64,000 bases of DNA from an uncultured Bryobacteraceae bacterium (GCA_938003835.1 CALKXJ010000023.1:1-64000); one strand, 5' to 3'; shown: positions 1 to 64,000, counted from the first letter of the stretch. The notes: generated by a model from the letters alone, not told the origin. Translations and numbers: made by a program.

Positions 1-2
1 GG

Positions 3-125
3 CAGGATATTCCCGCGCTGGTCGAGGGCACTCTGCCGCAGCGCCGCGTGTTGAGCATCTCGCCTCGTCCCGCGGGCCCCGAAGAGCTGGCGCAGATCTT
101 CGAAGAGGCGATGCGGGCCTGGTGA
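3..125 (+). CDS. Iron-containing alcohol dehydrogenase, hydroxyacid-oxoacid transhydrogenase-like, C-terminal end
   Basis: Only the last 40 codons lie in the window; the gene begins upstream. The tail contains DIPALVEGTLPQRR, then SPRPAGPEELAQIFEEAM and a TGA stop. From memory this resembles the C-terminus of the iron-dependent alcohol dehydrogenase subgroup that includes hydroxyacid-oxoacid transhydrogenase (ADHFE1-like), which reduces or oxidises short hydroxyacids with a bound NAD and a divalent metal. The metal ligands and Rossmann fold lie outside the window, so the assignment rests on the tail alone. It is followed 79 bases later by tRNA-Glu. Confidence 0.6.
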   Translation, partial: QDIPALVEGTLPQRRVLSISPRPAGPEELAQIFEEAMRAW

Positions 126-187
126 GGGGCTCGAGCGACGCTCGGGCCGTGCTGACGATCGCGGTGAAGCGAGCCTGTTGCGCTTGC

Positions 188-193
188 TATACT
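188..193 (+). promoter_or_regulatory. -10-like element for tRNA-Glu
   Basis: TATACT preceded by TTGC lies 10 bases before the tRNA-Glu acceptor stem, the right distance for transcription starting just ahead of the mature 5' end. The -35 region is poor: TGAAGC sits 17 bases upstream. The same GCTA-type hexamer recurs ahead of several genes in the window. Confidence 0.4.
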
Positions 194-203
194 GGTCACG
201 AGT

Positions 204-278
204 GGCGCTATCGTCTAAGGGTTAGGACGGAGCCCTCTCAAGGCTCAAATACGGGTTCGAATCCCGTTAGCGCTACCA
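204..278 (+). tRNA. tRNA-Glu (anticodon CTC)
   Basis: A complete cloverleaf can be folded. The acceptor stem GGCGCTA pairs with TAGCGCT, the first pair being a G-T wobble. The D arm is GTCT/GGAC. The anticodon stem GAGCC/GGCTC carries loop CTCTCAA, giving anticodon CTC. The T arm is ACGGG-TTCGAAT-CCCGT. The discriminator base is A and the CCA end is encoded. It decodes GAG, a preferred codon in this GC-rich genome. Confidence 0.95.
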
Positions 279-315
279 ACTCTCCGGTGCCCCGGCGCGG
301 GCCGCGAATCTCACA

Positions 316-1214
316 TCAGCGGCCGGCCAATCCTGCAAGATCGCCTGCTTCGAGCCTTGCCTTGACCAAGGTGGCCGGGCCGCCGACGAGGAAATCCGCG
401 AAACAGAGCTGGCCTTCCCTGTCGCCACCCACTAGCACGCCGATGGTTGAGGCCGGATCGATCGGCACCTCCTCGGCGAGCGGCTCCAGCTTCTCATCGA
501 AAACGACGAGACAGGTGGGAGCTTCACCGCCGGCCGGAAAATGCCGAGCGGTCGGCCGTCGGAGCTGTAGAGGCGAAACTCGAGCGGATTGACGGGCAGG
601 TGACTCCAGCCTCTGGCCGCCGGCAGAAGCTTGCCACCGTACAGAAGCGCATCTACGCCCCGGCCGAGTTCGTCAGCCTTTCGCCAGGGCCGCGAGCCGG
701 CCTCCGCCGGGATCGCGCCCAGGAACGCGCCATCGGCCTTGCGAAAACGTCGGAGAAGGACATGGCGATTTTCGAGGAACATCAATCCCAGCACGTAGAA
801 CTGGTCGCCCAGCACCAGCAGGTCGCTGATGCCACCGTCGACCCGGAAAATTTGGACCAGTCGCGGCTCACCGCTCTCGGTCAACTCGAATCGCTTGACC
901 TCGCCGGCGGCGCCGACCCAAAGCTGCCCGTCGCCAGCGCAGGTGCACGCCGTCGTATGTACGAACTCCGGCGCGTGCGCCTGACTGAAGCGCGTTTTGC
1001 CCTCGCGGCCGATCACCCGCACCCAGTTGCTCGAGTGAAGGGCGACCCAGGCGCCATCCGGGCAGCAGGCGACGCGATGCAGGCCCTGCCCGGTGGGCGC
1101 CTCCATCGAGATGATACGCTCGGTCACCCCCAGGTGGTAGCGAGCGCCGGCGGCCCAGACAGGCCCCAAACCAAGTACCGGAAGCAACGGGAGACTCAAG
1201 ACGACAAGCCTCAT
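316..1214 (-). pseudogene. Secreted propeller-like protein with a -1 frameshift
   Basis: The protein begins with a signal peptide (MRLVVLSLPLLPVLGLG, cleavage near WAAG). About 210 residues of short beta-strand-rich segments follow (for example GQLWVGAAGEVKRFELTESG), resembling a six-bladed propeller or a 6-bladed beta-propeller lipoprotein. Near position 525-535 the original frame turns into low-complexity residues. The next frame continues convincingly (GEAPTCLVVFDEKLEPL, then FADFLVGGPATLVKARLEAG) to a TGA at 316-318. Adding one G to the GCGGT run would join them. The start overlaps the stop of the upstream Cys-rich gene by 4 bases, so the two are probably co-translated. No catalytic motif is recognised. 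Whether the shift is real or a sequencing error is not decidable here. Confidence 0.55.
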
Positions 1215-1672
1215 CGCAACCTCGAAACCGCGGCGCGATGCTCGTCAGGTTCGGCATTGCCTGTGCGTTTGCACGGGATTTGCCCCTGGTCCGACCCTTT
1301 AAGAGTGCAGCTTAGAACACCAAGACCACAGTGCCGGCAGGCCGGGGGCCCGGAGCGGACATCTTTCGAAATCTCGGATCGACCACCCGATTCCTGCCGC
1401 GCGGGGCCGCCGGAATCGCACGACCGCGACCAGCAGTTGCAGGTGCCAACATAGCCGGGAAAGCAGGGGCAAATCGAGTTGTAATCACAGTAGCATGTGG
1501 TTCTGCAACCGGGACACGGCCCGCAGAGCCGGCTCGGGCACGGGTTTCCTGTGCGGCAGCGAATAATTCCAAAGTAGTATGTCGTGTCGTCGCACTGGCC
1601 GGTTGCGGTGGGAATCCAACAAAATGTCGCGAGAAGAAACACGATCGAGCGTAAGACTTGAGCGCTGGACAT
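1211..1672 (-). CDS. Small secreted cysteine-rich protein
   Basis: This is a 153-residue protein with a clear signal peptide (MSSAQVLRSIVFLLATFCW, cleavage near TATGQ). Residues 26-85 are packed with cysteines in CxxC and CxC spacing (CRTGNPCPSRLCGPCPGC, then CYCDYNSICPCFPG), with little after residue 100. It could be an exported disulfide-rich or metal-binding domain. I recognise no family. Its stop overlaps the ATG of the downstream propeller-like gene as ATGA, arguing for one transcript and a shared function at the cell surface. The C-terminal 50 residues are less protein-like, so the true end is uncertain. Confidence 0.5.
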   Translation of the reverse strand: MSSAQVLRSIVFLLATFCWIPTATGQCDDTTYYFGIIRCRTGNPCPSRLCGPCPGCRTTCYCDYNSICPCFPGYVGTCNCWSRSCDSGGPARQESGGRSEISKDVRSGPPACRHCGLGVLSCTLKGSDQGQIPCKRTGNAEPDEHRAAVSRLR

Positions 1673-2252
1673 AGCTCATTCGTGCTCCCGAGGTGACCCA
1701 GTTTCCCATGCGGTCACCCATAGCTTACACCGAATTTTTTTGCGTCAACATCAATTCGGAAAAAGCATCCTCATCGGGGTTGACCGCCCCAAGGCCTTCG
1801 AAATGGTGGAGTCGCGCCTCGCTCCGGAGTCGCATCCTCGCGTCAAAAGTCTCGGCACAAGGCCGGTTTTTCGAGCTTCCGGTCGTCCTGGGTGCCCGTG
1901 CTTGTTTCTGGTGCGCGGACAGGCGTCGCCATTTCGCACGGGGGACGCGCGCCAGCCGGTGAAGGTTAAAGGGTTTGGAGCAGGGATGACGGCGTCAAGG
2001 CCGTTTCGCACGGTCAACTCACATCCCGGGACAGCAACCTGCGCGCAAGCCGGAGAAAGCAGGGGGCTTGTCGGTTCGGCGGTCCGGGTGGGCAGCTCGA
2101 GACGGGCCGGCCGAGCCGCGAATCACCCTGATTCGGTGAAACTTCCGGCCCAGGACTGACCGGCGTCACTTTCTTGTGAAGTAACTGTAGCGGCTTTGTA
2201 GCAGGAGTGCGCTTGACTAGAATCTGGAATCATTCATCGCGAGGTTTGGTCT
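1673..2252. other. Intergenic region upstream of the first Oar-like receptor
   Basis: These 580 bases separate the divergent Cys-rich gene and the receptor. Open frames here encode Arg/Pro-rich, low-quality sequence, and I found no convincing gene, tRNA or recognisable riboswitch. The right end holds a possible promoter for the receptor at 2196-2223. The left end should contain the promoter of the minus-strand Cys-rich gene. Confidence 0.5.
2196..2223 (+). promoter_or_regulatory. Candidate promoter of the Oar-like receptor
   Basis: TTGTAG (2196-2201) and TAGAAT (2218-2223) are separated by 16 bases and lie about 30 bases before the receptor ATG. Spacing and composition fit a housekeeping-sigma promoter, but the -35 match is modest. 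Confidence 0.3.
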
Positions 2253-5200
2253 ATGCCCTCTCGTTGTCCTGCTCGAAGTTTCCTCACGCTGATCTGGCTT
2301 TCAGTTTGGGCGGCGGCGCCCGCGCCCGCCCAGTCGGTTTCCGGCCTGGGCGCCGTCGCCGGCACCGTTCGGGATCCAAGCGGCGCAGTGGTTGCGGGCG
2401 CACGGGTGCAGCTCACCAATGAAGCGCTCGGATTGCGCCGCCAGACGGCGACGACGTCGGCGGGCCTCTTTCAGATTCCCTCGCTCACGCCTGGCGGAGG
2501 TTACCGCGTTTCGGTAACCAAGGACGGCTTCGCGCCCTACGAGATCAGCGGGATACAGGTCCAGGTCGGCCAGATCGTCACGGTCGACGTCGAGCTCAGC
2601 CTTGCCGGCACGCAGCAGACGATCGAGGTGGTCGCCGAGCCGCTCGGTGTCGACCGCGCCAAGACCGGCGTGGCTGAGGTGGTCACCTCCCAACAGATTC
2701 TCAACCTGCCGATCAATGGCCGCCGGGTCGACTCCTTCGTGCTGCTGACGCCCGGCGTCGTACCCGAGGGCAACTTTGGGCTGCTGTCTTTCCGCGGCAT
2801 CCCGGGCGGCAACGCGTTCCTGACCGACGGCAACGACACGACGAACCAGCTCTGGAACGAGAACGCCGGACGGACGCGCATCGCTTCGAACATTTCGCAG
2901 GATGCCGTGCAGGAGTTCCAGGTGCTCACCAGCGGCTACTCGGCCGAGTTCGGCCGCGCCATCGGGGGCGTCATCAATACGGTGACGCGCTCCGGGGGCA
3001 ACGACGTGCACGGAACCGGCTTTTGGTTCTTCCGCAATCAGGACTTCAACGCGCTGGACCGCTACGCGAAGGCGCTCGGCCAGCCGAATCCCGCGGAACG
3101 GCGGAACCAGTTCGGGGGTACGCTCGGGGGTCCGATCGTGCGCGACCGGTTGTTCTATTTCGGCAACGCTGAGTTCACGCGGCGTCACTTCCCCATCGTC
3201 TCCGGCATGACAACACCGCCGCTGTTCGACGGCCAGGGCCGGTTCGTCGGCGCCTGCGGTCCGCCGGCGACGCCGGCGCAGTGCGAGGCGGCTATCGCCT
3301 TTGTCTCGCGCTTCCGCCGCACGGTGCCGCGCCAGGCATCGAACAACCTGGGCTTCGCCAAACTCGATTACCGCGCCTCGGACCGCAACACGTTCACGTT
3401 TTCCTTCAACCTGCTCAACTGGAACTCGCCCAACGGCATCCAGACGGGCGCGGTGCTCACCAACGGGGCCGCGCTCGGCAGCAACGGCAACTCGGAGGTG
3501 AAGACGCGCTTCGGGCGCGCCTCCTGGACGGCGATCGCCCGGCCGAATCTCGTCAATGAAGCGCGTTTCGGCTGGATGAAGGATCGCCTCTTCGACAGCC
3601 TGAACGAAGAGTTACTGCCGCCGACCGGTATCGCGACCATCAGCGTGCAGGGTGTGGCGAACCTGGGCGCCGCCAACTATCTGCCGCGCGTCTTCCCGAC
3701 CGAGGATCGGTTCCAGGCAAGCAACATTCTCTCGTGGACTCAGGGCCGGCACCTGGTGAAACTCGGCTTCGATTTCTCGCACGTCCGCGACGTGCAGGAC
3801 CAGGTCTTCAATGGCAACGGCAGCTACAGCTACGCAACCTTTACCGACTTTGCCCTCGATCTCACCGGCAATCCCGCCGGCGGCAAACGCTGGCAGAGTT
3901 ATTCGCAAGGTTTCGGCCCATCCTTGACCGAGACCTGGATTCGGGATTACGCCTGGTTCGCTCAAGACCAGTGGCAGCTGCATCGGGGCTTGAGCCTGAA
4001 TCTGGGATTCCGCGGCGAATCGCAGCGGTTTGCTCAACCCAGGATCTTCAATCCGGACTACCCGCAGACGCGCCGGATTCCCGAGCCGAGCCTGAATGCA
4101 GCGCCGCGCGTGGGCCTGGCCTGGTCGCCGATCGGCCCGCGCACCGTCATCCGCGCCGGCTACGGGCTGTTTTACGCGCGGATTCCCGGCGGCACGATCA
4201 ACTGGCTGCACCGGGACAACTCCGCCTTCCAGTTCACCGTTCTGTTGCAGGGTAACGTGGCCGAAGACCGAGCCATCGGGCCCGTCTTTCCGAACCGCAT
4301 CCCGGATACAGGACGCCGCCCGGCGCCGGGAAGCACCTCGGTCACGCTGGCCGCCGACCACTGGCGTACGCCCTACACGCAGCAGGGGGATCTCGCCATC
4401 GAGCACCAGTTTGCGCGGGACACCCGTTTCACGGTGAGCTATCTCTGGAGTCGCGGCCTCGCCTTTACCACCGTCCGTGACGCCAACGTCGGCGCGCTCG
4501 GCCCGGCCGTCACCTACCGCATCCTGGACGCCGCCGGCAACGACGCCGGCAGCTACACCACGCCGACCTACCTCAGAAGCAACCGAGTCGACGCGCGCTA
4601 TCAGCGCATCGGCGTACTCGAATCCAACGGCAATACTTACTACAACGCCCTCGCCGTCCAGCTCCGCCATCGGCAATCGAAGTGGCTCGACGGGCAACTC
4701 TCTTATACCTGGGGCCACGCCATCGATTACAACCTCGGCGTCACGGGCGACAACCTCTTTTTCGGCAGCACGCCGCGCACGCTCTTCAACGGAGACTTCC
4801 GCGGCGAAAAAGGCACCAGCGAGACCGATCAACGGCACCGGCTGAGCCTCAGCTTTGTGGGCGATCTCGAATTCGGCCTGCGCCAGAGCTGGGCGCGGGC
4901 GCTACTTGATCGCTGGCGGCTTTCGGGCATCTACACCTACGCCACCGGCCCGCACGCCACGCCGAACATTTTCGTCTCGGGCACCCCGTTCCCCGGAGCC
5001 GCTTTCAACTCCACCCTGAACGGCCTCGGCGGCTCCACCCGGGTTCCCTTCCTGCCGCGGAGTTATCTGGACGTCGGCACGATCAGCCGGCTCGATCTGA
5101 GGCTCTCGAAGAGTGTCGTCGCCGCCGAGCGGTGGCGGCTGATGATGCTGTTTGAAGCCTTCAACGTAACCAATTCCCAGTACGACACGGCAGTGCGAAC

Positions 5201-5330
5201 GCAGGCTTACCAGGCCTCGGGCGGCACTCTGCGACCGACGCCGCGGCTGGGCGAGGGAACGCAGTCGGCCGGCTTTCCCGACGGAACCAATGCCCGCCGG
5301 GCGCAGATCGGCTTGCGGCTCAGCTTCTAG
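2253..5330 (+). CDS. Oar-like TonB-dependent receptor with carboxypeptidase-regulatory domain
   Basis: This is a 1025-residue outer-membrane protein. A signal peptide (cleavage near APAPAQ) is followed at about 30-110 by a carboxypeptidase-regulatory-like beta-sandwich (AGTVRDPSGAVVAGARVQL). A plug domain follows at about 120-230 (ILNLPINGRRVDSF, then RGIPGGNAFLTDGNDTTNQ) and then a large beta-barrel ending in the typical aromatic LRLSF. The GAGG ribosome-binding site 8 bases upstream supports the ATG. Receptors of this class are abundant in Acidobacteriota and are thought to import oligosaccharides, peptides or other large ligands with energy from TonB/ExbBD. No SusD-like partner is adjacent and the ligand cannot be inferred. 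It is a single-gene unit, convergent with the SDR gene. Confidence 0.88.
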   Translation: MPSRCPARSFLTLIWLSVWAAAPAPAQSVSGLGAVAGTVRDPSGAVVAGARVQLTNEALGLRRQTATTSAGLFQIPSLTPGGGYRVSVTKDGFAPYEISGIQVQVGQIVTVDVELSLAGTQQTIEVVAEPLGVDRAKTGVAEVVTSQQILNLPINGRRVDSFVLLTPGVVPEGNFGLLSFRGIPGGNAFLTDGNDTTNQLWNENAGRTRIASNISQDAVQEFQVLTSGYSAEFGRAIGGVINTVTRSGGNDVHGTGFWFFRNQDFNALDRYAKALGQPNPAERRNQFGGTLGGPIVRDRLFYFGNAEFTRRHFPIVSGMTTPPLFDGQGRFVGACGPPATPAQCEAAIAFVSRFRRTVPRQASNNLGFAKLDYRASDRNTFTFSFNLLNWNSPNGIQTGAVLTNGAALGSNGNSEVKTRFGRASWTAIARPNLVNEARFGWMKDRLFDSLNEELLPPTGIATISVQGVANLGAANYLPRVFPTEDRFQASNILSWTQGRHLVKLGFDFSHVRDVQDQVFNGNGSYSYATFTDFALDLTGNPAGGKRWQSYSQGFGPSLTETWIRDYAWFAQDQWQLHRGLSLNLGFRGESQRFAQPRIFNPDYPQTRRIPEPSLNAAPRVGLAWSPIGPRTVIRAGYGLFYARIPGGTINWLHRDNSAFQFTVLLQGNVAEDRAIGPVFPNRIPDTGRRPAPGSTSVTLAADHWRTPYTQQGDLAIEHQFARDTRFTVSYLWSRGLAFTTVRDANVGALGPAVTYRILDAAGNDAGSYTTPTYLRSNRVDARYQRIGVLESNGNTYYNALAVQLRHRQSKWLDGQLSYTWGHAIDYNLGVTGDNLFFGSTPRTLFNGDFRGEKGTSETDQRHRLSLSFVGDLEFGLRQSWARALLDRWRLSGIYTYATGPHATPNIFVSGTPFPGAAFNSTLNGLGGSTRVPFLPRSYLDVGTISRLDLRLSKSVVAAERWRLMMLFEAFNVTNSQYDTAVRTQAYQASGGTLRPTPRLGEGTQSAGFPDGTNARRAQIGLRLSF

Positions 5331-5409
5331 CCGGGAGGAACTTGCAAGGGAGCCGGGCGTCCGGCGCCGGTTGCCGCTGCTGCATCCTGATGCCGGTGCG
5401 CCTTTGCCT

Positions 5410-6912
5410 TCAAGGGCGCGGCAGGGCAGTCGCGGGGCCATACTCGCGGGCCGCCAGCTCGATGGCTTCGCGGCGGATCCTGTGGAGCATGCCCCGGAAC
5501 ACGATCTGATGAAAAGGTAGCACGGCGTACCAGTACAGGAGCCCGAGAAGGCCGCGCGGTTGGAACAGCGCGGTCTGGCGGAGCAGCGAGTGGGCCTCGC
5601 CGCGCGGCTCGATACGGAATTCGAGCAGTGCCTCGCCCGGCAGTTTCATCTCCGCTCGCAGCGCCAGCCGCCGGTTCCGCTCGAGGCCCACCACGCGCCA
5701 GAAGTCCAGCGCCTCGCCGTAGCTCACCTCGTCCGGATCACGCCGGCCGCGACGAAGTCCCGGCCCGCCGGCGAGCCGGTCGATGAACCCCCGAATGCGC
5801 CACAACCAGTCGGCGGGATAACGGCCGCGTCCTCCGCCCACACGGCAAACGGCCCGAAAGGCCGCCCAGGCCGGCGCGCGGATTTCCATCTCGCGGCTGT
5901 CTCGGAACACCTTTCCGCCGGCCCAGTCCGGATCGCCGGGAACCGGCCCGGCCATCGACCAACTGGTCTCGACATGACGGGTGGCGATGCTGGTGAGCGC
6001 AGCGCGGATCGCCTCGCGGACGCCGAGCAGCTCCTGAGGAATCAATTCGCGAATCCGGTGATCCCGGCAGACGACGGGATTCCGCAGGCCCTCCGCCAAG
6101 GGCCGGGCGATCTGGTGGCTCAGCGGCGTCACCAGGTGGATCCAGTAGGAGCTGAGCCGGGGCGTCAGCACCGGAACGGGAATGATCAGACGCCTCCGAA
6201 GACCCAGTTCCTCAGCCATGATCTGCATGAGGTCGCGGTAGCAAAGCACATCCGGGCCGCCGACGTCGAAAGTGCCGCCGGTCGTCTCCGGGGCGGAGAG
6301 GCAACCGACCAGGTAGTTGACGACGTTACGAACGGCGATCGGCTGGCAGGGCGTCATCACCCACTTCGGGGTGATCATGACGGGCAGCCGCTCCACCAGG
6401 TAGCGCAGAATCTCAAATGAGGCGGAGCCGGAACCGATGATCATGGCCGCGCGCAGCACAGTCACCGGCACGCCGCTCGAGCGCAGGGCTTCCTCCACCT
6501 CGCGCCGCGAACTTAGGTGCTCGCTGAGATCTGGCCCCATCTCGCCCAGCCCGCCCAGATAGACGATGCGCGAGACGCCGGACGATCGCGCCGCCGAGCT
6601 GAAGGCGGACGCTAACTGGCGGTCCCGGGCGGCATAATCCTTGCCGGCCGAAAGCATGGAGTGAACCAGGTAATAGGCGGCCGAGCAGCCGGCCAGCTTT
6701 TCCGAGAGGCTCACCGGATCACTCAAGTCGGCCTTGACGATCTCCACACGGGGATCCGCCGCCCAGGCTCGGTCCTGGAGCTTTTGCGGGAAACGCACCA
6801 GACACCGCACCCGGTAGCCGGCCTCGAGCAGCCGGGGCACCAGGCGGCCGCCGATGTAACCGGTGGCGCCGGTTACCGCCACGCAAGCGGGATCGGGATC
6901 CGAAGCGGACAT
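5410..6912 (-). CDS. NAD(P)-binding SDR-type protein with C-terminal DUF2867
   Basis: This is a 500-residue cytosolic protein. Residues 8-290 form an atypical short-chain dehydrogenase/NmrA-like Rossmann domain with the nucleotide loop TGATGYIGGRL near the start. YLVHSM and VTVLRAAMIIGSGS mark the extended-SDR core. Residues about 320-490 match the DUF2867 half often fused to this domain (GEALDFWRVVGLERNRRL, FQPRGLLGLLYWYAVLPFH). The family is widely annotated as a sugar-nucleotide-epimerase-like oxidoreductase of unknown substrate; the C-terminal half may bind a lipid. It lies alone on the minus strand, divergent from the radical SAM gene across 112 bases. The exact reaction is unknown. Confidence 0.8.
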   Translation of the reverse strand: MSASDPDPACVAVTGATGYIGGRLVPRLLEAGYRVRCLVRFPQKLQDRAWAADPRVEIVKADLSDPVSLSEKLAGCSAAYYLVHSMLSAGKDYAARDRQLASAFSSAARSSGVSRIVYLGGLGEMGPDLSEHLSSRREVEEALRSSGVPVTVLRAAMIIGSGSASFEILRYLVERLPVMITPKWVMTPCQPIAVRNVVNYLVGCLSAPETTGGTFDVGGPDVLCYRDLMQIMAEELGLRRRLIIPVPVLTPRLSSYWIHLVTPLSHQIARPLAEGLRNPVVCRDHRIRELIPQELLGVREAIRAALTSIATRHVETSWSMAGPVPGDPDWAGGKVFRDSREMEIRAPAWAAFRAVCRVGGGRGRYPADWLWRIRGFIDRLAGGPGLRRGRRDPDEVSYGEALDFWRVVGLERNRRLALRAEMKLPGEALLEFRIEPRGEAHSLLRQTALFQPRGLLGLLYWYAVLPFHQIVFRGMLHRIRREAIELAAREYGPATALPRP

Positions 6913-7024
6913 CTCAGCTTTAGTTTACGGATGTCGCGAATGGCCGTACCGGTTGAGACAATGGCGGCGATTTCGGGCGAAGAAATCCACTCTTGGCCCC
7001 ATCCGCCTGCGCTACCGTGAGAAC

Positions 7025-8230
7025 ATGGACGGGCCGCTCATTCCGATTCTGGGGCAGCAGTCGCCGGGGGGCTGGGACGGGGGCCCTCCTCCGCGGATCA
7101 CCTCCGTGCTGATCAAGCCGGTCTCGGCGGTCTGCAATCTCGATTGTGCTTACTGTTTTTATCTCGATCGCGAAGCCGATCCGTACAAGGAGCTGCCGGG
7201 CCGCCGCATGACGCTCGAGACGCTCGAGCGGCTCGTCGACGCCTACCTCTTTTACTCGTATCCAGATTCGGTTTTCGCCTTCCAGGGCGGCGAGCCCACG
7301 CTGGCCGGCCTCGCTTTCTTCGAAAAGCTGGTCCGGCTTCAAATGGACCGCGGCCGTCCCGGCCAGAACATCGGCAATTCGCTGCAAACCAACGCCATTC
7401 TGATTGACGAATCCTGGTGTGACCTGTTTCGCAGCTACAACTGGCTGCTCGGCGTCTCGCTCGACGGGCCGGAAGACGTCCACGATCTCTACCGGGTCAA
7501 CAAAAGCGGCCGCGGCACCTGGCGCCAGGTCATAAAAGGCGTCGAAATCTTGCAAAAACAGCGTGTCGAGTTCAACATCCTGTGCGTGCTCAGCCAGGCC
7601 AACGTCGAGCAGCCCAGGGAGCTCTACCGGTTCTTCCGTGGCCTCGGCATCGACAACGTGCAGTACATCCCCTTGGCCGAATTTCAGCCCGACGGAAGCC
7701 CCATGCCCTTCACCATCACACCGGCGCAGTACGGCCGTTTCCTGTGCGAAACCTTCGAGCTTTGGTGGCCGGACCGGCGCAAGTTCCGCATCCGCTTCTT
7801 CGACAACGCGGCCGAGGCGCTGGCCGGGCTCAAGCCGGGAAGCTGCACCCTGCACGAGACCTGCGACAGCTACGTGGTCATCGAGTACAACGGCGACGTC
7901 TATCCGTGCGACTTCTTCGTCGAGTCGAGCTGGCGGCTGGGCAACATCATGGTCGACTCCTTCAGCGAAATCGCCCGGCGCAGGCGCCGTTACGAGTTCG
8001 CGCGCGTCAAGATGATTCCTCGCGCCGAGTGCGCAAACTGCGAGTGGCGCTCGATCTGCCGGCAAGGGTGTCCCAAGTTTCGCCACGGCCCCCACCGGCG
8101 GTTCGAGGACCTCGATTACTTCTGCGAGGCCTACAAGATGATCTACGCACGCTGCACCGAGCCGCTGCGGCGGGAGGTGGAGAAGCTGCTAGGACGGCGG
8201 GAAACGGCCGCCACGCTGAGCCCGTATTGA
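7025..8230 (+). CDS. Anaerobic sulfatase-maturase-type radical SAM/SPASM enzyme
   Basis: The 401-residue protein carries the radical SAM cluster motif CNLDCAYC at residues 37-44. SAM-binding FQGGEPTLAG follows, then a SPASM region with the auxiliary-cluster cysteines (CTLHETC, YPCDFFV, CANCEWRSICRQGCPKF, FCEAY). This architecture is that of anaerobic sulfatase-maturating enzymes, which oxidise the active-site Cys or Ser of a type I sulfatase to formylglycine in the cytoplasm. A type I sulfatase with a Cys-type motif is encoded at 29363-30850. The ATG at 7025 is chosen because the homologous core begins a few residues later; an upstream in-frame extension is Arg-rich and unlikely. Related SPASM enzymes modify other peptides, so the substrate is inferred. 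Confidence 0.82.
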   Translation: MDGPLIPILGQQSPGGWDGGPPPRITSVLIKPVSAVCNLDCAYCFYLDREADPYKELPGRRMTLETLERLVDAYLFYSYPDSVFAFQGGEPTLAGLAFFEKLVRLQMDRGRPGQNIGNSLQTNAILIDESWCDLFRSYNWLLGVSLDGPEDVHDLYRVNKSGRGTWRQVIKGVEILQKQRVEFNILCVLSQANVEQPRELYRFFRGLGIDNVQYIPLAEFQPDGSPMPFTITPAQYGRFLCETFELWWPDRRKFRIRFFDNAAEALAGLKPGSCTLHETCDSYVVIEYNGDVYPCDFFVESSWRLGNIMVDSFSEIARRRRRYEFARVKMIPRAECANCEWRSICRQGCPKFRHGPHRRFEDLDYFCEAYKMIYARCTEPLRREVEKLLGRRETAATLSPY

Positions 8231-8265
8231 GGCAGCGGGCAAGCGTGCTGTCGTGGGGAGGGCAG

Positions 8266-8655
8266 ATGCCGGACCGCTCGCGAGACTGGTTGCGCCAGCG
8301 TGAAAGAGACCTGGACTACGCCGAAGAATCACTGCGCTCCGGCGGGCATCAATGGGCCTGCTTTGCCGCACACCAGGTTGCCCACAAGGCGGTCAAGGCT
8401 CTCCGTCTGTCCCGGCTTCAGGAGGCGTGGGGGCATTCGGTCGCGCGCCTGCTTCAGGAGTTACCCTCCACGGTGCAGGTCAGGCCAGAGCGAATCGAAA
8501 TGGCTCATGTTCTGGATGGGCACTACATTCCGGCGCGCTATCCGAACGGCCATCCGAAGGGCGCGCCATTCGAGCACTACGGGGAGTTGCAGAGCCGGCA
8601 GGCCGAGGATTATGCCCGTCAGATTGGTGAGTTCGCCCGTGCTCAAATGGCCTGA
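8266..8655 (+). CDS. HEPN domain protein
   Basis: The 129-residue, mainly helical protein has the HEPN hallmark around residues 10-47: RQRERDLDYAEESLRSG followed by FAAHQVAHKAVKAL. HEPN proteins next to MNT-type nucleotidyltransferases form one of the commonest two-gene toxin-antitoxin families, in which HEPN is a ribonuclease-type toxin and MNT blocks it by nucleotidylation or binding. Here the MNT reading frame starts inside the last codons (GTG at 8639, 17-base overlap), the usual tight coupling. The canonical Rx4-6H catalytic motif is not obvious, so this copy may be catalytically weak or of another HEPN subclass. Confidence 0.75.
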   Translation: MPDRSRDWLRQRERDLDYAEESLRSGGHQWACFAAHQVAHKAVKALRLSRLQEAWGHSVARLLQELPSTVQVRPERIEMAHVLDGHYIPARYPNGHPKGAPFEHYGELQSRQAEDYARQIGEFARAQMA

Positions 8656-9012
8656 CGCGGCCCCGGTCACTTCGGCGGCGAGCCGGTGGGCCCGGGAGAT
8701 CGCGGCACGGCGCCCCGGACTTGTCCGCGCCGGTTCTTTCGGCTCCCACGCGCGGGGTAATGCCGGCTTGGGCAGCGATCTCGACCTGGTGCTGATCGTC
8801 GAGCGGGCCGACGAACCATTCCCGCGCCGGGCCGCGGCCTTCGACACGGGTCGCCGCCGGTTCCAGCCGACCTGCTGGTCTACACGGAAGCAGAGTGGGA
8901 AGCTCTCCGGCAAAGAAGCGGCTTCAGCGCCACGCTCGATCGCGAGGTCGTCTGGGTGTACGAGCGCCTGCGGACAGTCAACGGCCAGGAGGTCTTAGCA
9001 CCTCGGAGCTGA
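8639..9012 (+). pseudogene. MNT-type nucleotidyltransferase, frameshifted
   Basis: The first 70 or so residues show the minimal nucleotidyltransferase motif: AGSFGSHARGNAG followed by GSDLDLVLIV, with the metal-binding Asp pair of the pol-beta superfamily. After AAAFDTG the frame becomes Arg-rich. The -1 frame continues in the family's expected way (PVPADLLVYTEAEWEALR, then LDREVVWVYERL) to TGA at 9010-9012. Inserting one T near 8855 (CGCCG to CGCCTG) restores RLPVPAD. The gene overlaps the HEPN gene by 17 bases and would be its antitoxin. A genuine lesion would leave a HEPN without intact MNT; a sequencing error is equally possible. Confidence 0.65.
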
Positions 9013-9474
9013 AAGCTTCCGGGCAGCTTTGAACAGGCGTCGCGGGCACCTCGGCGACCAGCACAGTCAGACCCACCCAGGGCAAGTCCACCAGCTCGCG
9101 CGCGAAGTCAGCCCTTGGCGCTTGTCTCCCATTCCTGCTCAAATGCGGATGCCCGGAGCCTGGAACAGGGATGAGGAGGGCGTGCCGGCCGGGACAACGC
9201 CGCGCGAGATCCCGCGCGGGGCCAGGCGCCGGCCGCGGCGCGCATGGAATATGGCCTATGGGGCTGTTGGCCGGGGAGGCGGGCTACCGGCTCGTCCGGG
9301 TCTCGGTATGAATCAGCCGGTTTCATGTCCTGGGAGCGGGGCGTCCTTCCAGCCGGCATTGCCTGTGTAGCTGATTTTGCCGCCGCGAGATTTCCGTCGA
9401 TTGCGGCCACTATTGTTCACAGAATCGTCCGGATTCGTACCGAAAAGATTCTCGAAAGGAGGGAGCACCGACCA
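9013..9474. other. Gene-poor interval
   Basis: These 460 bases contain only Arg/Pro-rich short frames on both strands and no gene, RNA or repeat that I can support. A strong Shine-Dalgarno sequence (AAGGAGGG, near 9457) at its right end belongs to the following secreted-protein gene. Confidence 0.45.
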
Positions 9475-10223
9475 GTGAAGAGATTCAGTTCATCGATTGC
9501 GGGCCTCGCTGTGGCCGCAACGCTCTGGGGGCAGCAGCCGGCAGGCGGGCGGCAAGCCGTGCCTCGCGGGAACCGGGGAAGGCCGGCTCGAGCTCCGCTT
9601 TGACCATTCTGATCACGTATCCGGAAGGGATTTTCCCGGAAGCGCAGGCGCGGGCGTGGGAGCAGAACCTGCACGCGTTCATGAAGGTGGAGACGACCGC
9701 CCGGGGCAGCGACTGGCACAGCGTGCGCACCGGCGCTCTGCTGGAGGCGATGCTGTACGGCTCGCGGGTCCCTAGGGAGGACGCCATCCGGGCCGCGGAG
9801 CCGGCCCCGAGCGCCCCCCTCACGGAAGGCTCTCGGAGCACCCCCGAAGCCGAGACGCTCGGGAGAATCTTTGCCAGTCAAGGCGAGGTGGCCGGGGTTG
9901 TTCTCAAGCAGATCGGCGGGGGCGGGCCATGTCCTCCAGCGGATTGTGGGTGCGATAAACGCGCGATCACGTGCTATTGCGGGCTGCTCAAACAGAAAGG
10001 GGAGCCCGATTTTTGCATGTGCACGCTCTGCGTCTGGAAAACACCGTTACCTGACCCGATTCCTGAATTGTTCCGAAGAGCGGATCGGCGAAGTCTGGTC
10101 ATCCTGGTGGCGGATGACTGGCAATCGGTATCCAAGCTCACCGAAGCCGCACGGCGCGAACTCGCCCAAATGGCCCCTCCCACAGCGAACCTGGTCATCA
10201 AGACGAAGTCGACTCCTCCCTAG
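9475..10223 (+). pseudogene. Secreted cysteine-containing protein, frameshifted after its signal peptide
   Basis: A GTG at 9475 lies about 10 bases after the strong site AAGGAGGG. It opens a signal peptide (KRFSSSIAGLAVAATLWGQQ), but that frame stops at 9603. A second frame beginning no later than TTG 9600 runs to 10223. It encodes a plausible soluble domain (TILITYPEGIFPEAQARAW), a Cys-rich patch (CPPADCGCDKRAITCYCG, CMCTLC) and a C-terminal alpha/beta segment (LVILVADDWQSVSKL). One missing base between about 9525 and 9595 would fuse export signal and mature domain. Alternatively the downstream frame is a separate TTG-started cytosolic protein. No family is recognised. Confidence 0.45.
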
Positions 10224-10481
10224 TCGCCTTCGCCAAGCGGCGCGAGCGCGAATCCCGGTTTGGCCGCGGGTGCCGGCGGGCCGGGTGACGCTCAGTTCGA
10301 TCGCTTCTCTCAAGCGGCGGCGTGGCGATGGCGAGCTCAGCCCCGCTGAGGCGCCTTCCCCAGCGCATGGAGACCTCGCCGGCCTGTTGCGACTTGATCG
10401 AGCGCACGCCCTTCAAGGGCTAGCAGCGGGCGCTCCGTTCGGGTTAAAATTTTGCTCAGAGACCCAGCGAGGGGCTGGCGA

Positions 10482-11939
<1,458 letters not shown>

Positions 11940-11961
11940 CGATCTCGATCACGCGCATTCC

Positions 11962-14049
11962 ATGCCCGAACGGCAACCGGCTCGGGTGACCGGCAGGGTC
12001 GCCATGCACCGGGATGGGTATGCCTTCGTGGTGCCGGAACGGCCCATCGAGGGCATCGAGGGCGACATCTTCATCCCGCCCGATGCGGTGCGCAACGCCA
12101 TGCACGGCGACCAGGTGTTGGCGCGCATCCGCCGGGTGGACCGGTCCGCCCGCGCCGAAGGGGAGATCCTGAGCATCCTCGAGCGCGCGCACCCCACCGT
12201 AGTGGGCACCTTCCGCATACGGCGCAGGCGCTACTGGGTGGAGCCGCACGACGAGCGGCTGGGCCATTGGGTGGAGATCCCGCGCGGCTACGAACTGCCG
12301 CCACCGGCCTCCGCGACGGACCGCATCGGCGCCGCGCCTCCCGAAGTGCACTCGGCCGAGGATCTCGAGGGCATGATCGTCAACGCCGAGATCCTGGAGT
12401 TCCCCAGGCGCGACGAGCCACCGGTGGGCCGTGTCATCGAGGTGCTGGGCCGCAGGGAGGATTTCGGCGTCGACGTCGAGATCGTCATCCGCAAGCACCA
12501 TATCCCGCACCGCTTCCCGCCCGAAGTGCTCGAGCAGGCCCAGGGGATTCCGAACGTAATCTCCCGCGCGGAGCTTGCGGCAAGGCGCGATTTCCGCAGC
12601 CTTGACGTGGTGACCATCGACGGCGAGACGGCGCGCGACTTCGACGACGCCGTCTGGGTCGACCGCATCGAAAACGGCAATTTTCTGCTTCACGTGCACA
12701 TTGCCGACGTCAGCCACTACGTCCGGCCCGGCACACCCATCGATTGCGAGGCGGCGCTCCGGGGCACCAGCGTGTACTTCCCTGACCGGGCCGTGCCGAT
12801 GCTGCCGCTTGAGCTGTCGACCGACATCTGTTCGCTCGCCCCGCACGTCGACCGGCTGGTCATGAGCGTTCTGCTCGAGATCGACCCGCACGGCGACGTC
12901 GTATCGACCGAGTTTGTCCGGGGCGTCATCCGCAGCGCCGAGCGGATGACATATACGAACGTGCACCTCATCCTCGAAGGCGACGCCGGCCTGCGCGAGC
13001 GTTACGCGCCTCTCGTGGAGCGGTTCGAGCTGATGCGCGAGCTGGCGATGATCCTCAACCGCAAGCGAATGCAGCGCGGCTCGATCGATTTCGACCTGCC
13101 CGAGCCCCTGATCGAATTCGACGAGTTCGGCGAGATGGTGGGCATCCGGCGCAGCCCCCGCAACATCGCGCACCGGATCATCGAAGAGTTCATGCTGGTG
13201 GCCAACGAAGCCGTCGCCGCCCACCTGCTGGGCGCCGCCGTCGCCTCGCTCTACCGCGTCCACGAGGCGCCCGATCCCAACAAGGTGCTCGAGTTCGAGG
13301 AGATGGCAGCCCAGTTCGGCGTCTCGCTCGGCTTGCAGCCGGTTCGCGCGCGGCGGTTTCCCAACCTGGTGCGCACCAGCGACGGCCGCAAAATTCGCAA
13401 GGACATCATCCTCGAAGGCGAGGGCCTGCGGGTCTCCTCACGGGACTACCAGAAGCTCATCCGGCGCATCGAGGGCAAGCCGGAGGAGCGCATCCTGCAC
13501 TACCTGATGCTGCGCTCGCTCAAACAAGCCCGCTACAGCGAAGAGAACCTGGGGCACTTCGCTCTGGCGGCGCCGGTTTACACGCACTTCACCTCGCCGA
13601 TCCGCCGCTACCCGGATCTGGTGGTGCACCGGATTCTCGGCGGGCTGCTCGACGAATCCCCGCCCGAGCTGGACGCCGAGCGGCTGGCGAAGATCGCCCG
13701 TGCCTGCTCGGAGACCGAGCGCCGCGCGGCCGAGGCGGAGCGGGAGCTGGTGGAGTGGAAAAAGCTCAACTTCATGGCCGAGCGCCTGGGCGACGAGTTT
13801 CCGGCGCTCATCATCCACACGACGAAGTTCGGCTTCTTCGTCGAGCTCGAGGAGCTATTTGTGGAAGGGTTCGTGCCGCTCGAGACGCTGGCGGGTGACC
13901 GGTTCGGCTATCACGAGACCAGCCGCGCGATCGTCGGGGCGCGGACGAGGAAGCGGTACGGGATCGGCGACCGGATCCGGGTGCGGCTGGACCGCGTGGA
14001 TGCGCGAGAGCGGAGTTTACAGTTTTCGGTGGTGGCGGGGCGCTCGTAG
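11962..14049 (+). CDS. rnr: Ribonuclease R family exoribonuclease
   Basis: This 695-residue protein degrades structured RNA 3' to 5' in the cytoplasm. Domains in order are an N-terminal OB/cold-shock domain (VTGRVAMHRDGYAFVVPE), a second OB domain, the RNB catalytic domain starting near residue 215 with the acidic signature ETARDFDDAV, and a C-terminal S1 RNA-binding domain near residues 595-680 (FPALIIHTTKFGFFVELEE). The second catalytic-domain motif HFTSPIRRYPDLVVHR is intact. The length fits RNase R without the long Lys-rich tail of the enterobacterial enzyme. The TonB receptor of the ECF operon begins 32 bases downstream, so read-through is possible. Confidence 0.93.
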   Translation: MPERQPARVTGRVAMHRDGYAFVVPERPIEGIEGDIFIPPDAVRNAMHGDQVLARIRRVDRSARAEGEILSILERAHPTVVGTFRIRRRRYWVEPHDERLGHWVEIPRGYELPPPASATDRIGAAPPEVHSAEDLEGMIVNAEILEFPRRDEPPVGRVIEVLGRREDFGVDVEIVIRKHHIPHRFPPEVLEQAQGIPNVISRAELAARRDFRSLDVVTIDGETARDFDDAVWVDRIENGNFLLHVHIADVSHYVRPGTPIDCEAALRGTSVYFPDRAVPMLPLELSTDICSLAPHVDRLVMSVLLEIDPHGDVVSTEFVRGVIRSAERMTYTNVHLILEGDAGLRERYAPLVERFELMRELAMILNRKRMQRGSIDFDLPEPLIEFDEFGEMVGIRRSPRNIAHRIIEEFMLVANEAVAAHLLGAAVASLYRVHEAPDPNKVLEFEEMAAQFGVSLGLQPVRARRFPNLVRTSDGRKIRKDIILEGEGLRVSSRDYQKLIRRIEGKPEERILHYLMLRSLKQARYSEENLGHFALAAPVYTHFTSPIRRYPDLVVHRILGGLLDESPPELDAERLAKIARACSETERRAAEAERELVEWKKLNFMAERLGDEFPALIIHTTKFGFFVELEELFVEGFVPLETLAGDRFGYHETSRAIVGARTRKRYGIGDRIRVRLDRVDARERSLQFSVVAGRS

Positions 14050-14069
14050 CACGATTGTTTAAACTGTGC

Positions 14070-14075
14070 TACGAT
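14070..14075 (+). promoter_or_regulatory. -10-like element immediately before the TonB-ECF operon
   Basis: TACGAT ends 6 bases before the GTG chosen as the receptor start, which would place transcription initiation at or next to the start codon and give a leaderless mRNA. No Shine-Dalgarno sequence is visible ahead of this GTG. No convincing -35 hexamer is found. Confidence 0.25.
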
Positions 14076-14081
14076 GGCCCT

Positions 14082-16085
14082 GTGCAGCTTTCCGTTCGCC
14101 TGTGCCTGCCCCTCGTTCTGGCCGCCTTCTCCCTGCCCGCGGCGACGCTGCGCCTGCGCATCGTCGACGCCCAGCGCGCGGCCATCCCCGGCGCCTCCGT
14201 CGCCGTCAGCGGCAAGACCTTCACGGCCGATTCGAGCGGACTCGTCGAAGTCGACGCGGTACCGCCGGTCAGTGTGCTGGCTTCGGCCCCCGGCTTCGAG
14301 CCGGTCGCCCGCCGCCTGGACAATATCCCGGAGACCCCCGTCGAGATCGCACTCTATCCGGCAGCCGTCTATTCGCGGGTCGATGTCGTCGTGCGCGGCG
14401 AGGAAGTGGCTCCCGGCCCGGTCACCGCGAGCGCCATCGAGATCGAACGGCTCGGCGCACGCACCGTCTTCGACGCCATCGACCGCCTGCTCCCCGGCGT
14501 TTACGTCACCCGGCGCGGCGTCATGGGCTACGGCATCGCCGCCGGAGGGACGGGAATGGTTTCCATCCGCGGCGTCGGCAACAGCCCGAATACCGGCGTG
14601 CTGATCGTCATCGATGGGCGCCCGGACTTCATGGGCCTCATGGGACATCCGCTGCCAGACTTCTACAGTCTCCCGGACGCCGCCGTGGTCTCGGTGACTC
14701 AAGGCCCCGCCTCGGTCCTGTACGGTTCGAACGCCATGGGCGGGGCCGTCGAGATCAAACCGGCCGAACCCGTCGAGGGGATCCATACTGAGCTCAGCGG
14801 CAGTCTCGGCGCCTACCACACGGGCCAGTACCGGCTGCGGCACGGCGCGGGTTTCGACCGCTGGTTCTACAACCTCACTGCGGGAGTGGATCACACGAAC
14901 GGTCACCGGCCCCGGTCTCATTTCCGCAACCAGGACGGCACGTTGGCCCTGGGCGCCAATCTCACTCCGGCGTGGAAGACCTCGCTTCGCGGCCGCTACG
15001 GCCATTTCGTCGTCGAGGATCCCGGGCCGGTGACCGGGCGGTCCGGCATCTGGGCGAGCGTGGGACGGGGCGGATTCAGTTGGAATGCCGACAACGCCGC
15101 GGGGCGGACTTGGGGCTACACGCGCCTTTACTCGAGCTGGGGCCACCATCACATCTCCGACGGATTCCGCTCGAACGATCGGACCACGGGCGTCCGGATT
15201 CACCAGCACTTCCTCGTGTCGCCGTCGCTTGTGGCTGACGCCGGCGCCGACGCTCTCCACTATGGCGGCCGTGCGCGCAACCTGCTCACCCGCATCGACT
15301 ACGGCGCGCATGGGGAGACCTCCGCGGCGGGCTTCGGCCGCCTGCACTGGAACGGCTCGGGTAGGCTGCGGCTCCACGCCGGCCTGCGTTACGAGCACAG
15401 CACGATCTTTGGTGGGATCGTCGCGCCGGAGTTCGGCGCCGGTTTGCGGCTGAAGCCCGGCTACTCGCTCCATCTGAGTGCTGCGCGCGGCTTCCGCAAT
15501 CCGACGATTCGAGAGCTCTATCTGTTTCCCGCCCCTAATCCCAACCTGCGTCCGGAACACGCCTGGATGTACCAGGCGTCCCTTCAGATGCAGCCGGCAG
15601 CGGCGGTGGCCGCCTCGCTCACCGGCTATTACGCAGACTTGAGCAACCTGATCGTGCTGACAGGCCGTTTCCCCAATGTCACCCTGCTGAACTCGGGCGC
15701 CGCGCTCAACCGGGGCCTGGAGGCGTCGCTGCGCTGGCGGATGGCGCGCCGGGTCTCGCTTTACGGTGGCTATGGCGGGCTCCACTCTACCAATCTGGCG
15801 CCCTACCTGCCCCGCCACAAAGCCACTTTTGGGTGCGAACTGGACCTCGGCCGCGCCTGGCTCTCGGTCAATAGCGTGTCCGCAGGCCGGCGTTGGGCGG
15901 ATGCGCAAAAGACGCGCGAGCTGGACGGTTATACGGTGCCCGGCCTCAAGCTCATGGTGCCGGTCGGCTCGCGCTGGGTGCTGTTCGGCGTGGTGGACAA
16001 CTTCGCCAATCAGCGTTACGAGGTCGTCACGGGCTATCCGATGCCCGGCATCAACGCGAGCGGCGGCTTCACGCTACGATTCTAG
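14082..16085 (+). CDS. TonB-dependent receptor of the ECF transport operon
   Basis: The 667-residue outer-membrane receptor has a signal peptide (LCLPLVLAAFSLPAAT) and a short carboxypeptidase-regulatory-type domain (residues about 25-95). The plug follows at about 100-225 (TVFDAIDRLLPGVYVTRRG, MVSIRGVGNSPNTGVLIVIDG, GPASVLYGSNAMGGAVEI). A 22-strand-type barrel ends in GFTLRF. At this length it resembles siderophore/vitamin receptors (FepA/BtuB class) rather than the 1000-residue Oar-like receptors elsewhere in the window. It is the first gene of a five-gene run with 1-4 base overlaps: ECF S, methyltransferase, EcfT, EcfA. The ligand is therefore probably the same scarce, bulky nutrient carried onward by the ECF module; identity unknown. 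GTG 14082 is chosen because it starts the signal peptide. Confidence 0.85.
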   Translation: MQLSVRLCLPLVLAAFSLPAATLRLRIVDAQRAAIPGASVAVSGKTFTADSSGLVEVDAVPPVSVLASAPGFEPVARRLDNIPETPVEIALYPAAVYSRVDVVVRGEEVAPGPVTASAIEIERLGARTVFDAIDRLLPGVYVTRRGVMGYGIAAGGTGMVSIRGVGNSPNTGVLIVIDGRPDFMGLMGHPLPDFYSLPDAAVVSVTQGPASVLYGSNAMGGAVEIKPAEPVEGIHTELSGSLGAYHTGQYRLRHGAGFDRWFYNLTAGVDHTNGHRPRSHFRNQDGTLALGANLTPAWKTSLRGRYGHFVVEDPGPVTGRSGIWASVGRGGFSWNADNAAGRTWGYTRLYSSWGHHHISDGFRSNDRTTGVRIHQHFLVSPSLVADAGADALHYGGRARNLLTRIDYGAHGETSAAGFGRLHWNGSGRLRLHAGLRYEHSTIFGGIVAPEFGAGLRLKPGYSLHLSAARGFRNPTIRELYLFPAPNPNLRPEHAWMYQASLQMQPAAAVAASLTGYYADLSNLIVLTGRFPNVTLLNSGAALNRGLEASLRWRMARRVSLYGGYGGLHSTNLAPYLPRHKATFGCELDLGRAWLSVNSVSAGRRWADAQKTRELDGYTVPGLKLMVPVGSRWVLFGVVDNFANQRYEVVTGYPMPGINASGGFTLRF

Positions 16086-16624
16086 TGGTGGTCCGACTCG
16101 CCGAGAGCCTGCGCCCCATGGTGACGAGCGCCGTCCTGGCGGCGCTCGCCCTTGTGCTGCCCGTGGCCTTCCATGCCGTTGGCCTCGGCAGCAAGTTTTT
16201 ACCCATGCTGCTGCCGCTGCTTTTGAACGCCTTCCTGGTTCCGTGGCGCTGGGCTGTCCAAACAGGGGCGATCGTGCCCTGGATTTCGGCGCTCGCCACA
16301 GGCATGCCGCCGCTTTACCCGCCCGTGGCCGCTGTGATGTCGGCGGAGTGCGCAGTGATGGCGGCGGTCGCGGCGCTGATCTATCAGCGGGGCGGGCGCG
16401 GCGTCTGGGCCGCTTTGATTCCGGCGATCCTGGCCGGGCGCCTCACCTCGTTCGGCGCGACCTTCTTGCTGGCGCGTCTGTTCGGCTTGCCGGCGGCCCT
16501 CACCTCGGTGGCCAGACTGCTCGAGGGGCTTCCCGGCGTGGCGCTCCAGCTTGCCGTCGTCCCGTTGGTGTTGCGCGCGCTTGCCGCGCGCCGGAGCATC
16601 CTGCTCGAGCGGACGGAGCCGTGA
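16085..16624 (+). CDS. ECF transporter substrate-binding (S) membrane component
   Basis: The 179-residue integral membrane protein has about five or six hydrophobic segments, typical of ECF S components (usually 160-220 residues). KFLPMLLPLLLNAFLVP followed by ATGMPPLYPPVAAVMSAE matches the conserved loop and helix of the general ECF_trnsprt family. It would capture a vitamin or metal chelate in the periplasm and topple it through the membrane. The GTG at 16085 shares its G with the receptor stop; ATG 16118 is an alternative that trims 11 residues. The receptor upstream and the T and A components downstream define the complex. Substrate cannot be read from sequence. Confidence 0.8.
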   Translation: MVVRLAESLRPMVTSAVLAALALVLPVAFHAVGLGSKFLPMLLPLLLNAFLVPWRWAVQTGAIVPWISALATGMPPLYPPVAAVMSAECAVMAAVAALIYQRGGRGVWAALIPAILAGRLTSFGATFLLARLFGLPAALTSVARLLEGLPGVALQLAVVPLVLRALAARRSILLERTEP

Positions 16625-17232
16625 GCACATCAGCCAAGCGGACCTACTTCAACGAGCTCGCCCTGCGGTGGGACGAGATGCCGCAACCTCCCGGCGCTTC
16701 GGAGCGCGTGGCGGCCTTCTGCCGCCGGGCATGTCCCAGCGAGGCTCGCTGGGTGCTCGACGTCGGCAGCGGCACCGGGGTACTCGTTGCTCCGCTGCTG
16801 GAGCGCCTCGGTCCCGAGGCGCGTCTGGTCGAGCTCGATTTTGCCCCGGCGATGCTCCGCCACGCAGCCTCGAAGACAACGGATGCCCGCCTGCTCGCGG
16901 TCTGCGCCGACGCGCTGGCGATGCCGTTTCCGCCGGGGCTCTTCGACGCGGTACTGTGCTTCGGGATTCTGCCGCATCTGGGGCCCGCGCCGCAGGCCCT
17001 CTCCCTTCTCTGGGGCGCTGTGGCGCCTAGTGGCGTGCTGGCGGTCGGCCATCTGATGGGCAGTCGCGAGCTCAACGCCAGGCACAGAAGCTTTGGAGGC
17101 CCCATCGGAGAGGACTTGCTGCCTGAGGCGGCGGAGGTGGCAGGCCTGTTGCTCGAGCTCGGCGCGGTGGCCGTCGAGGCGGAGGACTCCACCGGCGGCT
17201 ATTTCGTCCGCGCGGCCAAAGGCACGCGATGA
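16621..17232 (+). CDS. Class I SAM-dependent methyltransferase embedded in the ECF operon
   Basis: The 203-residue cytosolic protein has SAM-binding motif I (VLDVGSGTGVLV, residues about 41-52), an acidic end of beta-2 (LVELDFAPAMLRHA) and motif III/IV (LFDAVLCFGILPHLG). It starts with YFNELALRWDEM, a pattern I associate with UbiE-like methyltransferases. It overlaps the S-component stop as GTGA and the EcfT start as ATGA, so its expression is locked to the transporter. It might modify the imported compound, or make a carrier for it; neither is shown. The standard ECF complex has no methyltransferase subunit, so the placement is unusual. Confidence 0.82.
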   Translation: MSTSAKRTYFNELALRWDEMPQPPGASERVAAFCRRACPSEARWVLDVGSGTGVLVAPLLERLGPEARLVELDFAPAMLRHAASKTTDARLLAVCADALAMPFPPGLFDAVLCFGILPHLGPAPQALSLLWGAVAPSGVLAVGHLMGSRELNARHRSFGGPIGEDLLPEAAEVAGLLLELGAVAVEAEDSTGGYFVRAAKGTR

Positions 17233-17771
17233 GACGCCTTGCGGCCGCGGCCTTGCTCCTGACCGGGGCCGTTGTCGCGGTGCTGGCGCGCGATCCTGCG
17301 GTGTTGCTCGCTCTGGTGGCGGCGGGCCTCGTGGCACACTTCGCGATGGCCCGTAGCTTCGGTTCAGGCTTGCGGCGGCTGGCGCCGATTCTGATCTTCG
17401 CCGGCATACTCGCCGGATTCCAGTGGCTGGGCGGGACCCTGGAGCCGCGGCTGGCGCTCCGGACGGTCGCCGTCTTCCTGCTGGTGGTTCCGGCAGCTCA
17501 CCTGGCGCCCTGGGAAGACCTCCCTGCACGCGGCCGGCCCGGCTCGCCTGTGTTCGATGCGATCCTGTTTCTCCTCATCACGCAGCACTTTGTTCGGGTG
17601 CTCGCCGAGGAGGCATGGCGGCTGCTGGCGGCGCAGCGTCTGGCGGCGCCGCGACGGTGGCGGGCCGGCTGGTGGAGTTCGCTGGTGTGGGCGCTGGTGG
17701 CGCTGTTCCGCCGGGCGCTCGCGCGGGCCGAGCGCTTCTATGCCGCCCAGCTCGTCCGGGGGCTCGGCTGA
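17229..17771 (+). CDS. ECF transporter transmembrane (T) component
   Basis: The 180-residue protein has several membrane helices. Its amphipathic C-terminal region contains the coupling motif of T components (RALARAERFYAAQLVRG), where two Arg-containing triads insert into the ATPase. At 180 residues it is shorter than typical EcfT/CbiQ (about 220-270). It connects the S component to the ATPase in the inner membrane. Start and stop overlap the methyltransferase and EcfA genes by 4 and 1 bases respectively. Confidence 0.8.
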   Translation: MRRLAAAALLLTGAVVAVLARDPAVLLALVAAGLVAHFAMARSFGSGLRRLAPILIFAGILAGFQWLGGTLEPRLALRTVAVFLLVVPAAHLAPWEDLPARGRPGSPVFDAILFLLITQHFVRVLAEEAWRLLAAQRLAAPRRWRAGWWSSLVWALVALFRRALARAERFYAAQLVRGLG

Positions 17772-18463
17772 TGAGGCCGGTGGTGGAGGCGCGCGGGCTC
17801 TGGTTCGCCTTTGACGGCGGCGAGCCCGTCCTGCGCGACCTTAGCTTCTCCGTCGAACGCGGCGAGCGCGTCGGCATCGTGGGGCCGAATGGCGCCGGCA
17901 AGAGCACGCTGGTTTGGTGCCTGCTCGGCCTGTACAAGGCGCGCGGCGAGGTACGGCTGTTCGGCGAACCCTTCCGTCGCCAGTTGCTCGCCCGCGTTGG
18001 CGTGGTCTTTCAGAATCCGGAGGATATGCTGTTCCTGCCGTCGCTCAAAGCCGATCTGGCGCTGCCTCTCGTTAACCGCGGTATCGACAGGCAAGAGGCG
18101 GACGAGCGGGCGCGCGAGGCGCTGGCGCGCGTCGGTTTGAGCAGCCTTGAAGACCGGCCCGCCTCCAGCTTGAGCCTCGGCCAGCGGAAGCGGGCGGCGA
18201 TCGCCGCCGCACTGGTCACTTCCCCGGAGTTGCTGCTGCTGGACGAACCTACAGCCGAGCTGGACGGCCGCGCGGCGCGGGTGCTGGCCGCCACGCTCGT
18301 CGAGCTCGGCGCCACCACGCTCGCCACCAGCCATGACTTGACGTTCCTCGACCGTTTCGCCACGCGTCTGCTGGTGCTGGTCGACGGCTGTATCGTCGCC
18401 ACCGGTCCGACCAAGGAGATTCTCTCGGACGCGGGACGCTTAGAGAGCTGGGGACTGCTGTGA
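17771..18463 (+). CDS. ECF/CbiO-type ATP-binding protein
   Basis: The 230-residue ABC ATPase has Walker A GPNGAGKST (residues 38-46), the Q-loop VVFQNPEDMLF, signature LSLGQRKRAAIA (a variant of LSGGQ), Walker B LLLLDEPTAELD and the switch His in TSHDL. The QNPEDMLF segment and signature are typical of EcfA/CbiO proteins. Only one ATPase is encoded, so it probably acts as a homodimer, as in cobalt/nickel or other dedicated ECF systems. Its last 24 bases overlap the 3' end of the convergent IscU-like gene. Confidence 0.88.
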   Translation: MRPVVEARGLWFAFDGGEPVLRDLSFSVERGERVGIVGPNGAGKSTLVWCLLGLYKARGEVRLFGEPFRRQLLARVGVVFQNPEDMLFLPSLKADLALPLVNRGIDRQEADERAREALARVGLSSLEDRPASSLSLGQRKRAAIAAALVTSPELLLLDEPTAELDGRAARVLAATLVELGATTLATSHDLTFLDRFATRLLVLVDGCIVATGPTKEILSDAGRLESWGLL

Positions 18464-18808
18464 GGCGAGCAACGCCCTGACGCCGTCCACGCACAGGGCC
18501 GCTGCGTGCCGGGACTCGCGCGGCAACCCCTCGAGAAGCTCCTCGAGGACGCCGGTGTCCACAGCCGCCAGCTCCGCGCGGGTTTTGCCGATCATCCATT
18601 CGGTGAGGGCGCTTCCGGCGGCGATGGCCGCCGTGCATCCCCGTGTGCGGTAGCGGGCCTGAGCGACGCGGCCCTCCTCGAAGCGGGCCGACAGCCGCAG
18701 GATGTCGCCGCAGGCAGGGTTCATCACCTCGACCGTCACCGCCGGCGGTTCGAGCTCTCCGGCGTTTCGCGGATTGCGGAAATGATCGAGCAGCCGCTGG
18801 CTGTACAC
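18440..18808 (-). CDS. IscU/NifU-like iron-sulfur cluster assembly scaffold
   Basis: The 122-residue protein matches the NifU N-terminal/IscU fold: VYSQRLLDHFRNPRNAGE at the start, and three conserved ligand cysteines at C33 (NPACGD), C58 (RGCTAA) and C106 (ALCVDGV). It would hold a nascent [2Fe-2S] cluster for transfer to apo-proteins. The GTG at 18808 is chosen because homologues begin with this YSxxLLDHFRNPRN segment; an ATG 27 bases upstream would add nine unrelated residues and overlap the divergent mutT start. No cysteine desulfurase is adjacent. The 3' end overlaps ecfA by 24 bases. Confidence 0.85.
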   Translation of the reverse strand: MYSQRLLDHFRNPRNAGELEPPAVTVEVMNPACGDILRLSARFEEGRVAQARYRTRGCTAAIAAGSALTEWMIGKTRAELAAVDTGVLEELLEGLPRESRHAAALCVDGVRALLASQQSPAL

Positions 18809-18833
18809 GACAGTAGATAATCTAAGAGCAGGC

Positions 18834-19301
18834 ATGGATCATCGTCAAGTGATGGTGGTGGCCGGCCTGATCGAGCGCGACGGGCAGGTGCTGATCTGCC
18901 AGAGGCGCAAGAAGGGCCGCCACGGTCTCAAGTGGGAGTTCCCCGGGGGCAAGGTGGAGCCGGGCGAGACGCCGCGCGAGGCGCTGGTGCGCGAACTCCG
19001 GGAGGAGCTGGGCCTGGAGGTGACGCTTGGAGAGGAGATTGTCCGTTACGAATATCGCTACCCGCGCAGCCGGCCCATCCTTCTGATTTTCTATCGCGTA
19101 GTCTCCTATCAGGGCACGCCTGACAACCGCGTCTTCGAGCAGATCGTCTGGGAGCCGCCCTGCCGCTTGGGTCAGTACGATTTCCTGGACGGGGATGCCG
19201 ATTTCATCCGCCGGCTGGCCCGCGGCGAATTCAGCCGTCGCGAGCTCAACGCAACAGCTCCGCCACCAGCTTGGCCAGCAGATACTGGCCCGTCGCGTTG
19301 A
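18834..19301 (+). CDS. mutT: MutT-type Nudix hydrolase (8-oxo-dGTP diphosphatase)
   Basis: The 155-residue protein carries an intact Nudix box at residues 38-60 (GGKVEPGETPREALVRE followed by LREELGL). VLICQRRKKGRHGLKWEFPGG immediately before it is characteristic of the MutT 8-oxo-dGTP pyrophosphohydrolase subgroup, which removes oxidised nucleotides from the DNA precursor pool. The C-terminal tail (about 20 residues, Pro-rich) lies over the convergent SGNH hydrolase gene, overlapping it by 56 bases. It is divergent from the IscU-like gene across only 25 bases. Confidence 0.85.
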   Translation: MDHRQVMVVAGLIERDGQVLICQRRKKGRHGLKWEFPGGKVEPGETPREALVRELREELGLEVTLGEEIVRYEYRYPRSRPILLIFYRVVSYQGTPDNRVFEQIVWEPPCRLGQYDFLDGDADFIRRLARGEFSRRELNATAPPPAWPADTGPSR

Positions 19302-20052
19302 GGTGGATGCCGTCCTCCTCGAGCACGTCCTCGCCCGCGCTCTCGATCGCGGCGGCCAAATCGGCCAGTGGTGCGCCGCGCTCGGCCGCCAGCGCGCGCA
19401 GGAATTCGTTGGTGGCCTCGAGGCGGCCGGCATCGTAGGTGGAGTTCGTCTCCGGAAAGAACCGCTTGAGGCGCACGTTGTCCACCGGTGGCAGCGTCAC
19501 CAGCACCACTGCCGCACCGTGACGCATCAGCCGGTCGGTCAGGTAGCGCAGATCACGCTGGTACTCCTCGAGGCTGAGGTTCGTCAGGCCGTCGGGCTCG
19601 TCCATGCGCCGGCAGTCGTTGGTGCCCAGAAGAATGACGGCGCACTCGAAGCGGTGGCGCAGGACCGTGCGGTGCAGCCGGTTCAGGACGCCGGCGGCCG
19701 TGTCGCCGGAGACCGCCGAGTCGATGATCCGCCGGTTCGGATCGGCGGCCCAATACCGGCGCAGGATCTTCACCCAGCTCTGGCGGTCGCTGGTGAGCGA
19801 GTCGCCAAGCGCCAGAAGCGTCACCGGTGAAGCGGCGGGCCGGAGCGGCAGCTCGCGCGCGAGACGTTCCGCCAGGCCCCTCACCGTCTCCTGGAAACGC
19901 CGCTCGATCGACTCCAGTTCGTCCAGGGAAACGCCGTAGATGCGCGCGATCGAGGCCAGATCGTCCTCTTCAATCAGAAAGCCGAGCCACTTAAACAGGT
20001 TGTACTTGTGGACGAAGTCGAGCGGATAGGGAAGCGCGTTCATGGGTTTCAA
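19246..20052 (-). CDS. SGNH/GDSL-family hydrolase with N-terminal helical extension
   Basis: Residues 76-268 form an SGNH esterase/lipase domain: block I GDSLTSD with the catalytic Ser at about 85, block II SGDTAAG, block III GTNDCRR, and block V DGIHLN with the Asp/His pair. The first 70 residues are a helical extension with FVHKYNLFKWLGFLIEED and no signal peptide, suggesting a cytosolic enzyme. Its ATG overlaps the stop of mqnE as ATGA, so it is translationally coupled to the menaquinone genes, although no SGNH step is known in that pathway. The substrate is unknown. Confidence 0.8.
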   Translation of the reverse strand: MKPMNALPYPLDFVHKYNLFKWLGFLIEEDDLASIARIYGVSLDELESIERRFQETVRGLAERLARELPLRPAASPVTLLALGDSLTSDRQSWVKILRRYWAADPNRRIIDSAVSGDTAAGVLNRLHRTVLRHRFECAVILLGTNDCRRMDEPDGLTNLSLEEYQRDLRYLTDRLMRHGAAVVLVTLPPVDNVRLKRFFPETNSTYDAGRLEATNEFLRALAAERGAPLADLAAAIESAGEDVLEEDGIHLNATGQYLLAKLVAELLR

Positions 20053-21173
20053 ATCAGCACCGTAAATGTGGTCTCGGTGCGCGCGACAGGACGATAAAGC
20101 GTATCGCGCTCTACCGGCTGCCGGCCGGCCTTGCGGATCAGCTCGAGCAGCTCGCTGCGCCGCAAGGCCTGCCGCGTCGTGGCGCCGGCGTCGTGGTAGA
20201 TGCGCTCTTCGACGATGGTGCCGTCGATATCGTCTGCGCCGAAGCGCTGCGCAACCTGGGCGATGCGCGGCGTCATCATCACCCAGTAGGCCTTGATGTG
20301 CGGGATGTTGTCGAGCAAAAGGCGCGAGACGGCGACGTTTTTGAGATCCGCAAAGCCGGTCGTCTTCGGCAGATGCCGCAGCGCGGTGTTGTCCGGATGG
20401 AAGGCCAGCGGGATGAAGGTGACAAAGCCGCCGGTCTCATCCTGGAGCGCCCGCAGCCGGAGCAGGTGATCGACGCGGTCCTCTTCCGTCTCGATGTGGC
20501 CGTAAAGCATGGTGCAGTTGGAGCGGATGCCGAGCTGGTGGGCCGTCCGGGCCACCTCGAGCCACTCCTCGCCGTCGATCTTGTGATCGCAGATGATGCG
20601 CCGCACCCGCTCGCTGAAGATCTCCGCGCCCCCGCCCGGCATCGAGTCCATGCCGGCCTCCCGTAGCCGGAGCAGCACCTCACGGACCGGAATCTTCTCG
20701 CGCCGGGCCAGATAGGCCACCTCGACCATCGTGAAGGCTTTGAGATGCACCTCGGGAAAGCGCGCCTTCAGGCCCCGCAGCATCTCGCAATACCAGTCGA
20801 GTGTCAGCTCCGGATGCAGGCCGCCGACGATATGGAATTCCGTCGCCGCCTCTTCGTAGCCGCGACCCGCGGCTTCCCAGACCTGCTCGAGCGACATGGT
20901 GTAGGCGCGGGGATCCCGGATGCGCTTGCCGAAGGCGCACAGCCGGCAACTGGCCACGCAAACGTCGGTCGGGTTGATGTGCCGGTTGACGTTGAAATAC
21001 GTTACCGAGCCGTGCAGCCTCTCCCGGACCAAGTTCGCCAGGTAGCCGAGACCCAGCAGATCGTGCGTCCGGTAGAGCATTACGCCGTCATCGAAATCGA
21101 GCCGCACGCCCCGCACGACCTTGTCGCGAATCGGCTCCAGCCTGCGGTCCTCGAAATACGGCTCCAGTTTCAT
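20049..21173 (-). CDS. mqnE: Aminodeoxyfutalosine synthase (radical SAM)
   Basis: This 374-residue enzyme catalyses the radical SAM step of the futalosine route to menaquinone, joining the enolpyruvyl-benzoate product of MqnA to an adenosyl radical. The cluster motif is DVCVASCRLCAF (CX3CX2C). FHIVGGLHPELTLDWYCEM and GMDSMPGGGAEIFSERVR are characteristic of MqnE rather than MqnC. ATG 21173 is chosen because MKLEPYFEDRRLEPIRDKV is the usual N-terminus, and it leaves a 4-base gap after mqnP. The enzyme feeds the quinone pool used in anaerobic respiration. Other pathway genes (mqnA, mqnB, mqnC, mqnD) are not in the window. Confidence 0.93.
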   Translation of the reverse strand: MKLEPYFEDRRLEPIRDKVVRGVRLDFDDGVMLYRTHDLLGLGYLANLVRERLHGSVTYFNVNRHINPTDVCVASCRLCAFGKRIRDPRAYTMSLEQVWEAAGRGYEEAATEFHIVGGLHPELTLDWYCEMLRGLKARFPEVHLKAFTMVEVAYLARREKIPVREVLLRLREAGMDSMPGGGAEIFSERVRRIICDHKIDGEEWLEVARTAHQLGIRSNCTMLYGHIETEEDRVDHLLRLRALQDETGGFVTFIPLAFHPDNTALRHLPKTTGFADLKNVAVSRLLLDNIPHIKAYWVMMTPRIAQVAQRFGADDIDGTIVEERIYHDAGATTRQALRRSELLELIRKAGRQPVERDTLYRPVARTETTFTVLI

Positions 21174-21177
21174 CGCT

Positions 21178-22104
<927 letters not shown>

Positions 22105-22112
22105 TGTATTTG

Positions 22113-22568
22113 ATGGGCGCCGGACGGCTGCATTTCCTCGTCTTGACGGCGGTCGCCTTCCTGGCGTGCCGCAACGACGCGCTCAAGCTCGAAGATATGA
22201 ACACGCGGCCCGTCCGGCTGCCTAGCGGCGCGGTGATTCGCGCCGAGGTGATGGTGCATCCGGAAGACATGATCCGCGGCATGATGTACCGTGATTCGCT
22301 CGCGCCCGACCGCGGCATGTTGTTCATTCACGGGGAACCGGGGCAATACACCTATTGGATGTACCAGGTGAAGATACCGCTGGACATTATCTGGCTCGAC
22401 GCCGACAAGCGCATCGTCGAAATGTCGCCTCACACGCCTCCGTGCACCACCCGCGCCAGCAAATGCCCGCACTACGGCGGCAACGCGAAAGCGCTTTACG
22501 TGCTCGAACTCGCCGCCGGCAGCATCGACAGACACGGCTTGCGCCTCGGCAGCCAGCTGGAATTTTGA
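22113..22568 (+). CDS. DUF192 secreted protein, possible lipoprotein
   Basis: The 151-residue protein has a short hydrophobic leader ([15 protein letters not shown]) that could be a lipoprotein signal with Cys at residue 19, though the lipobox (FLAC) is imperfect. The rest is a DUF192 domain: [57 protein letters not shown]192 proteins are small single-domain exported proteins whose biochemical role is not settled. larB follows 10 bases later, suggesting a shared transcript. ATG 22113 is preferred over upstream TTG codons. Confidence 0.82.
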
Positions 22569-22578
22569 GGGGAGGACT

Positions 22579-23325
22579 ATGGATCCGGACAGACTGCGGC
22601 AGCTTCTCGAAGAGGTGCGCAGCGGTGCGACCAGCGTCGACCAGGCGCTCGCCCGGCTCGGGCATATGCCTTTTGAAGATCTGGGCTTTGCCAAGATCGA
22701 CCATCACCGCGCTTTGCGGCATGGCATGCCCGAAGTCGTCTTCGGCAAGGGCAAGACGGCGGAGGAGATCGTCGAAATCGGCCGGAGGCTGGCCGAGCGC
22801 AACGAGAATCTGCTGGCCACCCGCGTGCCGCGCGAGGCGGCGGACATCTTCTGCCGCGAGTTTCCGGATGCCGAGTACTTCCCGCGGTCGGGCGCCTTGC
22901 GCCTTTGGCGGGATCGCAGGATCCAGGGCAAGGGCACCATTGCCGTTGTCTGTGCCGGAACCAGCGACATTCCGGTCGCCGAGGAGGCCCAGGTGACCGC
23001 TGAAGTGATGGGCAACGTTATCGATGTCATCCACGACATCGGCGTGGCGGGCATCCATCGCCTGCTCAACCACCGCGCGCGGCTAGCCCAGGCCCGGGTC
23101 ATCATCGTCTGCGCGGGTATGGAAGGCGCCTTGCCGAGCGCCGTCGGAGGCCTGGTCTCCTGCCCGGTGATCGCCGTACCCACCAGCGTGGGCTACGGAG
23201 CCAGCTTCCACGGCTTGGCCGCGCTGCTCAGTATGCTGAATAGTTGCGCGAGTAACGTGGCCGTGGTCAACATCGACAACGGCTTCGGCGCCGGCTACGT
23301 CGCCAGCCTGATCAACCGGCTTTGA
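22579..23325 (+). CDS. larB: Pyridinium-3,5-biscarboxylic acid mononucleotide synthase
   Basis: The 248-residue enzyme resembles LarB and AIR-carboxylase-like proteins. The C-terminal half has [32 protein letters not shown] and [15 protein letters not shown], the carboxylase core. The N-terminal 90 residues carry [22 protein letters not shown], typical of LarB. LarB carboxylates and hydrolyses nicotinic acid adenine dinucleotide in the first step of nickel-pincer cofactor synthesis. A strong ribosome-binding site (GGGGAGG) precedes the ATG. larC and larE are not in the window, so whether the cofactor is made must be checked elsewhere in the genome. Confidence 0.9.
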
Positions 23326-23596
23326 AGCCCCTGAGGCCGACCGAGCCGAACACCTGAGCTCTCAAGCCGGAAGCCTGAGCCGCCGATGAGATGCGTAGCT
23401 ATGCAACACAACGAAGATCTCCTTCAAGTGCTGGGCTTCCAACTCGACTTGCTGCGGCTGGCGACGGTCCCGCATGCGGCCGGATCGAAAGATGGGCACG
23501 TGCCCGAGTCCGAAGAGCTGAGGCGGATGATCGGGCAGCTTCCCGCGCGGATTCCCGCTTGCCAAATGGGGATTGAGTATACTGTCCCCAATTTTC

Positions 23597-24799
23597 TTAC
23601 TGCGGGCGGTCGCTCACGAGCACGCCGTTGATGATCACGCCGGTGGTGTGGCTGGTGTATTCGAACGGGTCGCCGTCAAAGAGCGCCAGATCGGCGTCCT
23701 TGCCCGGCTCGAGACTCCCCAGCCGGTCTGAAATGCCCAACAACCGCGCCGCGTCGATGGTCAACGCCGCCAAGGCCGACTCAAAGCCCAGGCCATAGGA
23801 GGCCGCCACGGCCGCCTCGAACAGCACCACGCGGGTCTTCGGCACGTAGCTCTCATAACCGCTCTGCATCGCAAAGGGGATGCCCGCTGCCTTGAGCTTG
23901 GCCGCCGTCTCGAAGCTGATGTTTTCCGTCTCCCCGCCAGCCCGCTGCATGGCCGGATGAATGATCACCGGATAGCCCGAGGCCCGGATCTCCTCGAGCA
24001 CCAGATACGCCTCGGCCACGTTCGACAGCACCAGGCGCAGGCCGAACTCCTTGCCGAGGCGAATGGCCGAGAGAATGTCGTGCGCCCGGTCCACCGTCAC
24101 CAGCAGGGGTTTTTCCCCGCGCAACACCTGGATCCACACCTCCGTGGCGAGATCGCGCGTAGCCTCCTCGGGTTTCTTCTCGCGCCGGCGTATCGCCTCC
24201 TGAGCCTTGACCAGTTCGGCGCGCAGCATCGCAATCGCCTTGGCGCGCGTGCCCGGACTCTTGCCCGCCTCTCTCTCCCGCGCGCCGCCGCCAAGCGTGG
24301 AGGCCACCATCACATCCGGCTTCACCAGCGCCTGCTCGACCGTCGGCCCGGCCGTCTTGACGATCATCGTCTGGCCGGAGACCAGGATGCCGGGGCCATG
24401 TCCGGTATGCAGCGTCGTGATGCCGTACCCGCGCAAATATTCGATCAGCGGCTCGCGCGGATCGTAGGCGTCGACGGCGCGCAACTCCGGTTGAATGGGC
24501 TTGGAGCGCTCCACCTGCTCCTGATCGTGCGCCTGGTTGAGGTAGCCGCTCAGGCCCACCACCGTGTAGGCGTCGATCAGACCCGGAGTGACGACCTTGG
24601 CGGTCAGCTTGCGGTAGCCGGCCGGCACGCGCAGCTCGGAGCTCGGACCGACGCGCTCAATCTTGCCGTCCCGGATCAACACCACGCCGTCACGAATGGC
24701 CGGACCGGCCATGGTGTACACGGTTTCGCCCACGACGGCGAGCTGCGCCGGGAGTGTAACGGGCAGCGCCAGCAGCGCCACGAGCCACCGGAACCTCAT
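23597..24799 (-). CDS. Secreted amidohydrolase-like protein lacking metal ligands
   Basis: The 400-residue protein has a signal peptide (MRFRWLVALLALPVTLPAQ) and the imidazolonepropionase-like amidohydrolase fold, with both flanking segments (VVTPGLID and LGSLEPGKDADLALFDGDPF). It is a diverged paralogue of the next gene upstream. Every metal-binding site is replaced. The HxH after strand 1 reads AYT; the strand-5 His position is VTVDRAHD rather than HFHTHRHDD; the strand-6 HH is SN; and the strand-8 HTDDG is MQSGYES. It is thus probably non-catalytic, perhaps a partner subunit. The start overlaps the upstream stop as ATGA, with GAGGAG 9 bases before it. Confidence 0.82.
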   Translation of the reverse strand: MRFRWLVALLALPVTLPAQLAVVGETVYTMAGPAIRDGVVLIRDGKIERVGPSSELRVPAGYRKLTAKVVTPGLIDAYTVVGLSGYLNQAHDQEQVERSKPIQPELRAVDAYDPREPLIEYLRGYGITTLHTGHGPGILVSGQTMIVKTAGPTVEQALVKPDVMVASTLGGGAREREAGKSPGTRAKAIAMLRAELVKAQEAIRRREKKPEEATRDLATEVWIQVLRGEKPLLVTVDRAHDILSAIRLGKEFGLRLVLSNVAEAYLVLEEIRASGYPVIIHPAMQRAGGETENISFETAAKLKAAGIPFAMQSGYESYVPKTRVVLFEAAVAASYGLGFESALAALTIDAARLLGISDRLGSLEPGKDADLALFDGDPFEYTSHTTGVIINGVLVSDRPQ

Positions 24800-26085
24800 T
24801 GCAGCCACTCCTCGTCGACGTAGAAATCGCCGGGCCGGCTGGCGCCGTAGCCGCCCACCGCATAGAGCCGATCCTGAGCCACCGTCCTGTCGAAGACCTT
24901 GACGCCCTCGACCCAGGTTTCGAGCACCTTGGTGTACACGCTAAAGGGATCGCCCGAGAGGATGACGAAGTCGGCGTCTTTGCCGGGCTCGAGCGAGCCG
25001 ATGCGGCTTTCGAGATCGAGCATCCGGGCGCCGGCGATCGTCAGCGCTTCGAGCGCCTTTTGCCGTGACATGCCCGCCCGGACCGCCAACGCCGCCATGC
25101 GCAGGAACAAGCGCGAATCGGTGACGCCGTCGTCGGTGTGAAAGGCGGTGAGCACGCCGGCCCGCTCCAGCGCGGCGCCGCTGATGAAGCGGTTGTCCTT
25201 GGCCTCGATCTTGCCCCCGGGGCTGTCGATCAGGATCAGCGAGCAGGGTACGCCTGCCTTGGCGATCTCGTCCGCCACCATCCAAGCGTCGCTCACGTGG
25301 TGCAGCACGGCGCGAAAGCCGAACTCTTTTTGCAGCCGCAGCACGGTGAGGATATCGTCGTGCCGGTGCGTGTGGAAATGAACCATCCGCTTGCCGTCGA
25401 GCACCTCAACCAGCGCCTCGAGGCGCAGATCCCGTTCCGGCAGCTTCTCGGGGTCCCCGGCGGCCTTCCGGATCTTGTCCCGGTATTCGACGGCCTTGAT
25501 GAGTTGCTCGCGCAACAGGGCCGCAGACTTGGCCCGGGTGCCGGGGAAAGGGGGCGCGCGGCGCGAGTTGGTTCCGTTGGCCATCTTCATGCCGCCGGCG
25601 ATCGAGCCGTCGGCATTGCGGAGGGCTAACTCGTCGATGGTGCGCCCATCGCGCAACTTCAAGTAAATGGTCTGACCGCTCAGCAGGTGGCCGGAACCGG
25701 GCATGATGTTCACCGTGGTGATGCCGCCCGCCTGGGCCTTCTGGAGCCGGCTGTCGCGCACGTCGATGGAATCGAGCGCACGGGCGTCGGGCTGAATCGG
25801 CGCGCTCGAGTCACCGCCCTCGACGCTGCCGATGTGGCTGTGGGTGTCCACGAGTCCGGGCAGGATCACCTTGCCTCGCACGTCGATGACCTCGGCGTCA
25901 CCTGGGGGCGAGAGCTTCTGGCGCGGCCCGACGGCCACAATCTTGCCCTGCCGGATCAGCAGGGCGCCGTCTTCGATTTCGGTGCTGGTGATCGGAATGA
26001 TCCTCGCCCCGATGAACAGCATGGGGCGCTCCTGCGCGGTGACCCAGCCGGCGAGGAGAAACGCAACGACTGCAAGCTTCTTCAT
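24796..26085 (-). CDS. Secreted imidazolonepropionase-like amidohydrolase
   Basis: The 429-residue exported enzyme (signal MKKLAVVAFLLAGWVTAQE) retains the amidohydrolase metal site. It has DTHSHIG after strand 1, HFHTHRHDD near residue 236, VLHHVSDAW and FHTDDGVTD, followed by the C-terminal IGSLEPGKDADFVIL composite-domain segment. Members hydrolyse amides, cyclic imides or dipeptides in the periplasm; the substrate of this one is unknown. It is translated first in a two-gene unit, with the metal-free paralogue coupled by a 4-base overlap. The pairing may give a heterodimer of active and inactive chains. Confidence 0.87.
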   Translation of the reverse strand: MKKLAVVAFLLAGWVTAQERPMLFIGARIIPITSTEIEDGALLIRQGKIVAVGPRQKLSPPGDAEVIDVRGKVILPGLVDTHSHIGSVEGGDSSAPIQPDARALDSIDVRDSRLQKAQAGGITTVNIMPGSGHLLSGQTIYLKLRDGRTIDELALRNADGSIAGGMKMANGTNSRRAPPFPGTRAKSAALLREQLIKAVEYRDKIRKAAGDPEKLPERDLRLEALVEVLDGKRMVHFHTHRHDDILTVLRLQKEFGFRAVLHHVSDAWMVADEIAKAGVPCSLILIDSPGGKIEAKDNRFISGAALERAGVLTAFHTDDGVTDSRLFLRMAALAVRAGMSRQKALEALTIAGARMLDLESRIGSLEPGKDADFVILSGDPFSVYTKVLETWVEGVKVFDRTVAQDRLYAVGGYGASRPGDFYVDEEWLQ

Positions 26086-26130
26086 GTCGGCAGAAACGAA
26101 TCTTCAGTCTAGCCGATCCTGACCGCTTGC

Positions 26131-26136
26131 TATGCT
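26131..26136 (+). promoter_or_regulatory. -10-like element before the DUF2760/Hsp70 pair
   Basis: TATGCT preceded by TTGC lies 27 bases ahead of the DUF2760 start codon, with a GGAAAAGGGAG purine stretch in between that can serve as the ribosome-binding site. No good -35 hexamer is visible. Confidence 0.25.
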
Positions 26137-26162
26137 GAGGTAGGAAAAGGGAGCAGCCACTG

Positions 26163-26678
26163 TTGCGGCGTTTGATCGAGGCATTTCGCGCTTTCTTCTC
26201 GACTCTGGCGGGCGGCGAACCGGCGCGCCCCGCCCCGACGCCCGCGCCGGCGCCAACACCGCCCCCGACTCCGTCCGGACCCGAGCTTGCGCCCGAAACA
26301 GGCGCCCTTCAGTTGCTCGCCATCCTGCAACGGGAAGCCCGCCTGGTCGACTTCCTGATGGAGGATCTGGGCGCTTATTCCGACGCTCAGGTCGGCGCTG
26401 CGGTTCGCGCCGTGCACGAGGGAAGCCGCCAGGCGCTCATGCGGCACATTCCGCTCGAGCCCGTCATCGACGGCATCGAGGGCTCCTGGGTCCGGGTCGA
26501 ACCGGGCGCCGCCGATCCCTCGGCGGTCCGGTTTCTGGGCAAGGTCGCAGCCCAGGGCACGCCGGAAGGGGGCCTGTTGCGGCATCGCGGCTGGCGGGCG
26601 CGTCGCGTCGAGCTTCCCCGGCCCGGAGCGGGACAGGATCCGGCCGTGATCGCTCCTGCGGAGATCGAGGTCGAATAA
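26163..26678 (+). CDS. DUF2760 protein
   Basis: The 171-residue protein starts at TTG (no ATG or GTG is available) with an amphipathic helix (RRLIEAFRAFFSTLAG), followed by a Pro/Ala linker at residues 24-45. The conserved DUF2760 core then reads LQLLAILQREARLVDFLME, AVRAVHEGSRQALMRHIPLEPV, and GLLRHRGWRARRVELPRPG with GQDPAVIAPAEIEVE at the end. DUF2760 genes are recurrent neighbours of atypical Hsp70 genes. Here the Hsp70 gene begins 6 bases after the stop, supporting a co-chaperone or substrate role. No function is established. Confidence 0.85.
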   Translation: MRRLIEAFRAFFSTLAGGEPARPAPTPAPAPTPPPTPSGPELAPETGALQLLAILQREARLVDFLMEDLGAYSDAQVGAAVRAVHEGSRQALMRHIPLEPVIDGIEGSWVRVEPGAADPSAVRFLGKVAAQGTPEGGLLRHRGWRARRVELPRPGAGQDPAVIAPAEIEVE

Positions 26679-26684
26679 CCGGCA

Positions 26685-29366
26685 TTGACACCGCAGTACG
26701 TCATCGGGATCGATCTCGGAACCACCAATTCGGCGCTGGCCTATGTCGAAGCGGGCCGGGCCGGAAACGCCGATTTCCCTCCGATCCAGGTTCTTGAAAT
26801 TCCTCAGCAGGTGGCCGAGGGCGTCATCGAGGGGCGGCGCGTTCTGCCGTCGTTCCTGTATCTTGGCCCGCCGCGCCTTGTCGGCGTGTGGGCGCGAGAA
26901 CAGGGCGCCCTGACGCCGGCGCGGGTGGTGAGCTCGGCCAAGTCCTGGCTGTCGAACCCTGAAGTGGAGCGCACGGCGCGCATCCTCCCCTGGGAGGCGC
27001 GGCCGGAAGAACGCAGCGTCTCGCCGGTCGAAGCCTCGGCGGAATACCTGGCGCACCTCAAGCGCGCCTGGGAGGATTCAGGACGCGGCCCTACCGGCGA
27101 GCAGCGCGTGGTGCTCACCGTTCCGGCCTCCTTCGACGAGGAGGCGCGCGAGCTCACCGTCGCTGCCGCCGAGCAGGCCGGCCTCGGCGAGATCCTCTTG
27201 CTCGAGGAGCCCTCGGCGGCCTTTTATGCCTGGGTGGCACGCCATCCGGCGGACGCCCGCCGGCTGCTTTCAGACGGCCAGCTCGTGCTCGTCTGCGACG
27301 TCGGCGGCGGCACCACGGACTTCACGCTGATCCGCGTGGCGCGCTCGGGCGACGAGCTCGACTTTACCCGGACGGCCGTCGGCAAGCACCTGCTGCTCGG
27401 CGGGGACAATCTGGATCTGACGCTCGCCTGGCTGGTGGAGAGCAAACTGGGCAAGGCGCTGTCGCTGCGGCAGCGCGCCGCGCTGCGCCGCCAGTGCGCC
27501 GCGGCCAAGGAGCGGCTGCTCACCGACCCGGCCGCCGAGCGGGCCGAGATCACCGTTCTTGGCGCTGGAAGCTCTCTGATCGGGGGCACGCTCAAGACCG
27601 AGATCATGCGCGAGGAGGCGATCGAGCTCACTTACGAGGGGTTCCTTCCCGCCTGCCGGCTGGAGGACAAGCCGCAGGAAGAAGAAAAGAGCCCCTTCCG
27701 CGAGCTGGGGCTTCCCTACGTCTCCGATCCGGCCATCACGCGCCACCTGGCGGCCTTCCTCACCGCGGCCGGCTGCGGGGCCGGCCATGGCCCCGACGCC
27801 ATTCTCTTCAACGGTGGCTTCTTCAACCCTGCAATCTGCCGGCAACGCCTCACCGACGTGGTGGCGAGCTGGTACGGGCGGCGCCCTCTGGTGCTCGAGT
27901 CAGAGAACCTGGATCTGGCCGTGGCCGTGGGAGCGGCCTACTACGGCTACGTGCGCCTCTCCGGCGCAGGCCTGCTCGTGCGCGGCGGACTTCCGCGGAC
28001 CTATTACATCGGCGCGGGCGGCCCAGAGGCGACGGGCGAGCGCGTGCGAGCTGTCTGCCTGGTGCCGCGCGGTACGGAAAACGGCCTCGAGCTCGCGCTC
28101 GAGCGAGACGATTTGCAGCTCGTCACCAACCGCCCGGTGGCCTTCCGCCTTTATAGCTCGCTCACGCGCCAGGGCGAAAGCCTTGGCCAGGTGGTCGAGT
28201 TCACGCCGGAGGAGCTGGCTTCCGAAATTCACCGGCACGCCCCGCTTCATGCGGTGATACGCCTCGGCAAGGAGCCGGGCGACCGGCTGGTGCCGGTGAA
28301 ACTGGTGGCGCGGCTCACCGAGGTCGGCACGCTCGAGATATGGTGCGAGTCCAGGATCAGCGAGCACCGCTGGCGGCTTCAGTTTGAGCTGCGGACGGCC
28401 AAGGAGGAGACCCGGCCCGCGCGGATCCCCTCGACCGTGGTGAGCGAAGCGGCGCTCGAAGCCGCTACCGAGCTCTTGCGCTCTTCGTTCGATCCGAAGG
28501 GCGAGCCGCCGCTCGCCTCCGAGGAGCTGCCTTCGCGGCTCGAGCAGCTTATGGGGCTCGGGCGGCTCTCTTGGCCGCTCCAGGCGATCCGCCGCCTTGC
28601 CGATGTCATGCTGGAGCACGCCGAGGGCCGCAGCAGGAATGCCGCCTGGGAGGCCCGATGGCTGAACCTTTGCGGCTTCTGCCTCCGGCCGGGCTTCGGC
28701 CATCCGGCCGACGAATGGCGCATCGAGCAGAGCCGCCGCATCTGGGCCGCCGGCCTTCAGTTTCCCGGCCATGCGCAGAACCAGATCGAGTGGTGGATCT
28801 TCTGGGGGCGCGTGGCCGGCGGCCTGAATCGCAACCAGCAGATCGATCTCTTCCAGCACGTCTCGAGCTTCCTGCTTCCGCGCGGCAAGCCGGCCCGTCT
28901 GAACCCGAGCCTGCTGCGCGAGATGTGGCGCATGGCGGCGAGTCTCGAACTGCTGCCGGTGCAAGTGAAGATCAGCCTGGGCGAGGCGCTCCTGGCGCGC
29001 GTCAAGGCGGGCGATTACACCGAGAGCGAACTCTGGTGTCTGGCGCGTGTTGGCGCACGCCAGCTGTTCTACGGCCCGGCCAATCAGGTGCTGCCGGCCT
29101 CTACCGTCTCCGGTTGGGTGGGCGCGCTTGCCCCGGTGCCGCGCGCCGCCGAGGTGCTGGCCTTGATGGCCCGCCAGACCGGCGACGCAAGCCGCGACCT
29201 TCCGCCCCCTGTGCTCGCGCTCGTCCGCCGCAGGCTCGAGCAGGAGCGCGATTCTCGCCGCCTGCTCGCCGTCTTCGAGGGCGAGCAGACCCCGGACACC
29301 GGCCTGCTCAGCCGCATTTTCGGCGAGGAGCTGCCCTCGGGGCTGGTGATCGGTTCCTTGCGCTAA
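26685..29366 (+). CDS. Atypical Hsp70-family protein with long C-terminal region
   Basis: The 893-residue protein begins with an Hsp70 ATPase domain: phosphate-1 loop VIGIDLGTTNSALAYV at residues 5-20 and phosphate-2 loop VLVCDVGGGTTDFTLIRV near 205. The end of the actin-like fold is near ENLDLAVAVGAAYYGYVRL. Beyond about residue 480 there is no DnaK-type substrate-binding sandwich with EEVD-like tail. Instead a 350-residue helical region (WEARWLNLCGFCLRPGFGHP, WWIFWGRVAGGLNRNQQ) resembles the DUF3731-type extension of this group. The start is TTG. It shares an operon with DUF2760 and overlaps the convergent sulfatase stop by 4 bases. Client and function are unknown. Confidence 0.87.
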   Translation: MTPQYVIGIDLGTTNSALAYVEAGRAGNADFPPIQVLEIPQQVAEGVIEGRRVLPSFLYLGPPRLVGVWAREQGALTPARVVSSAKSWLSNPEVERTARILPWEARPEERSVSPVEASAEYLAHLKRAWEDSGRGPTGEQRVVLTVPASFDEEARELTVAAAEQAGLGEILLLEEPSAAFYAWVARHPADARRLLSDGQLVLVCDVGGGTTDFTLIRVARSGDELDFTRTAVGKHLLLGGDNLDLTLAWLVESKLGKALSLRQRAALRRQCAAAKERLLTDPAAERAEITVLGAGSSLIGGTLKTEIMREEAIELTYEGFLPACRLEDKPQEEEKSPFRELGLPYVSDPAITRHLAAFLTAAGCGAGHGPDAILFNGGFFNPAICRQRLTDVVASWYGRRPLVLESENLDLAVAVGAAYYGYVRLSGAGLLVRGGLPRTYYIGAGGPEATGERVRAVCLVPRGTENGLELALERDDLQLVTNRPVAFRLYSSLTRQGESLGQVVEFTPEELASEIHRHAPLHAVIRLGKEPGDRLVPVKLVARLTEVGTLEIWCESRISEHRWRLQFELRTAKEETRPARIPSTVVSEAALEAATELLRSSFDPKGEPPLASEELPSRLEQLMGLGRLSWPLQAIRRLADVMLEHAEGRSRNAAWEARWLNLCGFCLRPGFGHPADEWRIEQSRRIWAAGLQFPGHAQNQIEWWIFWGRVAGGLNRNQQIDLFQHVSSFLLPRGKPARLNPSLLREMWRMAASLELLPVQVKISLGEALLARVKAGDYTESELWCLARVGARQLFYGPANQVLPASTVSGWVGALAPVPRAAEVLALMARQTGDASRDLPPPVLALVRRRLEQERDSRRLLAVFEGEQTPDTGLLSRIFGEELPSGLVIGSLR

Positions 29367-30850
29367 TACGCGTACCTGTGATCCTCGGTGACCTGGCCGG
29401 CCAAGCGCGGGTCGCCCCCGGTGGCCGCCAGCAGCCGCGCCATGCGCTGCTGGAGGCCCTCGACCAGGCGGCGCGTCTCGGGATCGCGAACGTGGTTGAC
29501 GTAGCGGCCGCGCATGCGCGGGCCGATGCGCGCCTCGGCCAGCAGATTCCGCACCTGATCGGGATCGGCCTTCAGGTCGTAAAGCTCCGGGATGTCCCAG
29601 ATGCCCGGATAGTGCATCAGGCTGTGCGTTTCCGTGCGCAGGCCGACGACGGAGGGCGTGTACGGAAAATCCTGCTCCCAAGCGTACTCGTAGAGGAACT
29701 CCGTGCGCCAGTCCTCGGGCCGGCGCCCGGCGCCGAGCGGCACAAGCGACCGGCCTTGCATCGACGGGGGCACTCGGAGGCCCGCCGCGTCGAGAATCGT
29801 GGGCGCGATGTCGAGATTGAGCGCCATCTCCTCCACGGCGCGCCCCGAGGCGCCGAACAGCGCCGGACAGTGAGCGAGAAGCGGGATGCGGATCGAGCCT
29901 TCGTACATGGCGCGCTTGTCGATGAGCCCGTGTTCTCCCCACATGTAGCCGTTGTCGCCCAGGTAGAGAATCAGTGTGTCGTCGAGCAGGCGGCCGGCCT
30001 CGAGCGCCGCCAGCAGCTCGCCCACGCTATCGTCGATGCCGAGCAGGCACTGGCAGTAACGCCGGTAGTGGACCTCGAAAGGCTCGTCGCTCGCCAGCAT
30101 GCCGTCCACGCCGTGGCGCGTGAAGCGCCGCCGGTGAACCCATTCCGGCCACTGCCGGTAGAACTCTTCCTTGTAGGCCATCGTCGCCGGGCGCGGCACA
30201 GTGAGGCCCGCGAACAGGTTCGCGTGGCGCTCGAGCGGCTCAAACGGCGCGTGGACGGCCTTGTGGGACAGATACAGGAGAAAGGGCCGGGTGGCGTTTT
30301 CGCGGATGAAGCGCACGGCCGCCTCGGTCAGAAGGCCGGTCATGTCGCCTTTCAGCCGGCGGCGCTCGCCGTTCAGGTTCACCTCCGGGTCACGATAGTC
30401 GCCCTGACCGCGAAAGCTCAACCAGTGATCGAAGCCCGGCTGCGGCGCGTCGGAAGCCCCGCCCATGTGCCACTTGCCGAAGAAGCCGGTGCGGTAGCCG
30501 CTCTGCTGGAGCAGCCTGGGAAAGGTATCGAATTTCGGGTCGAGCGCCGAGAAGTTATCCTCGACGCGGTGCTGGTGCAGGTAGAGGCTGGTGAGGATCG
30601 AGGCGCGGCTCGGCGAGCAGAGCGAGCTGGTGACGAAGGCGTTGCAGAAGTGGACGCCGTGGCGCACCAGGCGGTCCAGATGCGGCGTGTGCCCGGCCAG
30701 CCAGGGGTGGCCGAGCGCGCCGATGAAGTCATAGCGGTGATCGTCGGTGACGATGAGCACGATGCTGCGGCGGGCCGGCTGCGGCCGCACGAAAGGCGCC
30801 ATGCCGAGCCCGGCGCCGCCGGCGAGCAGAGAGCGCCGGGAGAGAGTCAT
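29363..30850 (-). CDS. Tat-exported type I sulfatase
   Basis: The 495-residue periplasmic enzyme has a twin-arginine signal (LSRRSLLAGGAGLGMAPF) and the type I sulfatase core. Metal ligands are in IVTDDHRYDF (residues 33-42). The formylglycine motif is CSPSR at residues 78-82, the Cys form. KWHMGG and DNGYMWGEHGL complete the active site. The Cys form is matured post-translationally; the maturase-type radical SAM enzyme at 7025-8230 is a candidate. It removes sulfate from an organic substrate, probably a sulfated glycan, but specificity cannot be told. The ATG overlaps the stop of the aminotransferase gene by 4 bases. Confidence 0.9.
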   Translation of the reverse strand: MTLSRRSLLAGGAGLGMAPFVRPQPARRSIVLIVTDDHRYDFIGALGHPWLAGHTPHLDRLVRHGVHFCNAFVTSSLCSPSRASILTSLYLHQHRVEDNFSALDPKFDTFPRLLQQSGYRTGFFGKWHMGGASDAPQPGFDHWLSFRGQGDYRDPEVNLNGERRRLKGDMTGLLTEAAVRFIRENATRPFLLYLSHKAVHAPFEPLERHANLFAGLTVPRPATMAYKEEFYRQWPEWVHRRRFTRHGVDGMLASDEPFEVHYRRYCQCLLGIDDSVGELLAALEAGRLLDDTLILYLGDNGYMWGEHGLIDKRAMYEGSIRIPLLAHCPALFGASGRAVEEMALNLDIAPTILDAAGLRVPPSMQGRSLVPLGAGRRPEDWRTEFLYEYAWEQDFPYTPSVVGLRTETHSLMHYPGIWDIPELYDLKADPDQVRNLLAEARIGPRMRGRYVNHVRDPETRRLVEGLQQRMARLLAATGGDPRLAGQVTEDHRYAY

Positions 30851-31983
30851 TCTGGATCTACCTCCAGTCGTTCGAGGATCTCTTCGAGCGCCGCAACCGC
30901 TCGATCCACGTCGGCCTGGTCGTTGTACAGGTGAACGGAAAAGCGCACGCGGCCGTCGCCCGACCAGACGATCACGCCTCGCCGCTCGAGCTCCGCTCCG
31001 ATCCGTTCCGCCTGCGGGTGGGCGAAGGAGACGATACCCGAGGCAAAGGCCGGATCGGCTGGCGTGAGCAACTCGACACCGAGCGCCTCCAGGCGCCCGC
31101 GGAGGCTCGCCACCACCGGCGCCAGATCGCGGGCGATTCGATCGACGCCGGCCTCGAGCAGCACCTGGACGCCGCAGCCGAGCGCGTAGATCGAGGGGAA
31201 GTTCGGCATGCCCGCCATCAGGCGCGCGGCCCCGGGCTTGAGCTCATAGCGCTCGAAGCGGTCGGGGCGGAAGATGTCGCGGACGGAATACCAGCCGACG
31301 GCGGCCGGCCGGAGCCGCTCGCAAAGCTCCGGAGCCAAGTAAACCAGGCCGGCGCCATGAAGGCCGAGCAACCACTTGTAGCTCGAGGCTACCAGATAGT
31401 CCACGCCGTCCAGCGCAAGCGGCAGCCGTCCCAGGGCTTGCGTGGCATCGACGCAGAAGGTGCCGCCATAACGGTGGACCTCCTGCGCCAGCTCGGCCAG
31501 GTATGGCAGGAAGGTGCCGGTCTTGTAGCTGACCGCGCTCACCGAAACCAAGCGCGTGGCCGGACTGAGCGCCTCGGCGAAGCGCTCGAAAGGAATCACG
31601 CCCGCTTCGGAGCGGATCAGCCGCACCCGCACGCCGCGCGAGCGCAGCCTGAGCCAGGCGAGCACGTTCGAGGGAAACTCCAGGTCGTGAATCAGAATCT
31701 CGTCGCCGGCGCGCCAGTCGATCGAATTGGCGAGAAGATTCAGACCCTCGCTGGCGCTCGAAAGCAGCGCGACCTGTTCGGGCGCGGCGCCGAGCAGTTT
31801 CGCTAGAGCGCACCGGGTCGTCTGCTCCCGCTCGAAGAGCCGGCGCCGGCCGGGCGTACCCGCAGCCTTGTCGGCGTAGTAGGCCGCGAGCGCCTCGGCA
31901 GCCTCGATGGGCGGCAAACCCTCCGCCGCCGTGTCGAGGTACGCCACTTCGGCGGCGCGCGGGAATCGGGATCTATCCGGCAT
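30847..31983 (-). CDS. Class V aminotransferase-like PLP enzyme
   Basis: The 378-residue protein is a fold-type I PLP enzyme of the class V/NifS-like group: SSASEGLNLLANSI binds the cofactor phosphate, CVDATQALGRLPL holds the PLP-pyridine Asp, and SSYKWLLGLHGAGLVYL carries the Schiff-base Lys. It may be a cysteine-desulfurase, isopenicillin-epimerase-like or other amine lyase; sequence alone does not decide. The frame remains open 800 bases upstream of ATG 31983, but that is antisense-like sequence over the M20 gene and is discarded. It lies between an M20 peptidase (11-base gap) and the sulfatase (4-base overlap). Confidence 0.85.
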   Translation of the reverse strand: MPDRSRFPRAAEVAYLDTAAEGLPPIEAAEALAAYYADKAAGTPGRRRLFEREQTTRCALAKLLGAAPEQVALLSSASEGLNLLANSIDWRAGDEILIHDLEFPSNVLAWLRLRSRGVRVRLIRSEAGVIPFERFAEALSPATRLVSVSAVSYKTGTFLPYLAELAQEVHRYGGTFCVDATQALGRLPLALDGVDYLVASSYKWLLGLHGAGLVYLAPELCERLRPAAVGWYSVRDIFRPDRFERYELKPGAARLMAGMPNFPSIYALGCGVQVLLEAGVDRIARDLAPVVASLRGRLEALGVELLTPADPAFASGIVSFAHPQAERIGAELERRGVIVWSGDGRVRFSVHLYNDQADVDRAVAALEEILERLEVDPE

Positions 31984-31994
31984 ACAGGCCTTGC

Positions 31995-33116
31995 CTAGAA
32001 CTCCAGCATCATACGCCGGTAGAACTCGGCGGCTCGCTCCACCTCGGCGCAGTCCACCCACTCGATGGCGGCGTGAGCCTGGTCGATGCCGCCCGGCCCG
32101 ACGACGATGCTCGGAATGCCGGCGCGCGCTAGCTTGCTGGCGTCGGAGCCGTAAGGCACGCCCGCCGGCTCGGCCTCGAGACCCATTCCGGCCAGAACGC
32201 GCGCCGCAACCCTCGCCACTCGCGCTTCGGCCGGCGTCTCGAGCGGCTCGTCCGTGAGCGTGGTCTCGATCCAGGCGCCGGCCTCGGTGCTCGCGACAAG
32301 TTGCTTGTAGTGGCGCAGGACGCTTTCGGCGCTTTCGCCGGGAATCAGGCGCCGGTCGACTTCGATCCAGCACGTCTCGGGAACCATGTTCACCTGCGTG
32401 CCGCCGCGAATGAGGCCGATGTTGAGCGTAGGCGCACCGAGCAGCGGGTGCCGGCGCAGCCGAAGCCCGGCCGCATCCTGCTCGAGCGCCTGGATGACAG
32501 CCACCATGCGCACGATGGCGTTGACGCCGAGCTCGGGCTTCGAGCTGTGGGCGGCGCGCCCGCGCGTGTGCGCACGGAAACGCAGGCACCCCTTCGTGGC
32601 AATCACCAGACGCAGCCATGTCGGCTCGGAGACGACGGCGCCCTCGGCCTCGAGTCCCTCGCAGAGTTTCAAAACACCGCGGTAGGCGTGCTCCTCGTCG
32701 GCGGTGGCCGCGATCCAGACCTCGGCTCGCGGCTGCTCGCCGCGCGATGCCAGCGTCACTGCCGCGTGCAGCATCGCGGCCAGGCCCGCCTTCGTGTCGC
32801 AAGCTCCGCGGCCGTAGAGGCGGCCCTCGCGGATCGCGGGCACAAAGGGCGGAATCGCCATCCCTTCCGCCGAGGCCGTGTCCGTGTGCGCCTCGAAGAC
32901 GAGCCGCCGGCCCGGCTCCCGGCCGGGCAGGCGCGCGATGCGGTTGGGCCTTCGCGGCAACACCTCCTGCTCAAAGTTCTCGATGCCCCAGGCGCTCAGG
33001 AACTCGCCGATCCATCTCGAGATGGCAGCCTCGCCCGCGCCGCCCGCATAGGCCGGATTGACGCTGTTGATGCGGACCAGTTCCGCGAGGATCTCGATGA
33101 CCGGCGGGGGATTCAC
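31995..33116 (-). CDS. M20-family metallopeptidase, ArgE/DapE-like
   Basis: The 373-residue cytosolic hydrolase has the dizinc M20 signature: FEAHTDTAS (first His and Asp), YGRGACDTKAGLAAM (bridging Asp), ADEEHAY (general-base Glu) and a C-terminal GGIDQAHAAIEW ligand His. The lid/dimerisation domain is present (HTRGRAAHSSKPELGVNA). The family includes acetylornithine deacetylase, succinyl-diaminopimelate desuccinylase and carboxypeptidases, so the substrate is an N-acyl amino acid or small peptide. It is 7 bases downstream of a second M20 gene. Confidence 0.86.
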   Translation of the reverse strand: MNPPPVIEILAELVRINSVNPAYAGGAGEAAISRWIGEFLSAWGIENFEQEVLPRRPNRIARLPGREPGRRLVFEAHTDTASAEGMAIPPFVPAIREGRLYGRGACDTKAGLAAMLHAAVTLASRGEQPRAEVWIAATADEEHAYRGVLKLCEGLEAEGAVVSEPTWLRLVIATKGCLRFRAHTRGRAAHSSKPELGVNAIVRMVAVIQALEQDAAGLRLRRHPLLGAPTLNIGLIRGGTQVNMVPETCWIEVDRRLIPGESAESVLRHYKQLVASTEAGAWIETTLTDEPLETPAEARVARVAARVLAGMGLEAEPAGVPYGSDASKLARAGIPSIVVGPGGIDQAHAAIEWVDCAEVERAAEFYRRMMLEF

Positions 33117-33123
33117 GGCCCTT

Positions 33124-34464
33124 TCAAAGCGTCGAAAGAAAACGCTCGACCGCTTCGATTCCCCGGTAAAGGTTGGGCAGATAGAACTTCTCGTTCGGCG
33201 CGTGAATCTGATCGTCCGGCAAGCCGAAGCCCATGAGCACGCTCGGAATGCCGAGACGTTCGGCGAAGACGCCGACGATCGGAATCGACCCCCCGGAGCG
33301 GATGTAGACCGTGGGACGGCCGAAGACCTCCTCCATGGCGCGGGCGGCAGCCTGGACGAAGGGGTTGTCGGGGTCGATGAGCGAAGGCGCCCCGGAGTGG
33401 ATGGTGCGCCACTCGGCCACCACGCCCCGCGGGCACGCCTCCCGGACGGCCTCCGCGATCTGCCGCGAGGCCTCCTCCGGCGATTGGTCGGCCACCAGCC
33501 GCAGGCTGACCTTCGCCACGGCGCGCGCCGGGATCACCGTCTTGGCGCCCTCGCCGGTGAAACCGCCGCGAATGCCGTGGACCTCAAGGGTCGGGCGCGC
33601 CCACAGCCGCTCGAAGACCGAATAGCCGGGCTCGCCGACCAGCTCGCGCGAGCCGATCTCTTTCTCGAGATACTCGGCCTCGTCGAACGGCAGGCGCCTC
33701 CAGGCTTCGAGCTCCTTGGCGCTCGGCGGGCGGATCTTCTCATGGAAGCCGGGAATGTGAATGCGTCCGTCACGGTCCTTGAGCGCACAGAGGATTTCGG
33801 CGATCGCCTGGATGGGATTCGGCGCCACGCCGCCGTAGACGCCGGAATGCAAGTCCTGCCGCGCCCCGGTCACAAAAAGTTCGCCGTAGACGATGCCGCG
33901 CAGGCCCGTGCAGATCGTCGGCAGCTCCGGGGCGAACATCTCGGTGTCGCAGATCACCGCGGCGTCGGCGCGCAGCCGCTCCGGGTACGTGCTGACATAG
34001 GCGGCGATGTGCTTGCCGCCCACCTCTTCCTCGCCTTCGATGAGGAAGCGAACATTGACGGGCAGGCGGCCATCCCGCGCGAGCAGCCCGGCAACAGCCT
34101 GAATCAGAATCCAGGTCTGGCCCTTGTCGTCAGAGGCGCCGCGGGCATAGAGCGAGTCGTTGCGCACGGTGGGCTCGAACGGCGGCGAGTGCCATTCCTC
34201 GAGCGGATCGGGCGGCTGCACGTCGTAGTGGCCGTAGAGCAGCAAGGTGGGCCGGCCGGGCGCCTCCAGCCACTCGCCGTACACCAGCGGATTGCCGCCG
34301 CCTTCGATCAGGTCGACGTGCCGGAGGCGCGCTTCCGCCAGCGCGTCGCGAACGAATTCGGCCGCCCGGCGCACGTCCGCGCCGTGTTCGGAGAGCGTGC
34401 TGATGCTCGGGATGCGCAGGAAGGCTTTCAGGCCGTCGAGAATCTGCTCGCGTCGGTCCGCCAT
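33124..34464 (-). CDS. M20-family dipeptidase
   Basis: The 446-residue protein has metal-site motifs YGHYDVQPPDPLEEW, LYARGASDDKGQ, EGEEEVGG and a dimerisation domain. This is the layout of the CNDP/PepV-like dipeptidase branch (about 450 residues), distinct from the shorter downstream M20 gene. No signal peptide is seen, so it probably cleaves imported dipeptides in the cytoplasm. It is the first gene of a minus-strand unit continuing through the second M20 enzyme, the aminotransferase and the sulfatase; all junctions are 11 bases or less, apart from two overlaps. Confidence 0.87.
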   Translation of the reverse strand: MADRREQILDGLKAFLRIPSISTLSEHGADVRRAAEFVRDALAEARLRHVDLIEGGGNPLVYGEWLEAPGRPTLLLYGHYDVQPPDPLEEWHSPPFEPTVRNDSLYARGASDDKGQTWILIQAVAGLLARDGRLPVNVRFLIEGEEEVGGKHIAAYVSTYPERLRADAAVICDTEMFAPELPTICTGLRGIVYGELFVTGARQDLHSGVYGGVAPNPIQAIAEILCALKDRDGRIHIPGFHEKIRPPSAKELEAWRRLPFDEAEYLEKEIGSRELVGEPGYSVFERLWARPTLEVHGIRGGFTGEGAKTVIPARAVAKVSLRLVADQSPEEASRQIAEAVREACPRGVVAEWRTIHSGAPSLIDPDNPFVQAAARAMEEVFGRPTVYIRSGGSIPIVGVFAERLGIPSVLMGFGLPDDQIHAPNEKFYLPNLYRGIEAVERFLSTL

Positions 34465-34540
34465 GTTCCTTACGCTACACTAAAGGCGGAGCGACCCGCA
34501 GGCCACCTCGCTCATCCTTTCTGAAGAGGGGAAACAAGGG

Positions 34541-36646
<2,106 letters not shown>

Positions 36647-36684
36647 CGATTTCCGCAGTCAAATCCAGCTTGGAGGATCGATTC

Positions 36685-37194
36685 ATGGAACGGCCGGGCG
36701 CCGCCACTTTGAAGGGGAATCCGCTGACACTCGTCGGGCCGGAGCTGAAACCGGGGGATAAAGCCCCGGATTTCGAGTGCGTGGACAATGCGCTTCAGAC
36801 GGTGACGCTGGCGTCGACGGGCAACAGCGTGCGAATCTTCAGCGTGGTGCCCTCGCTCGACACGCCCGTCTGCGACATGCAGACCAAGCGCTTCTCCAAC
36901 GAGCTCAACAACCTTCCGGGCGTCGAGGTCTACACCATCAGCATGGATCTGCCGTTTGCCCAGAAGCGCTGGTGCACCGCCTTCGGCGTCGAGAACGTGA
37001 AGATGCTCTCCGACCACCGCACGGCCTCTTTCGGCCAGGCCTACGGCACGCTGATCAAGGAGCTGCGCATCGAGTGCCGGGCCATCTTCGTGGTGGACAA
37101 AGACAACGTCATCCGCCACGTCGAGTACGTCAAGGAAGTGACCGATCACCCGAACTACGAAGCAGCCGTGGCGGCCGCCAAGGCGCTGTTGTGA
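36685..37194 (+). CDS. tpx: Thiol peroxidase (Tpx-type peroxiredoxin)
   Basis: The 169-residue peroxiredoxin reduces hydrogen peroxide and alkyl hydroperoxides with electrons from thioredoxin. The peroxidatic Cys is C63 in PSLDTPVCDMQTK and the resolving Cys is C97 in QKRWCTAFG, the spacing of atypical 2-Cys Tpx. The N-terminal LKGNPLTLVG is the usual Tpx signature. ATG 36685 is chosen because GGAGGA lies 8 bases ahead; a TTG 15 bases upstream is in frame but falls on that ribosome-binding site. It is followed 7 bases later by the CDGSH gene. Confidence 0.94.
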   Translation: MERPGAATLKGNPLTLVGPELKPGDKAPDFECVDNALQTVTLASTGNSVRIFSVVPSLDTPVCDMQTKRFSNELNNLPGVEVYTISMDLPFAQKRWCTAFGVENVKMLSDHRTASFGQAYGTLIKELRIECRAIFVVDKDNVIRHVEYVKEVTDHPNYEAAVAAAKALL

Positions 37195-37201
37195 AGCAGG
37201 C

Positions 37202-37633
37202 ATGCCGGCCGGGGAGACTCCTCGCGTGAACGTGGCGGTCCCAGAGGCCGGCGGCCCGCTGGTGCTCACCGGCGAGATCGAGATCCTGAGCGCCGACGGG
37301 ACGCTGCTGGCGCGGCACACCGAGACCGCCCTGTGTCGCTGCGGCCAGTCCGCCACCAAGCCTTACTGCGACGGCAGTCATGAGCGGGCCTGCTTCCAGG
37401 ATCCCGGCGCGCTGGGCCGTTTCGCGGCCGCCGTCGAGCACCTGACGAGCGGGCCGGTGCGAATCACGCTGCGGCCCAATGCCTCGCTCGGCGTCTCGGG
37501 CCCGCTCGAGCTGCGTGCCGCAACGGGCGACGCCGTCGTGCGCTTGGAGAAAGCGAGCTTGTGCCGCTGCGGCGCTTCCAACAACAAGCCGTTCTGCGAC
37601 GGCAGTCACAAGACCATCGGCTTTACCGCCTGA
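37202..37633 (+). CDS. Dual CDGSH iron-sulfur domain protein
   Basis: The 143-residue protein has two complete CDGSH zinc-finger-like motifs: CRCGQSATKPYCDGSH at residues 45-60 and CRCGASNNKPFCDGSH at 121-136. Each binds a redox-active, pH-labile [2Fe-2S] cluster through three Cys and one His, as in mitoNEET. Between them is a 60-residue linker (GRFAAAVEHLTSGPVRITL) typical of bacterial proteins with tandem motifs. It has no membrane anchor. Placement 7 bases after tpx suggests co-expression and a role in redox or iron-sulfur sensing; the partner is unknown. Confidence 0.9.
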   Translation: MPAGETPRVNVAVPEAGGPLVLTGEIEILSADGTLLARHTETALCRCGQSATKPYCDGSHERACFQDPGALGRFAAAVEHLTSGPVRITLRPNASLGVSGPLELRAATGDAVVRLEKASLCRCGASNNKPFCDGSHKTIGFTA

Positions 37634-37712
37634 GCCGGCCACAGGTTCGCCCGGGTTCACGGATTCGATAGACTGAACTCCGCCGGTTCTCTTCCCGGCA
37701 CAGGAGCGCTCC

Positions 37713-38834
37713 ATGATCAGTCGCCGCACATTTCTTGGCAGTGTCTCAGCGCCGGCGCTGCTCGCGGCCGCCTCGCGCGGGCCTGTTGTCCCGAAGCAGA
37801 TCAAATCCTTCTGCATCGACTTCAACTGGCGCCGGCCCCGCGTGGCGGGCTGGATCAACGACTTTGCGCCGCCCGGCCACTGGGCCGACGCCTCGCCGGC
37901 CGAGCACGTGGCCTGGTATCAGGAGATGGGCGCCAACGTCATCCAGACGTTCGCCGTCTCCTGCAACGGCTACGCCTGGTACAAGGGCGGCTTTGTCCCT
38001 CCGCAGCCCGGACTCAAGTACGACTTTCTGCCCGAAGTGGTCGAGCGCGGCCACAGCGCCGGCATGATGGTCGTGGGCTACTTCTGCGCCGCGGCCAATA
38101 CGAAATGGGGCCTCGAAAACAAGGAGCTCAGCTACGGCGCCCCGTCGGCCCAGCACATTCCCTTCACCGACGAGTACCTTGACTATCTGAGCCACTCGAT
38201 CGAGGACGCGCTGCGGCGCACCGGCATGGACGGTTTCATGATCGACTGGGTCTGGACGCCGGCGCCCCGTGTCCGCGAGTCCGGCTGGCTCGAGGCCGAG
38301 CGCAGGCTGCTCGAGAAGCTCACTCGCAAGCGGTTTCCCGCAAACGGCGAGCCGGATGCCGAGCTCATGCTCGCCTACGAGCGGGCCTCGATCGAGCGGT
38401 GCTGGACGCGCATCCGCAAGGCGGCGAAGGGCGTCAACCGGCAGGCCGTCATCTGGCTGGCATGCAGCAACCTAACCGACCGTCGGATCGCAAATTCCCG
38501 GATGCTCCGCGAGCTCGACTGGATCCTCAACGAAGCTCCCAACCCGGACTACTTCGAGGCGGGGCGCCGGATGGCGGGGCGGCACACGCGCATGATCCAG
38601 TGCCTGGTGGGCTGGGGACCGAAGCACAACGCCCAGGAGTTTCTGGCCGATCCGAAAAACCAGAATCTCGATCTGTACGGCTTCGCGGAGCCCCGCGACA
38701 ACTCGCTGCCGCTGCCGGCGGAGGTTTACCTCCACCGGCCGATCAGCTCATTCGAAGGCGCCGACGTCCACACCGCCAACGACCGGAACATCGCCGCTCT
38801 GGCGCGCTTCTACCGCGGTTTGCCGCTCACCTGA
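37713..38834 (+). CDS. Tat-exported TIM-barrel protein, glycoside-hydrolase-like
   Basis: The 373-residue protein has a twin-arginine signal (MISRRTFLGSVSAPALLAAA). The mature part resembles the catalytic barrel of alpha-L-fucosidase-like or related glycoside hydrolases: HVAWYQEMGANVIQTF, FLPEVVERGHSAGMMVVGYF, GMDGFMIDWVW. The DW pair near residue 180 could be a catalytic or sugar-binding site. I cannot place it in a named family with certainty. A ribosome-binding site (AGGAGCG) precedes the ATG. It stands alone between the CDGSH gene and tRNA-His. Confidence 0.6.
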   Translation: MISRRTFLGSVSAPALLAAASRGPVVPKQIKSFCIDFNWRRPRVAGWINDFAPPGHWADASPAEHVAWYQEMGANVIQTFAVSCNGYAWYKGGFVPPQPGLKYDFLPEVVERGHSAGMMVVGYFCAAANTKWGLENKELSYGAPSAQHIPFTDEYLDYLSHSIEDALRRTGMDGFMIDWVWTPAPRVRESGWLEAERRLLEKLTRKRFPANGEPDAELMLAYERASIERCWTRIRKAAKGVNRQAVIWLACSNLTDRRIANSRMLRELDWILNEAPNPDYFEAGRRMAGRHTRMIQCLVGWGPKHNAQEFLADPKNQNLDLYGFAEPRDNSLPLPAEVYLHRPISSFEGADVHTANDRNIAALARFYRGLPLT

Positions 38835-38870
38835 GCAGCGGGCGGGCCGGCCGCGACACAGCCGGCGTGT

Positions 38871-38876
38871 TAGAAT
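38871..38876 (+). promoter_or_regulatory. -10-like element of tRNA-His
   Basis: TAGAAT lies 16 bases before the tRNA-His 5' end. No strong -35 hexamer is seen in the GC-rich sequence upstream. Confidence 0.35.
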
Positions 38877-38892
38877 AAAAGGGCGATCCACG

Positions 38893-38968
38893 GTGGCTAT
38901 AGCTCAGGTGGTAGAGCGCTGGATTGTGGTTCCAGTGGCCGTGGGTTCGAATCCCACTAGCCACCCCA
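38893..38968 (+). tRNA. tRNA-His (anticodon GTG)
   Basis: The acceptor stem GTGGCTA/TAGCCAC is extended by an extra G at -1 facing C73, the identity element of tRNA-His. The D arm is GCTC/GAGC. The anticodon stem CTGGA/TCCAG bears loop TTGTGGT, giving anticodon GTG. The T arm is GTGGG-TTCGAAT-CCCAC. The 3' CCA is encoded. Confidence 0.96.
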
Positions 38969-38984
38969 AACCCATTTCAAGCCG

Positions 38985-39833
38985 TTACCGGTTGAACGTC
39001 ACGATGCGGTAGCGCAAGGTGACGGGTTTGCCCCGCTCCAGCCGGTAGGTCTCGGTTCCCGGCCAGTTCACCGCGACGTAGCCGTAGTGCCGCAGGCACC
39101 AGCCGTTGGGCGCGCCGGGATTCCGCGGATCGATCTCGATGCGCGCGCCGGCCCGGCGGCCTTCGAAGCGTGCGGAGAGTTCCGCCCAGGGATGCGGAAC
39201 CTGATTGCTGTCGGCGGCTTCGACGCCCTGCTCGGTGCGGATCTCGGTCTCTTGGCGAGGCGCGAAGCGGATGCCCAGCCCGCCGTAACCTTTCTTTTCG
39301 CGCCCGGCGATCTCGACCGGCGGTCCGACGGCCTCGATCGCCAGCGTGAAATCAATGGCGCGCCGGCCCGCCTCGGCCGGATGCACGACGAACTCGACGA
39401 CTTCCCTCACCGCCTGTCGCTCCCCGGCGAACCAGCCGTTCTCCACCGCCAGGCGCGCGCGGTCCGGGCCGGCCTCCCGAGCCAGCCAGCGAAGGAATCG
39501 CTGGTGCATGCCGATGACGGCCCAGACGTCATAGGTGTTACCCTCGAAGCGCACCACGGGCCAGGTCCAGCAGAGGCCCCGGTGATGCGGATGATCGGCG
39601 GGGAAGTCATCCGTGAGGACGGTCCCGTCGGGAGCATAGAGCGGATGCACATAGCTCGAGCGGCGATAGGATTCCTTGACGCCCTCTTTGAGAATCATCC
39701 CGTGGTTGTACACCATCACGGGCCGGTCGCCTTCCCGGAGTTCCAGCGAGGCGGGCGTGATCTCGACGAACCGGAACGGCTCGCCGGCCGCGGCCAGGCC
39801 GGCGGCGAGCGCGAGCAAAACCAGACTCCTCAT
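38985..39833 (-). CDS. Secreted PmoA-like protein (DUF6807)
   Basis: The 282-residue exported protein has a signal peptide (MRSLVLLALAAGLAAAGE) and the DUF6807/PmoA-like beta-rich fold: YNHGMILKEGVKESYRRSSYVHPLYAPD with HPHHRGLCWTW, NGWCLRHYGYVAVNWPG near the end. In Planctomycetes and Acidobacteriota these proteins accompany Gfo/Idh/MocA oxidoreductases in sugar-catabolism loci, and their substrate is unknown. Despite the PmoA name, a methane-monooxygenase role is not implied. Its ATG overlaps the stop of the oxidoreductase gene by 4 bases. The frame extends far upstream, but that part is a shadow of the oxidoreductase gene. Confidence 0.82.
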   Translation of the reverse strand: MRSLVLLALAAGLAAAGEPFRFVEITPASLELREGDRPVMVYNHGMILKEGVKESYRRSSYVHPLYAPDGTVLTDDFPADHPHHRGLCWTWPVVRFEGNTYDVWAVIGMHQRFLRWLAREAGPDRARLAVENGWFAGERQAVREVVEFVVHPAEAGRRAIDFTLAIEAVGPPVEIAGREKKGYGGLGIRFAPRQETEIRTEQGVEAADSNQVPHPWAELSARFEGRRAGARIEIDPRNPGAPNGWCLRHYGYVAVNWPGTETYRLERGKPVTLRYRIVTFNR

Positions 39834-41047
39834 GCGGGCACGATCCTTTCCGCCTGCGCATCCCATTTCATGTACTTTCGCTGGCGCCAGGAGAGGATGC
39901 CGAACTGGCAGGCCACCACGCCGTAGTAGCCGAGCCAGCAGTCGCACTTGAGCGGCTCGTTGTAGCGGATGGCGCGGAAAAAGTTCCTCAGATGGAGCTC
40001 GGTGTCCTCGCCGCCCGTCTTGCGGTGGACGATCTCGCCGAGCTCGCCGGCGTAGAGCTTCTGCGGGCGAATGACGAAGCCCTGCGGCGTGAACTCGAGC
40101 GTGGCCTTGTGGCCGCGCAACAGGTGCGGCACTGGGGTGTCGTTGGCGAGCGAGGAGATGAGCAGCACCGTCGGCCCACCCGGATAATCCAGCATGATGT
40201 TGATCGTCTCCGGCACCTCGGCGCGGCTTTCGGTGAACTGGAACGTGCCGCCGTGGGCCGAGCCGTACTCTGGAAACTTGAGGCCGAGCGAGCGGATGAT
40301 GCGCGTCACCCGGTGCACGAACAGGCCGGCAGGCACGCCGCCCGAGTAATCCCAGTAGCGGATCCAGTTGAAGTAACGGTCCGGGTCCCAGGGCCGCCGC
40401 GGCGCGGGTCCCAGGAAGAGCTCCCAGTTGAAGTTCTCGCCCGGCCGCACGTCGGGATCGACCGGTTTGAGCCAGAAATCGTCCTTGTAGTTGCGCGAGT
40501 AGTCGATCTGCGCCAGCACCACCTTGCCCAGCAGGCCCTGCTCGAAATAGCGGTGGGCGGCCTCGTAGGAGTCGTCCGACATGCCCTGCACGCCCACCTG
40601 GAGCTTGACGCCCGTCTCCTGGATGGTGCGCACCACCTCCTTGGCCTCCTCGACGGTGTGCGTCATCGGCTTCTCGCAATAGACGTGCTTGCCGGCGCGG
40701 GCGGCGTCGATGGTCATGCGCGCGTGCCAGTGGTCCGGCGTGGCGATGATGACGAAGTCCACATCCCGGTCTTCGAGCAGGCGGCGGTAGTCCTGATAAG
40801 CGCGCGCCCCGGTCTGGCGCGCCGCCTCTTCGGCGCGTTTGGTGAAGACGTCGCAGACGGCGGTGACGGCGACGTTGTCGGTCTCGCGCATCTTGGCGAG
40901 CGTAGGCAGAAAGGCGCGCGAGCCGCGGATGCCGCAGCCGATCAGGCCCGCCCGCAGCCGGTCGGCCGCCTGAAGCGGCGAGCCGGCCCGGGCCAGCCCG
41001 GCGCCGGCCGCCGCGGCGCTGAAAGCTCTTCTGGTCAGTGAACCCAT
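39830..41047 (-). CDS. Tat-exported Gfo/Idh/MocA oxidoreductase
   Basis: The 405-residue protein has a Tat signal (MGSLTRRAFSAAAAGAGLA) and an N-terminal NAD(P)-binding Rossmann domain (RAGLIGCGIRGSRAFLP, VIIATPDHWHARM). The catalytic Lys motif CEKPMTHTVEEA is near residue 125, followed by the alpha/beta sugar-binding domain. Export through Tat implies that the nucleotide cofactor is bound in the cytoplasm and retained, as in glucose-fructose oxidoreductase. It likely oxidises or reduces a sugar in the periplasm. It forms a two-gene unit with DUF6807 and diverges from another exported member of the same family across 87 bases. Confidence 0.88.
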   Translation of the reverse strand: MGSLTRRAFSAAAAGAGLARAGSPLQAADRLRAGLIGCGIRGSRAFLPTLAKMRETDNVAVTAVCDVFTKRAEEAARQTGARAYQDYRRLLEDRDVDFVIIATPDHWHARMTIDAARAGKHVYCEKPMTHTVEEAKEVVRTIQETGVKLQVGVQGMSDDSYEAAHRYFEQGLLGKVVLAQIDYSRNYKDDFWLKPVDPDVRPGENFNWELFLGPAPRRPWDPDRYFNWIRYWDYSGGVPAGLFVHRVTRIIRSLGLKFPEYGSAHGGTFQFTESRAEVPETINIMLDYPGGPTVLLISSLANDTPVPHLLRGHKATLEFTPQGFVIRPQKLYAGELGEIVHRKTGGEDTELHLRNFFRAIRYNEPLKCDCWLGYYGVVACQFGILSWRQRKYMKWDAQAERIVPA

Positions 41048-41106
41048 GGACGCTCGATCCGCCGACTAGCATATCAACTCCCGGCGGCGCCCTCGGGCGG
41101 CCTTGT

Positions 41107-41112
41107 TATAAT
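41107..41112 (+). promoter_or_regulatory. -10-like element of the Gfo/Idh-ThuA operon
   Basis: A perfect TATAAT preceded by TTGT lies 23 bases before the oxidoreductase ATG, and is followed by the ribosome-binding site AAGGAGAG. The -35 position is GC-rich, with no clear hexamer. Confidence 0.4.
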
Positions 41113-41134
41113 CGGCGGGCATAAGGAGAGAACA

Positions 41135-42322
41135 ATGTCCGGAGTTTCCCGCCGCAGCTTCCTCGGCGCCGGATGGAGCGCCGCCTCGGCCGCGCGCGTG
41201 CTCGGCGCCAACGACCGGATCCGCCTCGGCGCGATCGGCACGGGTAACCGCGGCCGGTACCTGATGCAACGGGCCAACGACGCCGGGGGCATCGAGTGGG
41301 TCGCTCTCTGCGACGCCTGGGACGAGCAGGCGCGCAAGGCCGAGGCGCTTACCGGCAGGACGCTCGACAAGTACGCCGACTATCGTTACATCGTCGACCG
41401 CAAGGACATCGACGCGGTGATCGTCGCCACCTGGGATCACGTCCACACCAAGATCACCGTCGACTGCTGCCGTGCCGCCAAGGACGTCTTCGTCGAGAAG
41501 CCGATGACGCTGCACCCGATGGAGGGCCACGAGATCGTGCGCGCCGCGCGCGACTACAAACGCGTCATCCAGGTGGGCACGCAGCAGCGCAGCATGCCGC
41601 ACTTTGCCGAGGCCAAGGAGCGGTTCTTCGACAGCGGCCGCATCGGCCGCGTGACGATGGTCCGCACCATCTGGAACGGCAACCGGGCCTACCGGAATCA
41701 GGCGCCGCCGCCAGGCATGGAGACGAAGCCGCCGGGACTCGACTGGGAGATCTGCCAGGGCGACCTGCCCAAGCTTCCCTGGAATCCCAAGCGCTATTTC
41801 AACCACTACGTCTACTGGGACTATTCGACCAACGCCCAGGTCGGCGGGCTGTTCGTGCATCTGGTCGACGTGGTCCACTGGTACCTGAACCTGCACGCGC
41901 CGCTCGCCTGCGTGGCCATCGGCGGCATCTATCTCGAGCCCGAGGACCGCGACACGGCCGACAATTTCAACGCCATCCTCGAGTATCCGGGCAAGATCAA
42001 CGTCACCTTCGAGGCCAACGTCACCGACATGATCCAGAAGGAGTCCGCCGACATTGTCTTCATGGGCGAGGGCGGCCGGCTTCGGATCTTCCGCTACGGC
42101 TACGAGTTCCTGCCCGCCGGGCACGACAAGACGGGCGAGGCGATCCGCTCCGGGCCCTCGCCGGACCTGCACGTGGCGCACTGGCTCGACTGCGTTCGCA
42201 CGCGCCGCAAGCCGAACTGCAACGAGATCGAGGGCCACTACTCGGCCATGGCCTGCCACATCGCCAACATCGCCTACAAGGAGAACCGGCGCGTCGCCTG
42301 GAGGAAGGAATGGGACGTCTGA
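41135..42322 (+). CDS. Tat-exported Gfo/Idh/MocA oxidoreductase, ThuA-linked
   Basis: The 395-residue protein has Tat signal VSRRSFLGAGWSAASAA, a Rossmann domain (RLGAIGTGNRGRYLMQ, VIVATWDHVHTKI) and catalytic motif VEKPMTLHPMEGHEIVRAA. FIVQ-type changes aside, the C-terminal sugar-binding domain is complete (FVHLVDVVHWYLNLH). It is preceded by AAGGAGAG at a good distance. The ThuA-like gene overlaps its last 13 bases. Pairs of this kind are recurrent in oligosaccharide (for example trehalose or keto-sugar) catabolism loci. The sugar is unknown. Confidence 0.88.
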   Translation: MSGVSRRSFLGAGWSAASAARVLGANDRIRLGAIGTGNRGRYLMQRANDAGGIEWVALCDAWDEQARKAEALTGRTLDKYADYRYIVDRKDIDAVIVATWDHVHTKITVDCCRAAKDVFVEKPMTLHPMEGHEIVRAARDYKRVIQVGTQQRSMPHFAEAKERFFDSGRIGRVTMVRTIWNGNRAYRNQAPPPGMETKPPGLDWEICQGDLPKLPWNPKRYFNHYVYWDYSTNAQVGGLFVHLVDVVHWYLNLHAPLACVAIGGIYLEPEDRDTADNFNAILEYPGKINVTFEANVTDMIQKESADIVFMGEGGRLRIFRYGYEFLPAGHDKTGEAIRSGPSPDLHVAHWLDCVRTRRKPNCNEIEGHYSAMACHIANIAYKENRRVAWRKEWDV

Positions 42323-43011
42323 AAGCTGTGTGCCTGATGGGGCTGTTTGCCGCCGCGGCGGCGCTTGCCGCCGCTCCCGTCCGCGTGCTGGTGGTCACCG
42401 GCGGCCACGACTACGCGCCCTCCTTTTACACGCTGTTCGAGGGCCACGCGGACATCGCCGCCAGGGTCGACCCGCATCCGATGCCCTACCGCCGCGGAGA
42501 CCTGCGCAAGCGCTACGACGTGCTGGTGCTCTACGACTCCGTGCAGGAGATCTCCGAGGCGGAGCGCCAGAACCTCGAGGATTTCCTCGAGAGCGGCAAG
42601 GGGCTGGTGGTGCTGCACCACGCCCTGGTGAACTACGCCGACTGGTCCTGGTGGTGCGAGGAGGTGGTGGGCGCGCGCTGGCTCTGGAAGCCGACGGCGA
42701 CGCAGGCGAAGACCACCTGGAAGCACGACGTGGTGCAGAAGGTCTACCGCGTACTCGATCATCCGGTGACGCGCGGCATCGAGCGGATGGACATTCTCGA
42801 CGAGACCTACAAGGGCCTGTGGCTGTCGCCGCGCATCCGGGTGCTGCTGCGCACCGATGAGGCCTCGAGCGACGGCCCGGTGGCCTGGATCGGCCCCTAC
42901 GAGAAGAGCCGCGTGGTGGTGATTCAGTTGGGTCACGGGCGCGAGGCCCATCTCCACCCGGACTACCAGAAGCTAGTGCGCAACGCGATCCTTTGGGCCG
43001 GCGGGCGCTGA
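42310..43011 (+). CDS. Secreted ThuA-like protein
   Basis: The 233-residue protein has a signal peptide (CLMGLFAAAAALAAAP) and the ThuA/class I glutamine-amidotransferase-like fold: VRVLVVTGGHDYAPSFYTLFEG, DVLVLYDSVQEIS, GLVVLHHALVNY, LGHGREAHLHPDYQ. The GAT nucleophile position appears to be His rather than Cys, as in other ThuA proteins. Family members are linked to trehalose and related sugar utilisation, without a settled reaction. GAGGAAGGA lies directly ahead of the ATG, inside the upstream gene, which it overlaps by 13 bases. Confidence 0.86.
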   Translation: MGRLKAVCLMGLFAAAAALAAAPVRVLVVTGGHDYAPSFYTLFEGHADIAARVDPHPMPYRRGDLRKRYDVLVLYDSVQEISEAERQNLEDFLESGKGLVVLHHALVNYADWSWWCEEVVGARWLWKPTATQAKTTWKHDVVQKVYRVLDHPVTRGIERMDILDETYKGLWLSPRIRVLLRTDEASSDGPVAWIGPYEKSRVVVIQLGHGREAHLHPDYQKLVRNAILWAGGR

Positions 43012-43113
43012 TTCGCCTCACCGGGTGAGCCCCGCCGCAGGACGCTGCTGCCGGCGCCTAACGGAAGGGCTAACAGGCCGAGGACGGTTCTGGAGGCCCG
43101 GCAAGGGAACGCT

Positions 43114-43155
43114 CGCGGTTCGTGAGGAAATTTTTTCGAGGAGTTCCTCACCGCG
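43114..43155. repeat. Inverted repeat between convergent genes
   Basis: GTGAGGAA (43122-43129) and TTCCTCAC (43144-43151) are perfect complements around a 14-base loop containing a T run. CGCG on each outer side can extend the stem across a four-base bulge. It lies in the 176-base gap between the convergent thuA-like and truB genes and could end transcription from either side, but there is no T-tract directly after the stem. Confidence 0.4.
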
Positions 43156-43187
43156 AAGGGCTCCTCCAGGCAGCGGGATCGGTCCCG

Positions 43188-44081
43188 CTACAACACGATC
43201 ACCGGGTGGTAGAGGTTGGGCAGCAGGGCGCGGCCGATGGCGATCAGCTCCCCGTCTTCGCTGAGGGCCTTGATATAGGGCGTGTCCTTCCGGGCGCGGA
43301 AGGGCGAGGCGCGGAAGTCGCGGCCTTGGCGGATCTGGCCCGCCGTGAGCGCGTCGACGATCTCCGAGGGCAGCTCCGGTAGAAGCTGCGCGGCCGGAAT
43401 CAGAGCCTCCTCGAGTCGCCCCTCGCCCGCCAGCCGCTCGAGCTCCTCGATGGAGCGGGCCTGCTCCAGCGTAAAGTGGGCCGCGCGGGTGCGCACCAGC
43501 GATTTCAGGTAGGCTCCACAACCGTAGGCCTGCCCCAGATCGTGCGCGATCGAGCGCAGGTAGGTGCCCGCCGAGCAGTGCACCTGGATGCGCGCCTCGG
43601 CGCCCGCGCACGAGATCAGTTCGATCGAGTAGATTGTCACCTCCACCGGTTTGAGCTCGACCGGCAGGTTACGCCGGGCCAGCTTGTAGGCCGGCGTTCC
43701 CCCGATCTTCTTGGCCGAAATCGGCGGCGGCATCTGGCGGATCTTGCCCCGAAAACGCCCGAGCAGCCCTTCGACCCTCGCCGGATCGAGCTCGACGACC
43801 GTTTGGGAGCCCACGATCTGGCCGTCGCGGTCGTAGGTGTCGGTGGACCAGCCGAAGTGGACCACGGCGTCGTAAACCTTGTCGGAAGCGGCATAGAACT
43901 GCGCCAGGCGCGTGGCGCGGCCGATGATGAGCGGCAGCACTCCGGTGGCAGCCGGATCCAGGGTTCCCAGGTGCCCCACCCTCTTCGTCTTGGCCAGCCG
44001 CCGGAGCTTGTTGACCGCATCGTGCGAGGTCCAGCCGGCAGGCTTATCGACCACGATGACTCCGTCCATCCAAATCTCCAC
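43188..44081 (-). CDS. truB: tRNA pseudouridine-55 synthase
   Basis: The 297-residue enzyme converts U55 of the tRNA T-loop to pseudouridine. It has the TruB signature DGVIVVDKPAGWTSHDAV, the catalytic Asp in GHLGTLDPAATGVLP (D42), YDAVVHFGWSTDTYDRDG and CSAGTYLRSIAHDLG. A PUA-like C-terminal domain follows. An alternative ATG four codons downstream would start at DGVIVVDK. It is divergent from the DUF1844 gene across 48 bases. Confidence 0.95.
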   Translation of the reverse strand: MEIWMDGVIVVDKPAGWTSHDAVNKLRRLAKTKRVGHLGTLDPAATGVLPLIIGRATRLAQFYAASDKVYDAVVHFGWSTDTYDRDGQIVGSQTVVELDPARVEGLLGRFRGKIRQMPPPISAKKIGGTPAYKLARRNLPVELKPVEVTIYSIELISCAGAEARIQVHCSAGTYLRSIAHDLGQAYGCGAYLKSLVRTRAAHFTLEQARSIEELERLAGEGRLEEALIPAAQLLPELPSEIVDALTAGQIRQGRDFRASPFRARKDTPYIKALSEDGELIAIGRALLPNLYHPVIVL

Positions 44082-44116
44082 TCTAGCATCGGCACGGTCC
44101 GGCTAAGTGGCCGCGC

Positions 44117-44122
44117 TACAAT
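44117..44122 (+). promoter_or_regulatory. -10-like element directly before the DUF1844 gene
   Basis: TACAAT preceded by GCGC ends 7 bases before the ATG at 44130, so transcription would begin at or next to the start codon and the mRNA may be leaderless. No ribosome-binding site fits between. Confidence 0.3.
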
Positions 44123-44129
44123 CGATAGC

Positions 44130-44510
44130 ATGGAGGACACGGAGAAGGCACATGCTGGCGGAACGCAGTCGGAGGAAGCCCCAGCCGAGGTCTCCGACGC
44201 TCAAGGCCGGGCGGAGGCGGCGGCCCAGGAGGAGCCCGCCGATCTTCCGCTGCCTCCTCCCAGTTTCGAGTTTCTGGTGCTGAGCCTGCGCTCCCAGGCG
44301 GAGGTTCACCTCGGTCTTTACCACTTCGGCGAAGAAAAAGATCGGCCGAAGCCCAAGCTCAGGCTGGCGCGGCATACCATCGACCTGATGGCGATGCTGC
44401 TCGAGAAGACCAGGGGGAACCTCACGCTCGAGGAACAGCGGCTGCTCGAGAACTCGCTGACCGAGCTCCGTTTCCGCTATGTGCAGGCCTCGGAGGCCGC
44501 GAAGAGCTAG
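44130..44510 (+). CDS. DUF1844 protein
   Basis: The 126-residue protein has a 45-residue acidic, Ala/Glu-rich N-terminus. The conserved DUF1844 core follows: PPSFEFLVLSLRSQAEVHLGLY, LRLARHTIDLMAMLLEKTRGN, LEEQRLLENSLTELRFRYV. DUF1844 proteins are small, helical and of unknown function, common in Acidobacteriota and Deltaproteobacteria. The MBL hydrolase gene starts at the next base after the stop, and ribF follows it without a gap, so the three form an operon. Confidence 0.85.
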   Translation: MEDTEKAHAGGTQSEEAPAEVSDAQGRAEAAAQEEPADLPLPPPSFEFLVLSLRSQAEVHLGLYHFGEEKDRPKPKLRLARHTIDLMAMLLEKTRGNLTLEEQRLLENSLTELRFRYVQASEAAKS

Positions 44511-45302
44511 ATGGCGCCTGCCGGCCGCCTGAAAATCACCGTCCTGGGCTCGGGTACCAGCGTCGGGATTCCGACGATCGGCTGCCACTGCCCGGTTTGC
44601 CGCTCGGAAGATCCGCGCGACCAGCGGCTGCGGCCCTCGGTGCTGGTGGAGTACGGCGGCCGGTCGGTGCTGGTGGACACGACGCCGGACTTCCGCCAGC
44701 AGGCGCTGCGGGCGGGCATCGAACGCATCGACGCCATCCTGTTCACGCATGCCCACGCCGATCACATCCTTGGCCTCGATGATGTCCGCCCGTTCAATTT
44801 CCACCAGCGGGGGGCGATCCCCATCTACGGCCTTCCGGAGACGCTCGAGGTCATCCAGCGCGTCTTCCGCTACGTCTTCGACGGCGCCGAGACGCAGTCC
44901 TCGCGCCCGCGGCTGACGCTCGTGGCCATCTCGGAGGAGCCGTTCGAGCTGTTCGGGCTTGAGGTGGTGCCGATTCCGGTCTGGCACGGCAGCGGCAAGG
45001 TCCTCGGCTTCCGCTTCGGCCCTGTCGCCTATCTCACCGACCACAGCGAGATTCCGGAGGCGTCGCTCGAAAAACTCGAGGGTGTCGAGGTGCTCTTTCT
45101 CGATGCCCTGCGGCACCGGCCTCACCCGACGCACTCCACCGTCGAGCGTTCGCTGGCCTACGTGGAGCGGCTGCGGCCCAGGCGCGCCTATTTCACGCAC
45201 ATCTGCCACGAGCTGGCGCACGAGAAGGAGGAGAGCCGCCTGCCCGAGCATGTCCGCCTGGCCTACGACGGCCTGGTGATCACGGTGGAGCTGACCGGCT
45301 GA
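44511..45302 (+). CDS. MBL-fold metallohydrolase, PhnP-like
   Basis: The 263-residue protein has the metallo-beta-lactamase dizinc motif THAHADH (residues 79-85), with further ligands in PVWHGSGK, LTDHSE and FTHICHELAHE. An N-terminal CHCPVC zinc-type site (residues 25-30) preceded by VLGSGTSVGIPTIG is typical of the PhnP/RNase-Z-related cyclic phosphodiesterase group. Homologues act on cyclic ribose phosphates or similar phosphodiesters; here the substrate is inferred only. It sits between DUF1844 and ribF with no intergenic bases. Confidence 0.87.
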   Translation: MAPAGRLKITVLGSGTSVGIPTIGCHCPVCRSEDPRDQRLRPSVLVEYGGRSVLVDTTPDFRQQALRAGIERIDAILFTHAHADHILGLDDVRPFNFHQRGAIPIYGLPETLEVIQRVFRYVFDGAETQSSRPRLTLVAISEEPFELFGLEVVPIPVWHGSGKVLGFRFGPVAYLTDHSEIPEASLEKLEGVEVLFLDALRHRPHPTHSTVERSLAYVERLRPRRAYFTHICHELAHEKEESRLPEHVRLAYDGLVITVELTG

Positions 45303-46289
45303 ATGGCGCTGCGCATCTGGAGAGGACTCGAGGAGGTCGACCGAAACTTCGGCCCGTGCGCCATCACCATCGGCAACTTCGACGGCGTGCACATCGGCCA
45401 TCAGGAGATTTTCCGGCGCGTGGTCCGGCGCGCGCGCGAGCACGGCTGGAAGCCCTCGGCGATGACCTTCGACCCGCACCCGGCGCGGGTGGTGGCCCCG
45501 GAACGCGCCCCGCGACTGCTGAGCACTCCGCAGCAGCGCTGCCGCTGGATGGCCGAGGCGGGCATCGAGCAGGTGCTGATCATCCCGTTCACCCCGGAGT
45601 TCTCGTTCACGACGCCCGAGGAGTTCGCCGCCCGCGTGCTCGTGGAGAGACTCGGCGCGCGGGCCGTGCTGGTGGGCGAGAACTTCCGGTTCGGCCGGGG
45701 CAAGGGCGGCGACGCGGAGCGGCTGCGGGAGCTTGGAGCGCGCCTGGGCTTTGAAACCGAGATCGTCTCCGGTATCCGGTTCCGTGGCCATCCCGTCTCG
45801 AGCAGCGAGGTGAGACGCCTGCTGGGCGCCGGCGAGGTGACGCTGGCCTGGAGGCTGCTCGGGCGACCTTACGGCGTTGCGGGTGAGGTCGTGCGCGGCA
45901 CCGGCACCGGCTCGCGGCTGACGGTGCCGACGCTCAACCTGCTCCCGGGCGAGCAGCTCGTGCCGGCCAACGGCGTGTATGTAAGCCGCACGTCGGATCT
46001 TGAAGGGGGCCGGAGCTGGCCGTCAGTAACCAACGTCGGTGTGCGGCCCACCTTCGGCGGCGACCGCCTCACGGTCGAAAGCCACCTGCTTGTGCCGCTC
46101 GTGGGCGACCCGCCGCGGCGGATCGCCGTCGAGTTCCTGCACCGCCTGCGGCCCGAGATGAAATTTCCCGACGCGGCCTCCCTGCGGCGCCAGATCCTCC
46201 AGGACGCGGCTCGCGCCGCAAGCTGGCACCGGCGCTTCGAATGCCTCCGGGGAGGGAAGCCCGCGCGGGCCAGCCTTCAGGCGCTGTAG
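45303..46289 (+). CDS. ribF: Bifunctional riboflavin kinase / FAD synthetase
   Basis: The 328-residue enzyme makes FMN and FAD from riboflavin. The N-terminal adenylyltransferase has [13 protein letters not shown] (residues 22-34), TFDPHP and [16 protein letters not shown]. The C-terminal riboflavin-kinase domain starts near 185 with [19 protein letters not shown] and the PTLN motif, then FDGVRPTF-like [12 protein letters not shown]. The length is normal. The 3' end overlaps the convergent fructose-bisphosphate aldolase gene by 13 bases. FAD supply links loosely to the flavoenzymes of the window. Confidence 0.94.
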
Positions 46290-47305
46290 ACGCCGGCCTG
46301 ATAGCGGCGCGCCATCTCCTCGAGCGGGATCGGTTCGTAGTCTCCGGCGTGGCCGGCCTGGCCGAAGGCGATCATGCGCGCCTTGACCACCTCCTTCATC
46401 GCCGCGCGCGCCGCCCCGAGGTAGGTCCGCGGGTCGAACTCCTCGGGCTTCTCAAAGAACACCTTGCGGATGGCGCCGGTCATCGCCAGCCGGTTGTCGG
46501 TGTCCACGTTGATCTTGCGGACGCCGTTCTTGATGCCGAGCTGGATCTCCTCGATCGGCACGCCCCAGGTGGGCTTGATCTTGCCGCCGTACTGGTTGAT
46601 GATGTCCTGAAGCTCTTTGGGAACGCTCGAGGAGCCGTGCATGACCAGGTGGGTCTTGGGCAGGCGCTTGTGAATCTCGATGATCCGCTCCATGGCCAGG
46701 ATGGCGCCGTCGGGCTTGCGGCTGAACTTGTAAGCGCCGTGGCTGGTGCCGATCGCCACCGCCAGCGCATCCACGCCGGTCTGCTTGACGAAATCGACCG
46801 CCTGATCCGGATCGGTGAGGTGAGCCATGGCATCGACGCCCGCGCCGTGGCCGTCCTCGATGCCGCCGAGCACGCCCAGCTCGCCCTCGACCGAGACGCC
46901 GCGCGCGTGGGCCATCTCGACCACCTCGCGCGTGACGCGCACGTTGTACTCGTAGCTGGCGGGCGTCTTGCCATCCTCCATCAGCGAGCCGTCCATCATC
47001 ACGCTGGTGAAGCCCATCTCGATGGCCGACCGGCAGGTCTCCGGGCTGTTGCCGTGATCCTGATGCAACGCCACCGGGATCTCCGGATAGAGCTCGACAG
47101 CGGCGAGCATGAGGTGGAACAGGAAACGGTCGTTTGAATACTTCCGGGCGCCGCGGCTCACCTGGATAATCACCGGGCTCCTGGTTTCGCGCGCGGCCTC
47201 CATGATGGCCTGGATCTGCTCCATGTTGTTGACGTTGAAGGCGCCCACGCCGTAGCCGCCCTTGGCCGCTTCATCGAGCAGTTGCCGCATTGTCACCAGT
47301 GGCAT
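46277..47305 (-). CDS. fba: Class II fructose-bisphosphate aldolase
   Basis: The 342-residue zinc-dependent aldolase cleaves fructose 1,6-bisphosphate in glycolysis and makes it in gluconeogenesis. The metal and catalytic motifs are [13 protein letters not shown] (Zn His and catalytic Asp region), [29 protein letters not shown] and NVDTDNRLA. It belongs to the longer class IIB-like group. It is a single gene on the minus strand, 107 bases from the following receptor gene. Confidence 0.93.
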
Positions 47306-47411
47306 TTATGAATTTCTCCTTTGATTGCAGGATGGAATCAGCACATTTGATCTTAGCGAATGCCGGAGGCCGGCCGCGCGACCCGGAATCACGAGACCGG
47401 GCCGGGGAGCT

Positions 47412-50400
47412 TCAGAAACGGAGCTTCGCTCCCACCTGGATCTTGCGCGATTCGCTGGCGACCGTGTCGCGGATCCGGCCGAAGACGGCCGAGCTGAGGG
47501 CGGCCGTCGGGAAGCCGAAGATCGGGTGGTTGAAAGCGTTGGTCATGTCGGCCCGCAGCTCGAGCGTAAGACGTTCGTTCAGGCGGGTTCGCTTCAGCAG
47601 CGACAGGTCCACGCCCCAGCCGCCCGGACCGCGGAGGAAGTTCCGGCCGGTGTTTCCGAACTCGCCCATTTGCGGGTAGGCGAACCGGGCACGCTGCTCC
47701 GGCGTCAGGAACCACTTCAGGCCGTCCAGATCCTGCGCCTTGCCCATCAGCGGGTCGCAGCCCGAGCAGTTGGCGAAGCTCTGCACCACGCTGTTGAAGG
47801 TGAAAAAGCCGGAGAAGATCGACAGCGGCCGTCCGCTCTGGAAGGTTCCCATGCCGGCCACCTGCCAGCCGCCGGCGAGGCGGTCCGCCAACCCGCCGGC
47901 GCCGGAGAGAAACTTCCGGCCCCGGCCGAACGGCAGCTCCCAGATCCAGTAGCTCTGCACGACGTGCGTGCGGTCGAAGTCGCTCCGCGCGTAATTCAAC
48001 TTGCGGTTGTAAATGTCGAATGGCGTTCCGGTGGCCGACTGGACCCCGCCGCGCGAGACCACGGTGAAGGCCGGATCGTAGGAACGCGTATCGAGCGATT
48101 TCGACAGCGTGTAGCTGATCTGGAACTCCAGCCCGTCGGTCATGCGCCGTAGAAACTGGACCTGCGCGGCGTGGTAGGTCGAGAAGTCGTTCGAGTCGAT
48201 CACATTCATGCCGTTGGCGAATTGCGGGAACGGCAGGAAAAAGTACGGGCCGAGACCGGCCGCTTCCGGCTGGCCGCGGCCGCCGACGACGCGGCGCGAA
48301 AGGTCCTGCGCGATGAAGGCCACGTTGTTGTTGCGCAAATCGGTCGAATAGATGCGCCGCAGGGCGGCCGAGCCGCTCTCGGCGGCGAGCCGCCGCGCGT
48401 CCACCGACATCAACTGATTGATCAGCGGGCTTTCACCGCCGGCCGCCACCGTGCGGACGGCCTCGAGAAAGCCGTTCCGGCGAATTTCGGCCTGATTGGC
48501 GTCATAAGCGCCGAAGAGGTTGTAGGCGCGGCGGCCCATGTAGTTGATCTCGAGCACGCTGTTGCGCAAAACCTCGCGCTGGATGGCGAAGCTCCACTGG
48601 TGGGTGGTCGGCATCTGGAAGTCCGGGTCCACCACGGTGATGACGCGATTGGAGAATGCCGCCGGCTGCGCGAGCGATTCCGGCGAGACGGCCGGCGGCT
48701 TGAGCTCCGGCAGGTTCGCCAGGCGCCCGCCGGCCTGGCCGTAGGTGACGTCGGCCACTCCGATGACGATGCCCGGCAGGTTCTGAAACACCGAAGAGCT
48801 CAGAACGAACGTGTTGATGCGGTCGTAGGCGATGCGGTAGTTGGCGCGTACCGACGTCTTGCCGGTCCCGAAGGGATCCCAGGCGAAGCCGACGGACGGT
48901 CCCCAGTTGTTCACCGCGTCCCGGTAGAGGCTCTTGGGCACCCACTTGAGCGTGTTCGTCGCCGCGGCGCCGGCTGTGACCGGCTGATCCGGCGCGCGGA
49001 TGCGCCCCTCGGGGTTGCGCGGCGCCTCCTTGATTTCCAGCCTCACACCCAAATCGAACGTCAGATTGCGGCGCAGCTTCCAGGTGTCGTGGAGATAGAA
49101 GTCGTACTCGTTGAACTTGGCAAGGAAATCGTACCGGCCGGTGACATAGCTGTCTCGGGTCGAGGGAAAGCCGCGATTGGTGTTGCCGACGCGGCCGAGC
49201 ATGAAATTGATGTGCGTCTCCAGGTTCACCCGGTCGAAGGCCTGGTTGATATCGGCCGGCAGGCCGAAAGCGGCCGCCGGAACGGTGTTGACCACGCGCG
49301 AGAAGTCGGCCGACTGCGTGGCGTTGTAGCCGCCGATGGAGCCGCGCAGGTCGCGGTGGCGGCCCAGGCGAAGGTTGGTTCCGAACTTGATGTTGTGCGC
49401 GCCGCGGAACCAGGCGAAGTTATCCACGATCTGCCAGGTCTTCAGTTGCCGCTGGTTGCCGAAGCTGTAGACCAGCGGGTTGGCCACGGGGGTAACCAGA
49501 TCGATCTTGGTGATGTCGGCGGTCGGAATGACGAAGTTGAAGGCGAACTGGTTCAATCCGAAGACCAGCTCGTTGGTGGTCGTCGCCGTCGGCACGCTCC
49601 GCCAGTTGAACGCGTAGTTTTTCGGGTTCCGCAGCGTGTTGACCACGCACGGGGCGCCCGGGTAGACCGGATTGCCGCCATTGACCCGGTCGCAGTTGGT
49701 GTTCTGCTCGCCGAAGCTGATCCGGGCAAACACGCTGTTGTTGTCGTTGACGAGATAATCCCCGCGCAGCGTCACGTCGTGCTGTCTTTCGTACTGCAGC
49801 GCGGTAAAAGTGATCCCAGCGAAGTTCAGGCCGTCGCCGACCGTGAAGTTGTTCGGCAGCGGCGCGCCCTGGGCGATCGCCTTAGTTCGCGCGTCCCAGC
49901 CGATGCGCTGCGGATCGGAAGCGATGATGTTGTAGGTGCCGATCGCCACGCTGGGCAGCACGTTGCCTTGCGCGTCGACCGAGGCGCCCGGAACTCCGGC
50001 CGGCAAGTTCCGCCCGCCGCGGACGTAGCGCCAGAGGCCCTCGCGCGCCTCCTTCGTATACACCGTGGAGGTGATGACCGCCGATTCCCGGGTGCGGAGA
50101 AGCTGCACGTTGCCGTAATAGAAAAGCCTGTTCTTGATGACCGGCCCGCCGATCGAGGCGCCGGGCATGTTCTGCTGGTACTGCCGCTTGCCGACGTTGT
50201 TGATGTTGTTCTCCCACTCGTTGGCGCTCAGGCGCGGCGTGCGATAGAACCACCAGAGCGTGCCGTGGACCTCATTGGTCCCGCTCTTGGTGACCATCGC
50301 CACCTGGCCGCCGGAGTTCCGGCCGAAATCGGCGGTGGTGTTGCCCGTGATGACGCGGAACTCGGCCAGCACGTCCGGGTTCATGCGGATGGGTGCGAAG

Positions 50401-51014
50401 TTCGAGCCGCCGGCGCTGGTCTCGTTGGCGTCGATGCCGTCGATGGTGAAGTTCCAGGCCCGGTCGCGCGCTCCCGCCACATGCACCCCTCCACCGGTGT
50501 TGGCGCCGGAGACCACGCCCGGCTGGCGCAGGATCAGCGTCAGAGGATTGCGCCCGCGCACGCCGACGATGGGCAGATCGGCGATCACCCGATCCGTGAA
50601 GAGGTTTCCGAAGTTGCCCGAAGTGGAGGTCTGAACGAGCTCGGCAGTCGCGGTGACCTCGACCGACTCGGTCACCGCACCCACCTCGAGCGTGACGTTG
50701 ACGGTGGCCGGCTGGCCGATGGTGACCGGGTTGCCGCGCGAGGTGAACCGGCGGAAGCCGGGGTATTCGACCGTCACGGTGTAGATGCCGCTCGGTACGG
50801 CCTCGAAAAAGTAAGCGCCGTTGTCGGCGCTCCTGGTTTCGAAGGTGGCGTTGGTTCGCTCGTTGATGAGGCGCACGGAGGCGCCGGCGACGCTGGCGCC
50901 GCTCGGATCGGTCACTACACCCAGCACTCGCGAGGTCGTCCCCTGCCCCAGGACAAGGGACGCCAGCAGCCCGAGTGCGGCGCAGAGAAGAACGGGGTGA
51001 CGGCCCGGACGCAT
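47412..51014 (-). CDS. Oar-like TonB-dependent receptor (second copy)
   Basis: This 1200-residue outer-membrane protein starts with a signal peptide (HPVLLCAALGLLASLVLG) and a carboxypeptidase-regulatory domain (VLGVVTDPSGASVAGASVRL). The plug is at about 115-235 (IADLPIVGVRGRNPLTLIL, WNFTIDGIDANETSAGGS), then a large barrel ends in KIQVGAKLRF. ATG 51014 is chosen because GGAGGG lies 9 bases ahead and the signal peptide starts there; an earlier in-frame ATG is not supported. It is the downstream member of a tandem pair of receptors with 129 bases between them. No SusD partner is present, so the ligand is unknown. Confidence 0.88.
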   Translation of the reverse strand: MRPGRHPVLLCAALGLLASLVLGQGTTSRVLGVVTDPSGASVAGASVRLINERTNATFETRSADNGAYFFEAVPSGIYTVTVEYPGFRRFTSRGNPVTIGQPATVNVTLEVGAVTESVEVTATAELVQTSTSGNFGNLFTDRVIADLPIVGVRGRNPLTLILRQPGVVSGANTGGGVHVAGARDRAWNFTIDGIDANETSAGGSNFAPIRMNPDVLAEFRVITGNTTADFGRNSGGQVAMVTKSGTNEVHGTLWWFYRTPRLSANEWENNINNVGKRQYQQNMPGASIGGPVIKNRLFYYGNVQLLRTRESAVITSTVYTKEAREGLWRYVRGGRNLPAGVPGASVDAQGNVLPSVAIGTYNIIASDPQRIGWDARTKAIAQGAPLPNNFTVGDGLNFAGITFTALQYERQHDVTLRGDYLVNDNNSVFARISFGEQNTNCDRVNGGNPVYPGAPCVVNTLRNPKNYAFNWRSVPTATTTNELVFGLNQFAFNFVIPTADITKIDLVTPVANPLVYSFGNQRQLKTWQIVDNFAWFRGAHNIKFGTNLRLGRHRDLRGSIGGYNATQSADFSRVVNTVPAAAFGLPADINQAFDRVNLETHINFMLGRVGNTNRGFPSTRDSYVTGRYDFLAKFNEYDFYLHDTWKLRRNLTFDLGVRLEIKEAPRNPEGRIRAPDQPVTAGAAATNTLKWVPKSLYRDAVNNWGPSVGFAWDPFGTGKTSVRANYRIAYDRINTFVLSSSVFQNLPGIVIGVADVTYGQAGGRLANLPELKPPAVSPESLAQPAAFSNRVITVVDPDFQMPTTHQWSFAIQREVLRNSVLEINYMGRRAYNLFGAYDANQAEIRRNGFLEAVRTVAAGGESPLINQLMSVDARRLAAESGSAALRRIYSTDLRNNNVAFIAQDLSRRVVGGRGQPEAAGLGPYFFLPFPQFANGMNVIDSNDFSTYHAAQVQFLRRMTDGLEFQISYTLSKSLDTRSYDPAFTVVSRGGVQSATGTPFDIYNRKLNYARSDFDRTHVVQSYWIWELPFGRGRKFLSGAGGLADRLAGGWQVAGMGTFQSGRPLSIFSGFFTFNSVVQSFANCSGCDPLMGKAQDLDGLKWFLTPEQRARFAYPQMGEFGNTGRNFLRGPGGWGVDLSLLKRTRLNERLTLELRADMTNAFNHPIFGFPTAALSSAVFGRIRDTVASESRKIQVGAKLRF

Positions 51015-51143
51015 GGTTACAACCCTCCCACCCGAGAAGTTGATCCGAACCAAGATACCTTGCCTTGAGACTCCAGTCAAGGCCCTGGTCCGAGCCGACT
51101 CGCCGGGGGCAACGCGTCCCGAACCGGCGCCGCCGCGGGACGA

Positions 51144-54104
51144 TCAGAAGTTCATCCGCAGCATGAACTGGAGCATGCGCGAGGTGCCGAAGCCGGTGGC
51201 GCCGTCGTTGGCCGTCGAGAGAATGATGCCGAAGTTGCCGCTGGAGATGTTCGAGACCGGGTTGCCGAACTGGGCGCGGTTGAAGACGTTGAAGGCTTCG
51301 GCGCGCAACTCCAGGTTCAGGCGCTCCGACATCGAGGTGCGTTTGCTCAAGGCCACGTCGGCCTGCCAGAGGCCCGGGCCGCGGAGCATGTTGCGCGGCG
51401 CGTTGCCCCAGGTACCGGCCGCGGGGGTGGTGAAGGCTTCGCGGAGAACCCACCGGCTGGGCGTCTGCACCGCCGGGATCGGGCTGATGCCGGTGAGTTG
51501 GGCCCGCTGGTTGCGCGCGTTGCCGTCCGGCACGTCGCGCGAGGCGCGGTCCACCGTCGGCGTGAAGGCCCGGCCGGTCCGGGCAGTGAACAGGCCCGAA
51601 AGCCCCCAACCCTCGGCGAGCTTGCCCGCCAGACCCGAACGCGGCCCCCACCGCCGCCCCGGACCGAGCGGGAATTCATAGGTGGAGTTCAGCGTGAGCG
51701 TGTGCCGGATGTCGAAATCGGCGGGGGCGCGTTCGCAGCGGCGGCAGGAGGAGATCATGATCTCGGCGCCCTCGCCCGAGCCGGCGTTGTCGTCAATCAC
51801 CTTCGACCACAGGTACTGCGTCTGCACCAGCCAGCCGCGGGCGAAGTTGCGCACCAGGGAGGCCTGCATGCCGTGGAAGGTCGAGTTGCCGTAGTTGTTC
51901 TTGCGGTCGACGTCGGCGAAATTCGGCAGCGGCCGCACCTTGGTCACCGGATCGATCAGGTTCAAACGGTCCCGGCCGAAGAGGTGGCTGCCGCGGTTGC
52001 CGACATAGGCGAGCTGGCCGACGAAAGACGCCGGCAGCTCCCGCTGGAGCGAGAAGCTCCACTGCTGGGAGTAGAAATCCTCGCGGTCGCGCTGGAGCGC
52101 CCGAGGCTGTACGCCCGCCGAGCGCGCCTGCGCCAGAAACGGCGCGATCGGATAGGCCAAGGCCGGCTGGTCCGAGCGGGTCAACTGGAAGCGCTCCGGT
52201 TCGCTGTCAACGGCGGCGGTGACGTCGTCCTGCTGGCCCGGGCCGTAGTAGATGCCGTAGCCGGCGCGCACCACCGTTTTCGGGGTCAGGCTCCAGGCCA
52301 CGCCGGCGCGCGGCGCCCAGTTGTTGCGGTCCGGATAGTACCACGGCGTGCCCGGCGGGCAGAAGCCCCGGCATTCGAAGGGATCGAAGACGCGGCCCCG
52401 GCCGTTGACCTCCTTCATGACGGTGTAGTTTTCATACCGCGCGCCAAGCGTGAGGACAAAACTCCGGCTGAGCCGCCATTCGTCCTGAACGTAGGCGCCC
52501 ATCATCCAGCGCCGGCCGCCGAAGGTGGGCAGTACGCCGGCGATTTCGAACCGGTCCACCTGATTGGCGAGCAGCGCATCGAGGCTGGCGTAACGCACCG
52601 TGACGGAACCGAGATCACCGGCGTTCAGGTGAATCCGCCGCAGCTCGCCGCCCATCTTCAGCGTGTGGCCTCCGCGTATCACGCTCAGGTTGTCCACCAG
52701 CGAATAGGAGGTCGGATATTCGCCGATGCCGGTGAACGGGATCGTCGATGTCAGCCCCGCCACCACGATCGACTCCCGGAAAAGCCCCGTCTGCGGGCGG
52801 GTCAGCGCCGAGCGGTTCACGCCGAGTTTCGCCTCGTTGACCACGGCCGGTGAGAACACAGCCTGCCACTGCACGGTGGCGTTGGTGGGCCGCATGTACG
52901 ATTCGCGGTACTCGAGCAAGGCCGAGCGGCGCTCGTTGAACTCGCCGTCGGTGGTGTTGAAACGCCCGAACACCAGATGCGAGGTGTTGAGCCGGTGATC
53001 GATGCGGATCGAGCCGGAATCCTCGCGCCAGCGGTTGCGGAATACACCGGTGAAGCGATCGACGCGCGGATCCGAAGTCGGGGCCGCACCGGCCGGGAAG
53101 CCGTTGACAATCGGGCCGAGCGCTGGCCACCGCTGCGCCACTTGCGCGCGGAAGGCAGCGCTTGGCACCAGGCCGTTCACGGCCGATTGCCCCAGCCGCT
53201 GGCGCAAGCCCTCGTAGTTGGCGAAGAAGAACGTGCGGTCGCGGACGAGCGGCCCGCCCAGGCTCGCGCCGAACTGGTTCAGGCGGAAATCGGGAACCTG
53301 CGCCGGGTCGAATGGGCGGCGGGCGTGAAATACGTCGTTGCGGAAGAATTCAAACACCGAGCCGTGGAATTCGTTGGTGCCCGAGCGCGATACGAGATTG
53401 ATCTGGGCGCCAGCGCCCGCACCGCTCTCGGCCGTGTAAGTGGAGGAGGCCACGCGGAATTCCGAGATGGCGTCCATGGCGATCACCAGCCGGAGGGCGC
53501 CCTCCTGGCGGGGATCCTTGACGCCGGTGGCGTCGATGCCGTCGTAGGTCCAGTTGTTCTCATCCCGCGGCCGGCCGAAAAAGCGGATGGTGCCCTGGTT
53601 GCCCTCGCCGGTGTTCACCGCGCCGGGCGCCAGCGCCATCAGGAACGACCAGTTGCGCCCGTTGAGCGGGATGTCGCGGATCTGGCGCGCATAAACGACG
53701 CCGCCGATGTCGGCGGTGGTCTGGTCGATGGGCGTCGCCTCGGCGGTCACCTCGACCTGAGTCGCCAGAGCCCCCACTTTCAACTCGGCGTCCAGGCGGC
53801 GGCTCTGCCCCACGGTGAGCTTGACATCCTCGATTCGCGCGGCCGCAAAGCCCTCTTTGGAAATCGTCACCGTATAGACGCCGACGGGCAAAGCGGAAAA
53901 GCGGTAAAAACCGTCATTGCCGGTGAGAAGCTCCCGCTGGTAGCCGGTGGTGGAGGACTCGACGCGGACCCGGGCGGAGGTGATGGCGGCGCCGGTTTCG
54001 TCCGTGACCAGCCCGCTCAGGACCGCGCGGTCGACCTGCGCGAGAGCGGCTCCGGCGAGCAGAAAGCAAAACAGGGAACAGGAAAAACGGGTCAGGCCAC
54101 TCAT
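51144..54104 (-). CDS. Oar-like TonB-dependent receptor (third copy)
   Basis: The 986-residue receptor has a signal peptide (SCSLFCFLLAGAALAQ) and a carboxypeptidase-regulatory domain (LSGLVTDETGAAITSARVRV). The plug domain (IRDIPLNGRNWSFLMALAPG, NWTYDGIDATGVKDPRQ) leads into a barrel ending in LQFMLRMNF. ATG 54104 is chosen as nearest the signal peptide; an ATG at 54131 with AAAGAGA ahead is an alternative adding nine residues. It is divergent from the NHL-propeller gene across 170 bases and 129 bases upstream of the second receptor. The two receptors are clearly different in sequence, not recent duplicates. Confidence 0.87.
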   Translation of the reverse strand: MSGLTRFSCSLFCFLLAGAALAQVDRAVLSGLVTDETGAAITSARVRVESSTTGYQRELLTGNDGFYRFSALPVGVYTVTISKEGFAAARIEDVKLTVGQSRRLDAELKVGALATQVEVTAEATPIDQTTADIGGVVYARQIRDIPLNGRNWSFLMALAPGAVNTGEGNQGTIRFFGRPRDENNWTYDGIDATGVKDPRQEGALRLVIAMDAISEFRVASSTYTAESGAGAGAQINLVSRSGTNEFHGSVFEFFRNDVFHARRPFDPAQVPDFRLNQFGASLGGPLVRDRTFFFANYEGLRQRLGQSAVNGLVPSAAFRAQVAQRWPALGPIVNGFPAGAAPTSDPRVDRFTGVFRNRWREDSGSIRIDHRLNTSHLVFGRFNTTDGEFNERRSALLEYRESYMRPTNATVQWQAVFSPAVVNEAKLGVNRSALTRPQTGLFRESIVVAGLTSTIPFTGIGEYPTSYSLVDNLSVIRGGHTLKMGGELRRIHLNAGDLGSVTVRYASLDALLANQVDRFEIAGVLPTFGGRRWMMGAYVQDEWRLSRSFVLTLGARYENYTVMKEVNGRGRVFDPFECRGFCPPGTPWYYPDRNNWAPRAGVAWSLTPKTVVRAGYGIYYGPGQQDDVTAAVDSEPERFQLTRSDQPALAYPIAPFLAQARSAGVQPRALQRDREDFYSQQWSFSLQRELPASFVGQLAYVGNRGSHLFGRDRLNLIDPVTKVRPLPNFADVDRKNNYGNSTFHGMQASLVRNFARGWLVQTQYLWSKVIDDNAGSGEGAEIMISSCRRCERAPADFDIRHTLTLNSTYEFPLGPGRRWGPRSGLAGKLAEGWGLSGLFTARTGRAFTPTVDRASRDVPDGNARNQRAQLTGISPIPAVQTPSRWVLREAFTTPAAGTWGNAPRNMLRGPGLWQADVALSKRTSMSERLNLELRAEAFNVFNRAQFGNPVSNISSGNFGIILSTANDGATGFGTSRMLQFMLRMNF

Positions 54105-54215
54105 CACTTTGCAGGCTAACAAAGGCAACATGTCTCTTTCGTTACATATAAATGGCAATTTGGTGACAAAGCCGGGCCTCCCTTCCGCGGCGAAAGGCCC
54201 GCGCCGGTCTCGTGC

Positions 54216-54221
54216 TATCCT
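54216..54221 (+). promoter_or_regulatory. -10-like element of the NHL-propeller gene
   Basis: TATCCT preceded by GTGC lies about 54 bases ahead of the chosen ATG. The short intergenic region (54105-54274) also has an AT-rich patch (TTACATATAAATGGC, about 54143) that may serve the divergent receptor. Confidence 0.2.
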
Positions 54222-54274
54222 TGGGAAGAGTCCCGCTGGTTGCCGCGTCCCTCCGGATCGTGGTGGAGAGGATA

Positions 54275-57200
54275 ATGAACAGACATTTGTGCTGGCTCGT
54301 CTGGCTGGCCTTCCCCCTGAGCCTGCCGGCTCAGATTCCCCTGAACCCGGCCCCCACGCTGGCGCTGGGCCAGCCGCCGGATCGTTCCCCCGCCGAGACG
54401 CGGTCAATCGGCCCGAACCTGCTCGAAGGACGCGAGCTGAACGGGCCCACCTCAGTGGCCTACGACGCGACGACCGGCGCGCTTTATGTGGCCGACAGCG
54501 GCAACAACCGCGTCCTCGGCTGGCGCGATGGCCGCAGTTTCGCCAACGGGGCCAAAGCCGACCTTGTCATCGGGCAGTGGAACTTCTACACCAATCTCCC
54601 CTTCGGCGCTACGCTTCCATTCACCTCCGGCCTGAACAGCCCGACCGGCCTGGCTGTCGACACTCGCGGAAACCTCTATGTCGTCGATTCGGGCAACAAC
54701 CGGATTCTTCGCTTCAAGCGGCCCTTCGACTCCACCGAAGATCCCATCCGGGCGGATCTGGTGATCGGCCAGAGCAGCCTCTCCGGCTCCGGCGCCGGCA
54801 CCGCCGCCGAGAGGATTCGCACCACCGGCACCAACAACGTGCCTTTGCAGGCAGGCCTCGCCTTCGACGCGCAGGGCAATCTTTGGTTTACCGACGCGGG
54901 CAACAACCGCGTGTTGCGCTTCCCGGCCTCGAGCCTGGGCGAGACGGCTTCCAACGGCCCGCCGGCCGACGTGCTGCTCGGCCAGACGGCTTACGATCAG
55001 CGGACCGCCCCGGCGCGCAACGACGCCGGCCGGCGAAACAAGACGGTCCTGCTCGAGCCTTCCGCGCTGGCCTTCGACTCCCGCGGCCGGCTGTTTGTCG
55101 CCGACGGGCTAAACCGAGTGGTGGTCTGGGAGCCCGAGATAACCAGCGGCAAGCCGGCCTCGCGCATCCTAGGTGTTCCGGCGGCGGGTGGGCCGGCCAT
55201 CAACGCCGCCTCGCTCGGCCTGATCCGCGGCGGGCAGTTGCTGTCGCCGGACGGCATCCTCTTGAACATCGCCGGCACACAGTGGTTCCCGCCTTTCGGC
55301 GTCTTTGCCATCGGCAATATCCCGTTCGTCGTCGACACTTACGCGAACCGCATCCTTCGGTACCGACCTTTTGACGAGTGGCCGGCCGAGAGCGTCGCCT
55401 TTTCGCCGAACGCCGAGGCGGTAATCGGCCAGGATGCTCTCGAAACCGACGATCCCCGTGTCAATCGGGGCCGCCCGCAGCCGAGCGAAGCCAGCCTGGC
55501 CTGGCCCCGGGGCGCGGTCTATTCTCCACAGGCAGGCCTGGTTTACGTCGCCGACACGGGCAACAACCGCGTGCTGGCCTTTCCGAACTTCAGCAGCGGG
55601 CCGCCTGCCTCGAGCGGCAGCCCCTATGCCGCCCTGCGCCTGCTCGGCCAGGTTGGCTACGATCTGCGCGAGCGCAATCTGCTCGAAGGCAGGGAGTTTC
55701 AGTTTATCTCCGCCTACTCGGAGGCGATCGGCGGCATCGCCATCGACAGGAACTCCGATCCGCCACGGCTGTACATTGCCGACACTTACAACAACCGGAT
55801 TCTTTGCTTCGCCGATGCGCGAAGGATCCGCCCGGGCGACCCGGCCGACCGCGTGATCGGCCAGCCGAATTTGCGCTCCTCGATGGTGAACTGGCCGATC
55901 GGCCGCAGCGACGCCCGCAACGAGGTGGGCCTTTTCTGGCCTACCGGCCTGGCGGTGGACGCGGGTGGAAACCTTTATGTGGCCGATCGCGGCAACGGGC
56001 GTGTGCTCCGCTTCCGCCGGCCCTTCGATCAACCCGCGGGCGCCATGGTCGCCGACCTCGTGCTCGGTCAGACGAACTTCGGCCGGCGCGACATCGACCC
56101 GTCGCCATCCACGATGGGTGAGCCATACGGGCTGGCCTTCACCGGCCAGGGGTGGCTGGCGGTCTCCGACCGTGCCTTCAACCGTGTTCTGCTGTTCGAG
56201 GGCCCCGAGTTCCGCAACGGGCAGGCGGCGGTGAAGGTCTTCGGTCAGAGCGATTTCATCAGCATCTCCGCCGGAGGCGGCGCCACCGGTCTGAACGCCC
56301 CGCGTGATATCGCCATCGACGGCGACGACCGCCTTTATGTGGCCGACGGCGGCAACCGGCGCATCCAGATCTTCCCGCAGCAGATCACCTCGGCCGAGAC
56401 CCGCAGCGGCGCTCCCGCCGTGCTGACGCTCGGCAATTTCGGCGCCTCTTCCCCGCGTGGCATCTCCGTCAACCTGCAAACGGGCGAGATCTGGGCGGCC
56501 GAGCCGAACACGAACACGACGCTGTGCGGCGCCGCTCGGCCCTGCCTGGTGCGTTACCCTCGCTTCGACATTCTCCAGACCCAGGGCATTAGCTTCGAAC
56601 GAATCGGTTACGGCACGCCGCCGCTGGCTCTGGCCCAGGACGGATTGGGCAACGTCTATGTGGCCGACGGCTTGAGCCGGGTTCTGATCCACTTCCCGCG
56701 CATCTTGAGTAGCAACAACGCCAACGGTCTCGAGCAATCCGCTCCCAACACGTACACGTCGGTCTACGCGACGTTTGACCTGCCGGGCGTTCCCACCGCC
56801 GTCTTCGACGCCGTCCCCATGCCAAAAACGCTCGCCGACATTCAAGTGTTGGTGAATCAGCGGCCGGTGCCGATTCACTTCCTTTCGCCGCGGCAGATCA
56901 ACTTTCTGATGCCTGGCGACGCCCCCGAGGAGGGCTCGGTCGAGGTCTGGGTGATGCGGGCCTCCACGCGCCAGATCCTCGCCGCCGGCTCCTTGCGGAT
57001 GGACGTGGTTTCGCCCGGGCTGCTGGTAACCGAGAGGTTCACCGTCGGCAACAACACCTTCTTTCAAGTGGCGGCGCTCAATGTGGATGCCGAGGGAAAA
57101 CGCACGCTGAACTGGCGCGCCGCCACGCGGGTCGGAGACTGGGATGCGCGGCCGGCGCGGGTTGGGGAGGTCGTCGAGATCTTCGCCACCGGCTTCGGAC

Positions 57201-57490
57201 GGCGCGTACCGGGAGCGCCGCCCGAAGGCGAACCGGCCTCCGGGGCGCTGCCGACCGATATCAAGCCGCGCGTTTTTTTGAACTCTCGTTGGCTCGACGA
57301 CGCCGACATCCTGTACTCCGGACTGGCGCCCGGGTTAATTAGCGTGTGGCAGATCAACATCCGGGTACCGGACTTTGTGCCGCCGGGCAACAATCTGATC
57401 CTGATCTCCTTCTACGACCGCGACTCGCGGCGAAGCGGCAACCCGGATAACCCACAACGGCTGAACACCACAATCGCCATTCAGCGCTGA
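54275..57490 (+). CDS. Secreted NHL-repeat propeller protein with Solibacter-type C-terminal domain
   Basis: The 1071-residue exported protein (signal MNRHLCWLVWLAFPLSLPAQ) carries many NHL-type repeats, each with the pattern LYVADSGNNRVL or NLYVADRGNGRVLRF preceded by GLAVD, over residues about 40-830. The last 250 residues match the C-terminal domain expanded in Solibacter relatives (INFLMPGDAPEEGSVEVWV, GEVVEIFATGFGRRVPGAPP, LAPGLISVWQINIRVP). Such domains may sort or anchor the protein to the cell surface. ATG 54275 is chosen for its GGAGAGG site; the longer in-frame start is unsupported. A binding rather than enzymatic role seems likely; the ligand is unknown. Confidence 0.87.
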   Translation: MNRHLCWLVWLAFPLSLPAQIPLNPAPTLALGQPPDRSPAETRSIGPNLLEGRELNGPTSVAYDATTGALYVADSGNNRVLGWRDGRSFANGAKADLVIGQWNFYTNLPFGATLPFTSGLNSPTGLAVDTRGNLYVVDSGNNRILRFKRPFDSTEDPIRADLVIGQSSLSGSGAGTAAERIRTTGTNNVPLQAGLAFDAQGNLWFTDAGNNRVLRFPASSLGETASNGPPADVLLGQTAYDQRTAPARNDAGRRNKTVLLEPSALAFDSRGRLFVADGLNRVVVWEPEITSGKPASRILGVPAAGGPAINAASLGLIRGGQLLSPDGILLNIAGTQWFPPFGVFAIGNIPFVVDTYANRILRYRPFDEWPAESVAFSPNAEAVIGQDALETDDPRVNRGRPQPSEASLAWPRGAVYSPQAGLVYVADTGNNRVLAFPNFSSGPPASSGSPYAALRLLGQVGYDLRERNLLEGREFQFISAYSEAIGGIAIDRNSDPPRLYIADTYNNRILCFADARRIRPGDPADRVIGQPNLRSSMVNWPIGRSDARNEVGLFWPTGLAVDAGGNLYVADRGNGRVLRFRRPFDQPAGAMVADLVLGQTNFGRRDIDPSPSTMGEPYGLAFTGQGWLAVSDRAFNRVLLFEGPEFRNGQAAVKVFGQSDFISISAGGGATGLNAPRDIAIDGDDRLYVADGGNRRIQIFPQQITSAETRSGAPAVLTLGNFGASSPRGISVNLQTGEIWAAEPNTNTTLCGAARPCLVRYPRFDILQTQGISFERIGYGTPPLALAQDGLGNVYVADGLSRVLIHFPRILSSNNANGLEQSAPNTYTSVYATFDLPGVPTAVFDAVPMPKTLADIQVLVNQRPVPIHFLSPRQINFLMPGDAPEEGSVEVWVMRASTRQILAAGSLRMDVVSPGLLVTERFTVGNNTFFQVAALNVDAEGKRTLNWRAATRVGDWDARPARVGEVVEIFATGFGRRVPGAPPEGEPASGALPTDIKPRVFLNSRWLDDADILYSGLAPGLISVWQINIRVPDFVPPGNNLILISFYDRDSRRSGNPDNPQRLNTTIAIQR

Positions 57491-57506
57491 GAATTGCGGC
57501 GCCGCT

Positions 57507-59156
57507 TCAGCCGAGGAAGCTCCAGCCGGTCAGCAGGCCGCCGGGCAGGTTTCGGGCGCGGTAGCCTTTAAGCAACAGGAAACGGGTGGCGAAGTAAGAG
57601 CGCTGGCCGATGGCGCAACTCACCCAGATCTCGCGGTCGCGCGCGAGCTCCGTGTAGCGCTCGCGCAACTGGCTGAGCGGGATGTTGACGGCCCCCTCCA
57701 GATGGTCGCGAGCGAACTCGAGCGGATCGCGGACGTCGAGCAGAATCGCCTCTGTGGTCGGAACCTGGCGCCAGTCGGCTAGCGGCAGATCGCCTGCGAG
57801 GACATTGGCGGCCACCATTCCGGCCAGATTCACCGGATCCTTGGCCGCGCCGAACTGCGGCGCATAGCAGAGCTCGGCCTCGGCCAGATCATACACGGTG
57901 GCGCCCATCTGGAGCGCCATCGAGATGACGTCGATCCGCTTGTCGGTGCCATCCTCGCCTACGGCCTGCGCGCCCAGGAGGCGGCCGTCCTGCGTGGAGA
58001 AGACGAGCTTCATGTGGATGCGGCGCGCGCCGGGATAGTAGCCGGCGTGGTGGCCGGGATGCAAATAGACGGCCTGAAAATTCTCGAACCCGGCCTGGCG
58101 GAGGCGCTTCTCGCTGGCGCCGGTCGTGGCGGCCACCAAACCCAAGCAGCCGCAGATCACCGTGCCCTGGACGCCGCGGAACTTCGCGGGGCGGCCGCAG
58201 ATCGAATCGGCGGCAATGCGGCCCTGGCGATTGGCCGGACCGGCCAGCGGCGCCAGGCACCACTCGCCGGTGACCACGTCGCGAACCTCCACCGCATCGC
58301 CTACGGCCCAGATCTGCGGATCGGAGGTCCGCATCGAATCATCCACGCGGATCCCACCCAGACTGCCGATCTCGAGCCCGGCAGCCTCGGCCAGGCCCAC
58401 CTCGGGCTTCACTCCCACGGCGAGGATCACCATTCCGGCCGGGAAAGAGCGCCCGGAGGCGGTCTTCACCTGTAAACCGCCTGGGGCCGGCTCGAAGCCG
58501 GTCACCTCGCAACCCAACTCGACGGCAACCCGGTTGGCCTCCAGGTGCCGGGCGACCGGTTCGGCCATCTCCGGATCGAGCGGCGGCAGAAGCTGATCCA
58601 GCCGCTCCAGCACCGTCACGCGCAGCCCGCGCAGCACGAGATTCTCGGCCATTTCCAGTCCGATGAAGCCGCCGCCGACGATCACCGCCTGCTGGGGCTT
58701 CTCCGCCTCGATCCATTCGCGGATCCGGCGGCTGTCAGGGATGGTGCGCAGCACGTGAATGCCGGGCAAATCAACCCCCGGCAGGCTCGGGCGCACGGGC
58801 CGCGCCCCCGGCGCCAGCACCAGGGCATCGTAGCTCTCCTCATAGGTGCGCCCGCTCCGAAGCTCCCGGACGCGGATCCGCCGCGCCAGACGATCGATGG
58901 CGACAACCTCACTCTCGGTCCGCACCTCGATGCGGAAATTGCGCTCGAAGAGTTCAGCCGAGGCGACCAGCAGGTGGGACTCGTCCTGGATTACGTTGCC
59001 GACATAGTAAGGCAAGCCGCAGTTGGCGAAGGAGACGTAAGGCCCGCGGTCGAATACGATGATCTCAGCGTCTTCATCCAAACGCCTGAGGCGGGCGGCA
59101 CAGGAGGCGCCTCCGGCCACTCCGCCGACGATGAGGACCCTTTTTGTAGCGACCAT
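57507..59156 (-). CDS. CoA-disulfide-reductase-like flavoprotein with C-terminal rhodanese domain
   Basis: The 549-residue protein is a pyridine nucleotide-disulfide oxidoreductase with FAD-binding VLIVGGVAGGASCAARLRR at the N-terminus and the single active-site Cys in SFANCGLPYYVG (C46). The NAD(P)-binding VIVGGGFIGLEMAENL and FAD-binding AVGDAVEVRD segments follow. Residues about 460-549 are a rhodanese domain with the loop Cys in VSCAIGQRSYF. This is the layout of CoADR-RHD enzymes that reduce CoA disulfides, persulfides or polysulfides with NAD(P)H. It suggests sulfane-sulfur or redox homeostasis. It is divergent from the cytochrome operon across 230 bases. Confidence 0.9.
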   Translation of the reverse strand: MVATKRVLIVGGVAGGASCAARLRRLDEDAEIIVFDRGPYVSFANCGLPYYVGNVIQDESHLLVASAELFERNFRIEVRTESEVVAIDRLARRIRVRELRSGRTYEESYDALVLAPGARPVRPSLPGVDLPGIHVLRTIPDSRRIREWIEAEKPQQAVIVGGGFIGLEMAENLVLRGLRVTVLERLDQLLPPLDPEMAEPVARHLEANRVAVELGCEVTGFEPAPGGLQVKTASGRSFPAGMVILAVGVKPEVGLAEAAGLEIGSLGGIRVDDSMRTSDPQIWAVGDAVEVRDVVTGEWCLAPLAGPANRQGRIAADSICGRPAKFRGVQGTVICGCLGLVAATTGASEKRLRQAGFENFQAVYLHPGHHAGYYPGARRIHMKLVFSTQDGRLLGAQAVGEDGTDKRIDVISMALQMGATVYDLAEAELCYAPQFGAAKDPVNLAGMVAANVLAGDLPLADWRQVPTTEAILLDVRDPLEFARDHLEGAVNIPLSQLRERYTELARDREIWVSCAIGQRSYFATRFLLLKGYRARNLPGGLLTGWSFLG

Positions 59157-59386
59157 TCGTGAAAGGGGAGCAATTTCACTTCCAGTCTCGGGTTGCGTAC
59201 TTGCGCGCTTTAAAAATCCACCACGGTGGGTGTAGTTTCCCAGCGTGGGGCTCTCGCGCAGGCCCGAGGGGGATTTCGGCGTTGCAGGACAAGAGATTTC
59301 GACAGGAGCGGGGAGGCCGGCACAGGCTGGAACGAGACTTGCTCACCAAGCGCCGTGGGATAAGTCCACTTCCAGGACGGTGAGCG

Positions 59387-61444
59387 ATGCGCGACGGATT
59401 GCATACCAAAACGATCTACAAACTCCTGTTCGTCTGCTGCCTGCTGGCCGGTTCCTTTGTGCTTGTCAGCGCCACCCGGCCGGTTTGGACGGCCGAGGAC
59501 AAGGCCTTCTACGCCGATCCCAACCTGCTGGCCTTCGTGCGGCCAGGTTTGGATATCAAGATCCTCTCGGCGGAGATTGCGGCCGACGGGACGATCCGTG
59601 CCCGGGTGAAGTTCACCGACCCGCGCGGTATGCCGCTCGACCGGGAAGGCATCCTGACGCCGGGCCCGATCAGCGCCGGCTTCGTCGCCGCCTACATCCC
59701 CCGTGGTCAGCGCCAATATGTCGCATATACCACCCGGGTGCAGCGGTCGCCGATCACCGGGCAGTCCGCCGTGCAGGCTTCGGCAGACACCGGCGGCCGC
59801 TGGGAGAAGGTCGGCGACGGCGAGTACGTCTACACCTTTGGGACCAGGGCCCCGAGCGATATCGACCGCTCAGCGACGCACACCATCGGCGTGTACGCCA
59901 ACCGCAACCTGACCGAGTTCGATCTGGGCATCAACCTCAAAGAGGTGACCTACAACTTCGTGCCCGACGGCTCGCCGGTGCGCGACGTGCGCGACGTGAT
60001 CCGCACTGCCACTTGTAACAAGTGCCACCACAGTCTCAGCGCCCACGGCACCACCGGCCGCACCACCATGGAGGGGTGCGTGCTCTGCCACCAGCCGCAG
60101 ACGATCGATCCAGACACCGGCAACACCGTGGACATGGCGGTGATGATCCACAAGATTCACCGCGGCCGTTATCTGCCCAGCGTGCAGGCCGGCGGCAAGT
60201 ATCAGATCGTCGGTTTCGCCCAGACGGTATTTGACTTCTCCAAGGTCGCTTTCTCGCCGGCGCCCTTCAACACCGACACCTCGAAGCAATGCGAGACTTG
60301 TCACGAATCGAACCGGGGCGCCGCTCAGGCCGACCACTGGCTGACCAAGCCCAACCGGGCCGCCTGCGGCTCCTGCCACGACAACGTGAATTTTGCCACC
60401 GGGGAGAACCATGCCGGACTGCCGCAAGTATCTGACAGGCAGTGCGCCTACTGCCACATCCCGGAGGGCGAGCTGGAGTTCGATCTGTCGATCAAGGGCG
60501 CGCACACGACGCCGGAATTCTCCAAGGAGCTGCCGGGCGTGGTCTTTGAAATTCTGGAGATCCGCGACGGCGTGGCCGGCAAGGCGCCGACCGTAACCTT
60601 TACATTAAAAGACAAGCAGGGCAACCCGCTGGCGCCTTCGAGCTTCAACTACTTGGCGCTGCTGATGGGCGGCCCGACCTCGGACTATTCGACATACATC
60701 GTCCAAAGCGCCCTGGCCGCAACCGGTTCAGGGGACCGCTGGAGCGTCACCTTCGCTCGGCCCATCCCGGCCGAGGCGAAGGGCACCTGGGCCATGGGGA
60801 TCGAGGGACGCCGCTTGATCACGCTGCTGCCCGGGACGCAGCGCGAACGCACGGTTTATGATGCCGGCAAGAACGTCGTCGTCTACTTCTCGGTGGACGG
60901 CTCGAAGGTGGAGCCGCGCCGGACGGTCGCCGAGCTGGCCGACTGCAACCAGTGCCACAACAGTCTGACGATTCACGGCTTGAACCGCAACCAGATCGAG
61001 CACTGCGTAATTTGCCACAACCCGGTGACCACAGACGCCGCGACCCGGCCAGCCGACAAGAAACCGGACGAGTCGCTGGACATGCGGGCGATGATCCACC
61101 GCATCCACGCCGGCGCACGTTTGAGCCGGGACTACACCATCTACGGGCGCACCAGGGCCTATAACTATAACGGAGTACGCTATCCGGGCTTCCTCGAGCG
61201 GTGCTCGGCCTGTCACGTCGCCGGCAGTTACCAGTTGCCGCTGCGGCAGGATCTGCTGAAGGTCGCCGACCCGCGCGGCTATTTGAATCCGGTGGGTCCG
61301 GAGACGATCGCCTGCATCAGTTGCCACGACAGCGTCCAGGCGGCCTCGCACGCACTGGCGAACACCTCGGCGCTCGGCGAAAGCTGCGCCTCCTGCCATG
61401 GACCGAACCGGCAATTCTCCGTCGACCGCTCGCACGCCCGGTGA
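59387..61444 (+). CDS. OmcA/MtrC-like decaheme c-type cytochrome
   Basis: The 685-residue exported protein (signal YKLLFVCCLLAGSFVLVSA) has exactly ten CxxCH heme-binding motifs in two blocks of five, at residues 210, 231, 302, 327, 353 and 520, 540, 606, 643, 667. Each block follows a beta-rich, heme-free stretch (about 45-205 and 365-510). This is the four-domain layout of Shewanella MtrC/OmcA outer-surface cytochromes, which pass electrons to metal oxides, flavins or electrodes. In Shewanella these are lipoproteins; here no canonical lipobox is seen. It is the first gene of a run with the MtrA-like and MtrB-like genes, 5 bases ahead of the next ATG. Confidence 0.88.
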   Translation: MRDGLHTKTIYKLLFVCCLLAGSFVLVSATRPVWTAEDKAFYADPNLLAFVRPGLDIKILSAEIAADGTIRARVKFTDPRGMPLDREGILTPGPISAGFVAAYIPRGQRQYVAYTTRVQRSPITGQSAVQASADTGGRWEKVGDGEYVYTFGTRAPSDIDRSATHTIGVYANRNLTEFDLGINLKEVTYNFVPDGSPVRDVRDVIRTATCNKCHHSLSAHGTTGRTTMEGCVLCHQPQTIDPDTGNTVDMAVMIHKIHRGRYLPSVQAGGKYQIVGFAQTVFDFSKVAFSPAPFNTDTSKQCETCHESNRGAAQADHWLTKPNRAACGSCHDNVNFATGENHAGLPQVSDRQCAYCHIPEGELEFDLSIKGAHTTPEFSKELPGVVFEILEIRDGVAGKAPTVTFTLKDKQGNPLAPSSFNYLALLMGGPTSDYSTYIVQSALAATGSGDRWSVTFARPIPAEAKGTWAMGIEGRRLITLLPGTQRERTVYDAGKNVVVYFSVDGSKVEPRRTVAELADCNQCHNSLTIHGLNRNQIEHCVICHNPVTTDAATRPADKKPDESLDMRAMIHRIHAGARLSRDYTIYGRTRAYNYNGVRYPGFLERCSACHVAGSYQLPLRQDLLKVADPRGYLNPVGPETIACISCHDSVQAASHALANTSALGESCASCHGPNRQFSVDRSHAR

Positions 61445-61449
61445 GTCCC

Positions 61450-62373
61450 ATGCTTGGCCGCTTCCTGCGGGGCGGGCTCCGGCGCCTGCCCCTACTTCTG
61501 GTTCTCGCAGCGTGGCAGCCGGGCGCGGCGGCGCAGGAAAGCTCGCCAGAGCCCTATGCCGGCTCGGAGTCCTGCCAGCCGTGCCACGAGGACATTTACA
61601 ACTCTTTCCAAAAGAACGCCCACGCGTTCCTGGACAAAGACAAGGGGCGCGGTTGGGCGGGTAAGGTCTGCGAATCCTGCCACGGGCCGGGGGCCAAACA
61701 TGCCGAGACGCTAGCGGCAGCCGACATCCGCAACCCGGCGAAGCTCGCGCCGCTCGAAGCGGACAAAAGTTGCCTGGAGTGCCACCGGCATCAGGCGACC
61801 CAGGTGGGGCGCGTCCGCGGCGGCCACGCGCGAAACCTGGTGGCGTGCGTTCAGTGCCACCCCATTCACGGCACAGAGAAGGTCACGCTGTCGCCTCATC
61901 CGGCGAGCCGGATCAACGCCCAGTGCGCCGGCTGCCACGCCGACGTCTGGACCTCGTTCCAGCGGCCTCACACTCACCGGCTGGCGCAGGGTGCGATGAG
62001 CTGCGTCGACTGCCACAATCCGCACGGGGGCGCCTTGATCCGGAACATGCGCGTTGCCCTGAGTAACGAGCCCGGCTGCCTGCGCTGCCACGGCGACAAG
62101 CGGGGGCCGTTCGCCTTCGAGCACGCGCCCGTGCGGCTCGAGGGCTGCCAGAGCTGTCACGAGCCGCACGGCTCGGCAAACCCGCGTATGCTCATCCGCC
62201 ATGAGGTCAGCCGCCTGTGCCTGGAGTGCCACGCCAACCTTCCGGGCGCCGCGGGCGCTCTGGGGGGCATACCGGCCGGTTTTCACGACCTCAGTAGCCC
62301 GCGCTTCCGCAACTGCACGGTCTGCCACGTCAAGATCCACGGCTCGCAGGTGAACAGGGACTTTCTGCGATGA
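61450..62373 (+). CDS. DmsE/MtrA-like periplasmic decaheme cytochrome
   Basis: The 307-residue exported protein (signal RLPLLLVLAAWQPGAAAQ) has ten CxxCH motifs at residues 42, 74, 108, 133, 159, 185, 210, 233, 257 and 289, at near-even spacing. The distal His-rich segments GPGAKHAETL, NPHGG and EPHGSANPRML are typical of the DmsE/MtrA family. MtrA (about 330 residues, ten hemes) sits inside the MtrB barrel and carries electrons across the outer membrane. ATG 61450 is preferred to a GTG three codons upstream. It overlaps the start of the barrel gene by 4 bases, as ATGA. Confidence 0.9.
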   Translation: MLGRFLRGGLRRLPLLLVLAAWQPGAAAQESSPEPYAGSESCQPCHEDIYNSFQKNAHAFLDKDKGRGWAGKVCESCHGPGAKHAETLAAADIRNPAKLAPLEADKSCLECHRHQATQVGRVRGGHARNLVACVQCHPIHGTEKVTLSPHPASRINAQCAGCHADVWTSFQRPHTHRLAQGAMSCVDCHNPHGGALIRNMRVALSNEPGCLRCHGDKRGPFAFEHAPVRLEGCQSCHEPHGSANPRMLIRHEVSRLCLECHANLPGAAGALGGIPAGFHDLSSPRFRNCTVCHVKIHGSQVNRDFLR

Positions 62374-64000
62374 AACACGGTGCTCTCCTTTTGCTTGCGG
62401 TCTTGCCGGTAGCCGGGCAACAGACTCCCACCGCCGTTCGCGAGAAGGCCACCTTCGGCACGCTCGATTTGGGCTACCGCTGGACGAGCACGGTGCCGGG
62501 CGACTTCGCCACCTACCGCAGCGTGGTGAACTTACAGGAAGGTTTCCGCGTGCGAGGCCTGGACTTCCACTCGAGCGACTCGTCGCGCCGCCTCTACGAC
62601 AGGCTGACCTTCTTCGCCGATAGTTGGGGCGACCCCTACAACACTGCTCGTCTGGACACCGAGCGCAGCGGCGCTTGGCGACTTAGGTTCGACTACCGCA
62701 ACATCGATTACTACAACTTCCTGCCCTCGTTCGCCAATCCGGGCCTGGAGCAGGGAAGCCTGGTAAATCAGCGCTCCTTCGACATCCGCCGTCGCTTCTT
62801 CGATGCCGAACTTCGCCTGCGACCCGGCAAGCGCGTGAGCCCGTATGTGGGCTTCAGCCGGGATTCCGGTTACGGGCGCGGCATCACGCCGTTTGTGACG
62901 AACGGCAACGAATACCCGGTCGGCACCACGCTCCGCGATCAGACGAACAATTACCGCGGCGGCGTGGACCTGGAGTTCCGCCGCTGGCACCTGACGCTCG
63001 AACAGGGCGGCACGCACTTCAAGGATGACCAGTTGGTCTTCACGGCCGATCGAAACCTGGGCAACCGCCGCCTGCCGCTGCTCGGGCAGAATCTGTTCCT
63101 TTCGCAGGCGACTCAGGCCTACGGGGCTCGGGGCGAGAGCGTCTACTCGCGCGGCATCTTCACCGCCGCCCCGATCGACGCCGTGAATCTCTACGCGCAA
63201 TTTCAGTTCAGCCAGCCGAAGACCGACATTCGCTACACGGAGGGCGGGCGCGGCCTGTTCTATCTCGGCGCGACGCGCTTCTTCAACGCGCTCGAAAGTC
63301 TGGCCTCGGGCGAGGCCAAGCAGCCGCACACCTCGGCGGCCTTTTCGGCCGAAGTCCGCCTGCATCCCCGGATCCGGATCTTCGAGTCAGTCTTTACCGA
63401 CCGGCTGCACAATGCCTCCTCGCTGCTGCTGGTGCAGCAACTCTTCTTCGCGGCGAGCCCCGCCGAGAGCGAGCGGATCTTCACGCCGGACCGGCTGGTG
63501 ATGAACTACAACCGCCAGCAGGCCGAGCTCTTCGTGGACGTAACCACGAAGATCACGCTGCGCGGCGGGCATCGCTACGAGTGGGGAGACGCGCAACTGC
63601 GCGCGCCGTCGCTCGCGCCCGTGCCGAACCCGCAGACCGGCGAACTCAAGCGCCATGTGGCCCTGGCGGGCGTCAATTTCCGGGCACTCAAGAAGCTCGT
63701 CTTCAACGTCGATTACGAAGGCGGCGACGCCGAGCGGTCCTACTTCCGCACCAGTTTGCACGACTACCATCAGCTTCGCGGCCGCGCCACCATCCAGGCG
63801 CTCACCTCGCTCCAGCTTCTGGCGAACTTCCTCCTGCTCGACAACGAGAACCCGACGCCGGGCGCGGGCTACGATCTCCGCAACCTGGCCGGAGGGCTCT
63901 CGCTCCGGTGGACGCCCGGAGGCGGCCGGCGCCTGAGTTTCCTGGGAGACTACACGCGCTCCCGGCTGCGCTCGGACATCTTCTTCCGCTCCCTGCCGTT
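62370..64000 (+). CDS. MtrB/PioB-like outer-membrane beta-barrel, 3' truncated by window end
   Basis: From ATG 62370 the frame stays open for 543 codons to the end of the window, so the gene continues. A signal peptide (KHGALLLLAVLPVAGQQ) is followed by amphipathic, aromatic-rich strands with short turns (RLRFDYRNIDYYNFLPSF, LFYLGATRFFNALESL, KLVFNVDYEGGDAERSYF). This is typical of the MtrB/PioB family of about 700 residues that encloses the MtrA-type decaheme. No cysteine occurs in the visible part, unlike Shewanella MtrB with its N-terminal CxxC. The start overlaps the MtrA-like stop, so the pair is co-translated. Family assignment rests on context plus barrel-like sequence. Confidence 0.8.
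   Translation, partial: MKHGALLLLAVLPVAGQQTPTAVREKATFGTLDLGYRWTSTVPGDFATYRSVVNLQEGFRVRGLDFHSSDSSRRLYDRLTFFADSWGDPYNTARLDTERSGAWRLRFDYRNIDYYNFLPSFANPGLEQGSLVNQRSFDIRRRFFDAELRLRPGKRVSPYVGFSRDSGYGRGITPFVTNGNEYPVGTTLRDQTNNYRGGVDLEFRRWHLTLEQGGTHFKDDQLVFTADRNLGNRRLPLLGQNLFLSQATQAYGARGESVYSRGIFTAAPIDAVNLYAQFQFSQPKTDIRYTEGGRGLFYLGATRFFNALESLASGEAKQPHTSAAFSAEVRLHPRIRIFESVFTDRLHNASSLLLVQQLFFAASPAESERIFTPDRLVMNYNRQQAELFVDVTTKITLRGGHRYEWGDAQLRAPSLAPVPNPQTGELKRHVALAGVNFRALKKLVFNVDYEGGDAERSYFRTSLHDYHQLRGRATIQALTSLQLLANFLLLDNENPTPGAGYDLRNLAGGLSLRWTPGGGRRLSFLGDYTRSRLRSDIFFRSLP

Follow-up and report, generated by a model that had tools for sequence, protein, structure and literature searches.

A complete mtrCAB operon in a Bryobacteraceae genome, with an ImcH-type cytochrome as the probable inner-membrane partner of the predicted conduit

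The genome of an uncultured Bryobacteraceae bacterium carries a complete mtrCAB operon, which very likely encodes a 20-heme conduit across the outer membrane, probably fed with electrons from quinol through an inner-membrane cytochrome of the ImcH type and delivering them to an acceptor outside the cell. Earlier work had found MtrCAB in this lineage, where it turns out to be common. Baker et al. 2022 described an MtrCAB group (Group 5) of Acidobacteriia only, Bryobacterales included (PMC8805035), which makes the suggestion of a sequence-only reading of this DNA, that a complete operon would add the lineage to those known for the trait, out of date. New here are the association with ImcH, the missing lipid anchor of MtrC and the presence of the operon in genomes of sulfate reducers.

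The window, i.e. the whole stretch of DNA analysed, is the first 64,000 nucleotides (1-64000) of contig C23, which measures 83,586 bases; the genome has 5.0 Mb and an estimated completeness of 100%. The three genes are as follows.

mtrC, 59387..61444, + strand: OmcA/MtrC-family decaheme cytochrome, 685 aa, 5+5 hemes, Sec-type signal sequence without lipobox
mtrA, 61450..62373, + strand: DmsE/MtrA-family periplasmic decaheme cytochrome, 307 aa
mtrB, 62370..64000 in the window and on to 64304 of C23 (L005:6370-8304), + strand: outer-membrane beta-barrel, 644 aa

The sequence-only reading had described two adjacent decaheme genes with ten CxxCH motifs each, and these were found in a 5+5 arrangement in the 685-aa protein and evenly spaced in the 307-aa protein. 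Also its 5-base gap and 4-base overlap agree with the gene ends: the stop of mtrC is at 61444 and the ATG of mtrA at 61450, and the end of mtrA at 62373 overlaps the start of mtrB at 62370 in an ATGA. The barrel gene is third in the operon as claimed, but its end is not at 64000, where the window edge cuts the gene; the contig holds 304 bases more, up to the true end at 64304. The lineage had been read as Acidobacteriota-like, and the named close relatives are indeed Bryobacteraceae/Solibacteraceae or other Acidobacteriota MAGs, apart from a few doubtfully labelled records.

The 3' neighbour of mtrB is a convergent uroporphyrinogen-III methyltransferase gene. In the stretch downstream of mtrB (C23:64299-76000; L005:8299-20000) the methyltransferase is fused to a further domain, and a PPDK-like gene, two TauE/SafE-like genes (recognised by eye), a CobB/DsrN-like gene and a sulfate adenylyltransferase gene are present. 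The divergent neighbour of mtrC (57507-59156) encodes a CoA-disulfide-reductase-like flavoprotein with a rhodanese domain, scoring 450 bits against a family cut-off of 579.

The CxxCH motifs of MtrC are at residues 210, 231, 302, 327 and 353 in the first group and 520, 540, 606, 643 and 667 in the second. Composition-matched shuffles (2000) contained on average 0.02 (MtrC) and 0.10 (MtrA) such motifs, with a maximum of two, and ten per cytochrome is far beyond chance. In the profile searches MtrC scored 497.8 bits against TIGR03507 (cut-off 209.3) and MtrA 235.3 bits against TIGR03508 (cut-off 192.2). The MtrC/MtrF domain II/IV model PF22113 gave two matches in MtrC, covering both heme domains (161.7 bits). 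Among PDB sequences MtrC matched MtrF (3pmq, E 5e-23) and also OmcA and MtrC, and for MtrA the top match (E 3e-35) was 6r2q_A, the A chain of the Mtr complex. A structure of MtrC predicted without an alignment had a pLDDT of 33.7 and was discarded. Cytochrome c assembly genes are present in the genome.

The full-length barrel narrowly passed the cut-off of PF11854 (MtrB_PioB), with 25.2 bits against 23. The 543 aa encoded in the window reached 12.2 bits with TIGR03509 (OMP_MtrB_PioB), the cut-off being 240, and the barrel appears to fall outside this subfamily. Of the profile matches foreseen for MtrC, MtrA and the barrel, those to TIGR03507, TIGR03508 and PF11854 were thus obtained and that to TIGR03509 was not. 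At an E-value of 0.001 PF11854 matched only 6 of the 20 members of the barrel family, and a profile of the family found no MtrB chain among the PDB sequences, so a fold comparison was needed. The protein modelled was a relative (L060) with 62% identity and 61 aligned sequences, standing in for the window's own protein. Its model (pLDDT 86.8) has about 26-28 strands, and the best solved match was the Shewanella MtrB, 6r2q_B (Foldseek E 5.5e-14). VIA aligned the two over 550 residues at 3.6 angstrom with a Z of 25.2, while the next matches, TonB-dependent receptors, had a Z of 17.7. With PF11854 passed and the relative's fold closest to 6r2q_B, the proposal that the third gene is of the MtrB/PioB type was borne out, and no other barrel class was seen. 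The assignment of the three genes to MtrCAB is supported by the profiles and, for the barrel, also by the predicted fold of this relative.

The locus shares with the Shewanella MtrCAB (6r2q) a decaheme MtrC, a decaheme MtrA resembling 6r2q_A and a large barrel, the model of which resembles 6r2q_B. It differs in the barrel sequence (12% identity in the structural alignment), in the lack of a lipobox in MtrC, in having no second mtrC above the family cut-off in the genome, and in the probable partner, which is of the ImcH type rather than CymA. The Shewanella MtrC is a lipoprotein. The lipobox [LVI][ASTVI][GAS]C was sought in the N-terminus of this MtrC and was absent, the signal sequence being Sec-like, and it was absent also from the MtrC of 56 of the 57 relatives, the remaining one having it.

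A match to this MtrB was found in 166 of the 200 genomes of the order. In 132 of the genomes the match was strong, i.e. with E below 1e-40, a division set in this analysis; the weak ones had about 27% identity among the matches listed and probably reflect mainly a second barrel type. Strong homologues were present in 130 of the 180 sampled genomes of the family, and MtrC-family genes in 46 of the 297 genomes sampled across the phylum. Among 80 named loci, mtrB is adjoined by MtrA in 72 of the 74 and by a decaheme MtrC in 54 of the 65 that had room for them; the three genes have thus stayed together.

An inner-membrane quinol dehydrogenase, with CymA/NapC as one of the types named, had been suggested as a further component to be sought downstream and elsewhere in the genome. 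A candidate is present, but it is of the ImcH type and lies unlinked on contig C8, and no NapC/NirT tetraheme (CymA-type) gene occurs in the mtr cluster. The model PF03264 (NapC/NirT) matched in the whole genome only NrfH on contig C7 and the protein on C8. In the latter, N-terminal hydrophobic segments, two of them strong and the expected third weak, precede a single CX3CH and five CX2CH motifs; most relatives have three such segments. ImcH homologues have been described as having three N-terminal helices, an atypical CX3CH and 5-9 CX2CH (PMC6295460). The C8 protein is assigned to the putative ImcH type from this published description of motifs. It has in common with the Geobacter ImcH the atypical CX3CH and the CX2CH motifs behind N-terminal hydrophobic segments, but the CX2CH motifs number five instead of six. 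NrfH was rejected as the quinol dehydrogenase of MtrCAB because it is paired with NrfA, which makes nitrite reduction its likelier role.

Both a strong mtrB and imcH were found in 126 genomes; 6 had only the mtrB, 11 only imcH and 57 neither gene. The proportions with imcH, 126/132 of the genomes with a strong mtrB and 11/68 of those without, give a Fisher p of 1e-31, which is not to be taken literally since the genomes are related. Within 4 kb of mtrB, imcH was found in 25 of the 57 scorable loci of named relatives, in at least four arrangements: directly behind mtrB (3 loci), about 1.1-1.2 kb behind it (8 loci, where the tetraheme gene fits in the gap), at a greater distance behind it (4), upstream with the same orientation (6) and on the opposite strand (4). 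The chance expectation, about 8 kb out of about 6 Mb, was estimated at roughly 0.1-0.2% per genome. Five of the linked relatives have the gene order imcH-mtrC-mtrA-mtrB. On the MtrB tree, constructed only of the relatives found here, nearly all Acidobacteriota, the linkage takes a minimum of 6 changes. Zhong and Shi 2018 reported no mtrAB adjacent to imcH (PMC6295460), whereas the genes are linked in many of the relatives here. The text of a 2026 karst MAG study presents six porin-cytochrome clusters with ImcH- or NapC/NirT-like genes, leaving their phyla and any mtrCAB identity unstated (PMC13264449), so the imcH link may be partly anticipated. Judged by gene content and linkage, the quinol dehydrogenase that works with MtrCAB is probably of the ImcH type and not CymA. 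The link offers a testable candidate for the inner-membrane step that had been missing for MtrCAB in acidobacteria.

An orthologue of the tetraheme cytochrome, with four mono-c domains and 65% identity to the protein of the closest relative, is encoded on contig C1. The gene is not directly downstream of mtrB here, the methyltransferase gene being in that place. A 4-heme ORF lies behind mtrB in 41 of 71 relatives, and the trait is therefore not universal in the lineage. The Group 5 loci of Baker et al. have the lineage, the three adjacent genes and the absence of a nearby cymA in common with this locus. In Group 5 a tetraheme cytochrome gene is directly behind mtrB and neither cymA nor any quinone oxidoreductase was reported nearby (PMC8805035), whereas the tetraheme gene is here on another contig and the relatives studied here include the 25 loci with a close imcH. 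Since neither imcH nor the tetraheme gene is linked to mtrCAB in this genome, the roles given to them here rest on the relatives. In three mtrCAB/mtrAB clusters the tetraheme gene and imcH are separated by a gene, roughly 570-600 codons long, for a 9-heme cytochrome, possibly another carrier of the chain.

9-heme cytochrome gene, L071:13288-15030
9-heme cytochrome gene, L077:13251-15068
9-heme cytochrome gene, L120:13647-15350

In the proposed path, electrons would most likely leave the quinol pool through the ImcH-type cytochrome and pass through carriers in the periplasm, the tetraheme mono-c cytochrome among them, to MtrA and on to MtrC. The MtrB barrel would sheathe the decaheme MtrA, and a surface-exposed MtrC would cap MtrA-MtrB on the outside, completing a path of 20 hemes across the outer membrane. 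From MtrC the electrons would presumably pass outwards to an extracellular acceptor, which may be e.g. Fe(III)/Mn(IV) oxides or humics. We infer that the organism is capable of extracellular electron transfer. If most Bryobacteraceae, which are common bacteria of soil and peat, have an MtrCAB that works, such transfer would be a standing option in soil and not a trait of few specialists.

The genome also has a sulfate-reduction locus on another contig.

Dissimilatory sulfate reduction locus, G000 C3:40001-58000 (L052): aprA, qmo-like, qmoC, dsrA, dsrB, dsrD-like, dsrL-like, dsrC, dsrM, dsrK, dsrJ, dsrO

The proteins encoded are AprA, a QmoA-like protein, QmoC, DsrAB, a DsrL-like protein, DsrC and DsrMKJO, together with a small protein that matched no model and that we take to be DsrD-like. 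A suspected stop inside dsrA was the normal stop codon. Sat and a CobB/DsrN-like protein are encoded on C23, some 9-12 kb behind mtrB. A specific association of dsr with mtrCAB was tested but not supported: a strong mtrB is present in 11 of the 12 genomes with dsrA, yet mtrB is so common that this is no clear excess (Fisher p 0.06).

The relatives include 'Ca. Sulfopaludibacter' MAGs. MAG CO124 (L107) has mtrC-mtrA-mtrB-tetraheme on one contig, JARLGM010000152.1, and the terms 'decaheme', 'multiheme' and 'extracellular electron' are absent from the main text of its paper (PMC10564751). The SbA3 MAG (L103:94-3122, OKRF01000351.1) has mtrB and the tetraheme cytochrome gene at a contig end; reading its mtrB match as a pseudogene was rejected, as the stop adjoins ambiguous bases and gives no evidence of one. 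According to Hausmann et al. 2018, known metal-reduction genes were lacking in the acidobacterial MAGs of their study (PMC6018796), to which SbA3 belongs, and the mtr genes of SbA3 and CO124 bear on the open question about peat sulfate reducers. A broader proposal, tentative and in our view possible rather than probable, is that ImcH and MtrCAB form in Bryobacteraceae one dedicated chain from quinol to the outside, a pairing unreported in published surveys, with a non-lipidated MtrC, and that the dsr-bearing members (this one and 'Ca. Sulfopaludibacter') would be able to alternate between reducing sulfate and using extracellular acceptors, or to oxidise sulfide with Fe(III).

The sequence does not reveal the direction of the conduit, and MtrAB homologues serve also Fe(II) oxidisers. 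A conduit running inwards, with Fe(II) or some other donor outside the cell being oxidised as in MtoAB/PioAB, or one running both ways, e.g. with sulfur oxidation through reversed Dsr/Apr/Sat, would be consistent with the DsrL-like and DsrC genes beside dsrAB, and sulfur oxidation was left possible for such acidobacteria by Hausmann et al. (PMC6018796). The presence of MtrC nevertheless argues against this direction, which we consider unlikely. PioAB and MtoAB systems are not known to include an MtrC. Also the homologues of ImcH come so far only from Fe(III) reducers (PMC6295460).

Comparably small is the probability that the operon is intact but its anchorless MtrC stays in the periplasm or is released, reacting with soluble or periplasmic partners and taking no part in contact-dependent mineral reduction. 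The general lack of a lipobox points that way, but the MtrAB complex itself could hold MtrC, and a GspD match above the cut-off in the genome argues for export. Less probable still is that MtrA and MtrB form a DmsEF-like outer-membrane module serving an extracellular terminal reductase and not minerals: the top score of MtrA is with the DmsE-named TIGR03508, yet this model applies to MtrA proteins in general, the flanks as inspected by eye showed no molybdopterin reductase gene, and a full MtrC is present.

Other multiheme genes were also observed. On contig C7, NrfH and an NrfA-like pentaheme protein (L053:8821-10686) suggest nitrite reduction to ammonia. Contig C8 (L058:4677-7538) encodes a 953-aa protein with ten CxxCH motifs followed by a region of repeats resembling a beta-propeller by eye. 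A second decaheme cytochrome of the DmsE family (261 bits with TIGR03508) is encoded on C7 (G000 C7:279789-282682; L054:7789-10682), in a cluster without mtrC and with a small 212-aa barrel upstream. Its gene overlaps by 4 bases that of a 669-aa barrel, which matched no Pfam or NCBIfam model and is 33% identical to MtrB over the first 220 residues; the pair looks like a two-gene conduit of the MtrAB type.
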